Assembly: GCA_023667265.1 (NCBI GenBank)
Contig: JAMPAJ010000001.1
Location: 266,698 to 330,697, forward strand
DNA length: 64,000 nt
Source: Alistipes sp.
GTDB taxonomy: Bacteria; Bacillota; Clostridia; Oscillospirales; Ruminococcaceae
Reading direction: 5' to 3'
Positions 1 through 64,000 of this stretch are shown here, in pieces. Numbering within the stretch: position 1 is the first letter of the stretch; each line of letters starts with the position of its first letter. The translations under genes and the position numbers were made by a program. The notes below the pieces were generated by a model. The model was not told the origin of the DNA and searched no databases. It saw only the letters and a program-made list of their open reading frames with translations.

Positions 1-123
1 CAGGAGACAGCCGCTGATGTCAACGGCGACGGTAAAATTGACGCCAGCGACGCGTCAGATATTCTGGTCTACTATGCAGCTGTTTCTACGGGAAAGACGC
101 CGACATGGAATAAGAAAAACTGA
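1..123 (+). CDS. C-terminal end of a dockerin-containing secreted protein (partial)
   Basis: The window opens inside a reading frame ending at the TGA at 121-123. The last 40 residues contain a calcium-binding dockerin repeat, DVNGDGKIDASDASDILVYY, with the D-x-N-x-D-G-x-I-D pattern of type I dockerins, followed by a short Trp- and Lys-rich tail. Dockerins dock secreted enzymes onto cohesin modules of scaffoldins in ruminococcal and clostridial cellulosomes. The catalytic or binding part of the protein lies upstream of the window, so its substrate cannot be given. Only one of the usual two repeats is visible here. Confidence 0.85.
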   Translation, partial: QETAADVNGDGKIDASDASDILVYYAAVSTGKTPTWNKKN

Positions 124-138
124 ATGTGAAATAAATTG

Positions 139-170
139 CGGCATGGGAGAGCTCCTGTGCCGTATTTTTT
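139..170 (+). terminator. Rho-independent terminator after the dockerin gene
   Basis: A hairpin with arms CGGCATGGGA and TCCTGTGCCG (10 pairs including G-T wobbles) closes a short loop at 139-162 and is followed by TATTTTTT. It lies 16 bases after the dockerin stop codon. Confidence 0.85.
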
Positions 171-191
171 GCCGCTTTTCAGCATAAACTT

Positions 192-246
192 TAAGGCAGC
201 ACCGCACAAAGCACGTTTTAGACGGTCTTTTGGCGGCGCTGTCCTA
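192..246. repeat. Family B inverted-repeat element (short copy)
   Basis: The sequence begins TAAGGCAGCACCGCA and ends with the imperfect complement GGCGGCGCTGTCC. The same start occurs at 1096, 25541, 51495 and, reversed, at 61845. It sits about 25 bases upstream of the amidase start and would fold as a hairpin in the transcript. Confidence 0.6.
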
Positions 247-271
247 TATCTTACGTAGAGGAGCATCAGAT

Positions 272-994
272 ATGAATAGAATCAAAAGAAAAATCGTTCT
301 CGGAGCATTGCTGTTCGGCAGTGCAGCAGCTGTTATTGCCGGCGGTTCATTGATTTCCGAAAAGGGAAGCGCCGTTCCCGCTTTCGCCGACAGCCTGGCG
401 GAGGATCTGCCTATTATTGTTCTTGATGCAGGGCACGGCGGGATCGACGGCGGCTGTACATCAGCGGAGGGCGTGCCTGAAAAGGGGATAAACCTCAGCA
501 TCTTGCAGCGTCTCAGAGATATGCTTGTTATTTCAGGATTTCAGGTCGAGGTCACGCGAGACAGTGATATTTCTATTCATGACAAGGGAGTTGAGGGCAT
601 AGCGGCGCAGAAAAGCTCTGACATGGATAATCGGCTGGAGCTGTTCAACAAGTACGACAACGCTGTATGTCTGTCGATCCATCAGAACCAGTTTACTGAT
701 TCCAGGTATAGCGGAGGACAGATGTTCTATTCCGGGACTAATGCTGACAGTGAGACGCTTGCGAGGTGTCTGCAAAAGAATTTCGGCGAGATCTTGCAGC
801 CCGATAATGACCGTGAGATAAAGCTTTGCGGCAAGGAATTGTTTTTGTGCTATTACAGCAATAATCCGACTGTCATGGTAGAGTGCGGATTCCTTTCCAA
901 TCCGGAAGAGGCGGCGCTGCTTAATACTGAGGAGTATCAGCAAAAGGTGGCGCTGACGATATACTCCGGATTACTGAATTATCTCGATCTTTAA
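272..994 (+). CDS. N-acetylmuramoyl-L-alanine amidase (Amidase_3, CwlD/LytC type)
   Basis: A 240-residue exported zinc amidase that cleaves the lactyl-L-alanine bond of peptidoglycan. A signal peptide with a Lys/Arg-rich start covers about residues 1-40. The zinc site is visible as His in DAGHGG, Glu in PEKGINL and His in SIHQN, and the catalytic Glu is in VECGFLSN. The size and absence of cell-wall repeats resemble CwlD, which acts in making muramic-lactam, but a vegetative role is equally possible. The ATG at 272 is chosen because GAGGAG lies just upstream at the right spacing; the earlier in-frame TTG at 230 falls inside a repeat element and lacks a ribosome binding site. It is a single gene between a terminator and a repeat. 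Confidence 0.92.
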   Translation: MNRIKRKIVLGALLFGSAAAVIAGGSLISEKGSAVPAFADSLAEDLPIIVLDAGHGGIDGGCTSAEGVPEKGINLSILQRLRDMLVISGFQVEVTRDSDISIHDKGVEGIAAQKSSDMDNRLELFNKYDNAVCLSIHQNQFTDSRYSGGQMFYSGTNADSETLARCLQKNFGEILQPDNDREIKLCGKELFLCYYSNNPTVMVECGFLSNPEEAALLNTEEYQQKVALTIYSGLLNYLDL

Positions 995-1041
995 AGGCAA
1001 TAAAGTCAACGTCTCGTGTTCCCTGTGAGGTGTTGACTATA

Positions 1042-1305
1042 AGAACCTGTGTTCATAAGATAAGCCGCACGTATTTTCGGCAAAATTATGCTTGAGGCAA
1101 CACCGCATAAAGCACGTCTGACGACTTTGCACGTCATCTGCTTGCAAATTTTCCGTCATCTTACACAAAAACTCCTTGACATACGGCAGTATGCCTGCGT
1201 CGTTTTTATGCAACCTGACAAAAAATTTGACTGCGCATCTGCCGTACAATCTTTATGCGGTGCTGCCTTGAAAATCCGAACATCTTCTCTATGAACACAG
1301 GTTCT
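1042..1305. repeat. Family A inverted-repeat element, copy 1, interrupted by a family B element
   Basis: The ends are AGAACCTGTGTTCATA and the near-perfect complement TATGAACACAGGTTCT. Inner sequence (AAGCCGCACGTATTTTCGG) is shared with copies at 18501 and 62499. Without the inserted family B element (1096-1267) this copy would be about 90 bases, close to the 87-base relative at 24869. No open frame with coding features is present. Confidence 0.85.
1096..1267. repeat. Family B element nested in family A copy 1
   Basis: Terminal inverted repeats GGCAACACCGCATAAAG and CTTTATGCGGTGCTGCC differ at one base. The element is flanked by TTGA at 1092-1095 and TTGA at 1268-1271, and removing it restores ATGCTTGAAAATCCG, the sequence seen at the same place in uninterrupted A copies. 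This is the pattern left by transposition, so B elements are or were mobile, probably as MITEs moved by an enzyme encoded elsewhere. Confidence 0.85.
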
Positions 1306-1310
1306 AAGTT

Positions 1311-1344
1311 ACGGGCTGCCGCGTTGTTAATTGCGGCAGCCCGT
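1311..1344. terminator. Strong palindrome, probable terminator
   Basis: A perfect 12-bp stem, ACGGGCTGCCGC with GCGGCAGCCCGT, around a 10-base loop, followed on the plus strand by TTTGTC and a later T-run at 1356-1362. It separates the amidase and repeat region from the convergent phage-type gene that ends at 1365, so it may stop transcription from either side. Confidence 0.7.
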
Positions 1345-1364
1345 TTTGTCAGTCGATTTTTTTG

Positions 1365-2009
1365 TTATTCATTTGTCTCGTTTGTATAAATCGTATTTTG
1401 GGCGTGATCTGAATCAGTGGAGTTCGATGACATAACGGATGCCGATTCCAAAGCGGCAAGACGTTCGTTCACGGAGGGTTTATACGGTTCGTAGTCAGAA
1501 TCGGTTATATTGGCATAACGAAGCATAGGATAGAATGTGAGACCGTTCATAGTGATGTTCTTTCCTATACGAAGTATTATGCGGACAAACTGATTTGACG
1601 TATTGAAAACAAATCCCTCACCAGTGTCCGCACCGAGTCCTGAATATGATTCCGATGCATTTTTTTTGCTGTGTACGGCTATTCGATAGCTGCTGCCTGA
1701 ACCTCCTGACGGACAGCCTGTGATGATCATATTGTTGTTTTTCATATTCTGCGGAAAATCGGTCCAATCATTTATGATGACCTCAGTATCCGCTGTAGAG
1801 GTGCCGTTGGCTGATAGTGATCCGTCCGTATTTACCGTAAAGGTAACGCCGTTTTTTGTCTGCGATACGGCAGTGTTTTTAAGCAGATTTTTGGCGGTAT
1901 AGCCTAATGCGCTGCGATCAAGCATTAACTGGCTGTATACCTCGGAGGCTTGTTTAGCATAGTTGTTTGACGCAAGCTGAGCTGCTGAATAGATCTCGTG
2001 CAGATTCAT
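1365..2009 (-). CDS. Phage tail/virion-type structural protein
   Basis: A 214-residue protein. The centre (about residues 38-170) resembles a module common in Firmicutes prophage tail and virion proteins: GYTAKNLLKNTA followed by a GVTFTVNTDGSLSANGTST block and a jelly-roll-like beta-rich segment ending in FYPMLRYANITDSDYEPY. The C-terminus is a short Ser/Asn-rich tail after a predicted helix (VNERLAALES). The ATG at 2007-2009 overlaps the stop of the upstream gene as ATGA, so the two are translationally coupled. No capsid, terminase, portal or integrase gene is in the window, so it is an orphan piece of a tail module, or a domesticated one. The family assignment is by recollection of the sequence pattern. 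Confidence 0.65.
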   Translation of the reverse strand: MNLHEIYSAAQLASNNYAKQASEVYSQLMLDRSALGYTAKNLLKNTAVSQTKNGVTFTVNTDGSLSANGTSTADTEVIINDWTDFPQNMKNNNMIITGCPSGGSGSSYRIAVHSKKNASESYSGLGADTGEGFVFNTSNQFVRIILRIGKNITMNGLTFYPMLRYANITDSDYEPYKPSVNERLAALESASVMSSNSTDSDHAQNTIYTNETNE

Positions 2010-2242
2010 TTTATCACCTCCCCATCAGCATACCAATTTCCGTTTCCGGCGAGTACGGCGAGCTTGTTTTCTGTAATGATAAGAGCAGATGAGCCTTGTA
2101 GAAGTATTCTGCCGTTGATGACATTGGCTTTAGGCAGTTCAGCTGATGTGTCAATATCAAGCTCTGCGATAAACGCCGGACGTTTCTCTCCGTTTTCACC
2201 TGTCACGAACCTGATGAATTTTTCATTTCTGATGGTAATCAT
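2006..2242 (-). CDS. Small phage-associated protein, first gene of the tail-type pair
   Basis: A 78-residue protein rich in beta-forming residues and lacking a signal peptide or membrane segment. It starts MITIRNEKFIRFVTGENGEK and ends in GNGNWYADGEVIK. The ATG at 2242 is preceded by GGAGGAATTAA, a clear ribosome binding site, which decides the start against an in-frame extension to 2329. Small proteins of this kind sit ahead of tail-fibre-like genes in clostridial prophages, but I cannot name a family. A candidate promoter (TTGAAA, 18 bases, TTATAT) lies upstream on the minus strand near 2310-2345. Confidence 0.6.
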   Translation of the reverse strand: MITIRNEKFIRFVTGENGEKRPAFIAELDIDTSAELPKANVINGRILLQGSSALIITENKLAVLAGNGNWYADGEVIK

Positions 2243-2625
2243 TTTAATTCCTCCATGATATAGTTTGATTTGAGCGACATTTGAATATAAGCCTTCCCCT
2301 CCCGGATACAAATTTAAATGTCCCTTCATATAAGGGCTGAAAATATGGCTTTTTCAACAAAAAAACATTGATTATCAAATGATGTTTACAAAAAAATTAC
2401 AATTTGAATGCTTATTTGTAGAATAATAGATATAGGATGCTGCCGGAGAACGGATTCTGAATATATCAATGGCGGCGCACAATTTTCGTGCGGTGCTGAC
2501 CAAGAAAAGTCGATACCCCCAATATGAGGGCTGCCATTAAAATAACAAACGAATTTTGGGTGAAAAATTGTTCACGTTTCACATAAAAGAAAGTAATAAT
2601 GCTCTTTTTTTTTCAAAATAAGGAC
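2243..2625. other. Intergenic region between phage-type pair and polysaccharide operon
   Basis: No gene is supported here. The stretch is AT-rich and contains a degenerate family B-like hairpin at 2471-2501 (GGCGGCGCAC and GTGCGGTGCTGACC), plus the probable promoter of the leftward phage-type pair. Confidence 0.5.
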
Positions 2626-2654
2626 TTGAAATCTAAGCATATTTATGTTATAAT
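2626..2654 (+). promoter_or_regulatory. Sigma-A promoter of the polysaccharide operon
   Basis: TTGAAA at 2626-2631, a 17-base spacer and TATAAT at 2649-2654. It is the only good promoter upstream of the 15 closely spaced rightward genes that follow. Confidence 0.85.
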
Positions 2655-2848
2655 TAAGAGGAACATAGTGCGATTCTATGCACTAGAGAACAAACTAAAA
2701 CAAATTGACCTTAATTAACAGACCAGTCGATTTTGGAATATGTCTGCAGCGTATACCGCGGCAGCAGATCATCGTATATGGCACACGGATCTTGAAACAG
2801 TTGAGTTTTTCGGCGGCTGGGCATAACATACAAGGAGAACTATATCAA
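2655..2848 (+). promoter_or_regulatory. Long 5' leader of the polysaccharide operon
   Basis: About 185 bases separate the promoter from the rfbF start. The leader contains TAGTGC/GCACTA (hairpin near 2666-2685) and a compact hairpin at 2744-2764 (CTGC-A-GCG, loop TATAC, CGC-G-GCAG). Long capsule operons often carry leader signals for processive antitermination factors of the NusG/LoaP/RfaH family. I see no exact ops or known riboswitch consensus, so function is inferred from position only. Confidence 0.45.
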
Positions 2849-3631
2849 ATGAAAGTAGTACTGTTAGCAGGAGGATTCGGGACAAGAATTTCTGAAGAAT
2901 CCCAATATAAACCGAAACCAATGGTCGAGATCGGAGGAAAACCGATAATCTGGCATATTATGAAGGGCTTCTCCGCTTACGGATTCAACGAATTTGTCAT
3001 ATGTGCCGGCTATAAGCAGCATGTTATCAAGGAATGGTTTGCCGATTATTTTCTGCATAACAGCGATATTACTTTCGATTTTACCAACGGCAGGAACGAT
3101 ATGCTTATTCATAACCAGTATTGTGAGCCTTGGAGAGTTACGGTTGTGGATACCGGACTGAATACTATGACAGGCGGAAGAATAAAACGCATACAGCCCT
3201 ATATCGGAAACGAACCTTTTCTTATGACATATGGCGACGGCGTGTGCGATGTCAATATCGAAAAGCTTGTGGAATTTCATAAAACTCATGGAAAAATAGC
3301 TACGCTTACTGCTGTGATACAGGAACAGGAAAAAGGCGTTCTTGATGTAGGAGGCGATAATGCAGTGCGTGCTTTCAGAGAAAAAAGCCGCAATGACGGT
3401 GCGCTTATCAACGCTGGTTATATGGTGCTTGAACCGCAGATCTTTGATTATCTTGACGGCGACAGCTGTATTTTTGAGAAAATTCCTCTTCAGACGCTTG
3501 CACAGAAGGGACAGCTTATGTCGTACAAGCACAAGGGCTTCTGGCAGTGTATGGATACAAAAAGAGAAAAAGATATACTCGAAAAAATGTGGAATAACGG
3601 CAGTGCTCCGTGGAAAGTGTGGGAAAATTAA
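2849..3631 (+). CDS. rfbF: Glucose-1-phosphate cytidylyltransferase
   Basis: Makes CDP-glucose from CTP and glucose-1-phosphate, the first step to CDP-linked deoxysugars. The 260 residues match the family length. The N-terminus has the nucleotidyltransferase signature LLAGGFGTRISEES, followed by KPMVEIGGKPIIWHIMK and the metal-binding YGDGVCDVN. The ATG at 2849 follows AAGGAGA; an in-frame upstream extension to 2705 adds residues unlike the family and has no ribosome binding site. It is the first gene of the operon and its stop TAA shares one base with the next ATG, giving tight coupling to rfbG. Confidence 0.95.
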   Translation: MKVVLLAGGFGTRISEESQYKPKPMVEIGGKPIIWHIMKGFSAYGFNEFVICAGYKQHVIKEWFADYFLHNSDITFDFTNGRNDMLIHNQYCEPWRVTVVDTGLNTMTGGRIKRIQPYIGNEPFLMTYGDGVCDVNIEKLVEFHKTHGKIATLTAVIQEQEKGVLDVGGDNAVRAFREKSRNDGALINAGYMVLEPQIFDYLDGDSCIFEKIPLQTLAQKGQLMSYKHKGFWQCMDTKREKDILEKMWNNGSAPWKVWEN

Positions 3632-4695
3632 TGTTCGATATGAACTTCTATGCAGGGAAAAGAGTTCTTGTAACGGGACATACGGGATTTAAAGGAACTT
3701 GGCTTTGCAAAATACTGATAAATGCCGGAGCGCTGGTTACAGGCTATAGCCTTGAACCTCCGACAGTTCCGAATCTTTTCAGTTTGTCTGGCATCGAATC
3801 CGGAATGAACAGCGTTATCGGTGATATACGTGATTTCGATAAGCTCAGACAGGTGTTCGATGAAGCAAAGCCGGAGATCGTATTTCATCTCGCCGCTCAG
3901 CCGATCGTGCGCGACAGCTACAATGATCCAAGGTATACCTATGATACCAATGTCATGGGTACGGTCAATGTGCTTGAATGCGTGAGACTCTCGGACTGCG
4001 TGAAGAGCGTGCTGAATGTTACTACCGATAAGGTTTATAATAACCGTGAATGGTGCTGGGGCTACAGAGAGGACGAGCCTCTTGACGGATTTGATCCCTA
4101 CTCCAACAGCAAAAGCTGCTCGGAGCTTGTTACTCACAGCTATATAAACAGCTTTTTCAGCGGCGGTACAGTGTCTGTTTCTACGGCACGCGCCGGAAAT
4201 GTTATTGGCGGCGGCGATTTTGCCAACGATAGAATAATCCCGGACTGTATAAGAGCAATGCGGGATGGAAAGGATATCATCGTCCGCAATCCATTGTCTA
4301 CAAGACCATATCAGCACGTCCTTGAACCGCTTTTCGTGTATCTTATGATAGCGGGCAGGCAGTATGAGGATAAACGTTTTGCAGGTTACTATAACGTAGG
4401 TCCTGATGACTGCGACTGCGTTACTACGGGAGAATTGGCTGATCTTTTTTGCGAATACTGGGGAGAGGATGCAAAATGGATAAACGTTTCCGAAAATAAT
4501 GCCGTGCACGAGGCTAACTTCCTTAAGCTTGATTGCAGTAAAGTTAAGTCCGTGTTTGGCTGGAGACCGAGATGGCATATTCGGGAATGTATGGATATGA
4601 CCTGCCGCTTTGGCAAAATACTTCTGGGCGGCGGCTGTATTCCCGAAGAAATGGACGCAGAGATCAACGAGTTTTTCAAAACAAACGAAGCATGA
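3631..4695 (+). CDS. rfbG: CDP-glucose 4,6-dehydratase
   Basis: An NAD-dependent short-chain dehydrogenase that converts CDP-glucose to CDP-4-keto-6-deoxyglucose. The 354 residues carry the Rossmann motif GHTGFKG near residue 14, NVTTDKVY, and the catalytic Tyr and Lys in DPYSNSKSCSE. FHLAAQPIVRDSY is typical of the dehydratase branch. The ATG at 3631 overlaps the rfbF stop; a second ATG at 3640 is possible. A 3-dehydratase (RfbH) that would lead on to 3,6-dideoxyhexoses is not in the operon, so the sugar is probably a 6-deoxyhexose finished by another reductase or epimerase such as the SDR at 10284. Confidence 0.94.
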   Translation: MFDMNFYAGKRVLVTGHTGFKGTWLCKILINAGALVTGYSLEPPTVPNLFSLSGIESGMNSVIGDIRDFDKLRQVFDEAKPEIVFHLAAQPIVRDSYNDPRYTYDTNVMGTVNVLECVRLSDCVKSVLNVTTDKVYNNREWCWGYREDEPLDGFDPYSNSKSCSELVTHSYINSFFSGGTVSVSTARAGNVIGGGDFANDRIIPDCIRAMRDGKDIIVRNPLSTRPYQHVLEPLFVYLMIAGRQYEDKRFAGYYNVGPDDCDCVTTGELADLFCEYWGEDAKWINVSENNAVHEANFLKLDCSKVKSVFGWRPRWHIRECMDMTCRFGKILLGGGCIPEEMDAEINEFFKTNEA

Positions 4696-5618
4696 TGAAA
4701 TTATTGATAGCAGGCAGCTTTAAAATAAACGATGAGCGAAGGGCTTTTTTTAATTCGCTTGGCTTCAATGTGATTTTTATGCCCAGAGAAGATTCAGAGT
4801 TTGATACAGATGTGTCTGATGTCGACGCTGTTATCTGCAACTGGCTATTTGTCCATCATGATATAAAACAGTTTAAAAGTCTGAAATATATCCAGCTTCT
4901 GAGTGCGGGTCTTGACCGCGTTCCGCTGGATCATATAAAAGAGAAGGATATCATGCTGAACAATGCCCGGGGTGTATATAGTATACCAATGGCAGAATAT
5001 GCTGTAGGCGGAGTTTTGCAGCTTTATAAAAAGGCTCGTTTTTTCTCTCGTAATCAGCAGGAGCATATCTGGCTGAAAAACCGTGAGATCCTTGAATTAT
5101 CTGACAGTACTGTTGCCGTTATTGGCTGCGGAAGCGTTGGGCAAGAGACCGCTAAGCGTTTCGGCGCTTTTACAGAAAATGTATACGGAGTTGACCTCTA
5201 TCCGAATGATTCGTCATTCTTCAAAAAGGTTTATCCGCTGGCTCAGCTTGATGCAGTGATTTCCAACAGTGATATTGTTGTTCTTACTCTTCCGTTAACG
5301 GAACAGACGAGAGGTATGTTTGGAAAAGAGCGATTAGCGGTAATGAGAAAAGACGCGGTTATTGTCAATATTTCCAGGGGCGGAATTATTGACGAGGAGG
5401 CTCTTGCGGACGCGCTGGAAGATCATATCGGCGGAGCTGTACTTGATGTTTTTGAGGAAGAACCGCTTCCGTCAGAGAGCAGACTGTGGGAAATGGAAAA
5501 TGTTATAATCACGCCGCATATATCGTTTCAGTCAAATAAAAACGATATGCGAATGTGGCAGGCAATATCTGAAAATATTAGGCGCTTCGCAGGTGAAAGG
5601 AATAGATCGAATGAATAA
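4692..5618 (+). CDS. D-isomer specific 2-hydroxyacid dehydrogenase
   Basis: A 308-residue NAD(P)-dependent dehydrogenase of the SerA/LdhA superfamily that interconverts 2-ketoacids and D-2-hydroxyacids. The nucleotide-binding motif is VIGCGSVGQETAKRFG. The catalytic triad is visible as Arg in NISRGG, Glu in VFEEEPLP and His in ITPHIS. The start ATG at 4692 overlaps the rfbG stop (ATGATGA), and the stop overlaps the start of the aldolase that follows, so the two enzymes are made together. In a polysaccharide operon the likely job is reduction of the 2-keto acid made by that aldolase (inference). The substrate cannot be read from sequence. Confidence 0.88.
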   Translation: MMKLLIAGSFKINDERRAFFNSLGFNVIFMPREDSEFDTDVSDVDAVICNWLFVHHDIKQFKSLKYIQLLSAGLDRVPLDHIKEKDIMLNNARGVYSIPMAEYAVGGVLQLYKKARFFSRNQQEHIWLKNREILELSDSTVAVIGCGSVGQETAKRFGAFTENVYGVDLYPNDSSFFKKVYPLAQLDAVISNSDIVVLTLPLTEQTRGMFGKERLAVMRKDAVIVNISRGGIIDEEALADALEDHIGGAVLDVFEEEPLPSESRLWEMENVIITPHISFQSNKNDMRMWQAISENIRRFAGERNRSNE

Positions 5619-6624
5619 AGTCAGTGTTCTTGACTGTACATTGAGAGACGGCGGATATGTAAATAACTGGGAATTTGGTGAGAAAAATATCCGCTTTATA
5701 AGGGAGAAGCTCGATGAGGTCCGGGCAGACGTGATTGAACTTGGCTTTATGCGCAATGAACCGTATCAGGCTCATCGCTCTATTTTCAATTCAACGAGGC
5801 AGGCGGCAGATATCATAGGACGGAAGCGAAAAAGCGCGCTTTATGCTGTCTTGGTAGAAATGGCGAATTATTTTCCGCCTGAAATGCTCTCGCCTCGTAC
5901 GGAAGAAGGCCCGGATTTTGTTCGGTATTCTTTTTGGATGCGCTGTCTTGACGAAGCGTATGAGTATGCTTCACACATTGTTGATAAGGGATATCATCTT
6001 GGCGTGCAGCCAACAAGAGTCGAGCAGTATTCCGAAAAACAGTTTGCCGATATGTGCGAGCGTTTCAGCAGGATAAGACCCTATGCAATATATATCGTCG
6101 ATACTTTCGGTCTGCTCACAAAAGAGCAGCTTATCAGGTATGCCCGTATAGCTGACGAATATGTTGACAGCGGTATAAAGATCGGCTATCATGCACATAA
6201 TAATATGCAGCAGGCATTTTCAAATGCGACTTCTTTCGCCGAGCTTGATCTTAAACATGATATTATCATTGATGCGAGCGTTTATGGAATGGGCAGAGGC
6301 GCAGGTAATCTCAATCTTGAGATGCTCTGTAATTATCTTAATACATTCAGGGGCGGTTCATATGATCTGAAACCTGTTTTTGAGATATGGGACACAGCCT
6401 TGAAGGAGATATACGGCAGGCTGCCTTGGGGATATACTCTTGAGTATTTTATCACAGCGGCAAATCAATGTAATCCGAATTATGCTTCATATTTTATGGA
6501 TAAAGGTCTGAGTATTGCTGATTTCAGCAGAGTTATAAATTCGATTACGGGCGATGACAAGTTCCTGTACAAGGATGAAAAGGCGGAGAATTTCTGCCGC
6601 AGATGCTTGAACGGAGAAAGCTGA
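5611..6624 (+). CDS. DRE-TIM metallolyase (4-hydroxy-2-oxoacid aldolase-like)
   Basis: A 337-residue TIM-barrel enzyme of the HMGL-like family. The signature VLDCTLRDGGYVNNWEFG carries the Asp-Arg pair that binds the divalent metal and the enolate; the metal-binding His-x-His is in GYHAHNNMQ, and YGMGRGAGN follows. Relatives condense or cleave pyruvate-derived enolates with an aldehyde or acyl-CoA. The DmpG partner dehydrogenase (DmpF) is absent and instead a 2-hydroxyacid dehydrogenase overlaps the start by 8 bases. This suggests synthesis of a 4-hydroxy-2-keto acid that is then reduced, perhaps as an acyl or branched substituent of the polymer (inference). GAAAGG precedes the ATG at 5611. 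Confidence 0.85.
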   Translation: MNKVSVLDCTLRDGGYVNNWEFGEKNIRFIREKLDEVRADVIELGFMRNEPYQAHRSIFNSTRQAADIIGRKRKSALYAVLVEMANYFPPEMLSPRTEEGPDFVRYSFWMRCLDEAYEYASHIVDKGYHLGVQPTRVEQYSEKQFADMCERFSRIRPYAIYIVDTFGLLTKEQLIRYARIADEYVDSGIKIGYHAHNNMQQAFSNATSFAELDLKHDIIIDASVYGMGRGAGNLNLEMLCNYLNTFRGGSYDLKPVFEIWDTALKEIYGRLPWGYTLEYFITAANQCNPNYASYFMDKGLSIADFSRVINSITGDDKFLYKDEKAENFCRRCLNGES

Positions 6625-6628
6625 TAAT

Positions 6629-7717
6629 ATGCATAAGACCGAAAAAAACGGGATATATTCCCTTGTAGATATTGTTAAGGTGCTTTTGGCATTGCTTATT
6701 CTTCTCAGTCACTTCATCAATGAGTATGCCGCAGGAAAATTGCCGCGTATTGTTGATCTGTCAGTGTCTGTGTATATTATTGCTGTTCCCATGTTTTTTG
6801 CGTACAGCGGATATTTTCTGTTCAAAAAGCTCTATGTTGTTGATGAAATTGAACAGAGGCGATGCTTAAAGGATTACTGTGTCAAAATATTGCGGCTTTA
6901 CGGTGTATGGTCTGCGGTATATGTGCTGTTCAAGATTTTTACATGGATACGATTTGCGCCGGAAAACGGAGAAATAATATCATATATACACAGAGCGATC
7001 GTATATTCGACCTATAATACGATATGGTATCTTCCGGCTTCGGCGGCAGGCGCGGTAATGGCATATTTTTTCCTGAAAAAATTCGGAAGCAGGGGAATGC
7101 TTATTACAGCCGCTATTTTTTGCGTTCTTGGAGCGATGGGCGACTGTTATTATAATATTACCAGCTGTATTCCGATAGTCGGAAAGATATTTGAAGTGTA
7201 TCTGAAAATTTTCATTACTTCAAGAAACGGTATATTTAATGGATTTCCGTATATTGCACTTGGTGCTTTTATTGCACAGCTCCGATCGCGCGACGAAAAG
7301 ACATATTATGGAATTTTTAACAGATGGTTTTTCCTGTCAGCTGCCTCCGGCGCGGTGTTTATCGGAGAGGCGTTATTTGCGAAAATGATTGTTGGATCAA
7401 ACAATTCCAATACCATAATAACTTTGTTCATATTTACCTTTTTTGCCGTTTACTGGAGCATTACAAGCGTTCAGCCGGCTATAGACAAAAAGCTTTCCGG
7501 AAACCTGAGAAAAATGAGTACGGCGATATTCCTGTCACAGCGTCTTTTTTTAAGCGCGCTTCCCGGACTTCTTCCCGGTACTGTCTTCTCCGTTTTACTT
7601 GCAGAAAAAGGCTGGATGGTCGGACTTTGCTGGGTAACGGTATGTACGATCGCGTTTTCAGCGCTGCTGATACTTCTTTCCGGAAAAATCAAATTTCTGA
7701 AATATTTTTATCAATAA
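6629..7717 (+). CDS. Acyltransferase family 3 membrane protein
   Basis: A 362-residue integral membrane protein with about ten hydrophobic segments, of the OafA/YrhL/NodX type. The opening YSLVDIVKVLLALLILLSHF has the conserved His at the end of the first segment, and TIWYLPASAAGA is typical of the third. Family members transfer acetyl or other acyl groups to sugars of surface polysaccharides. GGAGAAAG lies 9 bases before the ATG and the gene begins 4 bases after the aldolase stop. It may O-acylate the repeat unit; the acyl donor could be the unusual hydroxyacid predicted upstream, but simple acetylation is more likely. Confidence 0.82.
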   Translation: MHKTEKNGIYSLVDIVKVLLALLILLSHFINEYAAGKLPRIVDLSVSVYIIAVPMFFAYSGYFLFKKLYVVDEIEQRRCLKDYCVKILRLYGVWSAVYVLFKIFTWIRFAPENGEIISYIHRAIVYSTYNTIWYLPASAAGAVMAYFFLKKFGSRGMLITAAIFCVLGAMGDCYYNITSCIPIVGKIFEVYLKIFITSRNGIFNGFPYIALGAFIAQLRSRDEKTYYGIFNRWFFLSAASGAVFIGEALFAKMIVGSNNSNTIITLFIFTFFAVYWSITSVQPAIDKKLSGNLRKMSTAIFLSQRLFLSALPGLLPGTVFSVLLAEKGWMVGLCWVTVCTIAFSALLILLSGKIKFLKYFYQ

Positions 7718-7793
7718 AAATTTTCGGCAGGTCTGAAATATACATTATATATGCGCAGGACTGCCAATTGTACACTAAGACAGGGGAATAAAT

Positions 7794-8816
7794 ATGTGGG
7801 TGGTATATCATAGCAGCGATAAATTTGCAGAGGTCACAGCTGTTTCAATGACCTCGCTGTTTGAAAATAACAAAAGCTTTGACGAAATAAATGTATTATA
7901 TATTGAGAAGGAAATGTCCGGCAGCAGCAAGAGGAAGCTCCGGAGCATTGCGGATAAATATGGACGAAAAATAGAATTCGTCGCAATGCCGAACTGGTCG
8001 GAGAAACTTGATATAAAACTCTCCACAACTAAAAAAGGATGGCTCGGATTTGGTTATAACAGACTTTTTATTACTGAGCTCCTTCCCGAGGATGTCGACA
8101 GAGTTCTTTATCTCGATTCCGATACTATCATAGAGGGCGATCTGACGGAATTGTGGAATCTCGATTTTAAAGATTGCTATATAGCCGGCGTAGATGACTG
8201 TCTTAGCGTCAGGTATGCAAAGCTTGTAGACCTTCCGGATAATGGGACGTACTGTAATTCGGGAATGCTCCTTATGAATCTGAAAAAATGGCGTGAGGAC
8301 AATGTAAAACAGCGTTTTATAGATTATATATATGAAAAAAATGGTTTCTTTGTTTTTAATGAGCAAAGCATTTTGAATCATATTTTTGCCGGACGTATTT
8401 ATATTCTTCCGCCGGAGTATAATACCGTGACTATCGTATTTGCCCTTGAATATAAGGAGATGCATACCCTTAGAATGCCGAGAAATTATTCGTATACCGA
8501 GGAACAGTATCTGAATGCAAGAAAAAATCCTAAGATCGTTCATTATACAGGACTTTTTCTTGTGCCGAACAGACCTTGGGAAGCAGGAAGCACTCATCCT
8601 CATCTCAATGCGTATATCAAGTATAAGAAGATGACTCCGTGGGCGGATTCTCCGTTTATGGCGGATAATCGCGGAACAGCGGTAAAGCTTGGACAGAAGC
8701 TGTGCCTTGCCTTGCCAAAAGCCGTTACCCTCAGAAGCGTATCGCTGATATATAATTATCTGAGACCGATCATGTTTGAACGGAAACGAAAAAAGTTCTT
8801 AAAGACAGGCAGGTAA
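7794..8816 (+). CDS. Glycosyltransferase family 8
   Basis: A 340-residue soluble GT-A glycosyltransferase, retaining type, similar to galactosyl and glucosyl transferases of LPS and capsule. The metal-binding DxD is VLYLDSDTI at about residue 105, NSGMLLMNLKKW follows, and HYTG near residue 255 is the second metal ligand region. About 70 C-terminal residues are basic, as in membrane-associated members. The ribosome binding site is AGGGGAATAA. A 76-base gap before it has no promoter I can defend. Confidence 0.9.
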   Translation: MWVVYHSSDKFAEVTAVSMTSLFENNKSFDEINVLYIEKEMSGSSKRKLRSIADKYGRKIEFVAMPNWSEKLDIKLSTTKKGWLGFGYNRLFITELLPEDVDRVLYLDSDTIIEGDLTELWNLDFKDCYIAGVDDCLSVRYAKLVDLPDNGTYCNSGMLLMNLKKWREDNVKQRFIDYIYEKNGFFVFNEQSILNHIFAGRIYILPPEYNTVTIVFALEYKEMHTLRMPRNYSYTEEQYLNARKNPKIVHYTGLFLVPNRPWEAGSTHPHLNAYIKYKKMTPWADSPFMADNRGTAVKLGQKLCLALPKAVTLRSVSLIYNYLRPIMFERKRKKFLKTGR

Positions 8817-8821
8817 GCGTA

Positions 8822-9553
8822 ATGATAACACCAAAACAGATAGCAGAAAAAACTATGTCGAGTGAAAAAAGGGCAAGTGCAAAAAATGACCTTTTCGCTT
8901 TTTACATAGGAAGACCTATTTCGTATGTATTGACGATCCCGTTTTTGTACACCAATATACGCCCTAACACCATTTCGCTGATTTCGATAATTCCGCAGAT
9001 AATAGGATTTATTCTTTTTTATCTTGCTGAAAACAAGTCGGTTCTTGTCATAGCATGGCTTATGTTCTTTCTCTGGAATCTCCTTGACGGTGTTGATGGC
9101 AACGTTGCGAGATACAAGAAGGAGTTTTCAAAACTTGGCAGCGTTTATGATGCTATGAGCGGATATCTTGCTTCAGCCCTTTCGTTTTTCTCGATGGGAA
9201 TTGCTGCGGCGCATTTTGACAACATATGCGATTCAATCCTTCCCATGGACAAGGACGTCTATCTCGTCCTCGGAGGTCTGTCGGCGCTTTTCACGCTTTT
9301 TCCGAGACTTATAATGCACAAAACAATTTCACATTTAATGGACAAGGAGTTCACAAAGGCCGTTTCAGATCGTTCGCATTTCAGTCCGTTAAAAGTGATC
9401 GCTTTGAATCTCAAATCCACTACCGGCGGAGCCCAGGTATTGATGCTGGCGGCGATACTGACAAATACCTCAGATGTATTCACAGTTTTCTATTTTATGT
9501 TTAATGCTCTTGTTATGCTTGCGTCACTGAAATCTATTTTAAAGGAGAAATAA
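8822..9553 (+). CDS. CDP-alcohol phosphatidyltransferase family protein
   Basis: A 243-residue membrane protein with about six hydrophobic segments. The family motif D-x2-D-G-x2-A-R-x8-G-x3-D-x3-D is seen as LLDGVDGNVARYKKEFSKLG then SVYDAMSGY: three of the four aspartates are present but the fourth, normally the catalytic base, is Gly. Canonical members move a phospho-alcohol group from a CDP-alcohol onto a hydroxyl. The following gene encodes a cytidylyltransferase that could supply the CDP-alcohol, and the two are 1 base apart. The pair probably installs a phosphodiester-linked alditol or similar group (inference). The missing Asp may define a subfamily or an altered reaction. Confidence 0.85.
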   Translation: MITPKQIAEKTMSSEKRASAKNDLFAFYIGRPISYVLTIPFLYTNIRPNTISLISIIPQIIGFILFYLAENKSVLVIAWLMFFLWNLLDGVDGNVARYKKEFSKLGSVYDAMSGYLASALSFFSMGIAAAHFDNICDSILPMDKDVYLVLGGLSALFTLFPRLIMHKTISHLMDKEFTKAVSDRSHFSPLKVIALNLKSTTGGAQVLMLAAILTNTSDVFTVFYFMFNALVMLASLKSILKEK

Positions 9554-9554
9554 T

Positions 9555-10271
9555 ATGAATTATGCGGTTATAATTGCCGGAGGTTCGGGTCATAGAATGG
9601 GACAGGAGATTCCTAAACAGTTTATTAATGTATATGATAAGCCTGTTCTCGTATATACGCTTGAAAGTTTTCAGAAACACGCTCAGATCGACGCTATCGA
9701 GGTCGTTTGCATTGACGGCTGGCACGATATTCTATGGGCTTATGCAAGGCAGTTCAATATCACAAAGCTGAAGTGGGTCGTTTCCGGCGGTGAAACAGGT
9801 CAGGAGTCTATACGTAATGGTGTGTATAATCTCGAAGGCATCGCTGCTGAGGACGATATAGTCATTATACATGATGGTATTCGTCCGCTTGTTGACGACG
9901 CTGTTCTTTCAGATGTTATAGTAAAGTGCAATAAGTACGGAAATGCTGTCACATCTATGCCATATAACGAGCAGATTTTTGTCGTAGATGATGATATTTC
10001 TACTATAAAATACATCCCCAGAGAGACTTTGAGGCGCGTTTCGACTCCTCAGGCATATAAATTCGGAAAGTTAGACAGTGCATATCACGAAGCCTTTGAA
10101 AAGGAAATTGGCATCTATGGCTCGTCATATACCAATACGATGATGGTGGAGCTTGGCGAAAGGCTGTACTTTGCTGCCGGCTCAGATAAAAATATAAAGC
10201 TTACAACAAAGGATGACCTGGAGTTGTTCAAGGCTTATATCAAGGCTGACAAAGATACATGGCTTAAATGA
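9555..10271 (+). CDS. IspD/TarI-family cytidylyltransferase
   Basis: A 238-residue CTP-dependent nucleotidyltransferase. The N-terminus VIIAGGSGHRMGQEIPKQF has the G-x-G-x-R-M and PKQF signature of the 2-C-methylerythritol-4-phosphate and ribitol-5-phosphate cytidylyltransferases, with IHDGIRPLV and RVSTPQAYKF further in. In a polysaccharide operon next to a CDP-alcohol phosphotransferase the product is more likely CDP-ribitol or another CDP-alditol than an isoprenoid intermediate. No ribulose-5-phosphate reductase (TarJ) is present; the SDR at 10284 may make or modify the substrate. AAAGGAG lies 7 bases before the ATG. Confidence 0.88.
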   Translation: MNYAVIIAGGSGHRMGQEIPKQFINVYDKPVLVYTLESFQKHAQIDAIEVVCIDGWHDILWAYARQFNITKLKWVVSGGETGQESIRNGVYNLEGIAAEDDIVIIHDGIRPLVDDAVLSDVIVKCNKYGNAVTSMPYNEQIFVVDDDISTIKYIPRETLRRVSTPQAYKFGKLDSAYHEAFEKEIGIYGSSYTNTMMVELGERLYFAAGSDKNIKLTTKDDLELFKAYIKADKDTWLK

Positions 10272-10283
10272 GAGGAGAATATT

Positions 10284-11354
10284 ATGAGACTGCTGAGCAA
10301 CGACATCTATATAAGCGATGTTAAAATGGCTGCCGGATGTGGAATAAATTGGGATAAACTCAGGGATTCTTCTATTGTTATCTCGGGTGCGACAGGTCTG
10401 ATCGGAAGCTTCCTGATAGATACAATTATGTATAGAAACAGAAATAGTGGTCTGAATTGCAAAATATACGCGCTTGGAAGAAGCTCCGCAAAGGCAGAGA
10501 GCAGATTTTCTGAATATATCTCGGACGATAGTTTTGAATTTGTGCAGTGCGATATCTGCAAAGCTGAGGATATTGTAATTGATGGCGATGTTGACTACGT
10601 TTTCCATGCTGCAAGCAATACGCACCCTGTTGCCTATGCAAGCGACCCTATCGGAACTATTACCGTCAATGTCATTGGCTTGCAGTCGCTTCTCGAATTT
10701 GCACGGCAGCACAATGTAAAACGTTTTCTGTTTGCCTCGTCTAATGAGATATACGGTGAAAACAGAGGCGATTCTGAGAAATTCAGCGAAGATTACTGCG
10801 GATATATTAACAGTAATACGCTGCGTGCCGGTTATCCGGAGAGCAAACGTGTCTCTGAAGCTCTTTGCCAGGCATATATCAAGCAGTATGGCATGGATAT
10901 AGTAATACCGAGACTTACTCGTTCTTTTGGTGCAACTATGCTTAATACTGATACGAAGGCAGTTTCACAGTTTATTAAAAAGGGCGTAAATCGAGAGGAC
11001 ATTGTTCTAAAAAGCAAGGGCGATCAGTTCTATTCGTTCACATATGTTCCTGATGCCGTCACAGGCGTGCTTTACTGTCTTACCGAAGCGTTGTGCGGAG
11101 AAGCATACAATATTTCAACAGAGTCGTGTGACATAACTCTCCGGGATCTTGCTCAGCTTATTGCGGACTATGCAGGGACAAGGGTTATTTTTGACATTCC
11201 GGATGAAACGGAAGCTCTCGGTTTTTCAAAGGTCACAAAGGCGATACTCGACAGCTCCAAGCTGAAAAAAATAGGTTGGACGCCATATTTTGACATAAAG
11301 ACAGGGATTGAACATACGATTGAAATTATGAGAGCAATGGAGGAAATGTCATGA
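10284..11354 (+). CDS. NAD-dependent epimerase/dehydratase (extended SDR)
   Basis: A 356-residue extended short-chain dehydrogenase. After a 30-residue N-terminal extension comes ISGATGLIGSFL (NAD binding), then VFHAASNTHP, FASSNEIYGE and the catalytic Tyr/Lys in AGYPESKRVSE. It resembles UDP-glucuronate decarboxylase and NDP-sugar 4-reductase or epimerase relatives. In this operon it may act on the CDP-4-keto-6-deoxyhexose from RfbG or on the alditol precursor used by the cytidylyltransferase. GAGGAG precedes the ATG; the end overlaps the next gene by ATGA. Confidence 0.87.
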   Translation: MRLLSNDIYISDVKMAAGCGINWDKLRDSSIVISGATGLIGSFLIDTIMYRNRNSGLNCKIYALGRSSAKAESRFSEYISDDSFEFVQCDICKAEDIVIDGDVDYVFHAASNTHPVAYASDPIGTITVNVIGLQSLLEFARQHNVKRFLFASSNEIYGENRGDSEKFSEDYCGYINSNTLRAGYPESKRVSEALCQAYIKQYGMDIVIPRLTRSFGATMLNTDTKAVSQFIKKGVNREDIVLKSKGDQFYSFTYVPDAVTGVLYCLTEALCGEAYNISTESCDITLRDLAQLIADYAGTRVIFDIPDETEALGFSKVTKAILDSSKLKKIGWTPYFDIKTGIEHTIEIMRAMEEMS

Positions 11355-12313
11355 ATAAGATACTTACAATATCCATCGCCGCTTATAATGTCGGCAGATA
11401 TATAAGAGAAACCCTTGATTCTCTTGTTGTGCCGGAAATCCTTGATAAGCTTGAGGTATTTATTATAGATGACGGCGGAAAGGACGATACCCTTGCCATA
11501 GCACAGGAATATGCCGATAAATATCCGGATGTATTTTTCCCTGTTCATAAGGAGAACGGCGGATATGGTTCTACAGTAATGTGGAGCGTTGAGCACGCTT
11601 CAGGCAAGTATTTCAAGCTTCTTGACGGCGACGACTGGTTTAGTTCTGAAAGTCTTGCAAAGCTTGTAAAACGCATGGAGAAATCTGATGCAGATGCCTT
11701 TGTTTCAAATACGGCAAAGGCGGTCGACGGCGAAAAATCGCACGAAATGTACGAATTTACCCATGAGCTTGATGGCAAGAAAATAACTATTGCAGAAGCG
11801 GCTAAGTATCCTGTGGTAGCTATGTGGGCGTATGCTTTCAAGACTTCTGTCGTAAAAGAAAACTTCCGTCCGCTGCCGCTGCATACGCTGTATACCGATC
11901 AGATATATGTAATGTATTCTCTTTGCGGAGTCGAGAATATTGAATATTTTGGCGAAGTTATATACAATTGGAGACTCGGAAGAGACGAGCAGAGCAACAG
12001 CATAAACAGCATTCGCAAGCATTATCGTGAGATTATTGACGTGGCAGATATCATAAATGAATTATATACGGAAAAGAAAAGCAGCGATTTGTCAGGCGGA
12101 CTTCCATATATGCTTAAAAGAGCTGCAGCGTACTATTCCAATTCAATCGCAATGCTCCTGAAGCTTGAAAAAACAAGCGAAAACAAAAAGCTTATCGTTG
12201 ATTGGGAAAAATCAACAAAGGCTAAGTATCGGGATATTTACGATGCGGCAGCTGCGGCAAAGAAGCTGCTTCTGCTCAGAAAATCAAACTATCTTTCATA
12301 CAAATTCATATGA
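11351..12313 (+). CDS. Glycosyltransferase family 2
   Basis: A 320-residue inverting GT-A enzyme. It begins ILTISIAAYNVGRYIRETLD, followed by VFIIDDGGKDDT and the metal-binding LLDGDDWF. The region after residue 190 is helical and specific to the acceptor. It overlaps the SDR stop by 4 bases and would add one sugar of the repeat unit at the cytoplasmic face of the membrane. The donor is not predictable. Confidence 0.92.
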   Translation: MNKILTISIAAYNVGRYIRETLDSLVVPEILDKLEVFIIDDGGKDDTLAIAQEYADKYPDVFFPVHKENGGYGSTVMWSVEHASGKYFKLLDGDDWFSSESLAKLVKRMEKSDADAFVSNTAKAVDGEKSHEMYEFTHELDGKKITIAEAAKYPVVAMWAYAFKTSVVKENFRPLPLHTLYTDQIYVMYSLCGVENIEYFGEVIYNWRLGRDEQSNSINSIRKHYREIIDVADIINELYTEKKSSDLSGGLPYMLKRAAAYYSNSIAMLLKLEKTSENKKLIVDWEKSTKAKYRDIYDAAAAAKKLLLLRKSNYLSYKFI

Positions 12314-12351
12314 TAAAAATACAAGACTCACATTAAACGCAGGTTTTTAAA

Positions 12352-13596
12352 ATGAAAATTAAAAATACGTTCAGTCTTAAAACATATGAAGTGTTTTTCT
12401 TCGCTGCATATGGGATATTTCTATTTTTTTCCACGCTGAGTACATCTCTTTATTATAAGTATTTCAGCGGCGGAATATATTCCTTGATAATTCTTATGTG
12501 CATGATGATAATTACAGTCGGGGAAATTATACACAGCGGAAACCACAATTTTAAAAAGCAGGCGGCTATTGCGGCGGCTGCTTTGATATATATTGTCGTT
12601 TCTTATACAAGCGGATCTTTTTTTACGACTATAGGTCTTATTCCGTTCTTGTTGATTTCGGCGGCTCGGATAGATTTCAGAAAAATTGCAAAATTTACGG
12701 CTATTGTATCTTTTGCTATATTGGTTTTCGTTATTTTATCTTCAAAGATTCATATTATTCCGGATCTTACAGTTCATTCGGACAGCGGCAGAACAAGAGA
12801 ATTTCTCGGTTTCAGATTTCCGTTGAATGCACCGGCGATTATGTTTAATACCACTGCGCTCTGGCTGTATTACAGAAAGGATTCATTGAAAATTATTGAG
12901 GCAGCCGTTTTGCTGCTGATAAACCTGTGGTTGTATAAAAAGACAGATTCTAAACTTTCTTTTGTGTCGTCTGTAATTATCATAGCAATATTTGTATTGT
13001 TGTGCATTGTCATGAAATCTGCGGAGGATTTTCTCGTAAAAAGGAAGAAACTGACTTTCTTGCTGGCATCTTCTTTCGTTATTGCGTTTACTTTTTCTAT
13101 CTTTGCTGCTCTGGCGTATGATCCCGACAAGGATTGGATGAGATCGCTTAACAGAATGACCGAGGATAGACTTGAATTTGCAAGTATATCTCTTAAACAG
13201 TATGGTGTAACGCTGTTTGGAGAGGATATTCCCTGGGTCGGTTATGGACTTGATGATTCAGGAAATTTAGCTGCGACAGTATATGCAAAATATTTTTATG
13301 TTGATAATATGTATATTCAAGTAATGCAGCGATATGGCTTGATCTTTATTGCATTCTACATTATATTCAATACAATGGCGATGTTTAAATGCCGTAAAAA
13401 TAAAGATATTTTTATGCTTCTTATAGTTTCGCTTATCTGTATGAAGTGCATAATAGATAATCTGTCGTTCTATATGTATTATAACACTTTTTGGTTCATT
13501 ATAAGCTGTCAGCTTCTGAATCGAGTTAAATTTAAAGACACATATGTATACAGATACTTTATGAAAAGAATCAGAGCAGCCCATACTCGGCTCTGA
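12352..13596 (+). CDS. wzy: O-antigen/capsule polymerase, Wzy type
   Basis: A 414-residue polytopic membrane protein with about ten to twelve hydrophobic segments and a large outward loop (about residues 270-325). As usual for Wzy there is little sequence identity to rely on; supporting signs are the membrane topology, GRTREFLGFRFPLNAP in the first loop (compare the R-x-x-LG-x-x-x-P-N motif of streptococcal Wzy) and YVDNMYIQVMQRYG near residue 320. It would join flipped repeat units outside the membrane. The codon use is the most AT-rich of the operon, a common sign of transfer for this gene class. Confidence 0.8.
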   Translation: MKIKNTFSLKTYEVFFFAAYGIFLFFSTLSTSLYYKYFSGGIYSLIILMCMMIITVGEIIHSGNHNFKKQAAIAAAALIYIVVSYTSGSFFTTIGLIPFLLISAARIDFRKIAKFTAIVSFAILVFVILSSKIHIIPDLTVHSDSGRTREFLGFRFPLNAPAIMFNTTALWLYYRKDSLKIIEAAVLLLINLWLYKKTDSKLSFVSSVIIIAIFVLLCIVMKSAEDFLVKRKKLTFLLASSFVIAFTFSIFAALAYDPDKDWMRSLNRMTEDRLEFASISLKQYGVTLFGEDIPWVGYGLDDSGNLAATVYAKYFYVDNMYIQVMQRYGLIFIAFYIIFNTMAMFKCRKNKDIFMLLIVSLICMKCIIDNLSFYMYYNTFWFIISCQLLNRVKFKDTYVYRYFMKRIRAAHTRL

Positions 13597-13630
13597 AGAG
13601 TTTGGAACAACCTGTTACGGAGGTACTTAA

Positions 13631-14752
13631 ATGAGAAAAATCTGCGTCGTTACTTGGTATAAAAGTCCTAATTACGGAACCCAGCTTCAATCTGCTTCTC
13701 TCTGTAGATACCTTGAGGAACAGGGCTTGGACGTATGTATACTGCACAGCTTCAAGGTAAAGGAATACCTGATAAAGCATCCGAGTCTGCTGTATGCACG
13801 TGTTAGGATGAAGCTTCATAATAAGGAAAAGGAGAAGTTTTTTCACCCGACACCTTATGAGATAACGCCTGAGCAGCAAAAAAACATCGACAGATATATA
13901 AAAGATAATTTCAAGCCTGTTTCTGTCAGAACAATGGCTCAGTGGAAACAAATGATAAGCGACAAGATGATGTTCATTACAGGCAGCGATATTATATGGC
14001 AGCCGGCGCTGGGCGTTCCAAATAAGATGTTCCTTGATTTTGCACGCTTTGAGAATCTTACACGTGTAGCTTATGCTTCGAGTACCGGTGCAAAAACGCT
14101 TCCGGAAAAATATAATAAATATTATAAAAAGCTTCTTAGCGGATTCAAAGCAATAAGTACAAGAGAAAAGAACTCGGCTGATTATTTTTCAAAGCTTCTC
14201 GGCAGAAATGTTGTAAAGGTTATTGATCCTACTCTGCTGCATGATAAGGATTTCTATGATAACTTTGCAGCAAAAGCACAGCTTGGGAATATTCAGGATC
14301 AGAAATATGTCCTCTGCTACTTTGTCATGGAGGATAAACGCTACTGGGATTATATGAAGCTTGTAACAAAAAAATACAGTGGTTATAACATTGTTGTACT
14401 TCCTATGCACTATTCTGACGAGAAGAAAGAATATACCGTTGTGAAGCACGGCACGGCGTATGAATTTATCAGTCTTATAAAAAATGCCGAATTTATCGTC
14501 ACAGATTCGTTCCATGCAGCAGTGTTTTCTTTTATTTATGACAAGGAATTTTACGTATTGAAAAGATCGCGCTCCGATGAGGATGAAAAGTTTAATGATC
14601 TTGTAAATAAATACGGTCTTGAATCAAGAATCATAAAAGATGAAACAGCTTTTGAGCGAAATACAGATACGGATTATTCCAAAGGAAAGCAGTCGCTTAA
14701 TGAGGACAGAAAGTTCGCATACGATTTCCTGAAAAATGCTCTGGATCTGTAA
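13631..14752 (+). CDS. Polysaccharide pyruvyl transferase family protein
   Basis: A 373-residue protein of the CsaB/WcaK/EpsI family (PF04230). The opening VVTWYKSPNYGTQLQSASL has the conserved N-Y-G-x-x-L-Q, GSDIIWQP is the conserved mid motif, and FIVTDSFHAAVFSFIYDKEF is the C-terminal nucleotide-binding signature. Characterised members use phosphoenolpyruvate to put a ketal pyruvate on a sugar, giving negative charge. A nitroreductase-like gene two genes on is a frequent partner of this subfamily in capsule clusters of gut bacteria. GGAGGT lies 7 bases before the ATG. Confidence 0.85.
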   Translation: MRKICVVTWYKSPNYGTQLQSASLCRYLEEQGLDVCILHSFKVKEYLIKHPSLLYARVRMKLHNKEKEKFFHPTPYEITPEQQKNIDRYIKDNFKPVSVRTMAQWKQMISDKMMFITGSDIIWQPALGVPNKMFLDFARFENLTRVAYASSTGAKTLPEKYNKYYKKLLSGFKAISTREKNSADYFSKLLGRNVVKVIDPTLLHDKDFYDNFAAKAQLGNIQDQKYVLCYFVMEDKRYWDYMKLVTKKYSGYNIVVLPMHYSDEKKEYTVVKHGTAYEFISLIKNAEFIVTDSFHAAVFSFIYDKEFYVLKRSRSDEDEKFNDLVNKYGLESRIIKDETAFERNTDTDYSKGKQSLNEDRKFAYDFLKNALDL

Positions 14753-14793
14753 AATAATACTGTTTTAAACTAAAAAGAGTAAGTGGAGTATAT

Positions 14794-16203
14794 ATGAATA
14801 AGAAAAATTCTCTTGCAAAAAGCACGTTTATAATCTCAATAGGTACTTTTCTGCCAAAACTTGCGAGCTTTATAACGCTTCCAATACTTACAGGATGTCT
14901 TACTAAAGAACAGTACGGTACTTATGACATAATAACCGTACTTGTTTCTCTGTATCTGCCGTCGCTTACTCTTCAGTTGAAATCCGCAGCTTTCAGATTT
15001 CTCTTAGATGTTAGGGAAGATAAGGAAAAGCAGAAGAAAATAATTACAAATATCTTCTCTTTGACAGTGCCTATATCGGTTATTTCTCTGCTGATACTAT
15101 TTATATTTCTTCCGGGGGCATCATCAGCTGTAAGACTATGGATATGCGGCTATTATCTTGCAGATATCCTTGTAAATACCGTAAGGCAGATGGCAAGAGG
15201 ATTGGGAAAGAATCTTGATTATTCAATAAGTGCTATTATAAGCGCCTTGGGTAAAATGATCTTCGCGGTTATATTTGTATGGGAACTGAAATGGGGACTC
15301 ATCGGAGGCATTATAGCACTATGTCTTGCATGCTTCATGTCTCTCATATATATTGTTTTCCGTCTAAAGATATGGAAATACATTGATATGACGTTGGTTG
15401 ATAAGGACGTTACGAAAAGTATGCTTGGTTATTCATGGCCGATAGTTCCAAATGAAATGTCACTGTGGGTTATGAATATGTCTGACAGATTGATCGTCAC
15501 AAATGTTCTGGGAATCGCTGTAAACGCCGTATATGCAGCGGCTACAAAGATTCCGCAGCTTATAAATCTTGCTCAGAGCGCTCTTAATCTTGCGTGGCAG
15601 GAATGCGCCGCTCTTACCGTAAAGGATAAGGATTCAAATGATTATTATACGGAAATGTTCGACACTATGCTCAGATTGCAGGGCGGAGTTTTCGGCGTTG
15701 TTGTAGGTTCTGCGCCGATACTTTTCAAGATACTGATAAAAGGTGCGTATGAAGATGCTTATGCACATATACCTATACTTTGTGCCGGACTATTTTTCTC
15801 AGGTATGGCAATATATCTCGGTGGAATATATCTTGCATATAAAGCGTCAAAAAGTGTTGGATTAACAACAATAGGAGCAGCTGTTGTAAACATAGTTGTC
15901 AATATTTCACTTATCAATTTTATCGGGATATATGCGGCGTCCATCTCGACATTAGTAAGCTATATCTGTCTGTTTATATTCAGATCCGTTAATATCCGCA
16001 AACTGGTAAAAATAAAATATAATTTCAAAACACTTACAATTATTTTACTTATAATGTCCGTAGAGGTTATAATGTTTTATCAGGGAACGACTATGTTTAA
16101 TATCATCAATGCAGTTTTCGGATATTCTGTATGTCTGATACTTAATAAGGACATTATTAAAGCAATGTTCGTCACTATCGGTAAGAAGTTTAAACGCTCT
16201 TAA
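14794..16203 (+). CDS. wzx: Polysaccharide flippase, Wzx type (MOP superfamily)
   Basis: A 469-residue membrane protein with about 13-14 hydrophobic segments. The start KSTFIISIGTFLPKLASFI then LPILTGCLTKEQYGTYDII is typical of Wzx/RfbX: a first helix, the L-P-I-L-T loop and the E-x-Y-G motif. It translocates the undecaprenyl-linked repeat unit. Its presence with Wzy marks this as a Wzy-dependent pathway rather than an ABC-transporter one. GTGGAG lies 6 bases before the ATG. Confidence 0.9.
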   Translation: MNKKNSLAKSTFIISIGTFLPKLASFITLPILTGCLTKEQYGTYDIITVLVSLYLPSLTLQLKSAAFRFLLDVREDKEKQKKIITNIFSLTVPISVISLLILFIFLPGASSAVRLWICGYYLADILVNTVRQMARGLGKNLDYSISAIISALGKMIFAVIFVWELKWGLIGGIIALCLACFMSLIYIVFRLKIWKYIDMTLVDKDVTKSMLGYSWPIVPNEMSLWVMNMSDRLIVTNVLGIAVNAVYAAATKIPQLINLAQSALNLAWQECAALTVKDKDSNDYYTEMFDTMLRLQGGVFGVVVGSAPILFKILIKGAYEDAYAHIPILCAGLFFSGMAIYLGGIYLAYKASKSVGLTTIGAAVVNIVVNISLINFIGIYAASISTLVSYICLFIFRSVNIRKLVKIKYNFKTLTIILLIMSVEVIMFYQGTTMFNIINAVFGYSVCLILNKDIIKAMFVTIGKKFKRS

Positions 16204-16218
16204 CAAAAGGAGGATAAA

Positions 16219-17145
16219 ATGGAATTTATTGATAAACTTAAAAGAACTAAGCATAATACGATAAATTCATTTAAATATATGCGTTCTGTTAATGGTGCAG
16301 TTTCAAAGGAGCTTTCGGCGCTTCTTCTTTGTCATGCACTGGAGAAGGGCATGGGTATTCCGAATGTAAAAAAAGGCTATGGAAGGGAAAAAACAGAAAA
16401 GCTGACGGGTATCCTGCTTAAAATGGCAGAAGATAAAAAAACAGAAACCTATACATTCAAGGAATGTCTTGCGATCCTGAAAGCCTATTTTGATTACCAG
16501 GAATCGGTCGGCGTAGATGTTTCAGAGCTGAAAGCAAAGGCTGAACCTCTTCTTTCAAAGTATACAACGGAATACATCGGCGGTTATAAGGTTATCGAAA
16601 AAGACGAGCTTCTGACAGGTACAAAAATTGATTTTGAGCGCTTTGTTATGTCGAGACACTCGATGAGAACATATTCCGACGAGCCCGTTTTAAAAGAAGA
16701 GTTCCTTAAAGCGGTGTCTCTTGCCAAGAGAGCTCCTTCTGCCTGCAACAGAGAACCCTGGAGAGTCTATTATTCGCTGGATAAGAAAAAATGCAGACAG
16801 ATCGCTTCGGCAGTTCCTCCGCAGAGCTTTCTTGACGAAATCCCTTATTTCTGCGTTGTTACAACGGATAAATCGCTCTTCAATGCAGGAGAAATTAATC
16901 AGTGGTACGTAAACGGAGGTATATTTCTCGGATACCTCGGAATGGCTCTGCACAGCTGTGGAATAGGAAGCTGTATTTTTCAGTTCCCTATTTTCTCTGA
17001 TACCGCTTCAAAGCTGAGAACAGATATGTCGATTCCAAAAAATGAGGAAATTATCGCAGTTGTCGGATACGGAAAATTTGCCGATAAGGCTAAATGCATC
17101 TGCGCTGACAGGCGTCCGGATGAGGATATTGCAGTTTGCAGATAA
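16219..17145 (+). CDS. Nitroreductase-family flavoprotein of polysaccharide clusters
   Basis: A 308-residue protein. About 130 N-terminal residues are helical and specific to this group; the C-terminal 170 form an FMN-binding nitroreductase fold with SRHSMRTYSDEPV, APSACNREPWRVY (phosphate-binding Arg/Ser/Asn) and GMALHSCGIGSC. Such proteins recur beside pyruvyl-transferase-family genes in capsule operons; their reaction is not established. AAAGGAGGATAA before the ATG is the strongest ribosome binding site of the operon. Confidence 0.82.
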   Translation: MEFIDKLKRTKHNTINSFKYMRSVNGAVSKELSALLLCHALEKGMGIPNVKKGYGREKTEKLTGILLKMAEDKKTETYTFKECLAILKAYFDYQESVGVDVSELKAKAEPLLSKYTTEYIGGYKVIEKDELLTGTKIDFERFVMSRHSMRTYSDEPVLKEEFLKAVSLAKRAPSACNREPWRVYYSLDKKKCRQIASAVPPQSFLDEIPYFCVVTTDKSLFNAGEINQWYVNGGIFLGYLGMALHSCGIGSCIFQFPIFSDTASKLRTDMSIPKNEEIIAVVGYGKFADKAKCICADRRPDEDIAVCR

Positions 17146-17244
17146 TGACCCTCTCCAAAACTGTCAGCGTGATGTAAGGGAACATTGGAGTTCCAAGGAA
17201 ATATTGGGCAGATAAGTCTGAAAAACTTACCGAAAGGAATTATT

Positions 17245-18360
17245 ATGAAATACGATTATTTAGTAGTAGGATCAGGTCTTTACGGCGCTGTATTCGCTCA
17301 CGAAGCAAAAAAAGCTGGTAAAAGCGTTCTTGTTATAGATAAGCGTCCTAATATTGCAGGAAATATTTTTACTGAAAAGATCGAGGGCATAAACGTTCAC
17401 AAATATGGTGCGCATATATTCCACACAAACAATAAGGAAGTATGGGAGTATATTACTCAGTTCGCCGAATTTAACAGGTTCACTAACAGTCCTGTCGCCA
17501 ATTATAAAGGCGAGCTTTATTCGATGCCGTTCAATATGTACACATTCAATAAAATGTGGGGTGTCGTTACTCCCGATGAAGCTGCTGAGAAAATCTCCGA
17601 GCAGCGCAGAGAAATTTCAGGTGAACCGAAGAATCTTGAGGAGCAGGCAATAAGTCTTGTCGGACGTGATATTTATGAGAAGCTCATTAAGGGATATACC
17701 GAAAAACAATGGGGTCGTGATTGTAAGGAACTTCCAAGCTTTATAATTAAACGTCTGCCTGTTCGCTTTACCTTTGATAACAATTATTTCAACGCTCTTT
17801 ATCAGGGTATCCCGATTGGCGGATATACTAAGATGATCGAAAATATGCTTGACGGAATCGAAGTTCGTCTGAATACAAATTATCTGGAAAACAAAACGGA
17901 GCTTGATTCTCTTGCGGATAAGGTCGTATATACAGGCCCCATTGATGCATATTTCGATTTCAGTCTTGGAACGCTGGAATACCGTTCAGTCCGATTTGAG
18001 AATGAACTGCTTGATATTCCGAATTTTCAGGGCAACGCCGCCGTAAACTATACTGATCGTGAAACGCCTTGGACACGTATTATTGAGCATAAATGGTTTG
18101 AATTCGGAAAAGATACTGATGGAAATGATCTGCCCAGGACAGTGATCAGCCGCGAATTCAGTTCCGAATGGAAACCCGGAGACGAGCCTTACTATCCTGT
18201 CAACGATGAAAAGAACGGTATGCTTTACATGGAATACAAAAAACTTGCCGAACAGGAGAATAACGTGATTTTCGGTGGCCGTCTCGGAGAGTATAAGTAT
18301 TACGATATGGACGCAGTAATTGCTGCTGCGCTTGCAAAATCAAAAGAGCTTCTGAAATAA
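17245..18360 (+). CDS. glf: UDP-galactopyranose mutase
   Basis: A 371-residue FAD enzyme that interconverts UDP-galactopyranose and UDP-galactofuranose. The FAD motif is YLVVGSGLYGAVFAHEAKKA, with KYGAHIFHTN, EKQWGRD, and near the C-terminus VIFGGRLGEYKYYDMD. Length is as usual. The ATG at 17245 follows AAAGGAA; an in-frame TTG at 17185 has no support. This last gene implies that the polymer contains galactofuranose. The strong terminator at 18462 closes the operon. Confidence 0.97.
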   Translation: MKYDYLVVGSGLYGAVFAHEAKKAGKSVLVIDKRPNIAGNIFTEKIEGINVHKYGAHIFHTNNKEVWEYITQFAEFNRFTNSPVANYKGELYSMPFNMYTFNKMWGVVTPDEAAEKISEQRREISGEPKNLEEQAISLVGRDIYEKLIKGYTEKQWGRDCKELPSFIIKRLPVRFTFDNNYFNALYQGIPIGGYTKMIENMLDGIEVRLNTNYLENKTELDSLADKVVYTGPIDAYFDFSLGTLEYRSVRFENELLDIPNFQGNAAVNYTDRETPWTRIIEHKWFEFGKDTDGNDLPRTVISREFSSEWKPGDEPYYPVNDEKNGMLYMEYKKLAEQENNVIFGGRLGEYKYYDMDAVIAAALAKSKELLK

Positions 18361-18461
18361 TCGGCTCTTTATGGATAACTGGAAATCTGTACCTGAAAAA
18401 TAAAGCAATACAAAAAATGCAGCATCATAGTTGCCGTTTCAGTCCGGATCTGAGGCAAATA

Positions 18462-18493
18462 AAAAACCCCCGTTCATTGACGGGGGTTTTTGT
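18462..18493. terminator. Terminator of the polysaccharide operon
   Basis: A perfect stem of AAAAACCCCCGT and ACGGGGGTTTTT around TCATTG, ending in a T-run; symmetric enough to work in both directions. Confidence 0.93.
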
Positions 18494-18500
18494 AATAGTT

Positions 18501-18663
18501 AGAACCTGTATTCATAGGATAAGCCGCACGTATTTTCGGCGAATTTTGCCGATTGCTTCGTTGAAAATCCTTGCCATACGTCAGTATGCCTTCGGATTTT
18601 CGCCTTGCACTCGTCAAAATTATGCTCGAAAATCCGCACATCTTCCCTATGAATGCAGGTTCT
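18501..18663. repeat. Family A inverted-repeat element, copy 2
   Basis: It starts AGAACCTGTATTCATAGG and ends CCTATGAATGCAGGTTCT (one mismatch in 18). The inside shares AAGCCGCACGTATTTTCGG and CCATACGTCAGTATGCC with other copies. It lies between the polysaccharide operon terminator and the stop of the leftward secreted gene at 18672. Confidence 0.88.
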
Positions 18664-18671
18664 TATTTCTA

Positions 18672-19658
18672 TCAGGAAACATCCACACTAAAAGTAAGCG
18701 TATCAGCGAATGTACCCGCCATTTTTGCTTCTCCCACGGAGAGAACGGTAAGCTTTACGGTTCCGCTCTCTACGCCTTCACCAATGCTGAGAATGGTTTC
18801 TGTATTGCCTTCAATTAGAGCTGCCGTATCGCCGAATCCCATGCTGTAGCTTATACAGTCGTTGTTTTCCGGGTGTTTTTTGTCGTTCAGCGTCCAGCCG
18901 TTGAAGCTTGTAACTGCGACATTTAGCTTTTTGCCGAATGGTATCTTGACGTTATTTGCCGTCAAATCAAATGTCTGTCCCTCAGCAAGAGAACCTGTGC
19001 CCTCTGGAATTACGATCTCATACGACTCGTTAACAGTTTTTCTGACTATCACGTTTTTGCCATTTGAATTTATATCCGGATCTTCAGAAGCTCCTGGTGC
19101 AGCCGTAGTCGTAGTTGTTTCAGTCGGAGCAATTTCTCCTGAGCTTACAGTGCTCGTTTCAGTCTGCTGTTCAGTTACAGCAGCTTCGCTCTCGTTTTTA
19201 ACGATAAAGGTTTTGCTTGTCAGATTATTCTGGGAAACGAAGCTTACGGAATCTTCCGTCGCGGTAATGCGGACGTCAACAGGATTTCCCTGAAGATCTT
19301 CAGCCATTACTGAACCAAGCTCCATTATATCCGAGTCCTTAAAGAGCGGCTCTGGATCAGCCATATAGATATTCAGGATATCTGTATCGTCGTGATAGCG
19401 GTATTCAGTGATTTTTGTGTTGTTTTCTTGATTGAATCCGAATGAGACCTTAGCGTCAGCGGCGGTCTCAACTCTGAGACTCATCTGGATCGCAGTGATG
19501 CCGTCTTTTCCGGCATTTTCTGACGCAAGCGAAACGCTGTTCGATTCGTCGATCATGATACTGCTTTCTGCTTCGGATTCGGCAGCCCCTGCATTCAAAG
19601 CTGCAAGGGTACCGATCGTAAGAGCAGAAAACAAACATATAATAAGCTGTTTTCTCAT
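18672..19658 (-). CDS. Secreted two-domain protein of unknown function, coupled to the M60 peptidase
   Basis: A 328-residue exported protein. Residues 1-26 are a signal peptide ending near AGAAES. Residues about 50-150 form a beta-rich domain (ITAIQMSLRVETAADAKVSF) reminiscent of a cohesin or carbohydrate-binding fold, but I cannot assign it. A Thr/Glu-rich linker (ETTTTTAAPG) at about 175-195 leads to a second beta domain ending AGTFADTLTFSVDVS, as in pilin- and adhesin-like exported proteins of Firmicutes. No sortase motif or transmembrane tail is seen. AAAGGAGC precedes the ATG and the gene begins 12 bases after the M60 stop, so both are under the same riboswitch. Confidence 0.75.
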   Translation of the reverse strand: MRKQLIICLFSALTIGTLAALNAGAAESEAESSIMIDESNSVSLASENAGKDGITAIQMSLRVETAADAKVSFGFNQENNTKITEYRYHDDTDILNIYMADPEPLFKDSDIMELGSVMAEDLQGNPVDVRITATEDSVSFVSQNNLTSKTFIVKNESEAAVTEQQTETSTVSSGEIAPTETTTTTAAPGASEDPDINSNGKNVIVRKTVNESYEIVIPEGTGSLAEGQTFDLTANNVKIPFGKKLNVAVTSFNGWTLNDKKHPENNDCISYSMGFGDTAALIEGNTETILSIGEGVESGTVKLTVLSVGEAKMAGTFADTLTFSVDVS

Positions 19659-19670
19659 ATTTTTGCTCCT

Positions 19671-22600
19671 TTACTTGCCGAAAGTGATGTCGGGGAGTGT
19701 CTCGGGAACGTCCTCAAACAGTGAGTCGCTGACAAGACGCTGTCCTTCGTTTGTAAGGGCGTTATTTACTCTGTACAGTTCAACGCGTACAGTCTCGGGG
19801 AGCTGCATTTTCTTCAGCTGCTCCGGTTCTATCCAGTAGATCCATGTGCCGTCGGATACATTTGCGATATTGCCTGCTTCTGGAACATCAGCAAGAATTA
19901 TCTGCTGAGCCACAAGAGCATCATCCTCAATGCCGCCTACGATATTGCCGTCTCCGTCATAGAGGATGACCACATTGTAAGCAGGGCTGCCTTTGTAAGA
20001 GCCTGTGAATACAAGTGAATCCCCGGGGATCACATCTTCGTCCTTGTCGCCGTATTTATAGTCGGAGGAGAGAGTTCCGATAACAACAGCTTTTTCCTCT
20101 CCGGCTCTGCGGAAGTCAACATTGTCGCCTGTGGGAGCAAGTACGTCGATCTCAGCGATGGAAACTGTTTCGCCCTTCCGACCTGTAAGCACGAGCTTTA
20201 CAGCGTCTGTTGAGTATGTGCTGATGTATTTATCGTCGTCGTTTGCGAAGTAAACTGTTTCGCTGCCGTGGAATGTGCCCTCTGCTGCAAGTATCCATTC
20301 TTTACCGATCAGAACGTAAGCCTCATATACGCTTGCCGGCTGTCCTTCGCCAGCTGTATATTTCAAGCCCGTAGCTGTAACGGTCTTGTTGAAGTTGAGT
20401 ATTATTTCTGCGCTGTCCTTGGTGAACTGGGGAGTATAAGCTGTGTTCAGGTCGTTGTCGATAGCCTTTTCTGCGGGAGCGCTTGCGATAGGATCACAGG
20501 GCATTTCCTCTGTAGCGCTGCTGACAACAGCGTTTTCGTTGAGACCGTCAACGCTTATAGTCCAGTTTTTCTTGTCCATGCTGCCGTCGTGTTCGATCTT
20601 GACCATTTTTGTTGTGAATGAAGCCGAACGGTTAAGGTACTGGTCGATAAGAGTAACCTTGTAGAATACAGCACGGTTGTTCATTGTAGTAACTGTATCT
20701 GTGAATGATGTGGTTGTAGAGAAGCCAACGGGTATCTCTTCGATCTCGCCGCCTGAAATAGTGCAGCGGATGATCTCGTAGCCCAGTATATCGCTTTCGG
20801 GAATGTCAGCAGGAGTAAATCCAAGCTCTACCTGGTTTGCTGTTTTACCGATGCTTATGGAAACGTCTTCTATTGCGGAGACTGAGCAGTCAGTTCCGAG
20901 AACGCTTCCTGTGCCGTTCAGCGCGTAAACTCTTGAATCGTCGTTTGCGAAGAATATAGCTCGCGTTTCCTTTTCAAACTGCGAAGCGTAGGCTATAGTT
21001 GCGGAATCGGGAGTTTTGCCCCAGCGTCTGAAAAATTCGAGAACATCCTTATTAGCTGCCGCGCAGGCAAGTCTCATAAGGTTCTGGTCTGTGCCGCCGC
21101 CAAGGGTAAGCTTTACGCCTCCGGGAGCAGGAGCAGCGTCAGGGTTTCTGGAATAAGTATCAACTCTTGCATAGAAGAGATTGTTAAGCTGATCGTTGTA
21201 GTTTGAATATGTCTTATAGTTGAGACCGCTGTCATAGGCGAGATGCAGCTGCCAGTACATACCGAGCTGAGTAGCGATATTAGGGCAGTTTCCCTTTGTA
21301 CCGGAGGTTACCTTGTTGTAGATATTCTGATACTGGAAACGCATACCGGCGTTTGTGTCCTTAGCCTGAGCGAGCTGTGCGAAATAGTTGTTTGTTATTT
21401 CGGCAACTACGTATGTGTTCTGGTTTATGCAGTGACCGATCTCGTGAGCGATACCCCAGCCGAAGTAATTTCCGCTTACATATTTTCCGTCCTCATCCGA
21501 AACGATGGGAACACCGCCTGCAAGACTGCTTGACGAGCCCCAGCCTATACCGATATGGTTGCCGGAAGCGTACATGAACGCGCCGGAGAACATACGCTGA
21601 TAGCGGATATTGAGATGACCCTTGGGGATACGGTTTAAGTCGGTGGGAGCGGAAGCGTTCAGACCCTTATGCTGATAGAAAAGATACATCATATCTTCCA
21701 TTGCTGTCATAGAGTTGACAAGCTTTTCAGCACGCTCTTCAACAGTGCCGTTACCCAATCCTGCGAGTATCTGCGGAGCGGGAAGCGAGAGCATCATTGT
21801 GTCGAGGAGGATATCTGATGCGCCTAAAATGCAGTTCTGACGGTCGTAAGCGAACTTTACGTTTCTGTTTGTTGAATTTGCGTGTAATTCGTCGTGGAGC
21901 GCTTCCATGTCCGGAACAAATTTGTCGAGCTTCTCGACGTATTCCACAGCTCTTTCCATACGCTGTTCCTCATCTGTGACATTGTAGAGGTCGAGTATGG
22001 GTACTTCCGTACCGCCGCTTACACGTACTGAATATCTGTCGTTGGCGTTATTTGCCTGATACTGGATATACAGTGCGCCGCCTGCTTCATAGCCGGAGCT
22101 TACCTTTGCGCCCTTGGGAATAGTGAATGTATTCGCACCAACCAGGAGATTAGCTCCGGATGTTTCAAGTGCGTTTGACTCGGAATTATACTGTGTGCAG
22201 ATAAGTCGCAGGTTTGTAGAGTCGCCGGTTTTCTTGGTATTATGACCGACATAGACTGTTATCTGCTCGCCTGCGGGAAGCGAAACTCCCAAAGGCTGCC
22301 ATGCATTGAGACCGCTGAAGCCGCGTCCCGTATCAACTGTAGTAATACCATTGTGGATCTCAATTGCACTGTTTATCTTTTCGTCATTGAGTATCTTTTC
22401 AGCTGTCAGAAGCTCTTTCAGCAGAGCCGCTTTATTGAAGTTTTCTTCGCCGAACTCATCGGGAGTATTCACCTTAGCGCGCAGCTCGTCAATAGTTTCC
22501 TGAGTGACCTCGTCTTTCAGTACTGTGTGAAGATCGTCCACATACAAAGCCATTATTTCATTGTAAAGCTCATCGTAATGGTAGAAATAAACCTCTGAAA

Positions 22601-24851
22601 CAGTGATGTTATTTATAGACGCGAGACTGTGAGCGAAAGCTATCTGTATCTTCTTTGCGTTTATAGCGTATGGAAGCTTCAGCATATAATAAACTCTGCC
22701 GTTAGCGTCCTTCATTGTCTGTACGCACTGTATCCTGCCGGTAAGGTGAGCAACGTTGTTTTCATCCCACCACTGTATCTGCTGGTAGGTGAAATTCATA
22801 CTGCCCATAGGTCTCCACCAGGCGATAGTGTCGAGCTTGTATGCCTGGTCAAATGTGTATGTCAGACCTCTTGTGCCGAGAGCGTTATAACCGCCGTCGT
22901 CCCATGTGCCCTTTGAGTAGTAGGAATACGGATCGTTGTCAACAGTTCCCCAAGCGGTATTGTCATTGCCTTCGTCAAGCTTGCTGTCTGTCATAGAGCC
23001 GCCGCTTCTTGTTGCAGCAATGATATGAGAGCTTCCGGGAACGCCGTTTTCATCGCGGTTTATCATGTTGTACCTGGGCATCTCCGCAGCGCTAAGATCG
23101 CTTGTTGATGCGGAACAGAGAAGCGATGCGGGACTTTCTCCAAGCTCATTGACGCCTGTTACATAAATTTCGTATTCTGTAGCGTTCTCAAGATTTATGA
23201 TAGTATGCGTGGTGCCCTTGATGCCGCAGATCTTAGTGTACTCATCATCGCTGTCCCTCAGTCTGTAGTAGACGTTGTAGGACTGTGTATCATTCATATT
23301 TTTCCAGCCTACGATCACGCTCTTGTAATCGCCTGTGGCTGAAACATTGTCGGGCTTGTCGGGGCGCTTATTAGGCTTTGGAGTAACGTCGACCGATTCG
23401 CAGTAACCGCTCTTCCACGAGCCGTTGACGGACTGTACGCTTACATTATACGTCGTGTAATTCTTTATTTCGTCTCCGCCGAAGGATGTAACGACCATTG
23501 AATTTGTTACGGCGTTTACAGTTTCAGAAACAGTACCCTGAGTTATCGTTACCTCATATCCCTTTACGTTCATGCAAGGCTCCCAGCTTATAACGAACTG
23601 TTCGCTGCCTGCCTTTGCCTGGAGATTTGTGGGAATATCCATTTCCGGTTCAGGAATACGGCTTTCCATTCCGTTTACAAACTCGACCTTGCTTATTTCA
23701 GCAAGATTGTTATTATTCTGCATTCCGACGATCTTGAGAGTGACCTTTTTCACCGCTATCTGTGTGCCGAGGTGAACGTGGATATTACCGTTTTCGTCAA
23801 CTGAAGCATATGCGTTGCTTTCCATAAGCAGATAATCTACGTCCTGACGCATAGGAACGGTTTCGGTATGTTCTTCGCCGTCCTCACCGATATAGGTAAC
23901 AGCAATATCGGCGTCTGAAACGGGATTTTCGCTGCCTGTTTCAAAGGTGATTCCGTCAACGACGGTATCGTCTTCCTCTGAAAAATCAAATCCGATAGTT
24001 ACGGGATTTTCCTCAGAGATCTCGCCGCCGCCAGCAGGAGTTATAGTCAGTATACCCTCACCGGCAAGAACCTCTTCCAGCGAACCGGTAATAGTTGTAT
24101 TTTCGTCTGTAGTATCAGCTTTTATCGAGGCAGGGGAGATAAACTCTTCAACATATGCTCCGGTATATTTGCTGTCCTCGCGATAGCTTTCAGCGAGAAG
24201 CGTCAGGTCTGTGAGGTCTGTTGAGCTGTCGTAATTAAGATCGGTGTAGTTGTCCTCCTCAACGACAATTCCGTCAATTTTATTTACCAGAATATCCTTG
24301 TCGCTGTCATCGACCTTTCCGTTTCCGTCAACGTCTCCCACCATGAGAACACCGGGGTGAAGTCCGCCCTGTTCGTAGGTGTAGCCCTCGCAGAAACCGG
24401 CGGTAAGCCTTACGGAATAAAGCTTCTGCTTTACGTCGATAGTATGTTGATAGGCTGCGAATCCGGGAGCGTTTACTTCGATGGTATACTCGCCGTCCAC
24501 AAGATCATTGAAGCTGATCTTTTTTTCCTCCGATCCGCCGATGCTGAGCGTTTCTTCCTTAACTTCGCCGTAAGCGTCGGTCAATGTTACAGTAAATTCA
24601 ACGCTGTTTTCAAGCAACAGAGCTGAAGTCATTGAAACATCAATTTTTCCTGCTGCACTTACTCCTATCACATCTGCCGGGACTATTGCTTCACTTTCAT
24701 CCGAAGCGGGAGGACTGTTCTTTACAGCTCCGGCGATGTCGGCAAAAACTGCGCCTGCATTGATCGCCTGGGGAAAACTGCATACCATGGATAACGCCAG
24801 TAAGAAAGCGGCTTTTCTTTTAAAGCTGCGTTTTTTCATTATATCTTTCAT
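19671..24851 (-). CDS. Large secreted M60-family metallopeptidase with dockerin-like, FN3 and discoidin modules
   Basis: A 1726-residue exported protein. Signal peptide about 1-37; a dockerin-like pair of calcium loops at about 172-225 (DVDGNGKVDDSDKDILV, then LNYDSSTDLTDL); two fibronectin III modules at about 403-590; a discoidin-like region around 620-780 (KLDTIAWWRP); the peptidase at about 950-1330; another FN3-like stretch; a second F5/8C-like module at about 1455-1590. The zinc site is GWGIAHEIGHCINQ near residue 1137, followed by the third ligand Glu 11 residues later (VVAEITNNY), fitting HExxHx(8-28)E of M60. M60 enzymes cut O-glycosylated proteins such as mucins. AAAGGAAAG precedes the ATG. 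A c-di-GMP riboswitch lies in the 5' leader. Confidence 0.92.
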   Translation of the reverse strand: MKDIMKKRSFKRKAAFLLALSMVCSFPQAINAGAVFADIAGAVKNSPPASDESEAIVPADVIGVSAAGKIDVSMTSALLLENSVEFTVTLTDAYGEVKEETLSIGGSEEKKISFNDLVDGEYTIEVNAPGFAAYQHTIDVKQKLYSVRLTAGFCEGYTYEQGGLHPGVLMVGDVDGNGKVDDSDKDILVNKIDGIVVEEDNYTDLNYDSSTDLTDLTLLAESYREDSKYTGAYVEEFISPASIKADTTDENTTITGSLEEVLAGEGILTITPAGGGEISEENPVTIGFDFSEEDDTVVDGITFETGSENPVSDADIAVTYIGEDGEEHTETVPMRQDVDYLLMESNAYASVDENGNIHVHLGTQIAVKKVTLKIVGMQNNNNLAEISKVEFVNGMESRIPEPEMDIPTNLQAKAGSEQFVISWEPCMNVKGYEVTITQGTVSETVNAVTNSMVVTSFGGDEIKNYTTYNVSVQSVNGSWKSGYCESVDVTPKPNKRPDKPDNVSATGDYKSVIVGWKNMNDTQSYNVYYRLRDSDDEYTKICGIKGTTHTIINLENATEYEIYVTGVNELGESPASLLCSASTSDLSAAEMPRYNMINRDENGVPGSSHIIAATRSGGSMTDSKLDEGNDNTAWGTVDNDPYSYYSKGTWDDGGYNALGTRGLTYTFDQAYKLDTIAWWRPMGSMNFTYQQIQWWDENNVAHLTGRIQCVQTMKDANGRVYYMLKLPYAINAKKIQIAFAHSLASINNITVSEVYFYHYDELYNEIMALYVDDLHTVLKDEVTQETIDELRAKVNTPDEFGEENFNKAALLKELLTAEKILNDEKINSAIEIHNGITTVDTGRGFSGLNAWQPLGVSLPAGEQITVYVGHNTKKTGDSTNLRLICTQYNSESNALETSGANLLVGANTFTIPKGAKVSSGYEAGGALYIQYQANNANDRYSVRVSGGTEVPILDLYNVTDEEQRMERAVEYVEKLDKFVPDMEALHDELHANSTNRNVKFAYDRQNCILGASDILLDTMMLSLPAPQILAGLGNGTVEERAEKLVNSMTAMEDMMYLFYQHKGLNASAPTDLNRIPKGHLNIRYQRMFSGAFMYASGNHIGIGWGSSSSLAGGVPIVSDEDGKYVSGNYFGWGIAHEIGHCINQNTYVVAEITNNYFAQLAQAKDTNAGMRFQYQNIYNKVTSGTKGNCPNIATQLGMYWQLHLAYDSGLNYKTYSNYNDQLNNLFYARVDTYSRNPDAAPAPGGVKLTLGGGTDQNLMRLACAAANKDVLEFFRRWGKTPDSATIAYASQFEKETRAIFFANDDSRVYALNGTGSVLGTDCSVSAIEDVSISIGKTANQVELGFTPADIPESDILGYEIIRCTISGGEIEEIPVGFSTTTSFTDTVTTMNNRAVFYKVTLIDQYLNRSASFTTKMVKIEHDGSMDKKNWTISVDGLNENAVVSSATEEMPCDPIASAPAEKAIDNDLNTAYTPQFTKDSAEIILNFNKTVTATGLKYTAGEGQPASVYEAYVLIGKEWILAAEGTFHGSETVYFANDDDKYISTYSTDAVKLVLTGRKGETVSIAEIDVLAPTGDNVDFRRAGEEKAVVIGTLSSDYKYGDKDEDVIPGDSLVFTGSYKGSPAYNVVILYDGDGNIVGGIEDDALVAQQIILADVPEAGNIANVSDGTWIYWIEPEQLKKMQLPETVRVELYRVNNALTNEGQRLVSDSLFEDVPETLPDITFGK

Positions 24852-24868
24852 AATGACTTTCCTTTCTT

Positions 24869-24955
24869 AGAGTCTGTTCAGCATCTCGGCGTGTGCGGAT
24901 TTTCGAGCGTAAATTTGCCGAAAAGACGTGTGCGGGGAGATGCTAAACAGGCTCT
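24869..24955. repeat. Family A-related inverted-repeat element in the M60 leader
   Basis: The 87-base element has ends AGAGTCTGTTCAGCATCTC and GAGATGCTAAACAGGCTCT (two differences) and an inside GCGGATTTTCGAGC shared with family A. It lies 17 bases upstream of the M60 start codon, between aptamer and ribosome binding site, and would form a long hairpin in the mRNA. Confidence 0.75.
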
Positions 24956-24980
24956 TGTCCGGCAACTCACATCAAATAAT

Positions 24981-25088
24981 CTGCAACTGGCTGTCATACT
25001 TTTCGGATCGTTCTCTGTCCGAGATATCCGGTAAGGCTTAGACCCTGCAGCTTTGCGTCCTTACTTTTCAATAAGTTTGCCAAGAATT
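24981..25088 (-). ncRNA. Cyclic di-GMP-I (GEMM-I) riboswitch
   Basis: On the minus strand the sequence reads GGCAAACTTATTGAAAAGTA, then AGGACGCAAAGCTG, AGGGTCTAAG, and the 3' part GTATGACAGCCAGTTGC. These match the conserved blocks of clostridial GEMM-I aptamers: the GGCAAAC start, the first hairpin (CTTA/TAAG) with GAAA loop, GGACGCAAAGC, GGGTCTAAG and the closing GACAGCCAGGTTGC-like block. GCTG pairs with CAGC to form the second helix. It lies about 130 bases upstream of the M60 gene and downstream of its promoter, so the secreted pair is controlled by c-di-GMP. Confidence 0.92.
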
Positions 25089-25135
25089 TTTTTGGAAGCA
25101 TCTTGCATTTCTCTGTGTGCCGTCCTTATAATCCT

Positions 25136-25163
25136 ATTATAGCTTTTTTTCCCGATAAGTCAA
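25136..25163 (-). promoter_or_regulatory. Promoter of the riboswitch-controlled M60 operon
   Basis: On the minus strand TTGACT (25158-25163), a 16-base spacer and TATAAT (25136-25141). Transcription would begin about 40 bases before the GEMM-I aptamer. Confidence 0.85.
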
Positions 25164-25224
25164 TAAGTTCAGCGCACCTCCGCTGTTTCAAGGGGGAATT
25201 TGACTGGATTTTTATGGGTTTTCA

Positions 25225-25258
25225 GAAAAAAAGAGAACCGGTTCAATTCCGGTTCTCT
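25225..25258 (-). terminator. Terminator, leftward
   Basis: A 10-bp stem AGAGAACCGG/CCGGTTCTCT around a 7-base loop, followed on the minus strand by seven T. It shields the M60 promoter from leftward transcription and follows a decayed coding fragment. Confidence 0.85.
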
Positions 25259-25270
25259 CAGGGTAATATA

Positions 25271-25405
25271 TCAGTCTAAGCATACTATTCTTACAAAATC
25301 ATATTCCTGGGTCGTAAATGTGATATCAACAAATGCGTAAATTTTTCCATAGACTTTCACATGCTGAACAGAAAATTCGTATGTCAAGGAGGACGACGAA
25401 AGCAT
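25271..25405 (-). pseudogene. Probable 3' remnant of a decayed gene
   Basis: Minus-strand frame ending at the TGA at 25271-25273 encodes a plausible beta-strand-rich tail (VQHVKVYGKIYAFVDITFTT and QEYDFVRIVCLD) directly before a terminator. There is no ribosome binding site at the first Met (25405) and the frame is closed upstream by a stop, so if real it is only the C-terminal stub. The part around 25385-25440 resembles degenerate interior sequence of the family A/B repeats (CATACGACAGTATGC). Confidence 0.35.
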
Positions 25406-25540
25406 ACTGTCGTATGGTGAGAAGGATGACGCAGACAGACGGATTTTCTGTCAGCGTTACTGGATAGTATGCAATAGAGGCAAGTATAATTACAATAAAA
25501 AAATCGCTGCAACAAAACGAGCTTCTGATGCAGCAATTTT

Positions 25541-25579
25541 TAAGGCAGCACCGAACAATTTTCGCGAGGTGCTGCCTTA
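25541..25579. repeat. Family B element, hairpin-only copy at the end of the GH3 gene
   Basis: Perfect 12-bp inverted repeats TAAGGCAGCACC and GGTGCTGCCTTA around 15 bases. It starts 3 bases after the GH3 stop codon on the minus strand and probably acts as its transcript end or 3' stabiliser. Confidence 0.75.
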
Positions 25580-25581
25580 GA

Positions 25582-26823
25582 TCAAAGTATACCCATTTCA
25601 AACTTCTTTTCCAGAATTTTCATAACGCTTTCGTCGATGCGTTCAAATGTCAGCCTTCCGGAATTAACTGCGGTTATAACGCCCTCTACTGCTTCTGTAA
25701 GATCATCCGGCATAAGAATGATATCGCAGCCGGCCTCTACCGCCATAACAGCAGCCTCACCGCTGTCGTAATATCCGGTTATGGATTCCATGCTGTGAGA
25801 GTCGGTGATAACAAGTCCGCCGAAGCCAAGCTCGCCTTTAAGCCAGTTTGTAACTACAGTAGGGGAGAGATCGGCTGGAAGAGCCTGACCGTCAGACTGC
25901 TCCGCTGCGAAAACCATCTGGTGTCCCACCATGACAAAATCAGCTCCGGCGTCGATTCCGCCCATAAAAGCCGGAAATTCCGCAAGCTTCAGCTGATCGT
26001 AGGTACGGTCAATGTAAACCGAGCCGTAGTGCGTGTTGCCGCCGCCTGCCCCAAGTCCCGGGAAATGCTTCAAGGTGCTGCATATATCCTTTGAAGCGAG
26101 TCCACGGATGAAAGCGGAGGTCATATCGGAAACTACCGTTGGATCGCTGCTGAATATCCGCGAGCCAAGCTCGTTGTACGGATTCAGGTTCACGTCCGCC
26201 ACGGGAGCAAAGTCTACATTAAAGCCGTAATCCGCCAGATATTCGCCGATAGCCGCGCCTGCCGAATAGGTTTCCCAGGTGTCGTTGAGACTTCCGTAGC
26301 TGCTCATATCGTCGGTGTAACAGATGCCGAGGGAAGAGCTTACTCTTGTGAGAGAACCGCCCTCCTCGTCAACCGTCTGAAAAACGCCTGCACCCTCGCC
26401 CTGCGCAAGCTCCTGCGTATCAGCGAGAAGCTGTTTCAATTGGTCGGAATATGAAATGTTGCTTGAAAAATAGATAAATCCGCCTACAGGGTATTTTTTA
26501 TAACATTCCTTGAACCAGTCGTCCATATATGTAAAGCTGTAGTAATCTGCCAGGGCTTCAGGAGTCACGATCATCATCTGGCATACCTTTTCTTTAAGAT
26601 TCATGCTGTCGAACGTACGCTGAACGTCGACCTTTACGCCTGTGCTCTCAACTGTTTCCGGAACGGAGACCGGCTCTGTGACGCTTTCACTTTCCTCCAT
26701 ATCCGCGGAACTGCCGCTCTCAAAGACGTTGACTGCCGAAAGCTCCACGTCCGGGCTCGCCTGACCGCAGGATGCGAGGCTGAAAACAGCCGCTGCAAGT
26801 ATCGTAAGCTTTAAACGTGCCAA
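25582..26823 (-). CDS. GH3-family glycosidase lipoprotein (beta-N-acetylhexosaminidase/NagZ-like)
   Basis: A 413-residue exported lipoprotein: signal peptide with lipobox LASC near residue 19, an acidic Ser-rich linker to about residue 60, then a single-domain GH3 barrel. TVDEEGGSLTRV binds substrate, STLKHFPGLGAGGG is the NagZ-type Lys-His loop with the later His in NTHYG, and the nucleophile is Asp in VITDSHSM. NagZ-like enzymes release N-acetylglucosamine from muropeptides or chitin-like glycans; the extracellular location suggests wall or host-glycan turnover. The start is a TTG, supported by AAAGGAGG 8 bases upstream; the start overlaps the end of the DUF5662 gene by 13 bases. Confidence 0.9.
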   Translation of the reverse strand: MARLKLTILAAAVFSLASCGQASPDVELSAVNVFESGSSADMEESESVTEPVSVPETVESTGVKVDVQRTFDSMNLKEKVCQMMIVTPEALADYYSFTYMDDWFKECYKKYPVGGFIYFSSNISYSDQLKQLLADTQELAQGEGAGVFQTVDEEGGSLTRVSSSLGICYTDDMSSYGSLNDTWETYSAGAAIGEYLADYGFNVDFAPVADVNLNPYNELGSRIFSSDPTVVSDMTSAFIRGLASKDICSTLKHFPGLGAGGGNTHYGSVYIDRTYDQLKLAEFPAFMGGIDAGADFVMVGHQMVFAAEQSDGQALPADLSPTVVTNWLKGELGFGGLVITDSHSMESITGYYDSGEAAVMAVEAGCDIILMPDDLTEAVEGVITAVNSGRLTFERIDESVMKILEKKFEMGIL

Positions 26824-27353
26824 GGCTTTTTCCTCCTTTTAATGAAATCAAACGCCGCGTCCTCACCCTTTTCCGCGAGAAGCGTAAGCAGAAATTCGAG
26901 CCTTTTCGAGGTGGAAGCCTCAATTTTCCGTCTCGGCTTTGCACGCAGGAAATATTCCAGAGGACAGCGTTGATCGTAATTCTCCTTGAGGTATATTTTT
27001 GAAGCCGCGACCCGGTCGCAGAACATTTCATAGACAAAAACGTCGGGCATACGCACAGGCTCCATAAGCCCTGTTTTCGGGCAATAATCAGTCCAGTACT
27101 CGAAGTGGTGACGATTTCGTCCCTTATGGTGCATCCAGGCGCGTGAAAAGCCGCTAAGCTCTCTTTCCGCCTCGTTGGGGCTTCTGTTTCCCTGGAAATA
27201 TATGACGCCTGGAATAAACTCCGCAGGTGAAAATTTCGACAGGTCGTGGAGCAGTCCCCGGAGGGGAATACCTGCCCGGAAGCAGTGCCGCATGACCATA
27301 TGCCGATGTTTAAGTACAGTAGTCAGATGACCGAAAAAATTTCTGATAAGCAT
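26811..27353 (-). CDS. DUF5662 family protein
   Basis: A 180-residue soluble protein. The family pattern is clear: FGHLTTVLKHRHMVMRHCF, then GLLHDLSKFSPAEFIPG and AWMHHKGRNRHHFEYW, with many His and Asp residues that could bind a metal as in HD-type hydrolases. Function is unknown. It lies between a LacI regulator and a GH3 lipoprotein, with 14 bases to the first and 13 bases overlap with the second, so the three are one operon. The ATG at 27353 is preferred; a TTG at 27365 is a possible alternative start. Confidence 0.85.
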   Translation of the reverse strand: MLIRNFFGHLTTVLKHRHMVMRHCFRAGIPLRGLLHDLSKFSPAEFIPGVIYFQGNRSPNEAERELSGFSRAWMHHKGRNRHHFEYWTDYCPKTGLMEPVRMPDVFVYEMFCDRVAASKIYLKENYDQRCPLEYFLRAKPRRKIEASTSKRLEFLLTLLAEKGEDAAFDFIKRRKKPWHV

Positions 27354-27367
27354 TTTAAATTCCAACC

Positions 27368-28390
27368 TTAATTCAAATCGAGTACGCTGTCCTTGATAAT
27401 AAGACTTCCGCTTATCATTTTTCTTCCTCCGGAAAATCCAGGGTCTGACAGCTTTTTTTCCATAAGAGAAACGGTTTCGGAAGCCATTTTATCGAGATCG
27501 ACTTCTACAGTTGTAATGGCTGGTATGCAGATGTTTGAAACCGTATAATTGTCGTAGCCCACAACGGAAATATCCTCCGGAACGCGTATCCCTTTGGAGC
27601 GGAGGGCTGATATGACCCGGAAAGCCGTTTCATCGCTGTTGCAGACAAAGGCTGTGGGCATTTCTTCCGGAAAATTCATCCGGTCGAAGAGCGTTCCCGT
27701 GTCGTCGCGATCCTCAAGCCGCCATTCGCTGCGGTATTCGAGCCCGTTCTCCAGCAGGCATTTGATATAGCCGAGAAAGCGGTCGTTTATGCTGCTTGTG
27801 GCATTGATAGTGCCTACGAATCCGATTTTTTTATGACCTCTTTCAACAAGGTGGTCGGTGAGGAGATATCCTCCGTGATAGCTGTCGGAGTTGACAGAAT
27901 CCACATTGAAGCGGCTGTCATAGAAGTCCACGAAGATCAGTGGATTTCCGATTCCGCTGAGCTTTGCGATATATTCGCGTTTAAGCTGCCCGATAACGAG
28001 AACGCCGTCAACCTTTTTCTCCAGAACGGTATTGGGGAGAACGCATTTTCTCTCGTTTTCTCTGGTGATGCACTCATAGACTGTAAGTACGTTCATAGCG
28101 GAAAGTCTGTTGGAAATATTGGCTGTCAGCTCCCAGTAGAAGGTACCCTTGAAGCCAACAAAACGCTCCGAGGTAAGAATCGCGACGGATCTTCCGAGAC
28201 GCGGCGGCTCTGATCTTTTTCTGGAAGCGCCTGTATTAGACGGCTTATAGCCCATTTCCTCCGCAGCTTCGCAGATCTGTTTCCGCATTTGTTCGCTGAC
28301 GCCGTCGCGTCCGGCAAGGGCGTTTGAGACGGTAACGACGCTTACGCCGATCTTATGAGCTATATCTATCATTTTAACACCGTTCTTCAT
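27368..28390 (-). CDS. LacI-family transcriptional regulator
   Basis: A 340-residue DNA-binding protein. The N-terminal helix-turn-helix is MIDIAHKIGVSVVTVSNALA followed by the hinge helix region, then a periplasmic-binding-protein-like sensor (about 65-335). VDGVLVIGQ, GHKKIGFVG and DISVVGYDN are typical landmarks. It most likely represses its own operon with the DUF5662 and GH3 genes and responds to a sugar (inference). AAGGAG lies 11 bases before the ATG. Confidence 0.93.
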   Translation of the reverse strand: MKNGVKMIDIAHKIGVSVVTVSNALAGRDGVSEQMRKQICEAAEEMGYKPSNTGASRKRSEPPRLGRSVAILTSERFVGFKGTFYWELTANISNRLSAMNVLTVYECITRENERKCVLPNTVLEKKVDGVLVIGQLKREYIAKLSGIGNPLIFVDFYDSRFNVDSVNSDSYHGGYLLTDHLVERGHKKIGFVGTINATSSINDRFLGYIKCLLENGLEYRSEWRLEDRDDTGTLFDRMNFPEEMPTAFVCNSDETAFRVISALRSKGIRVPEDISVVGYDNYTVSNICIPAITTVEVDLDKMASETVSLMEKKLSDPGFSGGRKMISGSLIIKDSVLDLN

Positions 28391-28425
28391 AGACAGCCAG
28401 ACTCCTTAATATTAAATATACATTA

Positions 28426-28454
28426 ATTATAACATAGTTTAATTAAAAAATAAA
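28426..28454 (-). promoter_or_regulatory. Probable promoter of the lacI-type operon
   Basis: TATAAT on the minus strand at 28426-28431 with a weak TTTATT 17 bases upstream. The surrounding sequence is very AT-rich; no clear LacI-type palindrome was identified. Confidence 0.5.
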
Positions 28455-28528
28455 GAGTAGATTTATTTTTCGGCACATCTATTAATTTTTTTAGTTGAAT
28501 TTGGTGTATATGTACAAAGCAGAACGAA

Positions 28529-28712
28529 GATATCAATACCAGAGATATCAGGGGACGCTCTATCTTGCAGAGCGTCCCCTCACTGAAAACAGTTCACCGG
28601 ATCGTTTTCAGATCCATCCCTTGCAGAGCGCCTGAGGGCAGGATCGACCTGCGGTCAATATGGAGCACTGCTCTGAATCTTGCCAAAGGAGCATTGCCCC
28701 TTTGGAATTCCG
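28529..28712 (+). repeat. Family C element, left copy
   Basis: Contains GATATCAATACCAG, GGGGACGCTCT, TTGCAGAGCGCCTGAGGGCA, GATCGACCTGCGGTC and CCAAAGGAGCATTGCCCCTT. The same blocks in the same order occur on the opposite strand at 32303-32462. Several blocks are hairpins in themselves (GGGGACGCTCT/AGAGCGTCCCC at 28551-28580). This copy has an extra hairpin segment of about 50 bases. Confidence 0.8.
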
Positions 28713-28724
28713 ATGCTGATAATT

Positions 28725-28913
28725 TTACTCTACAGGATAATTTCCGCCGTATCTCGGCAAATATGGATAGACCTCCTCATAGCTTTCGGAAATAGTCTGA
28801 GGGTCGTTGTTTGCCGGAACGATCCCCGTCATATCGCTCCAGGAAGCCGAGGGAAAAAGGTACTCCATACCCTCTGTATCCGGTTCGGGAACAGGTATTT
28901 TCTTTTTGTTCAT
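28725..28913 (-). CDS. Small acidic protein of unknown function
   Basis: A 62-residue protein, MNKKKIPVPEPDTEGMEYLF at the start and YEEVYPYLPRYGGNYPVE at the end, rich in Pro, Tyr and Glu, without signal peptide or membrane segment. GGAGG at the right distance from the ATG at 28913 argues that it is translated. It is divergent from the Cthe_2159-type gene and lies inside the family C inverted repeats. The Tyr/Pro-rich tail is somewhat like small spore-coat or RiPP-precursor proteins, but I cannot assign it. Confidence 0.6.
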   Translation of the reverse strand: MNKKKIPVPEPDTEGMEYLFPSASWSDMTGIVPANNDPQTISESYEEVYPYLPRYGGNYPVE

Positions 28914-28983
28914 AACATACACCTCCGTAAAATTATTAGATCTCCTCGCAGATCTATTATCTGCCGCTTTAAAAAAAATATTC

Positions 28984-29012
28984 TTGACGCAGGTCGATAT
29001 TTTAAGATTATT
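28984..29012 (+). promoter_or_regulatory. Promoter of the dockerin/Cthe_2159 gene
   Basis: TTGACG at 28984-28989 with GATTAT or ATTATT 16-17 bases on. A small palindrome GCAGATCTATTATCTGC lies just upstream and might bind a regulator of both divergent genes. Confidence 0.65.
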
Positions 29013-29087
29013 TTAAGAATGAAAATATATAATCTAACCATAGACAACGGAAAAACCGAAAATATAATCAAAGGAGTATGGTTTACA

Positions 29088-32000
29088 ATGAAAAATTCAA
29101 GCAAAAAAGGTCTTTGGGCGGGACTTTCAACTGCTGTTGTTGCTGCGGCAGCTGCGATCACTGTGACGGCTGCTTCAGCCTCCGCAGCCGAAACGCTTTA
29201 CGGCGATGCAAACTGCGACGGAATCGTTGATATCGCCGATGCGACAGTTATCCTCCAGTATATAGGAAATGCCGATAAGTATAAGCTTTCCGCACAGGGC
29301 GAGGATAACGCCGACGTTTACAACCGCGGCGACGGCATCACAGCTATGGACTCTCTTGCTATCCAGAAGTACGACGCAAAGGTCATTCCCGAGCTTCCCG
29401 AGTCGTGGAAGGATCAGCAGCCGGATCCGGCGGCAGATGTAACATATATCCACCTTAACGGCGCTTCCGCATCAGTTGAGGGCGAGAATGCAGCTGTTGA
29501 AGGTTCAGTTGTCACTATCAGCCACTCCGGCTCGTTCTATGTTGACGGAACCCTTGACGACGGACAGATCGCTGTAAATATTCCCGACGAGACAGTTGAC
29601 GCCGGAACGGTAAAGATCTTCCTCAACAATGCAAATATCAACGGCAGGAGCGCGCCTGCGATTTACGTTATTAATGCGGAGAACACATCGGTAAATATTG
29701 TTGACGGCACGGTCAATACGATATCTGACGGCGATACAGCCTACGCGGGAGATTTCCTTGGAAAGGCGGTTATCGAGGCAAAGGACGACATCACCTTCAA
29801 GGGCGGCGAGCTTGGCACGGGCGTGATCAATATCACCGCCAATACCCAGGACGCTGTTTCCTGCAACAACGATATTAAGTTTACAGGCGGTACAGTCAAT
29901 ATCGACACTCTCAACTCCACGGACAAGACCGACGCGGTAAAGGGCAAGACCTCTGTTACCGTAAAGGATACGGCTGTTGTGAATATCGACGCTGAGGGCG
30001 ACGGACTGAAATCCTCAAAGGGCAGCGTTGCGATCGAGGGCGGAAACGTTTCTGTAAAGGCAGGAAACGACGCTATCCAGGCACAGACAACTATTGACAT
30101 CAGCGGCGGTACAGTTCTCGGCGGCGGAGACCGCGGTCTGACGGCTGTAGATGGCATCAGCATCACAGGCGGAACTGTTATAGTTACGGCTACTGACAAT
30201 CAGGCTGATACTGCAATTATGAGCGGTACAACACAGGGCACAATGGTCATGAACTTTGTTGCATCCTCTGAGACAGACGGCTGCTGGAAAAAGGCGAACG
30301 CTCTCCAGGGCGCAGGAATCAACGAGGAGTATTGGATTAAGAAATATGCCTACGCAGTTATCAGCTCTCCGGAGATCAAGGCTGGCGGAACATATAATTT
30401 CACTAACGTATTCGCAGTAGCAGCTGCAACTGTAAACGGCTCTGTAGATTTCATTCAGACAGGCACTGTAACGATCTACGACAATGTTGACCCGACAGGC
30501 GACAAAACAAGTATGCCTGTACCTCCCACAGACGGCACATACACGGTAACTCTCAGCGGCGCGTCTATCCAGTCAGACGCTCCTGCGGAGGTCGCTTCAG
30601 TTGAAAACAACAAGCTTACTATCACTCAGCCCGGTACATTTTCCGTTGCAGGTGAGGCAAAGGAAGTCCAGATCGTGGTAAATGTTGACAAGACGGCTTA
30701 TCCCGACGGCGTTGTGGAGCTTGACCTTGTAGGCGCTGATATTACAAATACTACTACCTCTCCCATATACGTGCAGTCCGTTGGCGACGAAGTGCAGATC
30801 GTCGCCAAGAGCGGCACGGTAAACACGATATCCGACGGCACGGCTCACAATGAGACATATACTGATTCCGACGGAAACGTGAATACTGTCGAGGGTGCGA
30901 TCTTCGCAAGAGATGATATAAAGTTCAAGGGCACAGGCTCGCTCACTGTCAACGGCAATACAGACGACGCTATCGTGTGCAAGAACGATGTCAAGATCTT
31001 TAACGGAAGCCTGACTGTAAACGCTGTTGACGACGGCATCAGAGGCAAGGACAGCGTTACTATCGGCAACAGCAAGGACACTGATTTTTCAACTCTTAAC
31101 CTTGTCGTAAAAACTCAGCAGGGCGACGGAATCAAGTCCACAGCGACAGATACAGCCGCAGACAAGTCCTACGGTATCGTTACGATAAACGGCGGTACTG
31201 TTGATATCAGCTCCTATGCAGACGGCATCCAGGCTGAACAGGATTTCGTTATGAACGGCGGCGAGCTCAGCATATACACATATCAGGGTTCAGGCTTTAC
31301 AGCGAGCGGCTCTACAGGCAGCACAGGCGGCAATCAGGGAGGTCCCGGCGGCTGGGGCGGCATGGGCGGAGGTATGCAGGACGGCAACTCCAACAAGACT
31401 GACATTTCAGCTAAGGGAATCAAGGCAGTAGGACTTTACGACGCTGCCGGAACAACATACCAGAGCGGAGGAAATATCACGGTAAACGGCGGTACGATCA
31501 TCGTTGACAGCTCCGACGATTCGCTTCACTGCGCAGGTCAGCTCAGCATCCAGGGCGGCAATCTGAAGCTTTCCTCTGCCGACGACGCAGTTCATTCCGA
31601 CAGTGACGTTATCCTGGGCAAGCAGGGCGGCGCAGCGGCTGATTTCAACATCTACGTTCCCAAGTGCTACGAGGGCATCGAGGGAAATAACATCTACCAG
31701 AAGAGCGGTACGGTCATCGTAAAGGCTGACGACGACGGTTATAATGCAGCAGGCGGCTCCGACAGCTCCGGCAACGGCAACAACATGGGCTGGGGTCAAG
31801 GCGGCTGGGGCGGCGGTATGAGCGCCGGCTCCAATATTATCGAAATTACAGGCGGAATCGCAATTTGTCAGTCTGCAAGCGGCGACCACGACGCATTCGA
31901 CTCTAACGGCAGCATCACAATGTCCGGCGGTGTTATTATCGCAAACGGACAGGAGTGCATCGACTGCGACGGAACAAAGAATACAAGCGGTTCTGTCACT

Positions 32001-32282
32001 GCTGAGTGTTCATCACAGGGCAACGGCTCTATCGCTGCAAATACGCTGTTCACAATTGCTGACGGCAGCGGAAATATAGTTGTTTCATTCACGACAATGC
32101 AGGCTATGGGTTCACCCTCTCTCAACGTTTCCGGATATTCCTGCTACACAGGCGGAACAGTAAGCGGAACAAACCTTATCCAGACAGACGATAATGTAAA
32201 GGTATACGCAGACGGCACGATCACAGGCGGAACTGCCGTAAGCGCAGGCTCAGGAAATCAGAATCCCTGGGGCGGAAGATAA
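29088..32282 (+). CDS. Secreted dockerin protein with two Cthe_2159-type carbohydrate-binding modules
   Basis: A 1064-residue exported protein. Signal peptide about 1-33 (ending SASAAE); an N-terminal type I dockerin at about 36-105 (LYGDANCDGIVDIADATVIL and a second, shorter loop); two large beta-helix modules of the Cthe_2159/DUF4353 family at about 125-475 and 480-1050, each with TVNTISDG and repeated DDAI/DDGI turns; Gly-rich inserts (GGPGGWGGMGGG) near 750 and 905. The Clostridium thermocellum prototype binds cellulose and polygalacturonate. Its dockerin would attach it to a scaffoldin. AAAGGAG precedes the ATG at 29088. An in-frame upstream extension to 28680 runs through the promoter and repeat and is not used. 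Confidence 0.92.
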   Translation: MKNSSKKGLWAGLSTAVVAAAAAITVTAASASAAETLYGDANCDGIVDIADATVILQYIGNADKYKLSAQGEDNADVYNRGDGITAMDSLAIQKYDAKVIPELPESWKDQQPDPAADVTYIHLNGASASVEGENAAVEGSVVTISHSGSFYVDGTLDDGQIAVNIPDETVDAGTVKIFLNNANINGRSAPAIYVINAENTSVNIVDGTVNTISDGDTAYAGDFLGKAVIEAKDDITFKGGELGTGVINITANTQDAVSCNNDIKFTGGTVNIDTLNSTDKTDAVKGKTSVTVKDTAVVNIDAEGDGLKSSKGSVAIEGGNVSVKAGNDAIQAQTTIDISGGTVLGGGDRGLTAVDGISITGGTVIVTATDNQADTAIMSGTTQGTMVMNFVASSETDGCWKKANALQGAGINEEYWIKKYAYAVISSPEIKAGGTYNFTNVFAVAAATVNGSVDFIQTGTVTIYDNVDPTGDKTSMPVPPTDGTYTVTLSGASIQSDAPAEVASVENNKLTITQPGTFSVAGEAKEVQIVVNVDKTAYPDGVVELDLVGADITNTTTSPIYVQSVGDEVQIVAKSGTVNTISDGTAHNETYTDSDGNVNTVEGAIFARDDIKFKGTGSLTVNGNTDDAIVCKNDVKIFNGSLTVNAVDDGIRGKDSVTIGNSKDTDFSTLNLVVKTQQGDGIKSTATDTAADKSYGIVTINGGTVDISSYADGIQAEQDFVMNGGELSIYTYQGSGFTASGSTGSTGGNQGGPGGWGGMGGGMQDGNSNKTDISAKGIKAVGLYDAAGTTYQSGGNITVNGGTIIVDSSDDSLHCAGQLSIQGGNLKLSSADDAVHSDSDVILGKQGGAAADFNIYVPKCYEGIEGNNIYQKSGTVIVKADDDGYNAAGGSDSSGNGNNMGWGQGGWGGGMSAGSNIIEITGGIAICQSASGDHDAFDSNGSITMSGGVIIANGQECIDCDGTKNTSGSVTAECSSQGNGSIAANTLFTIADGSGNIVVSFTTMQAMGSPSLNVSGYSCYTGGTVSGTNLIQTDDNVKVYADGTITGGTAVSAGSGNQNPWGGR

Positions 32283-32302
32283 TATCGGAGAGCCGATAAC
32301 AC

Positions 32303-32462
32303 CGGGTTTCCAAAGGGACAATGTCCCTTTGGCAGAGTCCAGAGGCAGCGCCTCTGGCAGGGTTTGGGACAGAGTCCCATATCGACCGTAGGTCGATGAT
32401 GCCTTCAGGCGCTCTGCAAGAGAGAGCGTCCCCTTATTATTCCTGGTTTTGATATTCCTCGG
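32303..32462 (-). repeat. Family C element, right copy (inverted)
   Basis: Read on the minus strand it has GATATCAAAACCAGGAATAA, GGGGACGCTCTCTCTTGCAG, AGCGCCTGAAGGCA, GATCGACCTACGGTCGATAT and CCAAAGGGACATTGTCCCTT, in the same order as the left copy at 28529. Inside it are self-complementary blocks (CCAAAGGGACA/TGTCCCTTTGG, CCAGAGGC/GCCTCTGG). Confidence 0.85.
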
Positions 32463-32468
32463 CATAAT

Positions 32469-32498
32469 AAAAGGCAGGGAAGAAATTCCCTGCCTTTT
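32469..32498. terminator. Bidirectional terminator
   Basis: A perfect 12-bp stem AAAAGGCAGGGA/TCCCTGCCTTTT around 6 bases, between the convergent dockerin gene and parC. Confidence 0.92.
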
Positions 32499-32516
32499 GG
32501 CTATATTCGTTGCTGT

Positions 32517-34757
32517 TTATAAACTCAACTGGTTAACATCGCCCATATCCTTAGCCGGTTTTCCTGCCGAGGGAACCGACTTCACATGATATTTTTCGAG
32601 ACCTGCTGCGGCTTCCGGCGGAACTATCTCCGCGGAGGCAAGCAAGCCGTTTTTCCGCAGAGTCATTACCTGGACACCCTGAGAATCCCTTGTTGCTTTC
32701 GGGAGTATCATTGCAGTGTTAAAAATAAGCGCATGACCCGTAGTGCTCCGGAGGAGAATATCGGCATCCTCATGCACAAAAACCGCTGCCGCGAGAGGCG
32801 ACTTATCAGAAAACGCCTTTGAAAGCTTTTTTCTGTTGGTCTTGGTTTCATAGGCGTTTACAGGTATCTTTGCTGCCTTGCCGTTTTCAAAGAAGAACAG
32901 CATATATCCGCTGTAATCCGTGGTGGGTATCATGTATTTCAGACTCTCACCCTCGTCGAAGCCAAGCTTTGCCGGGATATAATCGCCGAGAACGCTTGCC
33001 TTGCTGTCCTCAAATACGCTTACCCGGGACTTGTACGCCTGTCCCTTATCCGTAAAGAAGATCAGCTCAGCTTTGTTGGTAGATTCGTAGGTGCTGCTTA
33101 TGAAATCGCCCTCTTTCAGCTTTTGCTCGCCGCTCATTCTGAGGGATTGAGGAGTTATTTTCTTGAAGTAGCCGCTGTCGGAGATGAAGAGGTGAACAGG
33201 ATAGTCGGGAGTATCGTCGATATCCTCCTCTTCCTCAATGTCGGTGATATAGTAGAACTGTGTTTTTCTCGGCTGACCATAGTTTTTGATAACGTCCTTC
33301 AGCTCGGAAATTATAATTTTGCGGATCTTGTTTTTGTCCTTGAGGACTTCCTCCAGCTCCGCAACGTCATTTTTCAGCTGGTCAACGTCCTCGATACGGC
33401 GGAGGATATACTGTCTGTTGATATTTCTCAGCTTGATCTCAGCTACATATTCCGCCTGTATCTCGTCAATGCCGAAGCCGATCATCAGGTTGGGCACGAC
33501 GTCGTCCTCGTTCTCCGTTTCACGGATGATCTTTATTGCCTTGTCGATGTCCAGGAGAATTTTGGCGAGAGCCTCAAGGAGGTGGAGCTTTTCCTTTTTC
33601 TTTTGCAGATCGAAATATGTCCGCCGCTTTACGCACTCCTCGCGGAAGGCTATCCATTCTGTCAGGATCTCCCGGACGCCCATGACCTTTGGCGTACCCG
33701 CGATGAGGATGTTGAAGTTGCAGGGATAGCTGTCCTGGAGCGGAGTGAGCCTGTACAGCTTCTGCATAAGCTTATCCGGATCGACGCCTCGTTTCAGGTC
33801 GATAGCTATTTTAAGACCGTCGATGCCTGTTTCGTCGCGGATATAGGACACCTCACGGAGCTTTCCGGCTTTGACAAGATCGACAACCTTTGACTTTATC
33901 GCCTCGACGGTGGTGCTGTAAGGGATCTCTGTGACCTCCAGGCAGTTTGAAGCCTTGTCATAGCCGTATTTGCACCGCAGCTTTATGCTTCCTCTTCCGG
34001 TATCGAAGACCTTGTTCAGCTCAGCCTCATCATAGAGCAGGTAGCCGCCGCCGGGAAAATCCGGGCCTTTCAGCGTGCTTATGATATCATGGTCGGGATT
34101 TTTCATCAGCGCGATCGTGGTCTCGCAGATCTCCGTCAGATTAAAGGGGCAGACATTGCTTGCCATTGATACCGCGATACCGGTATTCGAGTTTACCAGA
34201 ACTGTCGGGAAGGTTGCCGGAAGCAGCGACGGTTCGGTAGTAGTATTGTCGTAGTTGGGGACGAAATCCACGGTGTCCTTGTCGATATCGCGGAAAAGCT
34301 CGGCGCATATACGCTCCAGCTTTACCTCAGTATAACGGGAAGCAGCGGCTGACATACTGCTTGAATACTGCTTTCCGAAGGTTCCCTTTGAGTCAACGTA
34401 GGGGTGGAGCAGGGCTTCGTTTCCCCTGGTAAGACGAACCATAGTCTCATATATCGACTGGTCGCCGTGAGGATTCAGCTTCATAGTTGCGCCGACGACG
34501 TTTGCCGACTTGGACCGCTCCTTATCCTGGCTGAGGAGACCCATTTTGTACATGGTGTACAGTATTTTCCGGTGCGATGGCTTAAAGCCGTCTATCTCCG
34601 GCAGTGCGCGGGAGATTATAACGCTCATGGCGTAGGGCATATAATTTTTTTTCAGTGTATCGGTTATTTTTTCATCAACAACACTGCCGGAGCCTTCGAT
34701 ATATGCTTCGTGCTTGAAAGCGGCAGGTTTCTTTTCGGGTTGTTTTTTTCGGGGCAT
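32517..34757 (-). CDS. parC: DNA topoisomerase IV subunit A
   Basis: A 746-residue type II topoisomerase A subunit that cuts and rejoins DNA for decatenation. The catalytic Tyr is in AAASRYTEVKLE near residue 140; the quinolone-determining region is GATMKLNPHGDQSIYETMVR. The C-terminal half has six-bladed-propeller repeats (LIFFTDKGQAYKSR, ADILLRSTTGHALIF) but no clear GyrA-box, favouring ParC over GyrA. The length and the pairing with the B subunit upstream fit the divergent Clostridia ParC group. AAAGGAG precedes the ATG. A DUF6688 gene and a repeat element lie between it and parE. Confidence 0.9.
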   Translation of the reverse strand: MPRKKQPEKKPAAFKHEAYIEGSGSVVDEKITDTLKKNYMPYAMSVIISRALPEIDGFKPSHRKILYTMYKMGLLSQDKERSKSANVVGATMKLNPHGDQSIYETMVRLTRGNEALLHPYVDSKGTFGKQYSSSMSAAASRYTEVKLERICAELFRDIDKDTVDFVPNYDNTTTEPSLLPATFPTVLVNSNTGIAVSMASNVCPFNLTEICETTIALMKNPDHDIISTLKGPDFPGGGYLLYDEAELNKVFDTGRGSIKLRCKYGYDKASNCLEVTEIPYSTTVEAIKSKVVDLVKAGKLREVSYIRDETGIDGLKIAIDLKRGVDPDKLMQKLYRLTPLQDSYPCNFNILIAGTPKVMGVREILTEWIAFREECVKRRTYFDLQKKKEKLHLLEALAKILLDIDKAIKIIRETENEDDVVPNLMIGFGIDEIQAEYVAEIKLRNINRQYILRRIEDVDQLKNDVAELEEVLKDKNKIRKIIISELKDVIKNYGQPRKTQFYYITDIEEEEDIDDTPDYPVHLFISDSGYFKKITPQSLRMSGEQKLKEGDFISSTYESTNKAELIFFTDKGQAYKSRVSVFEDSKASVLGDYIPAKLGFDEGESLKYMIPTTDYSGYMLFFFENGKAAKIPVNAYETKTNRKKLSKAFSDKSPLAAAVFVHEDADILLRSTTGHALIFNTAMILPKATRDSQGVQVMTLRKNGLLASAEIVPPEAAAGLEKYHVKSVPSAGKPAKDMGDVNQLSL

Positions 34758-34781
34758 TTCAATTACTCCTTTTATAGTTTG

Positions 34782-34941
34782 ATACTAATAACCAATTGTT
34801 CTATGGATAAAGCCATTGGATAGACTGCGTCTAATCAAGGAAAACGACCGCAGGCAGGCTGTCGCCTGTCAAGGTTGTTTGACGCAGAGTAGGCGCAGTA
34901 TAGCCGGCGGATTTATCCGTAGGTTAATTGGTTATTAGTAT
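34782..34941. repeat. Family D inverted-repeat element
   Basis: Ends ATACTAATAACCAATT and AATTGGTTATTAGTAT are perfect complements, extended by CTATGGATAAAGCC and GGATTTATCCGTAG with few mismatches; further in, GGATAGACTGCG and GCGCAGTATAGCC also pair, and the tip is GGCAGGCTGTCGCCTGTC. The whole 160 bases is one extended imperfect palindrome. One end overlaps the stop codon of the DUF6688 gene. Confidence 0.85.
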
Positions 34942-36029
34942 AAGTACTGAACGGCAATGCGGTTTTCAGGCTGACTGTCGAACAGATAGAGTGCGAAAAT
35001 GAATATATATTCCAGAGGCTTCATGAGAAAATATACAATATCGGCGCGGAAGGGCGATGTAATATGGCGTGAGACCGGATATCCGTACTTGTTGTAGAAG
35101 CCGCGCACAGCCTTATGAAATTTCGGAAGCTTCTCTGCGATCAGGTCTTCAAAGGCATTTGCCGCGAGAAGCTGTCTGTTGACGACTATCCTGTGACCAA
35201 GACGGTTTCCGAAGCGAAGAGGCTTTACTATTTTTTTGTGACCGCCAGCTGCCACGGTGCAGAGATAGTGACCGTCGTATTCCAGCGGCGGAGGTGGTAT
35301 CTGAGTTGAAAAAGTCCAGTCGGCAGTCATTGTAAACGCCTTTATGAAGCCGTCAGGACCTTGTCCGAAGATAATTGACAGGATCTCCAGAACTGCGGCA
35401 ATAGGGAATACCAGAATAAAGCTGAACAGTGTCATAGTCGAGATCTTAGACATAATTTTTCCCAGCCATGCGCCGAATCCTGTTCTGTAAACAGTTTCAC
35501 GCTCCTGTGCAAGCCGGACGTGCTCTGTGATATGCAGTCTTATACGCCGTATCGCAAGCAGGAACACATTTGCGAGATAGAAAAGGCAGAAAATGTGTAG
35601 CCATTCAAAGTTTTTGGCAAGCTGAATGTACAGGAAAACGGCGGCAGTCAGTCCGAGTATCGTGCAGGCTATCGCCGAAGCCGCAATAAACGGCGGGATC
35701 TTTCCCGGCTTCATCAGACCTAAAAGGGTAAGTCCGATAAAGCCGAGAGCTATGGCAGTCCATATTATCCATTCATATTCGCTGTGAAGAAAATTATGGT
35801 AGGAGTAGATGCTTATTGCTTTGTCATAGTCGCCTGCCGCTATTTCTCCTGAAACTTCGTACGCTAATGAAAAGCAGAAGCATGACATAAAAGCGCCTGG
35901 ATACAGCCCCAGAATATCCAGCAGGATCTCCGGATGATCCGATTTTCCAAAGGTTTTACGGACATTGATATATGACAAGATCAAAGGTAAGATAATGAAA
36001 AAAAGACTTAAAATTATTAATCCGATCAT
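34935..36029 (-). CDS. DUF6688 family membrane protein
   Basis: A 364-residue protein with about six hydrophobic segments in the first 240 residues (segments near 5-22, 40-58, 85-105, 115-135, 145-165, 200-225) and a conserved cytoplasmic C-terminal block PPPPLEYDGHYLCTVAAGGH and LLAANAFEDLIAEKLPKFH typical of DUF6688. Function unknown. It starts 8 bases after the parE stop. The last residues YLY and the TAA stop are encoded by the end of the family D element, so the original C-terminus may have been changed. Confidence 0.82.
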   Translation of the reverse strand: MIGLIILSLFFIILPLILSYINVRKTFGKSDHPEILLDILGLYPGAFMSCFCFSLAYEVSGEIAAGDYDKAISIYSYHNFLHSEYEWIIWTAIALGFIGLTLLGLMKPGKIPPFIAASAIACTILGLTAAVFLYIQLAKNFEWLHIFCLFYLANVFLLAIRRIRLHITEHVRLAQERETVYRTGFGAWLGKIMSKISTMTLFSFILVFPIAAVLEILSIIFGQGPDGFIKAFTMTADWTFSTQIPPPPLEYDGHYLCTVAAGGHKKIVKPLRFGNRLGHRIVVNRQLLAANAFEDLIAEKLPKFHKAVRGFYNKYGYPVSRHITSPFRADIVYFLMKPLEYIFIFALYLFDSQPENRIAVQYLY

Positions 36030-36037
36030 ATACCGCC

Positions 36038-38017
36038 TCAGCTTATATCAGCCAGCTCCAGATAATCCGCGCCGTACTGCGAAATATAGTCCTTTCTGCC
36101 CTGGAGGTCGTCTCCGAGAAGTATCTCAAAGATCTCGGCGGATTCCTTTATATCGTCGGTGGTGACTTTTATCAGTCTGCGCGTATCAGGGTTCATTGTA
36201 GTCAGATTCATCATATCCGGCTCGTTTTCGCCGAGACCCTTTGAACGCTGGATGGTATGCTTTTTTGTGCCTATCTGTTCAAGAATACGCTGCTTTTCAG
36301 CCTCGGTATAGGCAAAATAGGTCTTTTCCTTGGTGTTTATCTCAAAAAGCGGCGATTCCGCGATATATACATAGCCCTCCTCAATAAGAGTGGGAGTAAG
36401 CCTGTACAGCATCGTCAGCACAAGGGTGCGTATCTGGAAGCCGTCAACGTCCGCATCGGTACATATAACTATCTTGTTCCAGCGGAAATTGTTTATATCG
36501 AAGGTGGAAAGCTCCTTGTTGGCCTTGGAGTTTACCTCCACTCCGCAGCCAAGGACCTTGATAAGATCGGTTATTATGTCGCTCTTGAAAATTTTGGAAT
36601 ATTCCGCCTTGAGACAGTTCAGTATCTTTCCTCGTATAGGTATTACCGCCTGGAACTCCGCGTCACGGGCAAGCTTTACCGAGCCGAGAGCCGAGTCGCC
36701 CTCCACGATATATATTTCGCGGCGCGTCACGTCCTTTGTGCGGCAGTCAACGAATTTTTCCACGCTGTTGGCAAGGTCGATAGTGCCTGTCAGCTTCTTT
36801 TTCATGTTGAGCCGTGTCTTTTCCGCGTTTTCACGGCTTCTCTTGTTCAGCAGCACCTGTTCGGCGATACGTTTCGCCTCGTCGGGATTTTCGATGAAGT
36901 AGACCTCCAGTTGATGCCGCAGGAACTCCGTCATTGCTTCGCGGATAAATTTGTTTGTGATAGCCTTTTTCGTCTGGTTGGCATAGGAGGTCTGGGTCGA
37001 GAATGAGGACGAAACAAGCACGAGACATTCTTCAATGTCCTCGTACTTTATTTTGCTCTCATTCTTCTGATAGCCGTTGACGGATTTGATATAGCTGTCG
37101 ATCTGCGCTGTGAAGCCGCGCTTTACCGCCTCGTCGGGAGAACCGCCGTGCTCCAGAAAGCTGGAATTGTGGTAATATTCCGTGAGCTTCACCTTGTTTG
37201 AAAAAATCAGCGCAACGTCGAGCTTTACCTTATACTCCGGCTTATCCTCTCTGTCCTTGCCCTTTTTCTCGGCAGTCCAGTGCTGAATGGTCGTCAGAAC
37301 GTCCTCTCCGGCGATCTCCGCAACATAGTCGGTTATGCCGTTTTCGTAATAAAATTCATTTTCCTCAAAGCCGCCAGCCTCGTTTTCCATACGGAAGAGG
37401 AACAGTATACCCGGATTCACGACTGCCTGACGTTTCAGGATATCAAAGAAAAACTCCCGGGAGATATTTATATCTGTGAATACCTCAAGATCGGGTCTCC
37501 AGCGCGTTTTTGTGCCGGTCTGCTTCTTTTTGCAGGCTTCCTTTTTAAGACCGCCAACGTTATTGCCCTTTTCAAAGTGGAGATTATATTTATAGCCGTC
37601 GCGGATGACCTCAACGTCCATAAACTCTGACGAAAACTGAGTTGCGCAAAGTCCGAGGCCGTTAAGTCCAAGGGAATATTCGTAGGACTCGGCGTTCGCG
37701 TCGTATTTTCCGCCTGCGTAAAGCTCGCAGTAGACAAGCTCCCAGTTATAGCGCTTTTCGTTGTTGTTGAAGTCAACGGGGCAGCCTCTTCCGAAGTCCT
37801 CGACCTCTATATCATGGTTCCGATAATAGGTTATGACGATCTTATTTCCGAAGCCGGCACGCGCCTCGTCTATGGAGTTGGAAATAACCTCAAAGACGGA
37901 GTGCTCGCAGCCGTCCAGACCGTCCGAGCCGAAGATGACCGCAGGACGCTTACGAACCTTGTCCGCGCCCTTCAGCATAGTAATGCTGTCGTTTCCATAA
38001 TCCTTTTTCTTAGCCAT
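36038..38017 (-). CDS. parE: DNA topoisomerase IV subunit B
   Basis: A 659-residue ATPase subunit. The GHKL ATP site is seen in VFEVISNSIDEARAG and VEDFGRGCPVD and LGLNGLGLCATQFS; the Toprim domain has EIYIVEGDSALGS and CTDADVDGFQIRTL. The C-terminal KGLGENEPDMM is the usual K-G-L-G-E motif. GyrB and ParE are close, but the pairing with a ParC-type A subunit two genes on supports ParE. The ATG at 38017 is chosen because AAAGGA lies before it; the upstream Met at 38041 is within the ribosome binding region. Confidence 0.9.
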   Translation of the reverse strand: MAKKKDYGNDSITMLKGADKVRKRPAVIFGSDGLDGCEHSVFEVISNSIDEARAGFGNKIVITYYRNHDIEVEDFGRGCPVDFNNNEKRYNWELVYCELYAGGKYDANAESYEYSLGLNGLGLCATQFSSEFMDVEVIRDGYKYNLHFEKGNNVGGLKKEACKKKQTGTKTRWRPDLEVFTDINISREFFFDILKRQAVVNPGILFLFRMENEAGGFEENEFYYENGITDYVAEIAGEDVLTTIQHWTAEKKGKDREDKPEYKVKLDVALIFSNKVKLTEYYHNSSFLEHGGSPDEAVKRGFTAQIDSYIKSVNGYQKNESKIKYEDIEECLVLVSSSFSTQTSYANQTKKAITNKFIREAMTEFLRHQLEVYFIENPDEAKRIAEQVLLNKRSRENAEKTRLNMKKKLTGTIDLANSVEKFVDCRTKDVTRREIYIVEGDSALGSVKLARDAEFQAVIPIRGKILNCLKAEYSKIFKSDIITDLIKVLGCGVEVNSKANKELSTFDINNFRWNKIVICTDADVDGFQIRTLVLTMLYRLTPTLIEEGYVYIAESPLFEINTKEKTYFAYTEAEKQRILEQIGTKKHTIQRSKGLGENEPDMMNLTTMNPDTRRLIKVTTDDIKESAEIFEILLGDDLQGRKDYISQYGADYLELADIS

Positions 38018-38103
38018 TTTGTGTCCTTTCTTTCTTCTCATTTCAAATCAAAATCAGATAGATTATACCATTTTTTCCTGGTTTTGTCAAGGCGGATACA
38101 GCC

Positions 38104-39363
38104 TTACTTTAAAACGGCAACGTCCCGGAGACTGCGGTTTATAGCGTCAGTTCTCGTGCCCACAAGCTTTTCCAGCTCCTTGTCCGCGAGTCTGAGCCGG
38201 TTTCTTGCAGAGTTAAGCACCTCCTCAAAGGACTGGAACTCCGCCTTGGCAGACTCTAATATCTTCCAGACCTCTCCACTCTTTTTCTGTATCGCCAGCG
38301 TCCGGAAGCCCATTTGCAGGCTGTTCAGCATTGCCGCCATTGTGGACGGACCGGCGATATTCACTTTGTAGTCGCGCTGGAGGACTTCCACAAGCCCCAT
38401 ATTCACGACCTCGGCGTAAAGTCCCTCAAAGGGCAGGAACATAACGGCGAAATCCGTGGTATACGGCGGACGTATGTACTTTTCGGCTATGCTCTTTGCG
38501 CATCTTTTCATTTCGGCGTCGAGGGCGGATCTGCGTTGTTTAAGCTGTACCGGATCGCCGCTTTCGTATGCCTCGTTGAGATTTGCGTAGGTGTCTCCGG
38601 GAAATTTCGAATCTATGGGAAGATATACCGGAGAACCGGATTCAGCACCGGGAAGCCTTACCGCAAAGTCCACCCGTTCCCTTGCACCGGGCACAAGGGC
38701 GACCTGCTCGCCGTACTGCTCCGGGGCGAGGATTTCGCTTAAAATAGCTGAAAGCTGCAGCTCGCCCATAATTCCGCGGGTCTTTACGTTTGACAAAACG
38801 CTTTTCAGGTCGGAGACTCCGGAGGCGACAGCCTTCATCTCGCCGAGACCTGCATAGACCTCCGCAAGCCGCTGGTTGACGGCTTCAAATGATTGGGAAA
38901 TTCTGTCATTCAGAGTTTTTTGCAGCTTTTCATTGACAGTGTTGTTGATCCTGTCAAGGCTTTCACGGTTTTCCCTGGATATACGCTCCATGCTTTCAAT
39001 ATTGGCACATCGTATTTTGTCGAGACTTTCCCGGTTTTCGCTGCTGAGATTTTTCATATCCGCTTCGATCTTTTGAAGAATATCCGCAGAACGGCTCTGC
39101 TGGGATTCTATAGAGCTGCGGAGCTCGCCGCCAAGTGCGGACAGCTGGTTGACCATAGATTCTCCGTTTATAGAGGTCTGCTCCAGGATAAGACGTGTGC
39201 GGCTGTCGGAGGTCTGCCGCAGTATCTCCATCTGCTTTTTCAGCTCCAGGAGCTCCTTTTTTCCGGAATTGTTTTTCGTCTGCGCAATTTTCAGTACGAG
39301 CATAAGCAGAAGTATGAGAAGTCCCAGCCCTGCTACACCTGTTATAAGCTGTAAAATATCCAT
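38104..39363 (-). CDS. rmuC: DNA recombination protein RmuC
   Basis: A 419-residue protein: one N-terminal membrane anchor (about 5-27), a long coiled coil (about 30-180) and the RmuC nuclease-like domain (about 190-400). SVLSNVKTRGIMGELQL, VDFAVRLPG, LPIDSKFPGDTYANL and FLPFEGLYAEV are characteristic. RmuC limits inversion of short inverted repeats in E. coli, which is notable next to so many such repeats. AAAGGTG precedes the ATG at 39363; an upstream extension to 39426 crosses the -10 box. Confidence 0.94.
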   Translation of the reverse strand: MDILQLITGVAGLGLLILLLMLVLKIAQTKNNSGKKELLELKKQMEILRQTSDSRTRLILEQTSINGESMVNQLSALGGELRSSIESQQSRSADILQKIEADMKNLSSENRESLDKIRCANIESMERISRENRESLDRINNTVNEKLQKTLNDRISQSFEAVNQRLAEVYAGLGEMKAVASGVSDLKSVLSNVKTRGIMGELQLSAILSEILAPEQYGEQVALVPGARERVDFAVRLPGAESGSPVYLPIDSKFPGDTYANLNEAYESGDPVQLKQRRSALDAEMKRCAKSIAEKYIRPPYTTDFAVMFLPFEGLYAEVVNMGLVEVLQRDYKVNIAGPSTMAAMLNSLQMGFRTLAIQKKSGEVWKILESAKAEFQSFEEVLNSARNRLRLADKELEKLVGTRTDAINRSLRDVAVLK

Positions 39364-39397
39364 AATATCACCTTTATAATTATTTAATATAACATTT

Positions 39398-39426
39398 ATT
39401 ATAGCATATAATTGGCAAATTTGCAA
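39398..39426 (-). promoter_or_regulatory. Promoter of rmuC, overlapping family E element
   Basis: Minus strand TTGCAA (39421-39426), 17 bases, TATAAT (39398-39403). The -35 box is the edge of the family E element. Confidence 0.8.
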
Positions 39427-39491
39427 CCCACGCGGAAATAAATTACGATTAAAAATTTTTCAACGCGAACTCGCCGGCGGAGGCTCTCCGC
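39421..39491. repeat. Family E structured element, copy 1
   Basis: Blocks TTGCAACCCACGCGGAAA (39421), ACGCGAAC (39463) and hairpin GCGGAG-GCT-CTCCGC (39477-39491). The copy at 44234 has the same blocks with exactly the same spacing (42 and 14 bases), while the hairpin stem bases differ in a compensating way. Confidence 0.75.
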
Positions 39492-39564
39492 TTATAGCAT
39501 ATAAACCGTGAAAATGCAACATTATCGTTGAAAAAATATATGCTGAAATTTCTCTTTACAATTA

Positions 39565-39593
39565 TTGCAATTCCACGTTTTTTGTGATATAAT
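39565..39593 (+). promoter_or_regulatory. Promoter of the PHP phosphatase gene
   Basis: TTGCAA at 39565-39570, a 17-base spacer and TATAAT at 39588-39593; GGAGGT follows about 25 bases later. Confidence 0.8.
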
Positions 39594-39632
39594 TATTAAT
39601 GAAATTAATTTGAGTATATGGAGGTCTTGTAA

Positions 39633-40403
39633 ATGCTTGCAAATTATCATACGCATACACGGCGCTGCAAACACGCCGAGGGCAGCGACCGGGAATTTAT
39701 CGAAGCTGCTGTCTCACACGGTATGAAGGTGCTCGGCTTTTCCGATCACTGTCCGTGGATATTCGATGACGGCTATGTTTCGGGAACACGTATGCTTCCC
39801 TCGGATTTAGACGGCTACTTTTCATCGCTGACCGACCTGAAAAAGGAGTATGCCGGGGATATTACAATATATATCGGATTTGAGGCTGAATATATCCCGG
39901 AGCTTATGGAGAAGCAGAATAAGCTGCTTGCGGATTATCCCGTGGAATATATGATAATGGGTCAGCATTTCACACATCCGGAGGCTAATGCGCCGTTTAC
40001 CGGCTTTGCTACAACTTCTGAGGCAGAATTGGCGGAGTATGTTGAGCTTGTCATACAGGGACTTGAAACGGGAAAATATAAGTATGTGGCACATCCCGAC
40101 CTGATGAATTACGTTGGAGACGACGATATATACGTTCGCCACTACAGCAGACTTTGCAGATATCTTGCGTCGCGGGATATCCCTGTGGAGATAAACCTCC
40201 TCGGCGTAAAGGAGGGCAGGCACTATACGAGCGAAAAGTTTTTGAAAATAGCCGCAGAAGCCGGAAATACGGCAATAATCGGCTGCGACGCTCATTATCC
40301 GCCGTTTCTCACAGATACCGCAGCAATGGAGAAATGCCGCAGACTTGCCGAAAAATTCTCTCTGAAGCTCGTAGATTATCTTCCCGGTCTTGAACCGCGA
40401 TAA
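39633..40403 (+). CDS. PHP-domain phosphoesterase, histidinol-phosphatase type
   Basis: A 256-residue metal-dependent phosphatase. The metal ligands are visible in NYHTHTRRCKHAEG, FSDHCPW, GFEAEYIP, GQHF, VAHPDL and IIGCDAHYP, the full set of the HisK-type PHP family. Length fits histidinol phosphatase (HisK/HisJ), the penultimate step of histidine synthesis, but no his genes are near, so a wider phosphoesterase role is possible. The ATG at 39633 follows GGAGGTCTTGTAA. Confidence 0.88.
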   Translation: MLANYHTHTRRCKHAEGSDREFIEAAVSHGMKVLGFSDHCPWIFDDGYVSGTRMLPSDLDGYFSSLTDLKKEYAGDITIYIGFEAEYIPELMEKQNKLLADYPVEYMIMGQHFTHPEANAPFTGFATTSEAELAEYVELVIQGLETGKYKYVAHPDLMNYVGDDDIYVRHYSRLCRYLASRDIPVEINLLGVKEGRHYTSEKFLKIAAEAGNTAIIGCDAHYPPFLTDTAAMEKCRRLAEKFSLKLVDYLPGLEPR

Positions 40404-40438
40404 GAGCGGCTGTCAGATATTGTTCTAATAAATTGCTC

Positions 40439-40467
40439 TTGACATCTCGCACAAATGCTGTTATAAT
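40439..40467 (+). promoter_or_regulatory. Consensus promoter of the P-type ATPase gene
   Basis: TTGACA at 40439-40444, exactly 17 bases and TATAAT at 40462-40467, a full match to the sigma-A consensus; AAGGAGAG follows at 40485. Confidence 0.95.
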
Positions 40468-40498
40468 AGAGCAAACAAACTTTTGAAGGAGAGAAAAA

Positions 40499-43144
40499 AT
40501 GAACTATTTCAATCAGGATCAGGAATCTGTACTGAAAAGTCTCGGGACGACCCGTGAAAATGGTCTGACTGATTCTCAGGTAACTGAAAGCCGCGAAAAA
40601 TACGGCGAAAACGTCATATCAGAGGAAAAATCCAAGAGCCTGCTTACGATTTTCCTGGAGCAGTTTGCGGATCTGCTGGTAATAATTCTCATCGCAGCAT
40701 CCGTCGTTTCTATGATAAGCGGCGAAATCGGCTCTACCATCGTAATTCTGGTGGTTCTGGTCATGAACGCCGTTCTGGGTACAGTCCAGAATGTCAAGGC
40801 GCAGAAATCCCTGGCAAGCCTTAAAGCTATGGGTTCTCCCAATGCCAGAGTTATAAGAAACGGCGAACAGTGCGAAATTCCTGCAAGCGAGGTCGTTGTT
40901 GGAGATATTCTGCTTATCGAAGCCGGAAACGTTGCCGCAGCCGACGGACGGCTACTTGAAGCGGCTTCATTGCAGGTCGATGAAAGCGCGCTGACCGGAG
41001 AATCGCTGTCAGTTACCAAGTCTACGGATACTATCACCGGCGAGGAGGTCGCCCTGGGAGACCGTGTGAATATGATATACTCCGGCTCAAACGTTTCAAA
41101 CGGACGTGCCGTTGCAGTTGTTACAGGCGTCGGCATGAATACGGAGATCGGAAAGATAGCCTCGCTCATGCAGAGCGCAAAGAAAAAGAAAACGCCTTTG
41201 CAGGTGAGCCTGGACAAGTTCAGCACGATCCTCTCATTTGCGGTCATCGGAATTTGTATCGTGGTATTTTTCATGACATGGCTCATCAACGATAAAGAGC
41301 CGGTGGACGCCATGATGTTCGCTGTAGCGCTGGCTGTTGCGGCTATTCCGGAGGCGCTCAGCTCGATCATCACTATTTCGCTTGCTATCGGCACGCAGAA
41401 AATGTCGAAGCAGAAGGCTATTATAAAAGACCTGAAGGCTGTCGAGGGGCTGGGCTGCGTTTCAATAATATGCTCGGATAAGACCGGAACGCTGACTCAG
41501 AACAAGATGACCGTACGCGATCTGACATATCCCTCTGAGGCGGCGAAAAATGAGCTGCTTCTCGCTATGGCTCTCTGCAACGACGCTGCAATGGCTGAAA
41601 ACGGCTGGCTTGGCGACCCTACTGAAACTGCGCTGTCGGATTACCTTGGAAACGACGAGTATATGCGTATCAGAACAGATCTGCCCCGTCTTGACGAGCT
41701 GCCCTTTGACAGCGACAGAAAGCTTATGACTACCGTTCATTTCTCCGGCGGCGAGAGATTTGCATATACCAAGGGCGCAGTTGATGTGCTTATGTCCAGG
41801 TTCAGCTTTATTATGGACGATGGCGGTATCCGTCCCATTAACGAGGACGATAGGGTCAATATCAAGGCGGCTAACCTGAACTATTCCAATAACGGTATGC
41901 GTGTTCTTGCCTTTGCAAAGAAAATCCTGAAAAGCGACAGTGCTATCACGCTCCAGGACGAATGCGAATATATCTACATCGGACTGACCGCTATGACCGA
42001 CCCGCCGAGGGAGGAGAGCAAGGCGGCTGTTGCCGAGTGTATTTCTGCCGGTATCAAGCCTATCATGATAACAGGCGACCACAAGCTTACGGCAGTGGCG
42101 ATCGCCAGGGAGATCGGCATATACAAGGACGGCGACATGGCTATGGACGGCAATGAGCTGAACGCCGTTTCGGACGAGGAGCTGGATAAAAAGCTTGATA
42201 AGATCTCCGTTTATGCCCGTGTTTCGCCGGAGCACAAGATACGCATAGTTGACCTGTGGCAGAAGAGAAATAAGGTCGTTTCCATGACTGGCGACGGAGT
42301 AAACGACGCTCCTGCGCTGAAAAAGGCGGATGTGGGCGTTGCAATGGGCATCACCGGAACCGAGGTCTCCAAGGACGCCGCATCTATGATCTTAGCGGAC
42401 GACAATTTCGCGACGATCGTAAAGGCTGTGGCAAACGGACGCTGTATTTACACCAATATCAAGAACGCTATCAAGTTCCTGCTTGCAGGAAATGCGGCGG
42501 CTATTATCGTTGTTCTACTGACTACAGTCCTCAATTTGCCGCTGCCCTTTAATCCGGTACATCTTCTTTTCATAAATCTTCTGACGGATTCTCTCCCGGC
42601 GCTTGCATTGTGCATGGAGCCGATGCTCCCGGATGTTATGAAGAGCAAGCCTCGTTCCTCCGACGAGTCTATTCTCAACAAGGAAACGTCGGTCTATATT
42701 GTGATACACTCGGTCATGATCGCAGCCTGCGTTATGGCAGCCTTTATGTTCGGCAAAAATTCCAGCGCCGACCCTGTTGTTTCAGCAGGAATGGCAAGCA
42801 CAATGGCATTCGCAACGCTGTGCCTGGCACGTCTTTTCGAGGGCTTTGACAGCCGCGGAAGGTACTCTCTTGCACGTCTGAAGATCATGACAAACAAATT
42901 TTCTCTCGGCGCATTCGGAATAGGTCTGGTTCTTCTTCTGGCTGTTCTGATGATTCCCGGCTGCCACGGATTCATGAAAATTGACGATGCTTTCGGCTGG
43001 ATGAATCTGCTCCAGGTAGTTGGTCTTGCGTTTATTCCCTTTGCCCTTACTCAGCTTGTGAGAATGATACGCGAATCATCCAAGTGGTACGGAATATTAA
43101 AGTACAGCAAGGATCTTTTCGGCAATAGATCAAATGAAAAGTAA
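40499..43144 (+). CDS. P-type calcium-transporting ATPase (PMCA/SERCA type)
   Basis: An 881-residue P2-type cation pump of the cell membrane. Cation-ATPase N-terminal domain 1-70; TGES actuator motif in ALTGESLSV near residue 167; PEAL of the ion site in AAIPEALSSI near 285; the phosphorylated Asp in CSDKTGTLTQNK near 326; hinge TGDGVNDAPALKKADVG near 598; ten hydrophobic segments. The N and D residues of the C-terminal helices (LLFINLLTDSLPALAL) fit calcium transport. It expels calcium using ATP. A single gene with its own consensus promoter and terminator. Confidence 0.94.
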   Translation: MNYFNQDQESVLKSLGTTRENGLTDSQVTESREKYGENVISEEKSKSLLTIFLEQFADLLVIILIAASVVSMISGEIGSTIVILVVLVMNAVLGTVQNVKAQKSLASLKAMGSPNARVIRNGEQCEIPASEVVVGDILLIEAGNVAAADGRLLEAASLQVDESALTGESLSVTKSTDTITGEEVALGDRVNMIYSGSNVSNGRAVAVVTGVGMNTEIGKIASLMQSAKKKKTPLQVSLDKFSTILSFAVIGICIVVFFMTWLINDKEPVDAMMFAVALAVAAIPEALSSIITISLAIGTQKMSKQKAIIKDLKAVEGLGCVSIICSDKTGTLTQNKMTVRDLTYPSEAAKNELLLAMALCNDAAMAENGWLGDPTETALSDYLGNDEYMRIRTDLPRLDELPFDSDRKLMTTVHFSGGERFAYTKGAVDVLMSRFSFIMDDGGIRPINEDDRVNIKAANLNYSNNGMRVLAFAKKILKSDSAITLQDECEYIYIGLTAMTDPPREESKAAVAECISAGIKPIMITGDHKLTAVAIAREIGIYKDGDMAMDGNELNAVSDEELDKKLDKISVYARVSPEHKIRIVDLWQKRNKVVSMTGDGVNDAPALKKADVGVAMGITGTEVSKDAASMILADDNFATIVKAVANGRCIYTNIKNAIKFLLAGNAAAIIVVLLTTVLNLPLPFNPVHLLFINLLTDSLPALALCMEPMLPDVMKSKPRSSDESILNKETSVYIVIHSVMIAACVMAAFMFGKNSSADPVVSAGMASTMAFATLCLARLFEGFDSRGRYSLARLKIMTNKFSLGAFGIGLVLLLAVLMIPGCHGFMKIDDAFGWMNLLQVVGLAFIPFALTQLVRMIRESSKWYGILKYSKDLFGNRSNEK

Positions 43145-43150
43145 GCAATA

Positions 43151-43190
43151 AAAATGAGTTCAAAGGGAATTTTCCTTTGAACTCATTTTT
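43151..43190. terminator. Bidirectional terminator
   Basis: Stem AATGAGTTCAAAGG/CCTTTGAACTCATT around a short A/T loop, followed by T on the plus strand and preceded by A; serves the ATPase gene and the convergent GH25 gene. Confidence 0.92.
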
Positions 43191-43193
43191 TAT

Positions 43194-44174
43194 TTATTCT
43201 GTCGTCGCTTCTGCATTATCTCCCGGAATTGCCGGGTTTTTTTCTGCATAGTCGCGGAAGCAGATATTCAGGTCTACCGCGGCGTCGATACCAGGAACCG
43301 TGCCCTCCGACGAGTACTGCCAGATGTCATATTCGTAGTAAAACGACGGAAAACTGCTGAACTCCGCGAGCCAGAATTCATAGTCCCTGACTCTCGGCAG
43401 ATCGAGCTTATTCATCGCCGTTGAAGTGTTCTGGTAGATCATGGGCGTATATCCGGCTGACTTTACTCTTTCGCAGAATGCCACGCAGCAGTCCGCAAGA
43501 GTCTCCACGGAAACCGAATCGGTGCGAGCCTGGTCGTTATATACGAGCTCCCAGTCAAACGCCACGGGATATGTAATGTCGTAGCCTTCGATCGCGTCCA
43601 GAACCGCGTCAGCCTCCTCTATAGCTTCGTCGGTATTCACCGCCTGGGAGTAAAAATACACGCCTACGTCGATACCTGCCGCCGACGCGCCCTCAAGGTT
43701 TGTGTGAAGATTGCTGTCGATCGTGATAAGTCCTCCGCCGTATGACCTGTAGCCCACGCGCACAAAGGCAAAATCCACACCAGCCTCCTTGACCTGCTGC
43801 CAGTCGATATCACCCTGGTGCTCGGAAATGTCGATGCCGACAAATGAGGAAAGACCGCCGCTTCCGTTATACCTTATAAATCCGTCAGCGTCCTTTTTCA
43901 GGTCGTTTACAGTAACGGCGCTTGCCGGAACATCGGCATAGACCGGGATAAAGGTCTCGCCCATAGTGCTGTTGTGGAGGAGTATCTTTCTGCCGTCCAT
44001 CTGATAGAAGGTCTCCTCCTTTTCTATGACAGGTCTCACTCTTGTCTGCGGCTTGGCTGATGCCGGTACAGATCTGTTGCGGACTGCCATAAATCCGATT
44101 ATTATAATAAGTATCAGGATAACTACAGCCTCGGCAGCGGAAATAACCTTCAGTCCTTTTCTGTTTATTTTCAT
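43194..44174 (-). CDS. GH25 lysozyme, membrane-anchored
   Basis: A 326-residue muramidase. Residues 9-30 are a hydrophobic signal anchor, then a linker and small beta region to about residue 108, then the GH25 barrel: FVGIDISEHQGDIDWQQV with the catalytic Asp, FAFVRVGYRSYGGG, and VAFDWELVYND with the catalytic Asp/Glu pair, ending DIWQYSSEGTVPGIDAAVDL. It cuts the MurNAc-GlcNAc bond of peptidoglycan. AAAGGAG precedes the ATG. The promoter lies in the family E element upstream. Confidence 0.93.
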   Translation of the reverse strand: MKINRKGLKVISAAEAVVILILIIIIGFMAVRNRSVPASAKPQTRVRPVIEKEETFYQMDGRKILLHNSTMGETFIPVYADVPASAVTVNDLKKDADGFIRYNGSGGLSSFVGIDISEHQGDIDWQQVKEAGVDFAFVRVGYRSYGGGLITIDSNLHTNLEGASAAGIDVGVYFYSQAVNTDEAIEEADAVLDAIEGYDITYPVAFDWELVYNDQARTDSVSVETLADCCVAFCERVKSAGYTPMIYQNTSTAMNKLDLPRVRDYEFWLAEFSSFPSFYYEYDIWQYSSEGTVPGIDAAVDLNICFRDYAEKNPAIPGDNAEATTE

Positions 44175-44210
44175 TTATTAGTCTCCTTTGGTACAGTAAT
44201 ATATATATAT

Positions 44211-44239
44211 ATTTTATCATATAAATTGCAAAATTGCAA
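44211..44239 (-). promoter_or_regulatory. Promoter of the GH25 gene, overlapping family E element
   Basis: Minus strand TTGCAA (44234-44239), 17 bases, TAAAAT (44211-44216). The arrangement relative to the family E blocks is the same as at rmuC. Confidence 0.75.
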
Positions 44240-44304
44240 CCCACGCGGAAAAAATTTCCGTTGATATTAATTTTTACGCGAACTTGACAGCGGGTGCTAC
44301 CCGC
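44234..44304. repeat. Family E structured element, copy 2
   Basis: Blocks TTGCAACCCACGCGGAAA (44234), ACGCGAAC (44276) and hairpin GCGGGT-GCT-ACCCGC (44290-44304). Compare GCGGAG-GCT-CTCCGC at 39477: two stem pairs differ in both arms so that pairing is kept. Confidence 0.75.
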
Positions 44305-44307
44305 CGC

Positions 44308-44336
44308 TTGAAATTTCAGTAAAAAAGTGATATAAT
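44308..44336 (+). promoter_or_regulatory. Promoter of the DUF3877 gene
   Basis: TTGAAA at 44308-44313, 17 bases and TATAAT at 44331-44336. Confidence 0.85.
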
Positions 44337-44364
44337 GAAGGCAGCACACGAAAGGAGCATTTCT

Positions 44365-44901
44365 ATGGATTTTTCCAGACTTGAAAAAAATTTAACTGAT
44401 AACATAAAAGAAGCTCAGCTAAAGCTTGGCTTCGACAACCACCCCATGAGCCTGAATTATATGCAGACATCCCTGAATCATTTGCTGGGCAGTCCCTGCG
44501 GTCAGGCTGACCTTGACGAATTTTCCGATTTTGTGTCGGAGCGGCTCGGAAAGCTTTCCTACCGGAAAATCAAGGACGGCGTCTGCATCACCGTTCCGGA
44601 GAAGGGTACAGCCTATGTCAACAGCCTCGCCAAGGGATATGAATTTCTCACCGAGCTGGTGGCGAAGGTACGCTGCCACGGCATTTCTCTGGATGAGACA
44701 GTAGATATTTTCAGAAAATATTCCGATAATGTGGTAACTGAGGGCGGAAACGGCGAGGACTTCGACCTGCTTGTTTATTTTGCAGATCAAAGTCCCGATG
44801 AATACTTGTATTGTCTGACTGCCGAGCCATGTATGGGCGGCGGCTGCCACGTGATATACCACCGCTTTATCCGCGAGGATTATGAGGATATAGGGTTCTG
44901 A
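44365..44901 (+). CDS. DUF3877 family protein
   Basis: A 178-residue soluble protein. The start MDFSRLEKNLTDNIKEAQLK, the SLNHLLG block and C-terminal DEYLYCLTAEPCMGGGCHVIYHRF fit DUF3877, a family of Clostridia with no known role. The ATG at 44365 follows AAAGGAGC; an in-frame Met at 44335 lies in the -10 region. The end overlaps the convergent folC gene by 22 bases, so both 3' ends run antisense to each other. Confidence 0.82.
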   Translation: MDFSRLEKNLTDNIKEAQLKLGFDNHPMSLNYMQTSLNHLLGSPCGQADLDEFSDFVSERLGKLSYRKIKDGVCITVPEKGTAYVNSLAKGYEFLTELVAKVRCHGISLDETVDIFRKYSDNVVTEGGNGEDFDLLVYFADQSPDEYLYCLTAEPCMGGGCHVIYHRFIREDYEDIGF

Positions 44902-46190
44902 GCAGATAAATACGCCACAAGACATTCCGCAAATTCGCGGTACATATAGAGCGAGCCCAGCGCGATAAGCGGAAGTCCGTGCTTTTCGGCATATTCCGCT
45001 GCGCCTTTTACGGCGGTTTTCATATCCTCACACGGATATGCAGTGATTTTCCGACTGCTGAAAACCTTTGCAAGCGTATGACAGTCAAGTGAGCGCGGAT
45101 TATCCGGTTCAACGGTGAAGGCGGCGTCAATGAATTTCCCCAGCATTTCGGGATAAAGCTCATACTCCTTGTCCGCCATAACGCCGATGAGCAGAACTAT
45201 TTTTCCGTGGATGTACTTGTCCAGAGTCGCCGCAGCCTGACGGATCCCGTCGGGATTGTGCGCGCCGTCGTAAATGACAAGGGGCTCTTCGCACATTATC
45301 TCGAATCTGCCCTGCCATATGGCGGAGGAAAGTCCTGCTTTCACAGCTGAGTCCGGTATCTCCAGTCCTTCTGCCCGAAGAATTTCCACAGCGGTGAGCA
45401 CGTTTGCGCAATTGTACCGCTGATACGTACCGGAGAGCCGCATTTTCACCTCGCCAAAATTTGTATCAGTCAGATTCATTCCGTGTATATTTTCCTCAGT
45501 CACTGTGAGTCTGCCGTTATCAGTAACAATGAGCCGTGAGCCGCTGCTTTCGGCTCTTTCCTTTATAATTTCAAGGGCGGTCAGGTCGTTTCCGCCGAAA
45601 AGGACAGGTCTGCCGGACTTGATTATCCCGGCTTTGCAGGACGCGATCTCCGCCACTGTATCACCCAGAAACGACGTGTGATCCAGGGCGACGTTGGTTA
45701 TAACGGAGAGCAGGGGAGCAGCTATGACGTTAGTGGAGTCGGTGCTGCCGCCCATGCCGCATTCTACAAGCGCAATATCACATTTTTCACGGCAGAAAAG
45801 CTGAAACGCCGCCGCTGTGAGAACTTCAAATTCCGTGGGCTTATCGCTTTCGCACTCGCCCATAGCCTCGCAGACCGGAATGATCTCGCCCATGATCGCC
45901 GAAAATTTATCCGCTGACAGCTCTTTTCCGTTTATGCGGAAGCTGTCGGTAACTCCGGTCAGCCCGGGGGAGGAAAAGCTGCCCGTTTTATATCCGGAGG
46001 CGGTCAGGACTGCGGAAAGCATCGCCAGAAATGAGCCTTTTCCGTTTGTTCCGGCGATATGAATGGTTCTGACCTTGTTCTGAGGGTCGCCAAGCCGCCT
46101 GCAAAGCTCCGTGATACGTTCAAGTCCGAGCCGGCTGCCGCGGAGAGACGCGATTTTAAGATAATTGAGAATTTCGTCGTGATGAGCCAT
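44880..46190 (-). CDS. folC: Dihydrofolate synthase / folylpolyglutamate synthase
   Basis: A 436-residue Mur-ligase-family enzyme that adds glutamate to dihydropteroate and folates, trapping them in the cell. The ATP loop is IHIAGTNGKGSFLAML, with GSFSSPGL, VECGMGGSTDSTN and YDGAHNPDGIRQAA as family landmarks. It starts 1 base after the folT stop and is therefore under the same tetrahydrofolate riboswitch; import and retention of folate are controlled together. Confidence 0.94.
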   Translation of the reverse strand: MAHHDEILNYLKIASLRGSRLGLERITELCRRLGDPQNKVRTIHIAGTNGKGSFLAMLSAVLTASGYKTGSFSSPGLTGVTDSFRINGKELSADKFSAIMGEIIPVCEAMGECESDKPTEFEVLTAAAFQLFCREKCDIALVECGMGGSTDSTNVIAAPLLSVITNVALDHTSFLGDTVAEIASCKAGIIKSGRPVLFGGNDLTALEIIKERAESSGSRLIVTDNGRLTVTEENIHGMNLTDTNFGEVKMRLSGTYQRYNCANVLTAVEILRAEGLEIPDSAVKAGLSSAIWQGRFEIMCEEPLVIYDGAHNPDGIRQAAATLDKYIHGKIVLLIGVMADKEYELYPEMLGKFIDAAFTVEPDNPRSLDCHTLAKVFSSRKITAYPCEDMKTAVKGAAEYAEKHGLPLIALGSLYMYREFAECLVAYLSAQNPISS

Positions 46191-46191
46191 T

Positions 46192-46767
46192 TTACGTCCT
46201 TCCTCTGCTTCTCTTCAGCTTGTCAAGCTGAGCTGCAAACGCCTTGTTGGAGATAAGCATATATATCGCTGTCACCTCGATAACACCGATGGCGATGTAC
46301 GTTGGTATCCGCCATGCAAGAATTTTGAACGGCGTTCCGTAGTAAAGCCGGAGACCTATGGATTTGATTATCATAGAACCGAGAATGTGCGAAGAATAGA
46401 CCGATGCGATAACAGAAACGATGTCGGGAGCTTTTTTCAGCAGGGCTGCAAGAAGTCCGGATGAAAAGCCGATGGTAAATGCGCCGAGGGTAATGAAGGG
46501 ATTGATGGCATATCCTTTAAGGAGACAGCCTATAAGGTCGGCGGCTGCTCCGACTGCTCCGCCCACGAAAGGGCCGAAGAAAATTCCGGACATGATCACC
46601 GGAGTATTTTCCAGGCTTATGCGGATATTGTCGCCGATAGGTATCTGCATATACTTTCCGAGAACGATGCTCAGGGCTATGAAAAGTCCCGAAACTATCA
46701 TAACGCGGAGATTGCCGAAAAGTCGTATGCTTCCGGTAAGCTTGTTTTTTGCTGTGCTTGTTGTCAT
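46192..46767 (-). CDS. folT: Folate ECF transporter S component
   Basis: A 191-residue membrane protein with six hydrophobic segments that binds folate and works with the shared EcfAA'T module (not in the window). VSGLFIALSIVLGKYMQIP, NTPVIMSGIFFGPFVGG and GCLLKGYAINPFITLGA fit the FolT family. AAAGGAGG before the ATG lies inside the switching hairpin of the THF riboswitch. Followed at once by folC. Confidence 0.92.
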   Translation of the reverse strand: MTTSTAKNKLTGSIRLFGNLRVMIVSGLFIALSIVLGKYMQIPIGDNIRISLENTPVIMSGIFFGPFVGGAVGAAADLIGCLLKGYAINPFITLGAFTIGFSSGLLAALLKKAPDIVSVIASVYSSHILGSMIIKSIGLRLYYGTPFKILAWRIPTYIAIGVIEVTAIYMLISNKAFAAQLDKLKRSRGRT

Positions 46768-46829
46768 AAAAAAACCTCCTTTTCCACATCATAGGACAAG
46801 AAGGTTCTAAAAGCCTGGTTATGTCATAT

Positions 46830-46936
46830 GAAGCGGGATGCAAAATGTGAACCGCAAGGCAAATGTACATCAGCCTTTTCGTCCCGGTGACAACTCCCCG
46901 TTCACCAGGCACTTCACGAACACATTTTTACTCTTC
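46830..46936 (-). ncRNA. Tetrahydrofolate (THF-I) riboswitch
   Basis: Minus strand blocks GGTGAACGGGGAGTTGTCACC, GGACGAAAAGG and TTGCATCCCGC align with the conserved GUGUGAAUGGGAUGUCGUCACAC, ACGAAGCG and UUGCAUCCGC blocks of the Clostridia THF aptamer in the same order. AAAATGTG near the 5' end pairs with CACATTTT near the 3' end, and GAAG with CTTC closes the structure. Downstream, AACCTTCTT can pair with the ribosome binding region AAGGAGGTT, followed by seven T, so folate binding can shut off folT translation or transcription. Confidence 0.9.
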
Positions 46937-46962
46937 AACGCAGGATCTCTCCTGCATGACCC

Positions 46963-46991
46963 ATTATACAACCTTTAGGTCGTATTGTCAA
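46963..46991 (-). promoter_or_regulatory. Consensus promoter of the folT-folC operon
   Basis: Minus strand TTGACA (46986-46991), 17 bases, TATAAT (46963-46968), just upstream of the THF aptamer. Confidence 0.95.
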
Positions 46992-47238
46992 GCGCATTGA
47001 CAATGTTTGTGGCTTATCAACAGTTTCAACGGAGCTTTCAACAAATTTTTGTTGATTTCAGGGAAATATTTCCGCCGTATTTTAGGACTTTTAAGCTTTA
47101 ACCTGATGTTGTGAACTATTACCATTATTGAATATACAGATTTGTTATATATTACGAAGTTTTTTTGAAAAATAATTTAAATCTTTTCTTTTCCGGCATT
47201 GTATGTTATAATTATAATGATATTCTGGAGGTGAGATA
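46992..47238. other. Divergent intergenic region
   Basis: AT-rich stretch between the folate promoter and the HAD gene. It contains a probable -10 box TATAAT at 47211-47216 for the rightward gene, with a poor -35. TTATCAACA at 47012 resembles a DnaA box but is single. No gene is seen. Confidence 0.4.
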
Positions 47239-48075
47239 TTGGGAAAAACTCTGTTTATTTCCGACCTTGACGGTACGCTGCTCAACAGCGGTGCGGAGCT
47301 GTCGGAGTTTACTGTTGAGACGATCAACAGGCTTACGGCGAAGGGTATGTATTTTACATATGCTACGGCAAGGACGGTATACACGGCTTTTCCAAAGACG
47401 GAAAGGCTGAATATAAGCGTGCCCTGCATACTCAACAACGGTTCAAGCATTTACGACAGCCGGGAGAAAAAATTCGTCAGAAAAGCGTTTATTTCCCGGG
47501 GAACGGCTGCCCGGCTCATCGGGGCGTTCCGGAAAAATGACGTTGGCTGTATGATGCTGAAATTCAGCGGCGACACGCTGCTTCAATGCGTTGACGGCTA
47601 TATCAACACCCCGGGAATGCTCGCCTATATCGCCGAAAGAAGGGCGGGTAAAACAAAGCGGTTTATTGAGTGTGACGACATAAGCCGGGAAAACGACGGA
47701 ACTGCCGTCTATATCACCGCAAACGGCGCTTATGAAAAAATGCTTCCGGTCTATCAGGCTGTAAAGGAGATACCCGGTGCGGACTGCGCATTTTACAAGG
47801 ACAGCTATACCGACTACTGGTATCTGGAGACGTTTTCCTCGGAGGCTTCAAAGGCGAACGGCGTGAAATTTCTCCGGGAGCGGTACGGCTTTGACCGTGT
47901 CGTCGCATTTGGAGATAATCTTAACGACCTGAGTATGTTCTCTCAGGCGGATGTTAAAGTAGCCGTGGAAAATGCGGTCGGGGAGCTTCGTCTTGCCGCC
48001 GATCACATTACCGACACAAACGATAATGACGGCGTTGCAAAATTTTTGAATGAACAGGCTGATAAATTTATTTAA
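47239..48075 (+). CDS. HAD-superfamily phosphatase, Cof type
   Basis: A 278-residue sugar-phosphate or nucleotide phosphatase. The nucleophile motif is FISDLDGTLLNS, motif II is YATARTVYTAF, and motif IV is VVAFGDNLNDLSMF, with a Cof-type cap (about 85-190). Substrate unknown; relatives act on FMN, PLP precursors and hexose phosphates. The start is a TTG at 47239, supported by GGAGGTGAGATAT directly upstream. It may be the first gene of the iorA-iorB transcript, which begins 22 bases on. Confidence 0.9.
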   Translation: MGKTLFISDLDGTLLNSGAELSEFTVETINRLTAKGMYFTYATARTVYTAFPKTERLNISVPCILNNGSSIYDSREKKFVRKAFISRGTAARLIGAFRKNDVGCMMLKFSGDTLLQCVDGYINTPGMLAYIAERRAGKTKRFIECDDISRENDGTAVYITANGAYEKMLPVYQAVKEIPGADCAFYKDSYTDYWYLETFSSEASKANGVKFLRERYGFDRVVAFGDNLNDLSMFSQADVKVAVENAVGELRLAADHITDTNDNDGVAKFLNEQADKFI

Positions 48076-48096
48076 CATAAAAGGGGAAAAATTTCA

Positions 48097-49830
48097 ATGA
48101 AAAAATTGATGTTAGGAAATGCGGCTTTTGCCAGAGGTCTTTATGAGGCAGGCTGCAAAATAGTATCGAGCTATCCCGGCACACCCTCTACCGAGATAAC
48201 TGAGGAAGCCGCAAAATTCGAGGAAATATATGCCGAGTGGGCTCCTAATGAAAAGGTTGCAATGGAAACGGCTCTCGGAGCTTCCATAGCAGGCGCAAGA
48301 AGCTTCTGCGGAATGAAGCACGTCGGACTGAACGTTGCGGCAGATCCGCTGTATACTGCGTCCTACACCGGAGTAAATGCAGGCATGGTCATCGCAGTTG
48401 CCGACGATCAGGGTATGCACTCCTCACAGAACGAGCAGGACAGCCGTCATCACGCTATCGCGTCTAAAGTACCTATGATAGAGCCGTCGGATTCCGGAGA
48501 ATGTAAGGAGTTCGTAAAGCTTGCTTTCGAGCTTTCGGAGCAGTTCGACACGCCGTTTATCGTGAGAATGTCAACACGCGTCGCACATTCTCAGAGTATC
48601 GTTGATACCAATGAGCGGCAGGAGCTTGAATTAAAGGAATATGCGAAAGATCCACAGAAATATGTTATGATGCCGGCATTTGCAAAGACTCGTCATGTCC
48701 TTGTCGAGGAGCGCACACAGAGGCTTGTCGAATATGCGGAAACATCGCCTCTTAACCGCGTGGAAATCTCGGAAAATGCCGAGCTTGGTGTTATCACCAA
48801 CGGCGCGGCTTATCAGTATGTGAAAGAGGCTCTCGGAGACAGAGCTTCCGTGCTGAAGCTTGGCATGGTGAATCCTATGCCTGTACAGCTTATCAAGGAT
48901 TTTGCCGCTGAATACAGCCGTATTGTCGTAGTCGAGGAGCTTGACGGCATTATCGAGGAGCACTGCCGCAATATCGGCGTGAATAACGTTGAGGGCAAGA
49001 ATATTTTCGGATATATCGGCGAGATAAACCAGGCTGTTATCGCCGAAAAGCTCCTGGGCGAAAAGAAGGAGTTCACGGATATCGGGGAGAATGTTCCCGG
49101 ACGTCCTCCCGTTATGTGCGCAGGCTGCCCTCACCGCGGACTTTTCTACTGTCTGAAAAAGCTCGGGATCACAGTCTCAGGCGACATCGGCTGCTATACT
49201 CTTGGCGCGGCACAGCCCCTTGCGGCGATCGACACAACGATCTGCATGGGAGCTTCGATCAGCGCGCTTCACGGCTTCAATAAGGCTCGCGGCGCCGAGT
49301 CCGAGCACAAGACAGTCGCTGTTATCGGCGATTCCACGTTCATGCACAGCGGTATGACGGGTCTTGTAAATATCGCCTACAACAACTCAAATTCCACAGT
49401 CATTATCCTGGATAACTCCATTACAGGCATGACAGGTCACCAGCAGAATCCCACTACGGGAAAAAATCTCAAGGGCGACCCTGCTGCGGCTGTTGACCTG
49501 GAGAAGCTTTGCCATGCTATCGGAATCAACCGTGTACGCGTTGTTGACCCGTATCACCTGGCTGAAACGGAGGCTGCGATCAAGGAGGAGCTTGCGGCAG
49601 ATGAGGCAAGCGTTATCATCTCACGCCGTCCCTGCGCGCTTCTGAAATATGTTAAGCATAATGCTCCGTTCAAGGTAGACGCCGAAAAGTGCATAGGCTG
49701 TAAAATGTGTATGAGACTGGGCTGCCCGGCTATCTCGATAAGAGACGGAAAGGCTGTTATCGACCATACACAGTGCGTAGGCTGCGGAATCTGTAAGGAA
49801 CAGTGCAGACCCGGCGCTATAGAGGGGTGA
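48097..49830 (+). CDS. iorA: Indolepyruvate:ferredoxin oxidoreductase alpha subunit
   Basis: A 577-residue TPP and iron-sulfur enzyme subunit. Together with IorB it converts aryl pyruvates (from Trp, Phe, Tyr) and CoA to aryl-acetyl-CoA, reducing ferredoxin; the reaction can also run backward for amino acid synthesis. SSYPGTPSTEI marks the pyrimidine-binding domain, GDIGCYTLGA and GDSTFMHSGM the TPP site, and two [4Fe-4S] motifs (CIGCKMCMRLGCP and CVGCGICKEQC) close the C-terminus. AAAGGGG precedes the ATG. Confidence 0.96.
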   Translation: MKKLMLGNAAFARGLYEAGCKIVSSYPGTPSTEITEEAAKFEEIYAEWAPNEKVAMETALGASIAGARSFCGMKHVGLNVAADPLYTASYTGVNAGMVIAVADDQGMHSSQNEQDSRHHAIASKVPMIEPSDSGECKEFVKLAFELSEQFDTPFIVRMSTRVAHSQSIVDTNERQELELKEYAKDPQKYVMMPAFAKTRHVLVEERTQRLVEYAETSPLNRVEISENAELGVITNGAAYQYVKEALGDRASVLKLGMVNPMPVQLIKDFAAEYSRIVVVEELDGIIEEHCRNIGVNNVEGKNIFGYIGEINQAVIAEKLLGEKKEFTDIGENVPGRPPVMCAGCPHRGLFYCLKKLGITVSGDIGCYTLGAAQPLAAIDTTICMGASISALHGFNKARGAESEHKTVAVIGDSTFMHSGMTGLVNIAYNNSNSTVIILDNSITGMTGHQQNPTTGKNLKGDPAAAVDLEKLCHAIGINRVRVVDPYHLAETEAAIKEELAADEASVIISRRPCALLKYVKHNAPFKVDAEKCIGCKMCMRLGCPAISIRDGKAVIDHTQCVGCGICKEQCRPGAIEG

Positions 49831-49835
49831 CTGCA

Positions 49836-50222
49836 ATGAATAATGAAATATACGACGCTTTCTCCCAGTGGCTCGACAATATTCTGGAAAGCAGCGAAAT
49901 GCCGGCGGAAACAAAGGCTTACTGCTTCAATCTCTATGAGGAATCTGTGGAGGACTGCGTGTACGGCGTTCAGCTTATTGCGGCTGATGAATTTGACGAG
50001 GAGGACGGCGACTGGGCTTGCTCAGAGGTCTGGTCCTCTGAGGAGGATATATTCTGCGTGGAGCTTTCCGACGAAAGGGAAAAGGACTGGAAGGCTGCCG
50101 AGTCTCTCATAAGGGCTTGGGCAGGGGAGTACCTGAACAGCGGAAAATACGGCGGTATCCTCCGTGAAAAGCCTGTTGGGATAGGCTTTGTTGACGGAGA
50201 GCTGTCTCTCATAAAAAAATAA
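49836..50222 (+). CDS. Acidic protein of unknown function between iorA and iorB
   Basis: A 128-residue very acidic, Trp-containing soluble protein. NNEIYDAFSQWLDNIL opens it; DEFDEEDGDWACSEVW and SSEEDIFCVELSDE lie in the middle. It resembles immunity-type or SMI1-like small proteins only in composition; I do not recognise a family. The ATG at 49836 follows GAGGGGTGA and lies 5 bases after iorA; iorB starts 15 bases after it. Its place inside a conserved two-subunit operon suggests a role in assembly or regulation of the oxidoreductase, or a recent insertion. Confidence 0.75.
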   Translation: MNNEIYDAFSQWLDNILESSEMPAETKAYCFNLYEESVEDCVYGVQLIAADEFDEEDGDWACSEVWSSEEDIFCVELSDEREKDWKAAESLIRAWAGEYLNSGKYGGILREKPVGIGFVDGELSLIKK

Positions 50223-50237
50223 ACTAAGGGTGATAAT

Positions 50238-50816
50238 ATGGAAACTAAATCAATTATGATAGTCGGCGTAGGCGGACAGGGTTCACTTCTCGCCTCAAGA
50301 CTTCTTGGAAACGTACTTCTCGCTCAGGGCTTTGACGTAAAGGTCAGCGAGGTACACGGCATGAGCCAGCGCGGAGGCTCTGTCGTTACATATGTAAAAT
50401 ACGGCGGCAAGGTCTACTCTCCGGTCATCGAAAAGGGCGAGGCTGACGCTGTCATTTCCTTTGAGATACTCGAGGCTGCGCGCTGCCTGCCCTATCTGAA
50501 AAAGGGCGGAAAGCTTATAACCTCAACTCAGCAGATCGACCCTATGCCTGTTATTACAGGCGCGGCTCAGTATCCGGAAGATCTCACGGATAAGCTGAAA
50601 AAAGCCGGTGCATATCTGATCGCCGTTGACGCCCTCTCTCTTGCGGAGCAGGCGGGCACGGCAAAGGCTTCAAATGTAGTGCTCATGGGCGTTCTTTCGG
50701 CACAGATGAATTTCCCGGAGGAGCTCTGGCAGAATGCTCTGGAGCAGTGCGTTCCGGCTAAGTTTCTGGAGCTTAATAAAAAGGCTTTCGAGCTGGGAAG
50801 AAATGCAAGAAATTAA
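50238..50816 (+). CDS. iorB: Indolepyruvate:ferredoxin oxidoreductase beta subunit
   Basis: A 192-residue gamma-domain subunit that completes IorA. The opening IMIVGVGGQGSLLASRLLGN has the G-x-G-G-Q-G motif, followed by VSEVHGMSQRGGSVVTYVKYG, both invariant in the family. Length is as expected. AAGGGTGATA precedes the ATG. Confidence 0.95.
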   Translation: METKSIMIVGVGGQGSLLASRLLGNVLLAQGFDVKVSEVHGMSQRGGSVVTYVKYGGKVYSPVIEKGEADAVISFEILEAARCLPYLKKGGKLITSTQQIDPMPVITGAAQYPEDLTDKLKKAGAYLIAVDALSLAEQAGTAKASNVVLMGVLSAQMNFPEELWQNALEQCVPAKFLELNKKAFELGRNARN

Positions 50817-50820
50817 CACG

Positions 50821-51423
50821 ATGAAAAGGCTGATAACAGTGTTCGCGCTGATCATGACCATGGCGGTGGGCTGCGGAGAAAAGGCTGAATCTGCACTTCT
50901 GACAATGGAGGCGCTTACGGAGCTTAACGGCGGTATCGCACCGGAGATCTCGTATCACAATGACGGAAGCATACGTGAAATATCCGGAAAAACGGCGATA
51001 AGTCCGGTTACAGATGAAAAATCGGCATACGACGCCATATATGGGATCTCGGGCATTTTAGGAATCGACGACCCGGAAAATGAGCTTGTCTTTGAAAAAG
51101 TAAGCGAGGGACGTGTGTCGAAAAAGTATGTCTTTGCCCAGTATTACAAGGGGATCCCGGTCATGGACGGTTCGGTGTCCATTATGGCTGAAAACGGCAC
51201 CGGATATGCGGAGAGCATTTTCAGCTCTTATGTGGATGTTGGAAATGTGATAACCGAGCCTGCTGTGACGAAGGAAGAGGCTGTCAGGACGGTTGCCGAA
51301 AGCTCTGGGAATGCTGTAGACGGCGAGCCGGAGCTGGTCATCAGGGAGGACAGGCTTTTCTGGAGCGTTACTATGCTTACAGAACCGCCGGAGCAAGTGT
51401 TTGTAAACGCGGCTGTTAAATAA
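50821..51423 (+). CDS. Lipoprotein with thermolysin-propeptide/PepSY-like domain
   Basis: A 200-residue protein with a signal peptide and lipobox (MAVGCGEK, Cys at about residue 18). The rest looks like the FTP/PepSY propeptide of thermolysin-type peptidases: YVFAQYYKGIPVMDGSVSIM and PAVTKEEAVRTVAES. No peptidase domain follows, so it is a stand-alone propeptide-like protein, possibly a peptidase inhibitor. It starts 4 bases after iorB with a weak ribosome binding site, suggesting re-initiation. Whether it shares a function with the aryl-pyruvate genes is unclear. Confidence 0.72.
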   Translation: MKRLITVFALIMTMAVGCGEKAESALLTMEALTELNGGIAPEISYHNDGSIREISGKTAISPVTDEKSAYDAIYGISGILGIDDPENELVFEKVSEGRVSKKYVFAQYYKGIPVMDGSVSIMAENGTGYAESIFSSYVDVGNVITEPAVTKEEAVRTVAESSGNAVDGEPELVIREDRLFWSVTMLTEPPEQVFVNAAVK

Positions 51424-51426
51424 TTC

Positions 51427-51531
51427 AGAACCTATGTTCGTAGGGGAAATGTGCGGCATCTCACGAAGTCGTGGGGGTGCCGTAAAAATATATCAAGGCA
51501 GTATCGCACGAAGATTGTTCGGTATTGCCTT
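51427..51531. repeat. Solo family A end followed by a family B hairpin
   Basis: 51427 starts AGAACCTATGTTCGTAGG, a degenerate left end of family A without its partner. A hairpin GGCATCTCACGA/TCGTGGGGGTGCC follows, then a family B hairpin AAGGCAGTATCG/CGGTATTGCCTT at 51495-51531. It lies in the leader just before paaK. Confidence 0.65.
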
Positions 51532-51549
51532 AAGTCAAAGGAGGAAATC

Positions 51550-52845
51550 ATGGCAAACTATTGGAATCAGGAAATCGAGTGTATGTCCCGGGAGAATATG
51601 AAAAAGCTCCAGGACGAGCGGCTCGCGGCACAGGTCAAGCACGTTTACGAAAATGTGAAGTACTACCGTGATCTTATGGACGAAAAGGGCGTAAAACCAG
51701 AGGATATCAAGGGAACGGACGATCTCTGCAAGCTGCCCTTTCTTTCGAAGGCTGATCTTCGCGACGCTTATCCCTACGGTCTGCTGGCAAAGCCTCTGGG
51801 AGACTGCGTGCGTATCCAGTCCACCAGCGGAACGACAGGAAAGCGCGTTGTTGCATTTTACACACAGAACGACATCGACCTTTGGGAGTACTGCTGCGCC
51901 CGTGCTATCGTGGCTGCCGGCGGAACTAACGAGGATGTCTGCCAGGTGTGCTACGGCTACGGTCTTTTCACCGGCGGCCCTGGACTTAACGGCGGTTCGC
52001 ACAAGGTCGGCTGTCTTACACTGCCGATGTCCAGCGGAAATACCGAGCGTCAGATCTCGTTTATGCGCGATCTTGGTTCGACCATTCTTTGCTGTACGCC
52101 ATCCTATGCCGCGTATATCGGCGAAACGCTCCATGATATGGGCTATACTGCCGACGATATAAAGCTGAAAGCAGGCATTTTCGGAGCTGAGCCCTGGACG
52201 GAGGAGATGCGCCGTTCGATCGAGGGATCTCTGGGAATAAAGGCTTATGATATCTATGGTCTTACGGAGACAAGCGGTCCCGGAGTTTCCTTTGAGTGCT
52301 CGGAGCAGACCGGTATGCACATCAACGAGGATCATTTTATACCCGAGATAATTGACCCTGAAACAGGTGAGGTGCTTCCCGAGGGCGAGGTCGGCGAGCT
52401 GGTTTTCACCAGCATTACAAAAGAGGCGTTTCCGCTGCTGCGCTACAGAACCCGGGATCTCTGCGTTCTTAGCCGGAAAAAGTGTTCATGCGGCAGAACC
52501 CTCATTAAAATGAGCAAGCCCATGGGCAGAAGCGACGATATGCTCATCATCCGTGGAGTAAACGTTTTCCCGAGCCAGATCGAGACAGTCCTCATCGAGA
52601 AGGGCTACACGCCGAACTATCTTATCGAGGTCGACCGTGTGAACAATTCCGATACTCTCGATATAAGCGTCGAGAAAAATCCGGCTATTGAGGAAGAGCT
52701 CCCGGCTCAGGAAAAGGCTCTGGCTGCTGCTATGAAAACAATGCTCGGAATAAATCCGAAGATACATCTGGTTGAGCCGAAGTCCATCACACGAAGCGAG
52801 GGCAAGGCTGTCCGTGTAATTGACAGACGTAAGCTGCATGATTAA
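51550..52845 (+). CDS. paaK: Phenylacetate-CoA ligase
   Basis: A 431-residue adenylate-forming enzyme that joins CoA to phenylacetate and related aryl acids. QSTSGTTGKRVVAFYT is the AMP-binding loop, YGLTETSGPGVSFEC the second motif, and RTRDLCVLSRKKCSCG contains the conserved Arg/Asp and Cys residues; RSDDMLIIRGVNVFP leads into the C-terminal domain. With iorAB it links aryl-acetates and aryl-pyruvates, allowing synthesis of aromatic amino acids from aryl acids or their fermentation with ATP yield. AAAGGAGG before the ATG at 51550 decides the start. Confidence 0.95.
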   Translation: MANYWNQEIECMSRENMKKLQDERLAAQVKHVYENVKYYRDLMDEKGVKPEDIKGTDDLCKLPFLSKADLRDAYPYGLLAKPLGDCVRIQSTSGTTGKRVVAFYTQNDIDLWEYCCARAIVAAGGTNEDVCQVCYGYGLFTGGPGLNGGSHKVGCLTLPMSSGNTERQISFMRDLGSTILCCTPSYAAYIGETLHDMGYTADDIKLKAGIFGAEPWTEEMRRSIEGSLGIKAYDIYGLTETSGPGVSFECSEQTGMHINEDHFIPEIIDPETGEVLPEGEVGELVFTSITKEAFPLLRYRTRDLCVLSRKKCSCGRTLIKMSKPMGRSDDMLIIRGVNVFPSQIETVLIEKGYTPNYLIEVDRVNNSDTLDISVEKNPAIEEELPAQEKALAAAMKTMLGINPKIHLVEPKSITRSEGKAVRVIDRRKLHD

Positions 52846-52857
52846 AAAAGATTATTT

Positions 52858-52888
52858 GCCGGGGCAGGAATTTCCATGCCCCGGGCGT
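52858..52888 (+). terminator. Probable terminator after paaK
   Basis: Hairpin GCCGGGGCA/TGCCCCGGGC with a short loop, followed by GTTTGTT rather than a pure T-run. Confidence 0.6.
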
Positions 52889-52991
52889 TTGTTAAGGAGA
52901 AATAGAAGCCTGTCTATTATGTGCTCTTGCCAAAATCAGAGCTGTATTTTTGTGAATTTATACAATGCTGAGAAAAAATCTGTCAAAGCCC

Positions 52992-53020
52992 TTGACAACT
53001 TTCAATAAAAAATGTATAAT
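52992..53020 (+). promoter_or_regulatory. Consensus promoter of the zinc-ribbon gene
   Basis: TTGACA at 52992-52997, 17 bases and TATAAT at 53015-53020. Confidence 0.94.
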
Positions 53021-53082
53021 AGTATGTATAAATGTGTGGCTTTGGCTGCAACAGCGAAAATTATATCATAGGAGTGATAAGC

Positions 53083-53517
53083 ATGGGTCTTATTGATAAA
53101 ATCAGCGGAGTCGGAAAGGGCGTTTCCGACAAGACCAAAAACATCTCTGAGGCTAACAACCTGAAGAGAAAGATTCTGTACGAGGAGGAGCGAATCGTTG
53201 AGATCTTTACCGATATCGGTAAGAAGTACTACAAAAATCCCAACGAGGATCCGGCAGCTCTCAAGGTGCTCTGCGACGACATCGACACAAGACGCAGACG
53301 TATCAAGAAGATGAGATTCGAGCTTAACGGCATCAGAGGCTATAAGATCTGTCCCAAGTGCGACGCAGAGGTAAACGAGAGATTCCAGTTCTGCGGACGC
53401 TGCGGCGCAAGACTGCCCGAGATGGAGGACGATGATTTCATGTCCCTGGAACCCAATGACTACTATACAGAAAGCAGCAATCAGTTCTTTAATGCCGATT
53501 CAAACAAAAACTATTAA
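53083..53517 (+). CDS. Zinc-ribbon domain protein
   Basis: A 144-residue soluble protein: an N-terminal Lys-rich helical region forming a probable coiled coil (about 10-90, KRKILYEEERIVEIFTDIGK) and a C-terminal zinc ribbon with CPKCDAE and CGRCGARLPE, then an acidic tail rich in Asp, Tyr and Asn. Common in Clostridia, function unknown. AGGAGTG precedes the ATG at 53083; the upstream in-frame start at 53032 has none. Strong own promoter and terminator. Confidence 0.85.
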   Translation: MGLIDKISGVGKGVSDKTKNISEANNLKRKILYEEERIVEIFTDIGKKYYKNPNEDPAALKVLCDDIDTRRRRIKKMRFELNGIRGYKICPKCDAEVNERFQFCGRCGARLPEMEDDDFMSLEPNDYYTESSNQFFNADSNKNY

Positions 53518-53573
53518 TAGAATGTCGGGTATCTCATGAGCTTATGCGGATGCCTGATGTGCTGTGAACAAAT

Positions 53574-53603
53574 GGCTGTCGCGGTTTCGGGACAGCCGTT
53601 TTT
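53574..53603 (+). terminator. Terminator of the zinc-ribbon gene
   Basis: Stem GGCTGTC/GACAGCC around ten bases, followed by GTTTTTA. A second hairpin (GGGTATCTCATG, then GGATGCC) lies before it at 53526-53553 and resembles the one at 51455. Confidence 0.85.
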
Positions 53604-53621
53604 ATGATTGGATTATACTGT

Positions 53622-54932
53622 ATGAAATTTATTGAGTTGATTCTACTTTTAGTTTTTTATAATATTATAGCTGTCACAGACCTGTCACAGCTTCCCATTG
53701 CCGCGAATATTGCGATTATAGTCATATTCTCATTGGCATATATAGTAATTTTATTCAGAAAAGAAAAAATGCCGGTAAAAAATTTCCGGCTGGGTATGCT
53801 TGAAAGCGGTACTAAGCTGCTGTGGCTGTCCGGCGCGGCTGTTATCCCGGAGATCGTGTTTCTTGTTGTGTATGCGCGGCTCACCGGAACGGTGCATCTT
53901 ATCCTGACCGCTCTGTTCGCCCTTGTATTTGATTTCATAATCTTTATGACCGGATTCATAAAAACTGCTGTCGGCTCGAAGCAGGTAAAACCGCTTTCCT
54001 ATATTCCGCTGCTGCTTTTATGGTGGTTTCCGGTGGTGAACCTTGTGCTCATAAGGAAATTCTATAAGGCGGCGCGGAGAGAGCTTATTTTTGAGCTTGA
54101 CAGGGAGGAGCTCGAGTCTGCACGTTCCGAAAGTGAAATATGCAGAACAAAATATCCTATAGTTATGGTTCACGGGATCTTTTTCCGCGACTGGCAGCTT
54201 ATGAACTACTGGGGACGTATCCCGGCAGCTCTCATACGCAACGGAGCCACGATTTTCTACGGCGGACAGCAGTCGGCGCTGTCGATACCCGACAGCGCGG
54301 CGGAGCTTAAAGAAAAAATACTCGGGATCATTGCGGAAACAGGCGCTGAAAAGGTAAATATCATTGCCCATTCAAAAGGCGGTCTCGACAGCCGTTATGC
54401 TATAAGCGCCCTGGGACTTGATAAATATGTGGCGACGCTTACAACTGTAAATACGCCGCATAACGGCTGTGATATGGTCGACTACCTTCTGGCAAAGATC
54501 CCGGATAGGATCGTGCATTGGGTCACAAAAAAATACAATACCGTATTCCACAAGCTCGGCGACAAGGCTCCGGATTTTTTTGCAGGGATAAATGACCTGC
54601 GTCCGGCGTCAATTGCTTCTCTTGAAGCAGAAATGACCGACTCTCCGGATGTGAGCTACAGAAGCTGTATGTCGATCATGAAAAACGCCTCTTCCGCCGG
54701 TTTCCCGCTTAATATGGGATATAGGATAATAAAAAAGCTCAACGGCGAAAACGACGGTCTCGTATGGGACAGATCAGCGGAACACGGAAGCTTCCGCATG
54801 ATAAAGCCGCCCGGAAAACGCGGTATAAGCCACGGCGACATGATAGATCTTTTCCGTGAGAATATTGACGGATTTGACGTCCGTGAATTTTATACCGGGA
54901 TCGCGGCTGAGCTGAAAAATCAGGGATATTAG
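53622..54932 (+). CDS. Membrane-anchored alpha/beta hydrolase (lipase-like)
   Basis: A 436-residue protein. The first 150 residues hold four or five hydrophobic segments; then comes an alpha/beta hydrolase with PIVMVHGIFFRDWQ (oxyanion region), the nucleophile elbow IIAHSKGGLDSRY, VNTPHNGCDM, and late Asp (NGENDGLVWD) and His (HGDM) that can complete the triad. It resembles triacylglycerol lipases and PGAP1-like esterases. The ATG at 53622 is taken; the Met at 53604 is also in frame and neither has a strong ribosome binding site. Confidence 0.82.
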   Translation: MKFIELILLLVFYNIIAVTDLSQLPIAANIAIIVIFSLAYIVILFRKEKMPVKNFRLGMLESGTKLLWLSGAAVIPEIVFLVVYARLTGTVHLILTALFALVFDFIIFMTGFIKTAVGSKQVKPLSYIPLLLLWWFPVVNLVLIRKFYKAARRELIFELDREELESARSESEICRTKYPIVMVHGIFFRDWQLMNYWGRIPAALIRNGATIFYGGQQSALSIPDSAAELKEKILGIIAETGAEKVNIIAHSKGGLDSRYAISALGLDKYVATLTTVNTPHNGCDMVDYLLAKIPDRIVHWVTKKYNTVFHKLGDKAPDFFAGINDLRPASIASLEAEMTDSPDVSYRSCMSIMKNASSAGFPLNMGYRIIKKLNGENDGLVWDRSAEHGSFRMIKPPGKRGISHGDMIDLFRENIDGFDVREFYTGIAAELKNQGY

Positions 54933-54942
54933 ACCTCCATTA

Positions 54943-55326
54943 TCAGCCGAATCTCCGGCGGATAATTTTTGTAAGGAAGAATGCCGGAATACACAGAAGA
55001 AACCAGAGCGCCGAGAAAAACGGGCATATCTGTCCCAGCAGATTGAAGGGCTGATCCGAATAATCCCACACGTGCCAGCCCATTATTATATTGTCAAAGA
55101 CGCCTACCGCAAATTCCAGTATCGTTATGATAGCTGAACCTGCAAGACAGCTTTTAATAAGGGTCATGGCTTTTCTGCCGTTTATCAGATGAAGCAGAGT
55201 GAGAGCAAGCCCTCCTGTGAGACACATTGTCCAGTGCGTGTAGCCTCTTGCGGCTATCTCCACAAAGGCGTAAATAAAATAACCCATAAGAAAAGTAAAA
55301 ATATACTGACTGTATTTCATATACAT
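54943..55326 (-). CDS. Small four-segment membrane protein (putative ABC-transporter type IV/CmpB-like)
   Basis: A 127-residue protein with four hydrophobic segments. YIFTFLMGYFIYAFVEIAARG and GWHVWDYSDQPFNLLGQICP match PF06541, a family of membrane proteins in Firmicutes with unproven function. It is convergent with the lipase-like gene (10 bases apart) and divergent from malQ. AAAGG is 6 bases before the ATG. Confidence 0.78.
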   Translation of the reverse strand: MYMKYSQYIFTFLMGYFIYAFVEIAARGYTHWTMCLTGGLALTLLHLINGRKAMTLIKSCLAGSAIITILEFAVGVFDNIIMGWHVWDYSDQPFNLLGQICPFFSALWFLLCIPAFFLTKIIRRRFG

Positions 55327-55406
55327 AACCTACCTTTTGGGATTATTTTGCGATAAAATACAAAGAATATACTACAAAAGAAAAATTAATGATAGGAGCT
55401 TTACAA

Positions 55407-56879
55407 ATGCGAAAAAGCTGCATTATTCTCCACATTTCCAGCCTGCCGTCAGAATATGGCATCGGCAAAATGGGCAGACACGCCTTTGAATTTGTGGATT
55501 TTCTTAAAAAATCGGGAGTCAGGTGCTGGCAGATACTGCCCCTTTCCCCCACAAGCTACGGCGATTCTCCGTACCAGTCATTTTCCGTAAACGCCGGAAA
55601 TCCCTACTTCATCGACTTCGAGATCCTCGAGGGCGACGGTCTGCTTGAGCGCGAGGAATACGCCGGCATCGACTGGGGCTCTGAGCCTGACAGGGTTGAT
55701 TACAGCGTTATTTACGACCACTGCTTCGACGTTCTCCGCCTGGCGTATTCAAGATTCAAGCCGTCGAAATTTCCGGAATACAAGAAATTCTGTGATGCTT
55801 CAAAGGAATGGCTGGAGGAATATGCGCTGTTTATGGCTCTCAAATTCAAAAACGGCGGAAAAGCCTGGTACGAATGGGATAACGCCATTGCCATGCACCG
55901 TCCTAAAGCCGTTGCGGAGGCGAAAAAAGAGCTTAAATCTGATATTGGCTTCTATAAGTTTATCCAGTTTGAGTTCAGCCGCCAGTGGAAGGCTCTGAAG
56001 GTATATGCAAATGACAGCGGCATCGAGATCGTAGGCGATATCCCGATCTACTGCGCTCTCGACAGCGTTGAGGCGTGGGCTGACCACAAGCTTTTCTGGT
56101 TCGACCGGAAACGCCGCCCGGTCTGCGTGGCAGGCTGTCCTCCCGATGAGTTTTCTCCTACCGGACAGCTCTGGGGAAATCCACTTTACGACTGGGAATA
56201 TCATCAGAAAACTGGCTATAAATGGTGGATCGACCGTATCGCGGCAGCAGCGTCGCTTTACGATATAGTTCGTATAGATCATTTCCGAGGCTTTGAAAGC
56301 TACTATACCATTCCATACGGCAATGAGGACGCGACTGTGGGCGAGTGGAAAAAAGGACCGAATCACGAGCTTTTCAGACTTGCGGAGGAGAAGCTGGGCA
56401 AGCTGAATATTATTGCGGAGGATCTTGGCTTCATTACGCCGGAAGTCCGGGAAATGCTTGATAAGTGCGGATATCCCGGAATGAAGGTGCTGCAATTCGG
56501 CTTCAGCGACGGCGAAAACGAGCATCTTCCCCACAATTTCACAACTACAAACTGCTTCGCCTATACCGGAACTCACGATAACGAGACGCTTAACGGCTGG
56601 GTAGAGGCTATGGATAAAAAATCTCTGAAATTCGCTAAAAAGTATCTGAATGTCAAGAAGAAGCAGGACATTCCTATGGCTGTTGTGCGTCAGGCATGGG
56701 GAAGCGTGGCGGAGGTCGCTGCGGCTCAGATGCAGGATTTCCTGGACAGCCCGAAAAGCGCGAGAATGAATACACCCTCGACTCTCGGCACAAACTGGCA
56801 GTTCAGAGCGTCGTCGGAACAGTTTACCGACGGACTGGCGAAAAAAATCAAAAAGCTCAACAAAATGTATAACAGATAA
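55407..56879 (+). CDS. malQ: 4-alpha-glucanotransferase
   Basis: A 490-residue GH77 enzyme that moves maltosyl and longer units between glucans. GCPPDEFSPTGQLWGNPLYDW, VRIDHFRGF (nucleophile Asp), NIIAEDLG (acid/base Glu) and AYTGTHDNET (stabilising Asp) are all present. Length fits the family. The ATG at 55407 follows TAGGAGC; the earlier Met at 55389 does not. It is in one operon with glgP, 13 bases on; the pair breaks down glycogen or imported maltodextrin. Confidence 0.96.
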   Translation: MRKSCIILHISSLPSEYGIGKMGRHAFEFVDFLKKSGVRCWQILPLSPTSYGDSPYQSFSVNAGNPYFIDFEILEGDGLLEREEYAGIDWGSEPDRVDYSVIYDHCFDVLRLAYSRFKPSKFPEYKKFCDASKEWLEEYALFMALKFKNGGKAWYEWDNAIAMHRPKAVAEAKKELKSDIGFYKFIQFEFSRQWKALKVYANDSGIEIVGDIPIYCALDSVEAWADHKLFWFDRKRRPVCVAGCPPDEFSPTGQLWGNPLYDWEYHQKTGYKWWIDRIAAAASLYDIVRIDHFRGFESYYTIPYGNEDATVGEWKKGPNHELFRLAEEKLGKLNIIAEDLGFITPEVREMLDKCGYPGMKVLQFGFSDGENEHLPHNFTTTNCFAYTGTHDNETLNGWVEAMDKKSLKFAKKYLNVKKKQDIPMAVVRQAWGSVAEVAAAQMQDFLDSPKSARMNTPSTLGTNWQFRASSEQFTDGLAKKIKKLNKMYNR

Positions 56880-56892
56880 CGGAGGCAACATA

Positions 56893-59247
56893 ATGGATAA
56901 AACAATTTTTATTGAGAAATTCACCGGCAGGCTGCCGAAGGATATAAAATCCGCAACACCACAGCAGCTTCATAACGCTCTGGGCGATACCGTAATGGAA
57001 ATGTATGCCGGAAAGTGGGATGAAAGCCGTCAGAAGCATCTTAATACCCGCCGCGCAGCTTATCTGTCAATGGAATTTCTTGTGGGACGAGCTGTGTACA
57101 ACAACCTGCTCTGCCTTGGGATATATGACGAGGTGAACCAGGCTTTCAACGAGCTTGGACTCGACCTGGCAGACCTTGAGGTCATCGAGGACGCCGCTCT
57201 CGGAAACGGCGGACTCGGCAGACTTGCGGCTTGCTTCCTTGACAGCGCCGCTACGCTGGATCTGCCCCTGGACGGCTACGGTATCCGCTATAAATACGGA
57301 CTTTTCAAGCAGTCTATCGTTGACGGCTATCAGTGCGAGGACATCGACGACTGGACAAAATACGGTGATTGCTGGTCGAAACGATGCGAGGAGGACACAG
57401 TCCTCGTTCAATACAACGGTCAGACCGTCAGGGCTGTTCCCTATGATATGCCTGTTTTCGGCTGCAAGACCGATAATGTGGGCACGCTCCGCCTCTGGCA
57501 GGCTGAGCCGGTAAAGGAGTTTGATTTCGACACCTTCAACCGCCAGGATTACCTGGAGGCTTCAAAGGAAAAGATACTGGCTGAGGATATTTCACGCGTG
57601 CTCTATCCCAACGACGACACAAACGAGGGAAAGAAGCTTCGTCTTAAACAGCAGTATTTTTTCAGTTGTGCGTCATTGACGGACATTATCAAAAAGCACA
57701 AGGCTCGCTTCGGCACATTGGATAACCTTGGTGACTATATTTCGATCCAGCTTAACGACACACATCCGGTAATTTCGATTCCCGAGCTTATCCGCCAGCT
57801 TGTTGACGAGGAGGGCTATTCCTTTGCAGAAGCCCTGAAAACAGCCAAAAAAGTTTTCAACTACACGAATCATACCGTTATGCAGGAGGCTCTTGAAAAA
57901 TGGTGGGTCGGTCTTGTTGAGGAGCTGCTTCCGAGAATATACAGCATCATTATCCAGATCAACGAGGAGCTTATCGCCGAGATGTATGCGGCTGGCGTAC
58001 AGAAAGATAAGATCAACCGTATCAAGATCATCAAGGGCGAGCTTATCCACATGGCGGATATGGCGTGCTACGGTTCAAGCCACATAAACGGCGTGGCGGA
58101 GATCCATACCCAGATACTGAAGGATACGGTTCTTGCTGATTGGTACAGCATCTATCCGGAGCGTTTCCGGAATGAGACAAACGGCATAACCCAGAGACGC
58201 TGGCTTGGTCTCTGCAATATGGAGCTGTCTGCTCTTATCACAGAGCTTCTTGGAGACGACGGCTGGCTTGTTGACCTCGACAGGCTCAAGGAGCTTGCAG
58301 AATATGCAGAGGACGAGGCTGTGCTCCGCCGCTTTATGGACATCAAGAGAACGAAAAAGGAGCAGCTTGCGGCGTTTATTGCGGAGCGTGACGGCGTTGA
58401 GATAGATCCAGATTCGATCTACGATATCCAGATAAAGCGGCTTCACGAGTACAAGAGACAGCTGCTGAACGCGTTTTCGATCCTCTATATTTACAATGGC
58501 ATCAAGGACGGCAGCATAAAGAGCTTTACTCCCACAACATTTATTTTCGGAGCAAAGTCAGCACCCGGCTACAAGCGCGCCAAAGCCATAATCAAGTTCA
58601 TTAACGAGATAGGCAGGATAGTTTCCTCAGATCCGGAGACCAAGGATCTTATCAAGGTGGTTTTCGTTCAGAATTACAACGTTTCATATGCCGAAAAGCT
58701 TGTTGCGGCTGCCGATGTTTCGGAGCAGATCTCAACGGCAGGTACGGAAGCGAGCGGTACAGGCAATATGAAGCTGATGCTCAACGGCGCGGTCACACTC
58801 GGAACATATGACGGTGCGAATATCGAAATTGTTCAGGAGGCAGGCGAGGAGAACAACTATATCTTCGGTGCAAGAGTAGAGGAGCTTGAGAAGATCGTTC
58901 CAGAGTATGACAGCCGTAAGATATTTGCAGAGAATCCGAAAATAAAGGCGGTCGTGAGCACGCTTATCGACGGAACTGTTTCCGACGGCGGAAGCGGAGA
59001 TTTCCGGGAGCTGTACACCTCGCTTCTTGACGGTGCAAGCTGGCATTCGCCGGATCATTACTATCTCCTCGGCGACCTGGAAAGCTATGTTCAGGCGAAG
59101 CTGAACACAAACGCGGACTACAGCGGCAACCCTGTCGCTTTTGCGAAGAAGCAGTGGATGAATATGTGTATGGCGGGAAAATTCAGCTCCGACAGAACTA
59201 TAGCGGACTATGCGGAGAATATCTGGAACATCACTAATATTTTGTGA
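56893..59247 (+). CDS. glgP: Glycogen/maltodextrin phosphorylase
   Basis: A 784-residue GT35 enzyme that releases glucose-1-phosphate from alpha-glucans; needs pyridoxal phosphate. The PLP Lys lies in EASGTGNMKLMLNGA near residue 627. YLSMEFLVGRAVYNN, ALGNGGLGRLAACFLDS and NDTHPVISIPELIR are family landmarks. It is shorter than E. coli GlgP and typical of Clostridia. GGAGGC precedes the ATG. Confidence 0.97.
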   Translation: MDKTIFIEKFTGRLPKDIKSATPQQLHNALGDTVMEMYAGKWDESRQKHLNTRRAAYLSMEFLVGRAVYNNLLCLGIYDEVNQAFNELGLDLADLEVIEDAALGNGGLGRLAACFLDSAATLDLPLDGYGIRYKYGLFKQSIVDGYQCEDIDDWTKYGDCWSKRCEEDTVLVQYNGQTVRAVPYDMPVFGCKTDNVGTLRLWQAEPVKEFDFDTFNRQDYLEASKEKILAEDISRVLYPNDDTNEGKKLRLKQQYFFSCASLTDIIKKHKARFGTLDNLGDYISIQLNDTHPVISIPELIRQLVDEEGYSFAEALKTAKKVFNYTNHTVMQEALEKWWVGLVEELLPRIYSIIIQINEELIAEMYAAGVQKDKINRIKIIKGELIHMADMACYGSSHINGVAEIHTQILKDTVLADWYSIYPERFRNETNGITQRRWLGLCNMELSALITELLGDDGWLVDLDRLKELAEYAEDEAVLRRFMDIKRTKKEQLAAFIAERDGVEIDPDSIYDIQIKRLHEYKRQLLNAFSILYIYNGIKDGSIKSFTPTTFIFGAKSAPGYKRAKAIIKFINEIGRIVSSDPETKDLIKVVFVQNYNVSYAEKLVAAADVSEQISTAGTEASGTGNMKLMLNGAVTLGTYDGANIEIVQEAGEENNYIFGARVEELEKIVPEYDSRKIFAENPKIKAVVSTLIDGTVSDGGSGDFRELYTSLLDGASWHSPDHYYLLGDLESYVQAKLNTNADYSGNPVAFAKKQWMNMCMAGKFSSDRTIADYAENIWNITNIL

Positions 59248-59302
59248 GGATGTTAATGTACTGCTAACGAAAATTATCAGATCATCAATGTGCAGTAAGC
59301 AG

Positions 59303-59365
59303 CCGTTAGCCTTTAGCTGATAAATACCGGTTGCAGATAAAAAGCTGACAGCTAATGGCTAACGG
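59303..59365. repeat. Inverted repeat after glgP
   Basis: CCGTTAGCCTTTAGCTG and CAGCTAATGGCTAACGG pair with one mismatch around a 29-base loop. It may end the malQ-glgP transcript, but there is no T-run on the plus strand, so a repeat element is equally likely. Confidence 0.65.
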
Positions 59366-59416
59366 TTCTATAAAATGAGAACAAGTTCTGAAAACGCAGA
59401 AAGGAAAGGCTGACAT

Positions 59417-60082
59417 ATGGGCAAGAAATCATGTCATGCAGGACACAGGGAACGGCTTCGTCAGCGGTTCATACGCTTCGGAGCAGATTCTCTTTTCGAT
59501 CATGAGCTTCTGGAGCTTCTGCTGTTTTATGCTATGCCGCGGCGCAATACAAATGAGATCTCCCATAGACTTATTGATGTATTCGGCGATTTAAGGAGCG
59601 TACTCGAAGCTGCGCCGGAGGAACTGAGGAAGGTCGAAGGGATAGGCGACGCGACGGTATCGTTTATTGATCTCATACGTCAGATGAGTGATGAATATGG
59701 CTCGGATGAATGTGCCCGGGAGATCATGTCGTCCTGCGAAAACGTCTCCGAGTATCTTCGCGGTCATTTTGCAGGAGCTGCTGATGATCTGTGCATTGCG
59801 CTATGTCCTTCAAACAACGCTAAGTTCATGTTTATGAAAAATAAGCTTTTCGAGTCGGAGAAGGAGCTGAAAGCGATCGTGGAATCTCTTGTTATACGTC
59901 AGTGCGACAGCATTGTCATAGGTATCAATCACGGATCGGCTCCGGCTGTTCCTGACAACGTGGATTTTGGCGTTTTCAAGCTTCTTTCCGAAACTCTTCT
60001 GCCTCTCGGCATAACTGTTTCCGACTGTATTATTATCAATTGTAACGGTGCTTTTTCCCTTAGATGCAGCGGTGCTGTTTAG
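59417..60082 (+). CDS. RadC-like protein with degenerate JAB/MPN site
   Basis: A 221-residue member of the RadC/UPF0758 family. The N-terminal part is well kept: HRERLRQRFIRFGADSLFDH, ELLELLLFYAMPRRNT and the helix-hairpin-helix LRKVEGIGDATVSFIDLI. In the C-terminal MPN part the metal motif HxHPxGxxxPSxxD is lost: the equivalent stretch is IGINHGSAPAVPDNVDF. So it is probably inactive as a metalloenzyme and may bind DNA or a partner. The following gene is a second RadC-like protein with the opposite pattern. GGAAAGG precedes the ATG. Confidence 0.85.
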   Translation: MGKKSCHAGHRERLRQRFIRFGADSLFDHELLELLLFYAMPRRNTNEISHRLIDVFGDLRSVLEAAPEELRKVEGIGDATVSFIDLIRQMSDEYGSDECAREIMSSCENVSEYLRGHFAGAADDLCIALCPSNNAKFMFMKNKLFESEKELKAIVESLVIRQCDSIVIGINHGSAPAVPDNVDFGVFKLLSETLLPLGITVSDCIIINCNGAFSLRCSGAV

Positions 60083-60099
60083 CTGTAAAGTATATATGA

Positions 60100-60786
60100 A
60101 TGGACATATCATCAGATCTTAAAACTAAATTTTTAAAGGACGGTTATAATTCCCTCACGCAGGATGAAAAACTTCTGCTTCTTATTTCTTATTCGGAAAC
60201 GCAAAAAAATATCTCTAATGTAATGGAACGTATAGTCGGTATCTGCGGCGGTACAGCCACGGCAGTTCTGGCTGACGTTCATTTTCTTATGAATGAGTGC
60301 GGCTCTAATATACAAAGCGCTGTTTTACTTAATCTTGTTTTGCAGCTTAAAAGAAGATGCGAAATGAATGAAATTGACAAGATCGAACTGAATACCGCCG
60401 AAAATGCAAAGCTTTTCTTTCAGAAATTTATGAAGGGAAGAACACAGGAGGTTTTTGCCGGAGTACTTGTTGACAAGTGCTTCGGGATAAAGTGCTGCGA
60501 GATACTTGATCACGGCAGCGTCGACGACGTGAGATCAACGTCGAGAAACGCAGTAGCTTTTGCCTTGAAAAACAAGTCGAACAGTATCTTTATATCTCAT
60601 TGTCATCCAAACGGCAGCTGTACGCCTTCGGACGCGGATTATGAATCCACGAGAAGGATCAGAAACGCGCTTGCCACTGTCGGTATATCTCTGGTGGATC
60701 ACATAATAACCGGTGTGGACGGTGTATTGTCTCTTCGTCAGGAAAACAGTCAGATCTTTGAGGAAAATAAAAGGTATACTACATAA
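60100..60786 (+). CDS. RadC-like protein with intact JAB/MPN site
   Basis: A 228-residue RadC-family protein. Here the C-terminal MPN domain has the full metal motif SHCHPNGSCTPSDADYESTR, with ISLVDHIITG after it, while the helix-hairpin-helix region is degenerate (MERIVGICGGTATAVLADVH). RadC-type MPN proteins are not proven DNA-repair enzymes; their substrate is unknown. It starts 17 bases after the first RadC-like gene with a weak ribosome binding site, suggesting coupling. The two are similar in length and order, so this is a diverged tandem duplication. Confidence 0.87.
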   Translation: MDISSDLKTKFLKDGYNSLTQDEKLLLLISYSETQKNISNVMERIVGICGGTATAVLADVHFLMNECGSNIQSAVLLNLVLQLKRRCEMNEIDKIELNTAENAKLFFQKFMKGRTQEVFAGVLVDKCFGIKCCEILDHGSVDDVRSTSRNAVAFALKNKSNSIFISHCHPNGSCTPSDADYESTRRIRNALATVGISLVDHIITGVDGVLSLRQENSQIFEENKRYTT

Positions 60787-60842
60787 GACGCTGTATCAAC
60801 AGCCGATGAGTCAAATTGCCTGAACGAAAGGAAAAGTAGAAA

Positions 60843-61265
60843 ATGAAAGAAAATGTCAAAACAAATAAAAAGAAGATAATTCTCATTGTTGTTGGAATTA
60901 TCGTGCTGGTCGGTTTAGCTGTGGGAATGTGGTTCATTTCCCGGAATTTCAAGGACGAGCCTGTGGATGGCAGAAAAAATATCACTCTCCAGGTCGTTTC
61001 AGAACGCGACAGCTACAGCTTTGAAGAGAAGTATGAAACGGAAGAGGCATATCTTGGCGATTTTCTGGACAAAGAGGGAATAATAGGCTTTGATACAAGC
61101 GAATACGGGCGTTTTATAACCTCGGTAAACGGTTATGAGGCAAGCAGCGACGACCAGTCTTGGTGGTGCGTTATAGTCAACGGAGAATCGGCTGTAACAG
61201 GTGTTGACGAAATTGCCGTCGAGGATGGGGCGAAATACGCTCTTGAACTGAAAATAGGATGGTAA
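60843..61265 (+). CDS. DUF4430 (transcobalamin-like) membrane-anchored protein
   Basis: A 140-residue protein with a basic start, one hydrophobic anchor (about 11-33) and an extracellular DUF4430 domain: YLGDFLDKEGIIGFDTSEYG and SWWCVIVNGESAVTGVDEIA. DUF4430 resembles the beta domain of transcobalamin and intrinsic factor and is thought to bind cobalamin-like ligands. The 3' end overlaps an ECF S component by 7 bases, so it probably delivers a vitamin to that transporter. GAAAGGAAAAG precedes the ATG. Confidence 0.85.
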   Translation: MKENVKTNKKKIILIVVGIIVLVGLAVGMWFISRNFKDEPVDGRKNITLQVVSERDSYSFEEKYETEEAYLGDFLDKEGIIGFDTSEYGRFITSVNGYEASSDDQSWWCVIVNGESAVTGVDEIAVEDGAKYALELKIGW

Positions 61266-61765
61266 ATGGCAGGAGAACAGCGGTCAGGGCTGCACGTATT
61301 GCGGTGCTTGGCGCACTGCTCTATGCCTCGCAGGTCTGTCTGTCCTTTTTGCCGAACGTCGAGATCGTGACGCTTCTCATCGTTATTTTTACCCGGAGGC
61401 TCGGCAAAGATGGTACGGCAGCCTGCTTCGTTTATGTCTGCCTGACCGCTCTTACATGGGGCTTCGGCATATGGTGGTTCACCTATCTGGCGGTATGGCC
61501 GTTGTTTTCGCTTTTGGTCTACATCCTGCGGAAATGCGGTGATCCTCTGGTTTGGGCTATAATCAACGGCGGCTTCGGACTATGCTTCGGAGCGCTGTTT
61601 GCGATTCCTTATATTTTCGTTTCCCCGGCATATGCTTTCAGCTATTGGGTGAGCGGCATCCCCTTTGATATTGTACACTGTGCAGGCAATTTCGCAGCTG
61701 CGCTTCTGCTGTTTAAGCCCCTTGACTCGGCTATGAAAAGAGTTATGACGCTTCAAAAAAAATAA
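61259..61765 (+). CDS. ECF transporter S component (putative cobalamin or related vitamin)
   Basis: A 168-residue membrane protein with five or six hydrophobic segments. ARIAVLGALLYASQVCLSFLP, VTLLIVIFTRRLGKDG and GGFGLCFGALFAIPYIFV fit the ECF S-component fold. Coupling to a DUF4430 protein suggests cobalamin or a precursor as ligand, but this is inference. No ATPase or T component is near, so it would use the shared EcfAA'T module, as FolT does. Confidence 0.8.
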   Translation: MVNGRRTAVRAARIAVLGALLYASQVCLSFLPNVEIVTLLIVIFTRRLGKDGTAACFVYVCLTALTWGFGIWWFTYLAVWPLFSLLVYILRKCGDPLVWAIINGGFGLCFGALFAIPYIFVSPAYAFSYWVSGIPFDIVHCAGNFAAALLLFKPLDSAMKRVMTLQKK

Positions 61766-61766
61766 C

Positions 61767-61796
61767 AGATCCGGGACAGGATGTCCCGGATCTTGT
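61767..61796 (+). terminator. Terminator of the DUF4430/S-component operon
   Basis: Perfect 11-bp stem AGATCCGGGAC/GTCCCGGATCT around AGGAT, followed by TGTTTAT. Confidence 0.9.
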
Positions 61797-61803
61797 TTAT
61801 ACA

Positions 61804-61847
61804 GCGTCTTACAAAGTCGTCAGACGTGCATTGTATGGTTCTGCCTT
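61804..61847 (-). repeat. One end of a family B element
   Basis: On the minus strand AAGGCAGAACCATACAATGC followed by ACGTCTGACGACTTTG, the same order as the left end of the nested copy at 1096 (GCACGTCTGACGACTTTG is identical). The other end is missing. The stop codon of the small exported gene lies at its edge. Confidence 0.65.
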
Positions 61848-62038
61848 TATGCTGCATTTTCTGATTTCGCAGCTCCTGCATTGCCTGGTATATCGCCGTA
61901 TTCCTTGCGGCTTTTTTCTATAATTACGATCTCCGTGGCTGATGCTTTTCCCGGAGCTGCCGATGCAGGCGAGAGCATTGCGGCTGCGCAGGCTGATGCG
62001 AATGCGGTAAACTTTCTGAACGTAGCTTCGTTTCTCAT
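61847..62038 (-). CDS. Small exported protein, possibly truncated by a repeat
   Basis: A 63-residue protein: signal peptide MRNEATFRKFTAFASACAAA with an Ala-rich cleavage region (SPASAAPGKA), then about 30 residues (IVIIEKSRKEYGDIPG). GGAGGAG precedes the ATG at 62038 at good spacing, so translation is likely. The TAA stop is at the exact edge of a family B element end, so the gene was probably longer and was cut when the element inserted. No homology recognised. Confidence 0.6.
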   Translation of the reverse strand: MRNEATFRKFTAFASACAAAMLSPASAAPGKASATEIVIIEKSRKEYGDIPGNAGAAKSENAA

Positions 62039-62161
62039 ATAGACTCCTCCGGATAATTATTTTCACGTTTATGAGCTTGCGGCTCAACTCTTTCACTGAT
62101 TACATTTTAACATTATTTTCCGTAAAAAAATACCCGAAAAAGAAGATGAAATACCGTATAA

Positions 62162-62425
62162 TTACGACAATATTTCAAAGTTCCTGCTGCCCTCGTCCGG
62201 AACTGAGCAGAAGCTCTGATCTGTAATTTCTATATATCTGTCGTTCATCAGCCCTTGTATCAGCATATCAATATTTTCTTCGCGTCCCTCCGCTTCGAGC
62301 TCTACAGTACCGTCATACAGATTGCGCACATATCCGGTCACGGAGTGGAGAGCGGCGAGATGCTTTGCCTTCCAGCGAAAGCCTACGCCCTGTACATAAC
62401 CCCGGAAAATATAATGACGTCTCAT
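62162..62425 (-). CDS. acyP: Acylphosphatase
   Basis: An 87-residue enzyme that hydrolyses carboxyl-phosphate bonds. The signature GYVQGVGFRWKAKHLA has the catalytic Arg, and GYVRNLYDGTVELEAEG the catalytic Asn. Length is typical. AAGGAGG before the ATG at 62425 fixes the start against a 23-residue in-frame extension. Confidence 0.93.
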   Translation of the reverse strand: MRRHYIFRGYVQGVGFRWKAKHLAALHSVTGYVRNLYDGTVELEAEGREENIDMLIQGLMNDRYIEITDQSFCSVPDEGSRNFEILS

Positions 62426-62498
62426 CTTTGTACCTCCTTGTAATTTGCAGATTTTCAACAAATCTATTATACAATGTTTGCGGTACGATGTCAATAAT

Positions 62499-62725
62499 AG
62501 AACCTGTATTCATAGGATAAGCCACACGTATTTTCGGTAAATTTTGCCGATTGCTGCGTTGAAAATCCTTGCCATACATCAAGTATGCCTGCGGATTTTC
62601 GAGTCTCGACTGTCGTCTCGGTCGGTGCTTCTGCTTCGCAGAGGTGTCCACTGGACACCCGCACCCTTACACTCGGCAAAAATATGCTCGAAAATCCGCG
62701 CATCTTCCCTATGGATACAGGTTCT
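62499..62725. repeat. Family A inverted-repeat element, copy 3
   Basis: Ends AGAACCTGTATTCATAGG and CCTATGGATACAGGTTCT (one mismatch). The inside shares CACACGTATTTTCGG, GAAAATCCTTGCCATAC and CTCGAAAATCCGCGCATC with other copies and has an extra segment of about 60 bases (GTCCACTGGACACC palindrome). Its right end abuts the TGA stop of the GH25 gene. Confidence 0.88.
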
Positions 62726-63405
62726 CAGAACCTATAATCCTTTATGATAGTTTCACCGTCTATGATTATCGTGAGAAAATGGTCTTTTTTGTTGGAATCT
62801 AACCCGTTAAGACCGGCGTTTTTGATGATTTCCGGATAGTCCTCAAAGGCCTCGTCTAAGTCCACATATCCGTTGATTCCGTCGATTCTTCCGGTGGAGG
62901 ATTTCTGCCACATACCGTATGCGCCGTCATAATCCGGTCTGTCCGTATCATAGTCGGCTACCCAGACGGCGTATCTTCTCCGGATATTTTCGTCTGCGTA
63001 GTCGGTCAGGTTGTCAGCGGACATATATAGCCCGACAAAATATCCTGCGCTTTCGACCCTCTCCAGAAATGTCCGGATAATGCTGCTCACTGCGTTTTTT
63101 CCGAGGCTGAGGATACGGCTGTCCTCCACGTCATAATATATCGGGTACTCAAACCTCCTGCCCCGGATAATGGACAGACAAGCGTCTGCCTCTGCTCTCG
63201 CCTCCTCAGGCGTTACAGCGTAGCTGAACCAATACGCGCCGCAGGGAATACCGCGGCTCCCCGCACCTGCGTAGTTAGCTTCAAATTCCGTATCCTTCTG
63301 GCTGGCGAGCCGTCCGTAGCCTGCGCGGATAATTACAAAATCAGTCTCTACACGCCGCCAGTCTATTCTGCCCTGCCATTGTGAAACATCAATTCCGTTT
63401 GCCAT
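62725..63405 (-). CDS. GH25-family lysozyme, no signal peptide
   Basis: A 226-residue single-domain muramidase. MANGIDVSQWQGRIDW carries the first catalytic Asp and YPIYYDVEDSRILSLG the Asp/Glu pair; the tail after about residue 190 is a short linker. No signal peptide or membrane segment is seen, as in phage-type endolysins. The ATG at 63405 follows GGAGGTCGATATA; Met codons upstream lack this. The TGA stop lies at the junction with a family A element, which may have replaced a C-terminal wall-binding part. Confidence 0.9.
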   Translation of the reverse strand: MANGIDVSQWQGRIDWRRVETDFVIIRAGYGRLASQKDTEFEANYAGAGSRGIPCGAYWFSYAVTPEEARAEADACLSIIRGRRFEYPIYYDVEDSRILSLGKNAVSSIIRTFLERVESAGYFVGLYMSADNLTDYADENIRRRYAVWVADYDTDRPDYDGAYGMWQKSSTGRIDGINGYVDLDEAFEDYPEIIKNAGLNGLDSNKKDHFLTIIIDGETIIKDYRF

Positions 63406-63559
63406 TATATCGACCTCCATAGGGACAGCATAACAGCGATCATACATTTTTTGCACGACTGTTGTGCAGCGCTGTCCGAAGTATTTTTTCAGTATATGCC
63501 GGCTCCGGCAGAAGTGTTACAGAAACAATATGTTAAAATAATAAAATAAAATTTTGCTA
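63406..63559. other. Gap between GH25 and the tRNA promoter
   Basis: AT-rich, with a possible minus-strand -10 (TATGCT) near 63425-63432 for GH25. No gene seen. Confidence 0.4.
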
Positions 63560-63588
63560 TTGACATTTAACTTGTAATGTAGTATAAT
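63560..63588 (+). promoter_or_regulatory. Consensus promoter of tRNA-Pro
   Basis: TTGACA at 63560-63565, 17 bases and TATAAT at 63583-63588. Confidence 0.95.
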
Positions 63589-63610
63589 AGTTAAGTAATA
63601 AATTATATGG

Positions 63611-63687
63611 CGAGGTGTGGCTCAGTTTGGTAGAGTACTACGTTCGGGACGTAGGGGCCGCAGGTTCAAATCCTGTCACCTCGACCA
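63611..63687 (+). tRNA. tRNA-Pro (anticodon CGG)
   Basis: A 77-nt cloverleaf: acceptor CGAGGTG pairs with CACCTCG, D arm with GGCTCAG, anticodon stem CTACG/CGTAG around loop TTCGGGA (anticodon CGG, reading CCG), T arm CAGGTTCAAATCCTG, discriminator A and encoded CCA. Confidence 0.95.
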
Positions 63688-63691
63688 TATC

Positions 63692-63730
63692 AAAACGCAA
63701 CGATTGATACAAAAATCGTTGCGTTTTTTA
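63692..63730 (+). terminator. Terminator of the tRNA gene
   Basis: Stem AAAACGCAACGAT/ATCGTTGCGTTTT around TGATACAAAA, then TTTATTTT. Confidence 0.93.
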
Positions 63731-63794
63731 TTTTGCCTGAAACGCCGAAATAGCGTAGATTTCGGAACTCAGAGAAACGGCAGCTAATGGACAT

Positions 63795-63925
63795 ATCGTT
63801 TCTTTGTACCAAAAATCAAGAGGAAAGAAACGATAGACGAGTACAACGAAACGATTCCTTCTATGGTTGCATTTTTTCGAGGTGGTTGCATGATTTTCGT
63901 TTCTTTGGAGTTTGCCGTTTCTTTG
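63795..63925. repeat. Cluster of CGTTTCTTTG repeats downstream of tRNA-Pro
   Basis: CGTTTCTTTG occurs at 63797-63806, 63898-63907 and 63916-63925, and inverted at 63824-63833; the first and the inverted copy form ATCGTTTCTTT...AAAGAAACGAT. A partial GAAACGAT lies at about 63848. GGTTGCAT with TTTTCG repeats at 63865 and 63883. No gene is present between the tRNA terminator and the window end. Confidence 0.8.
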
Positions 63926-63970
63926 CAGAAAATCATAAAAAATAGTGAACCGAACCAGTAAAAAAGAACA

Positions 63971-63999
63971 GTGACAAAAAGGACCTCCTATGGTATAAT
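63971..63999 (+). promoter_or_regulatory. Promoter at the window edge
   Basis: GTGACA at 63971-63976, 17 bases and TATAAT at 63994-63999. It points to a gene beyond the window and lies 45 bases after the last CGTTTCTTTG repeat. Confidence 0.7.
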
Positions 64000-64000
64000 A

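Follow-up and report, generated by a model that had tools for sequence, protein, structure and literature searches.

Two promoter regions in the window analysed here, a stretch of 64,000 nucleotides, share a module of fixed internal spacing ahead of two different genes, rmuC and a GH25 gene, and the question is what such a module is and how it came to stand at both places. A sequence-only reading of the window had offered three answers: a binding site for a regulator, a small RNA, or a structured, promoter-bearing mobile element. We propose, with a probability of about 0.8, that the module is a copy of a short non-coding, non-autonomous mobile element, which inserts into -10 boxes, duplicates the box, brings a new -35 box and thereby splits the native promoter. 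In the following, the source genome is the one from which the window is taken.

Results

The two modules in the window

Both modules consist of an 18-mer, a box and a hairpin with a GCT loop, and their coordinates (Table 1) bear out the claim of identical spacings, 42 and 14 bases, in the two copies. When up to three mismatches to the 18-mer are allowed, the window contains two matches; 0.05 would be expected, and not one of 100 shuffles gives as many. The outer edge, TTGCAA, had been taken as the -35 box of the leftward rmuC and GH25 genes, and this agrees with the promoters predicted on the minus strand, in which TTGCAA is followed after 17 bp by TATAAT (copy 1) or TAAAAT (copy 2), with an extended -10 TG. 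The core described at first is real, but its left limit had been drawn too short, as the unit runs on through the -10 box of each gene. Rightward promoters are indeed predicted next to both copies; they lie, however, outside the unit and form no part of the module. The paired, divergent arrangement in which the module had been described is thus incidental, the leftward promoter alone belonging to it. The window has three Rfam matches, none of them at either module. Elsewhere in the window, on the minus strand, there are a THF riboswitch (46829-46937, 83.4 bits) upstream of a small membrane-protein-like ORF (46192-46767) and a c-di-GMP-I riboswitch aptamer (24979-25091, 64.4 bits).

Table 1. 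Coordinates in the window of the two element copies, their parts and the adjoining genes and promoters
Feature	Position	Strand	Remarks
rmuC, downstream of copy 1	38104-39363	-	PF02646, 228.4 bits; the -10 10-mer ends 35 nt from the start codon
Gene-proximal 10-mer target, copy 1 (TATGCTATAA)	39399-39408	-	extended -10 box of rmuC; sequence, promoter prediction
Element copy 1, 83-bp body	39409-39491	-	with CGCG boxes; -35 box TTGCAA at 39421-39426
18-mer TTGCAACCCACGCGGAAA, copy 1	39421-39438		
Box ACGCGAAC, copy 1	39463-39470		
Hairpin GCGGAG-GCT-CTCCGC, copy 1	39477-39491		
Distal 10-mer, copy 1 (TATGCTATAA)	39492-39501	-	next base is the hairpin G, not T
Remnant of an older, decayed unit, upstream of copy 1	39502-39527	-	spacer and -35 box still recognisable; score 25.5 against 41 for the proximal unit
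Predicted rightward promoter near copy 1	39565-39593	+	outside the unit
GH25 gene, downstream of copy 2	43194-44174	-	PF01183, 114.8 bits
Gene-proximal 10-mer, copy 2 (TATGATAAAA)	44212-44221	-	-10 box of the GH25 promoter; sequence, promoter prediction
Element copy 2, 83-bp body	44222-44304	-	-35 box TTGCAA at 44234-44239; distal 10-mer not recognisable at the far end
18-mer, copy 2	44234-44251		
Box of the ACGCGAAC type, copy 2	44276-44283		
Hairpin GCGGGT-GCT-ACCCGC, copy 2	44290-44304		
Predicted rightward promoter near copy 2	44308-44336	+	outside the unit

Copy number and range

The 18-mer has 53 matches genome-wide at two mismatches or fewer, against 0 for its reversed control. A covariance model built from 34 source-genome units gave 133 matches in the source genome. 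The later counts use only 121 of them, those with E of about 2e-3 or better; as 150 of 1,515 candidates were scored, the number is a lower bound. Further copies with the layout kept, on which the idea of a selected structure had been made to depend, thus amount to at least 121 units, and the spacing is not lost among them. The units were grouped into 98 strand-resolved clusters, a small number overlapping a cluster on the other strand. More copies are probably missing from the assembly, since it is divided into 45 contigs, several of which end inside elements. At one locus (L247, G000:C11:800486-802529) an array of TGTGCTATAA units meets a stretch of N, with another unit beyond; this is probably a longer array that collapsed during assembly.

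Within the genus, judged to be Ruminococcus, 43 of 125 genomes, the source included, match the first model at E 1e-6 or better. Among 396 genomes sampled from the family, the genus model has matches in eight, five of them from this genus (again including the source) and the other three with single weak matches in two other genera (g108 and g90). The loci concerned there (L307, L308 and L309) carry a related promoter repeat of like layout, with a different hairpin and different boxes, such as CCGGGCAGTGCCCGG in L308 and L309. For other species the copy numbers are minimum values, with 31 (first model) and 10 (genus model) candidates scored per genome. Body identity is 0.82 between different source-genome loci (208 pairs), 0.69 from these to other species (651 pairs) and 0.72 to the one unit used from the sister species G018 (see below).

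Layout of the unit and its hairpin

Read in promoter orientation, the unit is an outward sigma-70 promoter with a TTGCA-type -35 box, 17 bp and TGnTATAAT. The body behind it, about 83 bp long, contains the hairpin and two CGCG boxes. The consensus, drawn from 36 aligned units of the source genome and other genus genomes, runs from TATGnTATAA through the hairpin GCGGnGAGCCnCCGC, a TTTCGCG box, an AT-rich middle, a CCGCG box, the TTGC -35 box and the spacer to TATGnTATAAT. The body is enclosed by two copies of TATGnTATAA, an extended -10 box, in 34 of the 98 clusters; in the remaining 64 the distal 10-mer is not recognisable. Many copies are truncated, are longer variants or lie at contig ends. 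Longer modular variants with an extra hairpin block around CACGTGACCGCGAGTACCTCGCTGAT and variants of it are seen at L246, L267, L271 and L237 of the source genome, and a block of this type also adjoins other units (L002, L027).

The compensating changes of the hairpin arms, first noticed between the two window copies, recur across the genus. Over the same 36 units, 29 cells are altered on both sides and 98.6% of the cells of the whole structure are paired, and for each value none of 500 shuffles is as high. The both-side changes are restricted to two of ten pairs (14/22 and 15/21), and neither the number of pairs so changed nor the number of pair types exceeds the shuffles, 442 and 418 of 500 being as high. 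Helix 2, the stem between the CGCG boxes, hardly varies and is therefore neutral as to structure there. As in MITEs, the repeat is short and non-coding, with many dispersed copies; terminal inverted repeats are absent, one end being the hairpin and the other the -35 box and spacer, and the two ends of the consensus are non-complementary by eye.

A predicted promoter ahead of diverse genes

TATAAT closes 84 of the 98 clusters, and the -35 box is TTGCAA in 60, TTGCAT in 18 and TTGCTT in 8. In 82 clusters a start with a Shine-Dalgarno sequence follows within 160 nt downstream (median distance 41); the opposite side has one in 40 of 98. Among the 16 clusters without such a start, four stop at the end of a contig and one meets a stretch of N. 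With a gene start downstream and some 17 bp between the -35 and -10 boxes, the units have the sequence features of sigma-70 promoters and may be predicted to act as such. Seven of the driven genes could be named, coding for RmuC, GH25, SmpB, a GATase protein, Met-tRNA synthetase, type III pantothenate kinase and a radical-SAM protein, and they are so diverse that no common pathway is apparent.

The 10-mer is coupled between the two ends

The 10-mer has one variable base. Of 52 units, drawn from several species, 45 carry the same base in their two 10-mers, where 21.1 are expected, and seven do not. These 52, which also served for the body identities given above, are the 55 units extracted, minus L093, L269 and L261, and extraction required the hairpin and two 10-mers with the variable base left unscored. 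Units with no upstream CCGCG box detected agree in 15 of 19 (6.0 expected; none of 20,000 permutations as high), a class that includes flanks resembling older elements; the eight of the 19 flanks that look native by eye agree in seven. Array units with dissimilar flanks (n=8) give a marginal excess, 6 against 3.6 expected (p 0.052). Considering the 21 source-genome units, agreement at the variable base is 0.86 against 0.44 expected; the excess is slight over the six bases upstream and almost absent further out. A coupling that is centred on the 10-mer and fades outwards is more readily explained by a short target duplication than by copying of the whole unit. Together with the filled and empty site described below, it points to a target-site duplication of about 6-10 bp, as is usual for MITEs. 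The 64 clusters with no recognisable distal 10-mer speak against it.

The same counts bear on another route, in which the unit would excise between its 10-mers as a circle and re-enter another TATGnTATAA by a single crossover, whether site-specific or homology-driven. Such integration would account for the identical flanking boxes, for the lack of terminal inverted repeats and for tandem arrays of mostly 92-94 bp. A crossover, however, predicts one end with the donor variant and one with the target variant, which is contrary to the agreement of the ends just given, and the rare TATGGTAAAA stands at both ends of L058 as TATGTTATAC does at both ends of L059. Ten base pairs are, moreover, short for RecA-type recombination. 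We therefore hold circle integration to be unlikely and keep to insertion of a mobile element with duplication of its target.

Orthologous promoters of a sister species

Among the genus genomes searched, 62 of 125 of which gave an RmuC match, G018 is the closest by this protein (90% identical), and it has no match to the source-genome 18-mer. From the 85 clusters with a predicted gene start, 28 were used as queries, and 21 of the 28 driven genes were found in G018. All 21 orthologous promoters have a -10 box upstream of the gene, as judged by eye, and the sequence further upstream differs; the element model has no match at E 0.01 or better in these loci. Three weak matches, in L294, L295 and L298, score 24-25 bits (E 0.06-0.09); the first two are near the promoter by coordinates, and by eye they have neither the hairpin nor the CGCG boxes. 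The rmuC promoter of G018 is empty, reading TTGATT-17-TATAAT by eye, and a weak match to the element (31.4 bits, E 0.0034) lies in the neighbouring promoter, that of a PHP-domain gene. Between source copies and empty G018 promoters the variable base is the same in only about 9 of 21 cases (by eye), which counts against a duplicated target.

One pair of loci is a clean filled and empty site: source locus L003, with the element taken out, aligns to L285 of G018 at 45.5, where the maximum of 300 shuffles is 12.0, and with the element uncut the matches of its two flanks overlap by 7 bp in G018. The reverse case is less clean. Here G018 is filled, L098 reading TTGACA-17-TATGATATAA, element, TATGATATAAT, and its empty partner in the source genome, L323, reads TTGACT-17-TATAAT with the box GATGATATAAT; the promoter hexamers match, but the joined site does not outscore the shuffles overall (-6.5, the best shuffle reaching -3.0). 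Another dispersed repeat, around GCACCGCACAAAGACCGCC, was noted in promoter and leader regions of both sister species (L322 in the source genome, L289 and L300 in G018), once inside an element (L300).

These loci also allow a regulon to be weighed, in which a regulator would bind the CGCG-centred boxes immediately upstream of the -35 box and the likeness of the copies would come from shared selection and not from mobility. It is in keeping with such a regulon that both the CGCG boxes and the interval separating them from the -35 box are conserved in all 36 aligned units and that most copies resemble working promoters. Yet the hairpin and the AT-rich middle, too, are common to the source loci and differ between species, there is no confident element match at any of the 21 G018 promoters, the flanking 10-mer is coupled between both ends of one unit, and the named genes have no common theme; we thus consider a regulon quite improbable. 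Of the three answers first offered, the small RNA has no Rfam match, and the mobile element is strongly supported by the number of units, by the compensation in the hairpin and by the element-free orthologous promoters of the sister species.

The old promoter and the growth of arrays

The base after the 10-mer is T in 33 of 34 gene-proximal copies and G in 30 of 34 distal copies; thus, most upstream copies read TATAAG and are without the last base of the -10 box. Native-looking -35 boxes are found at 17 bp in the distal flanks of L094 (TTGATA), L058 (TTGAAA), L098 (TTGACA) and L044 (TGGACA). Over 19 distal flanks, taken from the extracted units with only L093 left out, the -35 score is highest at a spacing of 17 (mean 3.11 of 6, against 2.21 at 18), a score that is partly circular and thus supporting only, since some of these flanks are older elements.

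The period in the 34 clusters with a distal 10-mer is 92 bp in 3, 93 in 16, 94 in 13, 97 in 1 and 98 in 1. The gene-proximal stretch is nearer to the consensus than the distal one in 32 of these clusters, with one tie and one exception, a count that is partly trivial wherever the distal flank is native; in the 17 clusters with a distal score above 30, the gene-proximal unit is ahead in 15, with one tie (L015) and one reversal (L060). This polarity agrees with repeated insertion at the gene-proximal -10 box. Local duplication also occurs, as spacer variants are common to the units within arrays L015, L024 and L101. Local tandem duplication of promoters as the sole origin, a minisatellite dispersed by gene conversion only, would explain these shared variants and the frequency of arrays, but it is most improbable in view of single units with native-looking upstream flanks (L058, L094, L098), the clean L003/L285 pair, and an end coupling in source-genome units that is centred on the 10-mer and a few adjoining bases.

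Discussion

One part of the proposed mobile element can be read directly from its sequence: the gene-proximal end is TATGnTATAAT, and 17 bp upstream of this end the body brings a -35 box of the TTGCA type. We propose the following course for the rest. The target would be the -10 box of a sigma-70 promoter already in place; the element would enter it in a single orientation, and the box would be duplicated. The native -35 box would then be stranded beyond the distal copy, whose final -10 base would now be G (TATAAG), and the native promoter would be split, making the gene dependent on the element. A new insertion would hit the sole intact -10 box, the gene-proximal one, which would give rise to tandem arrays, mostly of 92-94-bp period, whose older units would decay outwards.

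The location in -10 boxes has two possible causes: the enzyme may seek such boxes, or selection may keep such insertions only. As a tentative and rather doubtful extension, the machinery might recognise the sigma-70 extended -10 box, or the promoter melted by RNA polymerase, so that the element would be a transcription-guided "promoter parasite", made indispensable by the splitting, whose arrays would grow gene-proximally as CRISPR arrays do at the leader. A search for a mobilising enzyme or transposase of the element, by way of Y1 transposases and of longer copies with the same distal end, found none. Distal-end matches in the source genome number 49, of which 37 have the TATAAG junction; 36 of these are within the 121 short units and the remaining one is at a contig edge, and no autonomous copy is seen among the 49. 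A REP/REPIN system with its RAYT transposase was rejected, as the Y1 transposase (PF01797) is absent from all five element-bearing genomes, two of them 87% complete, and present in 5 of 14 control genomes.

The element is a variety of promoter-carrying MITE-like repeats. Hybrid promoters made by insertion sequences, in which the inserted end gives a -35 box to a resident -10 box, join the same two parts; these are, however, occasional outcomes of larger, transposase-encoding elements, whereas in the present element the arrangement is the standard one. Putative mobile promoters are likewise near-identical promoter stretches upstream of unrelated genes; to our knowledge they have no shared target box or duplication, and the exact phrase "putative mobile promoters" gave no match in the open-access literature searched. 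MIRU, BOX and RUP are small intergenic repeats, some of them modular or tandem, and MIRU targets the start and stop signals of translation. The target of RUP is TA (PMC2229807). Compared with MIRU and RUP, the present element has a transcription signal as its target.

Correia elements and neisserial MITEs, as described in PMC10969869 and PMC2229807, are short non-coding dispersed repeats that often lie directly upstream of genes and have sigma-70-like promoters, and the present element resembles them in each of these respects. In the same accounts most such repeats have terminal inverted repeats and TA ends; our element has neither and sits in a -10 box. YPAL/RU-2 of Yersinia likewise lacks TA ends, has inverted repeats internally and duplicates its target (PMC2229807). 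YPAL/RU-2 differs in its duplications of 3-26 bp and in targets at or near dyad symmetry, and the passage on it does not speak of promoter targets (PMC2229807). The open-access literature searched, to the extent of its accessible text, yielded no description of the same element or of a promoter-box-targeting repeat in Ruminococcus.

If our reading is right, it raises the question of which enzyme targets -10 boxes. About 80-100 ordinary genes of one species, RmuC, SmpB and Met-tRNA synthetase among them, would use promoters delivered by a repeat, and many of these promoters would have been acquired after the split from the sister species. This would be a concrete case of wholesale promoter replacement in which the genes themselves are unchanged. 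As imprecise removal would strip the gene of its promoter, the element would also serve as a model of a selfish sequence that is hard to lose.
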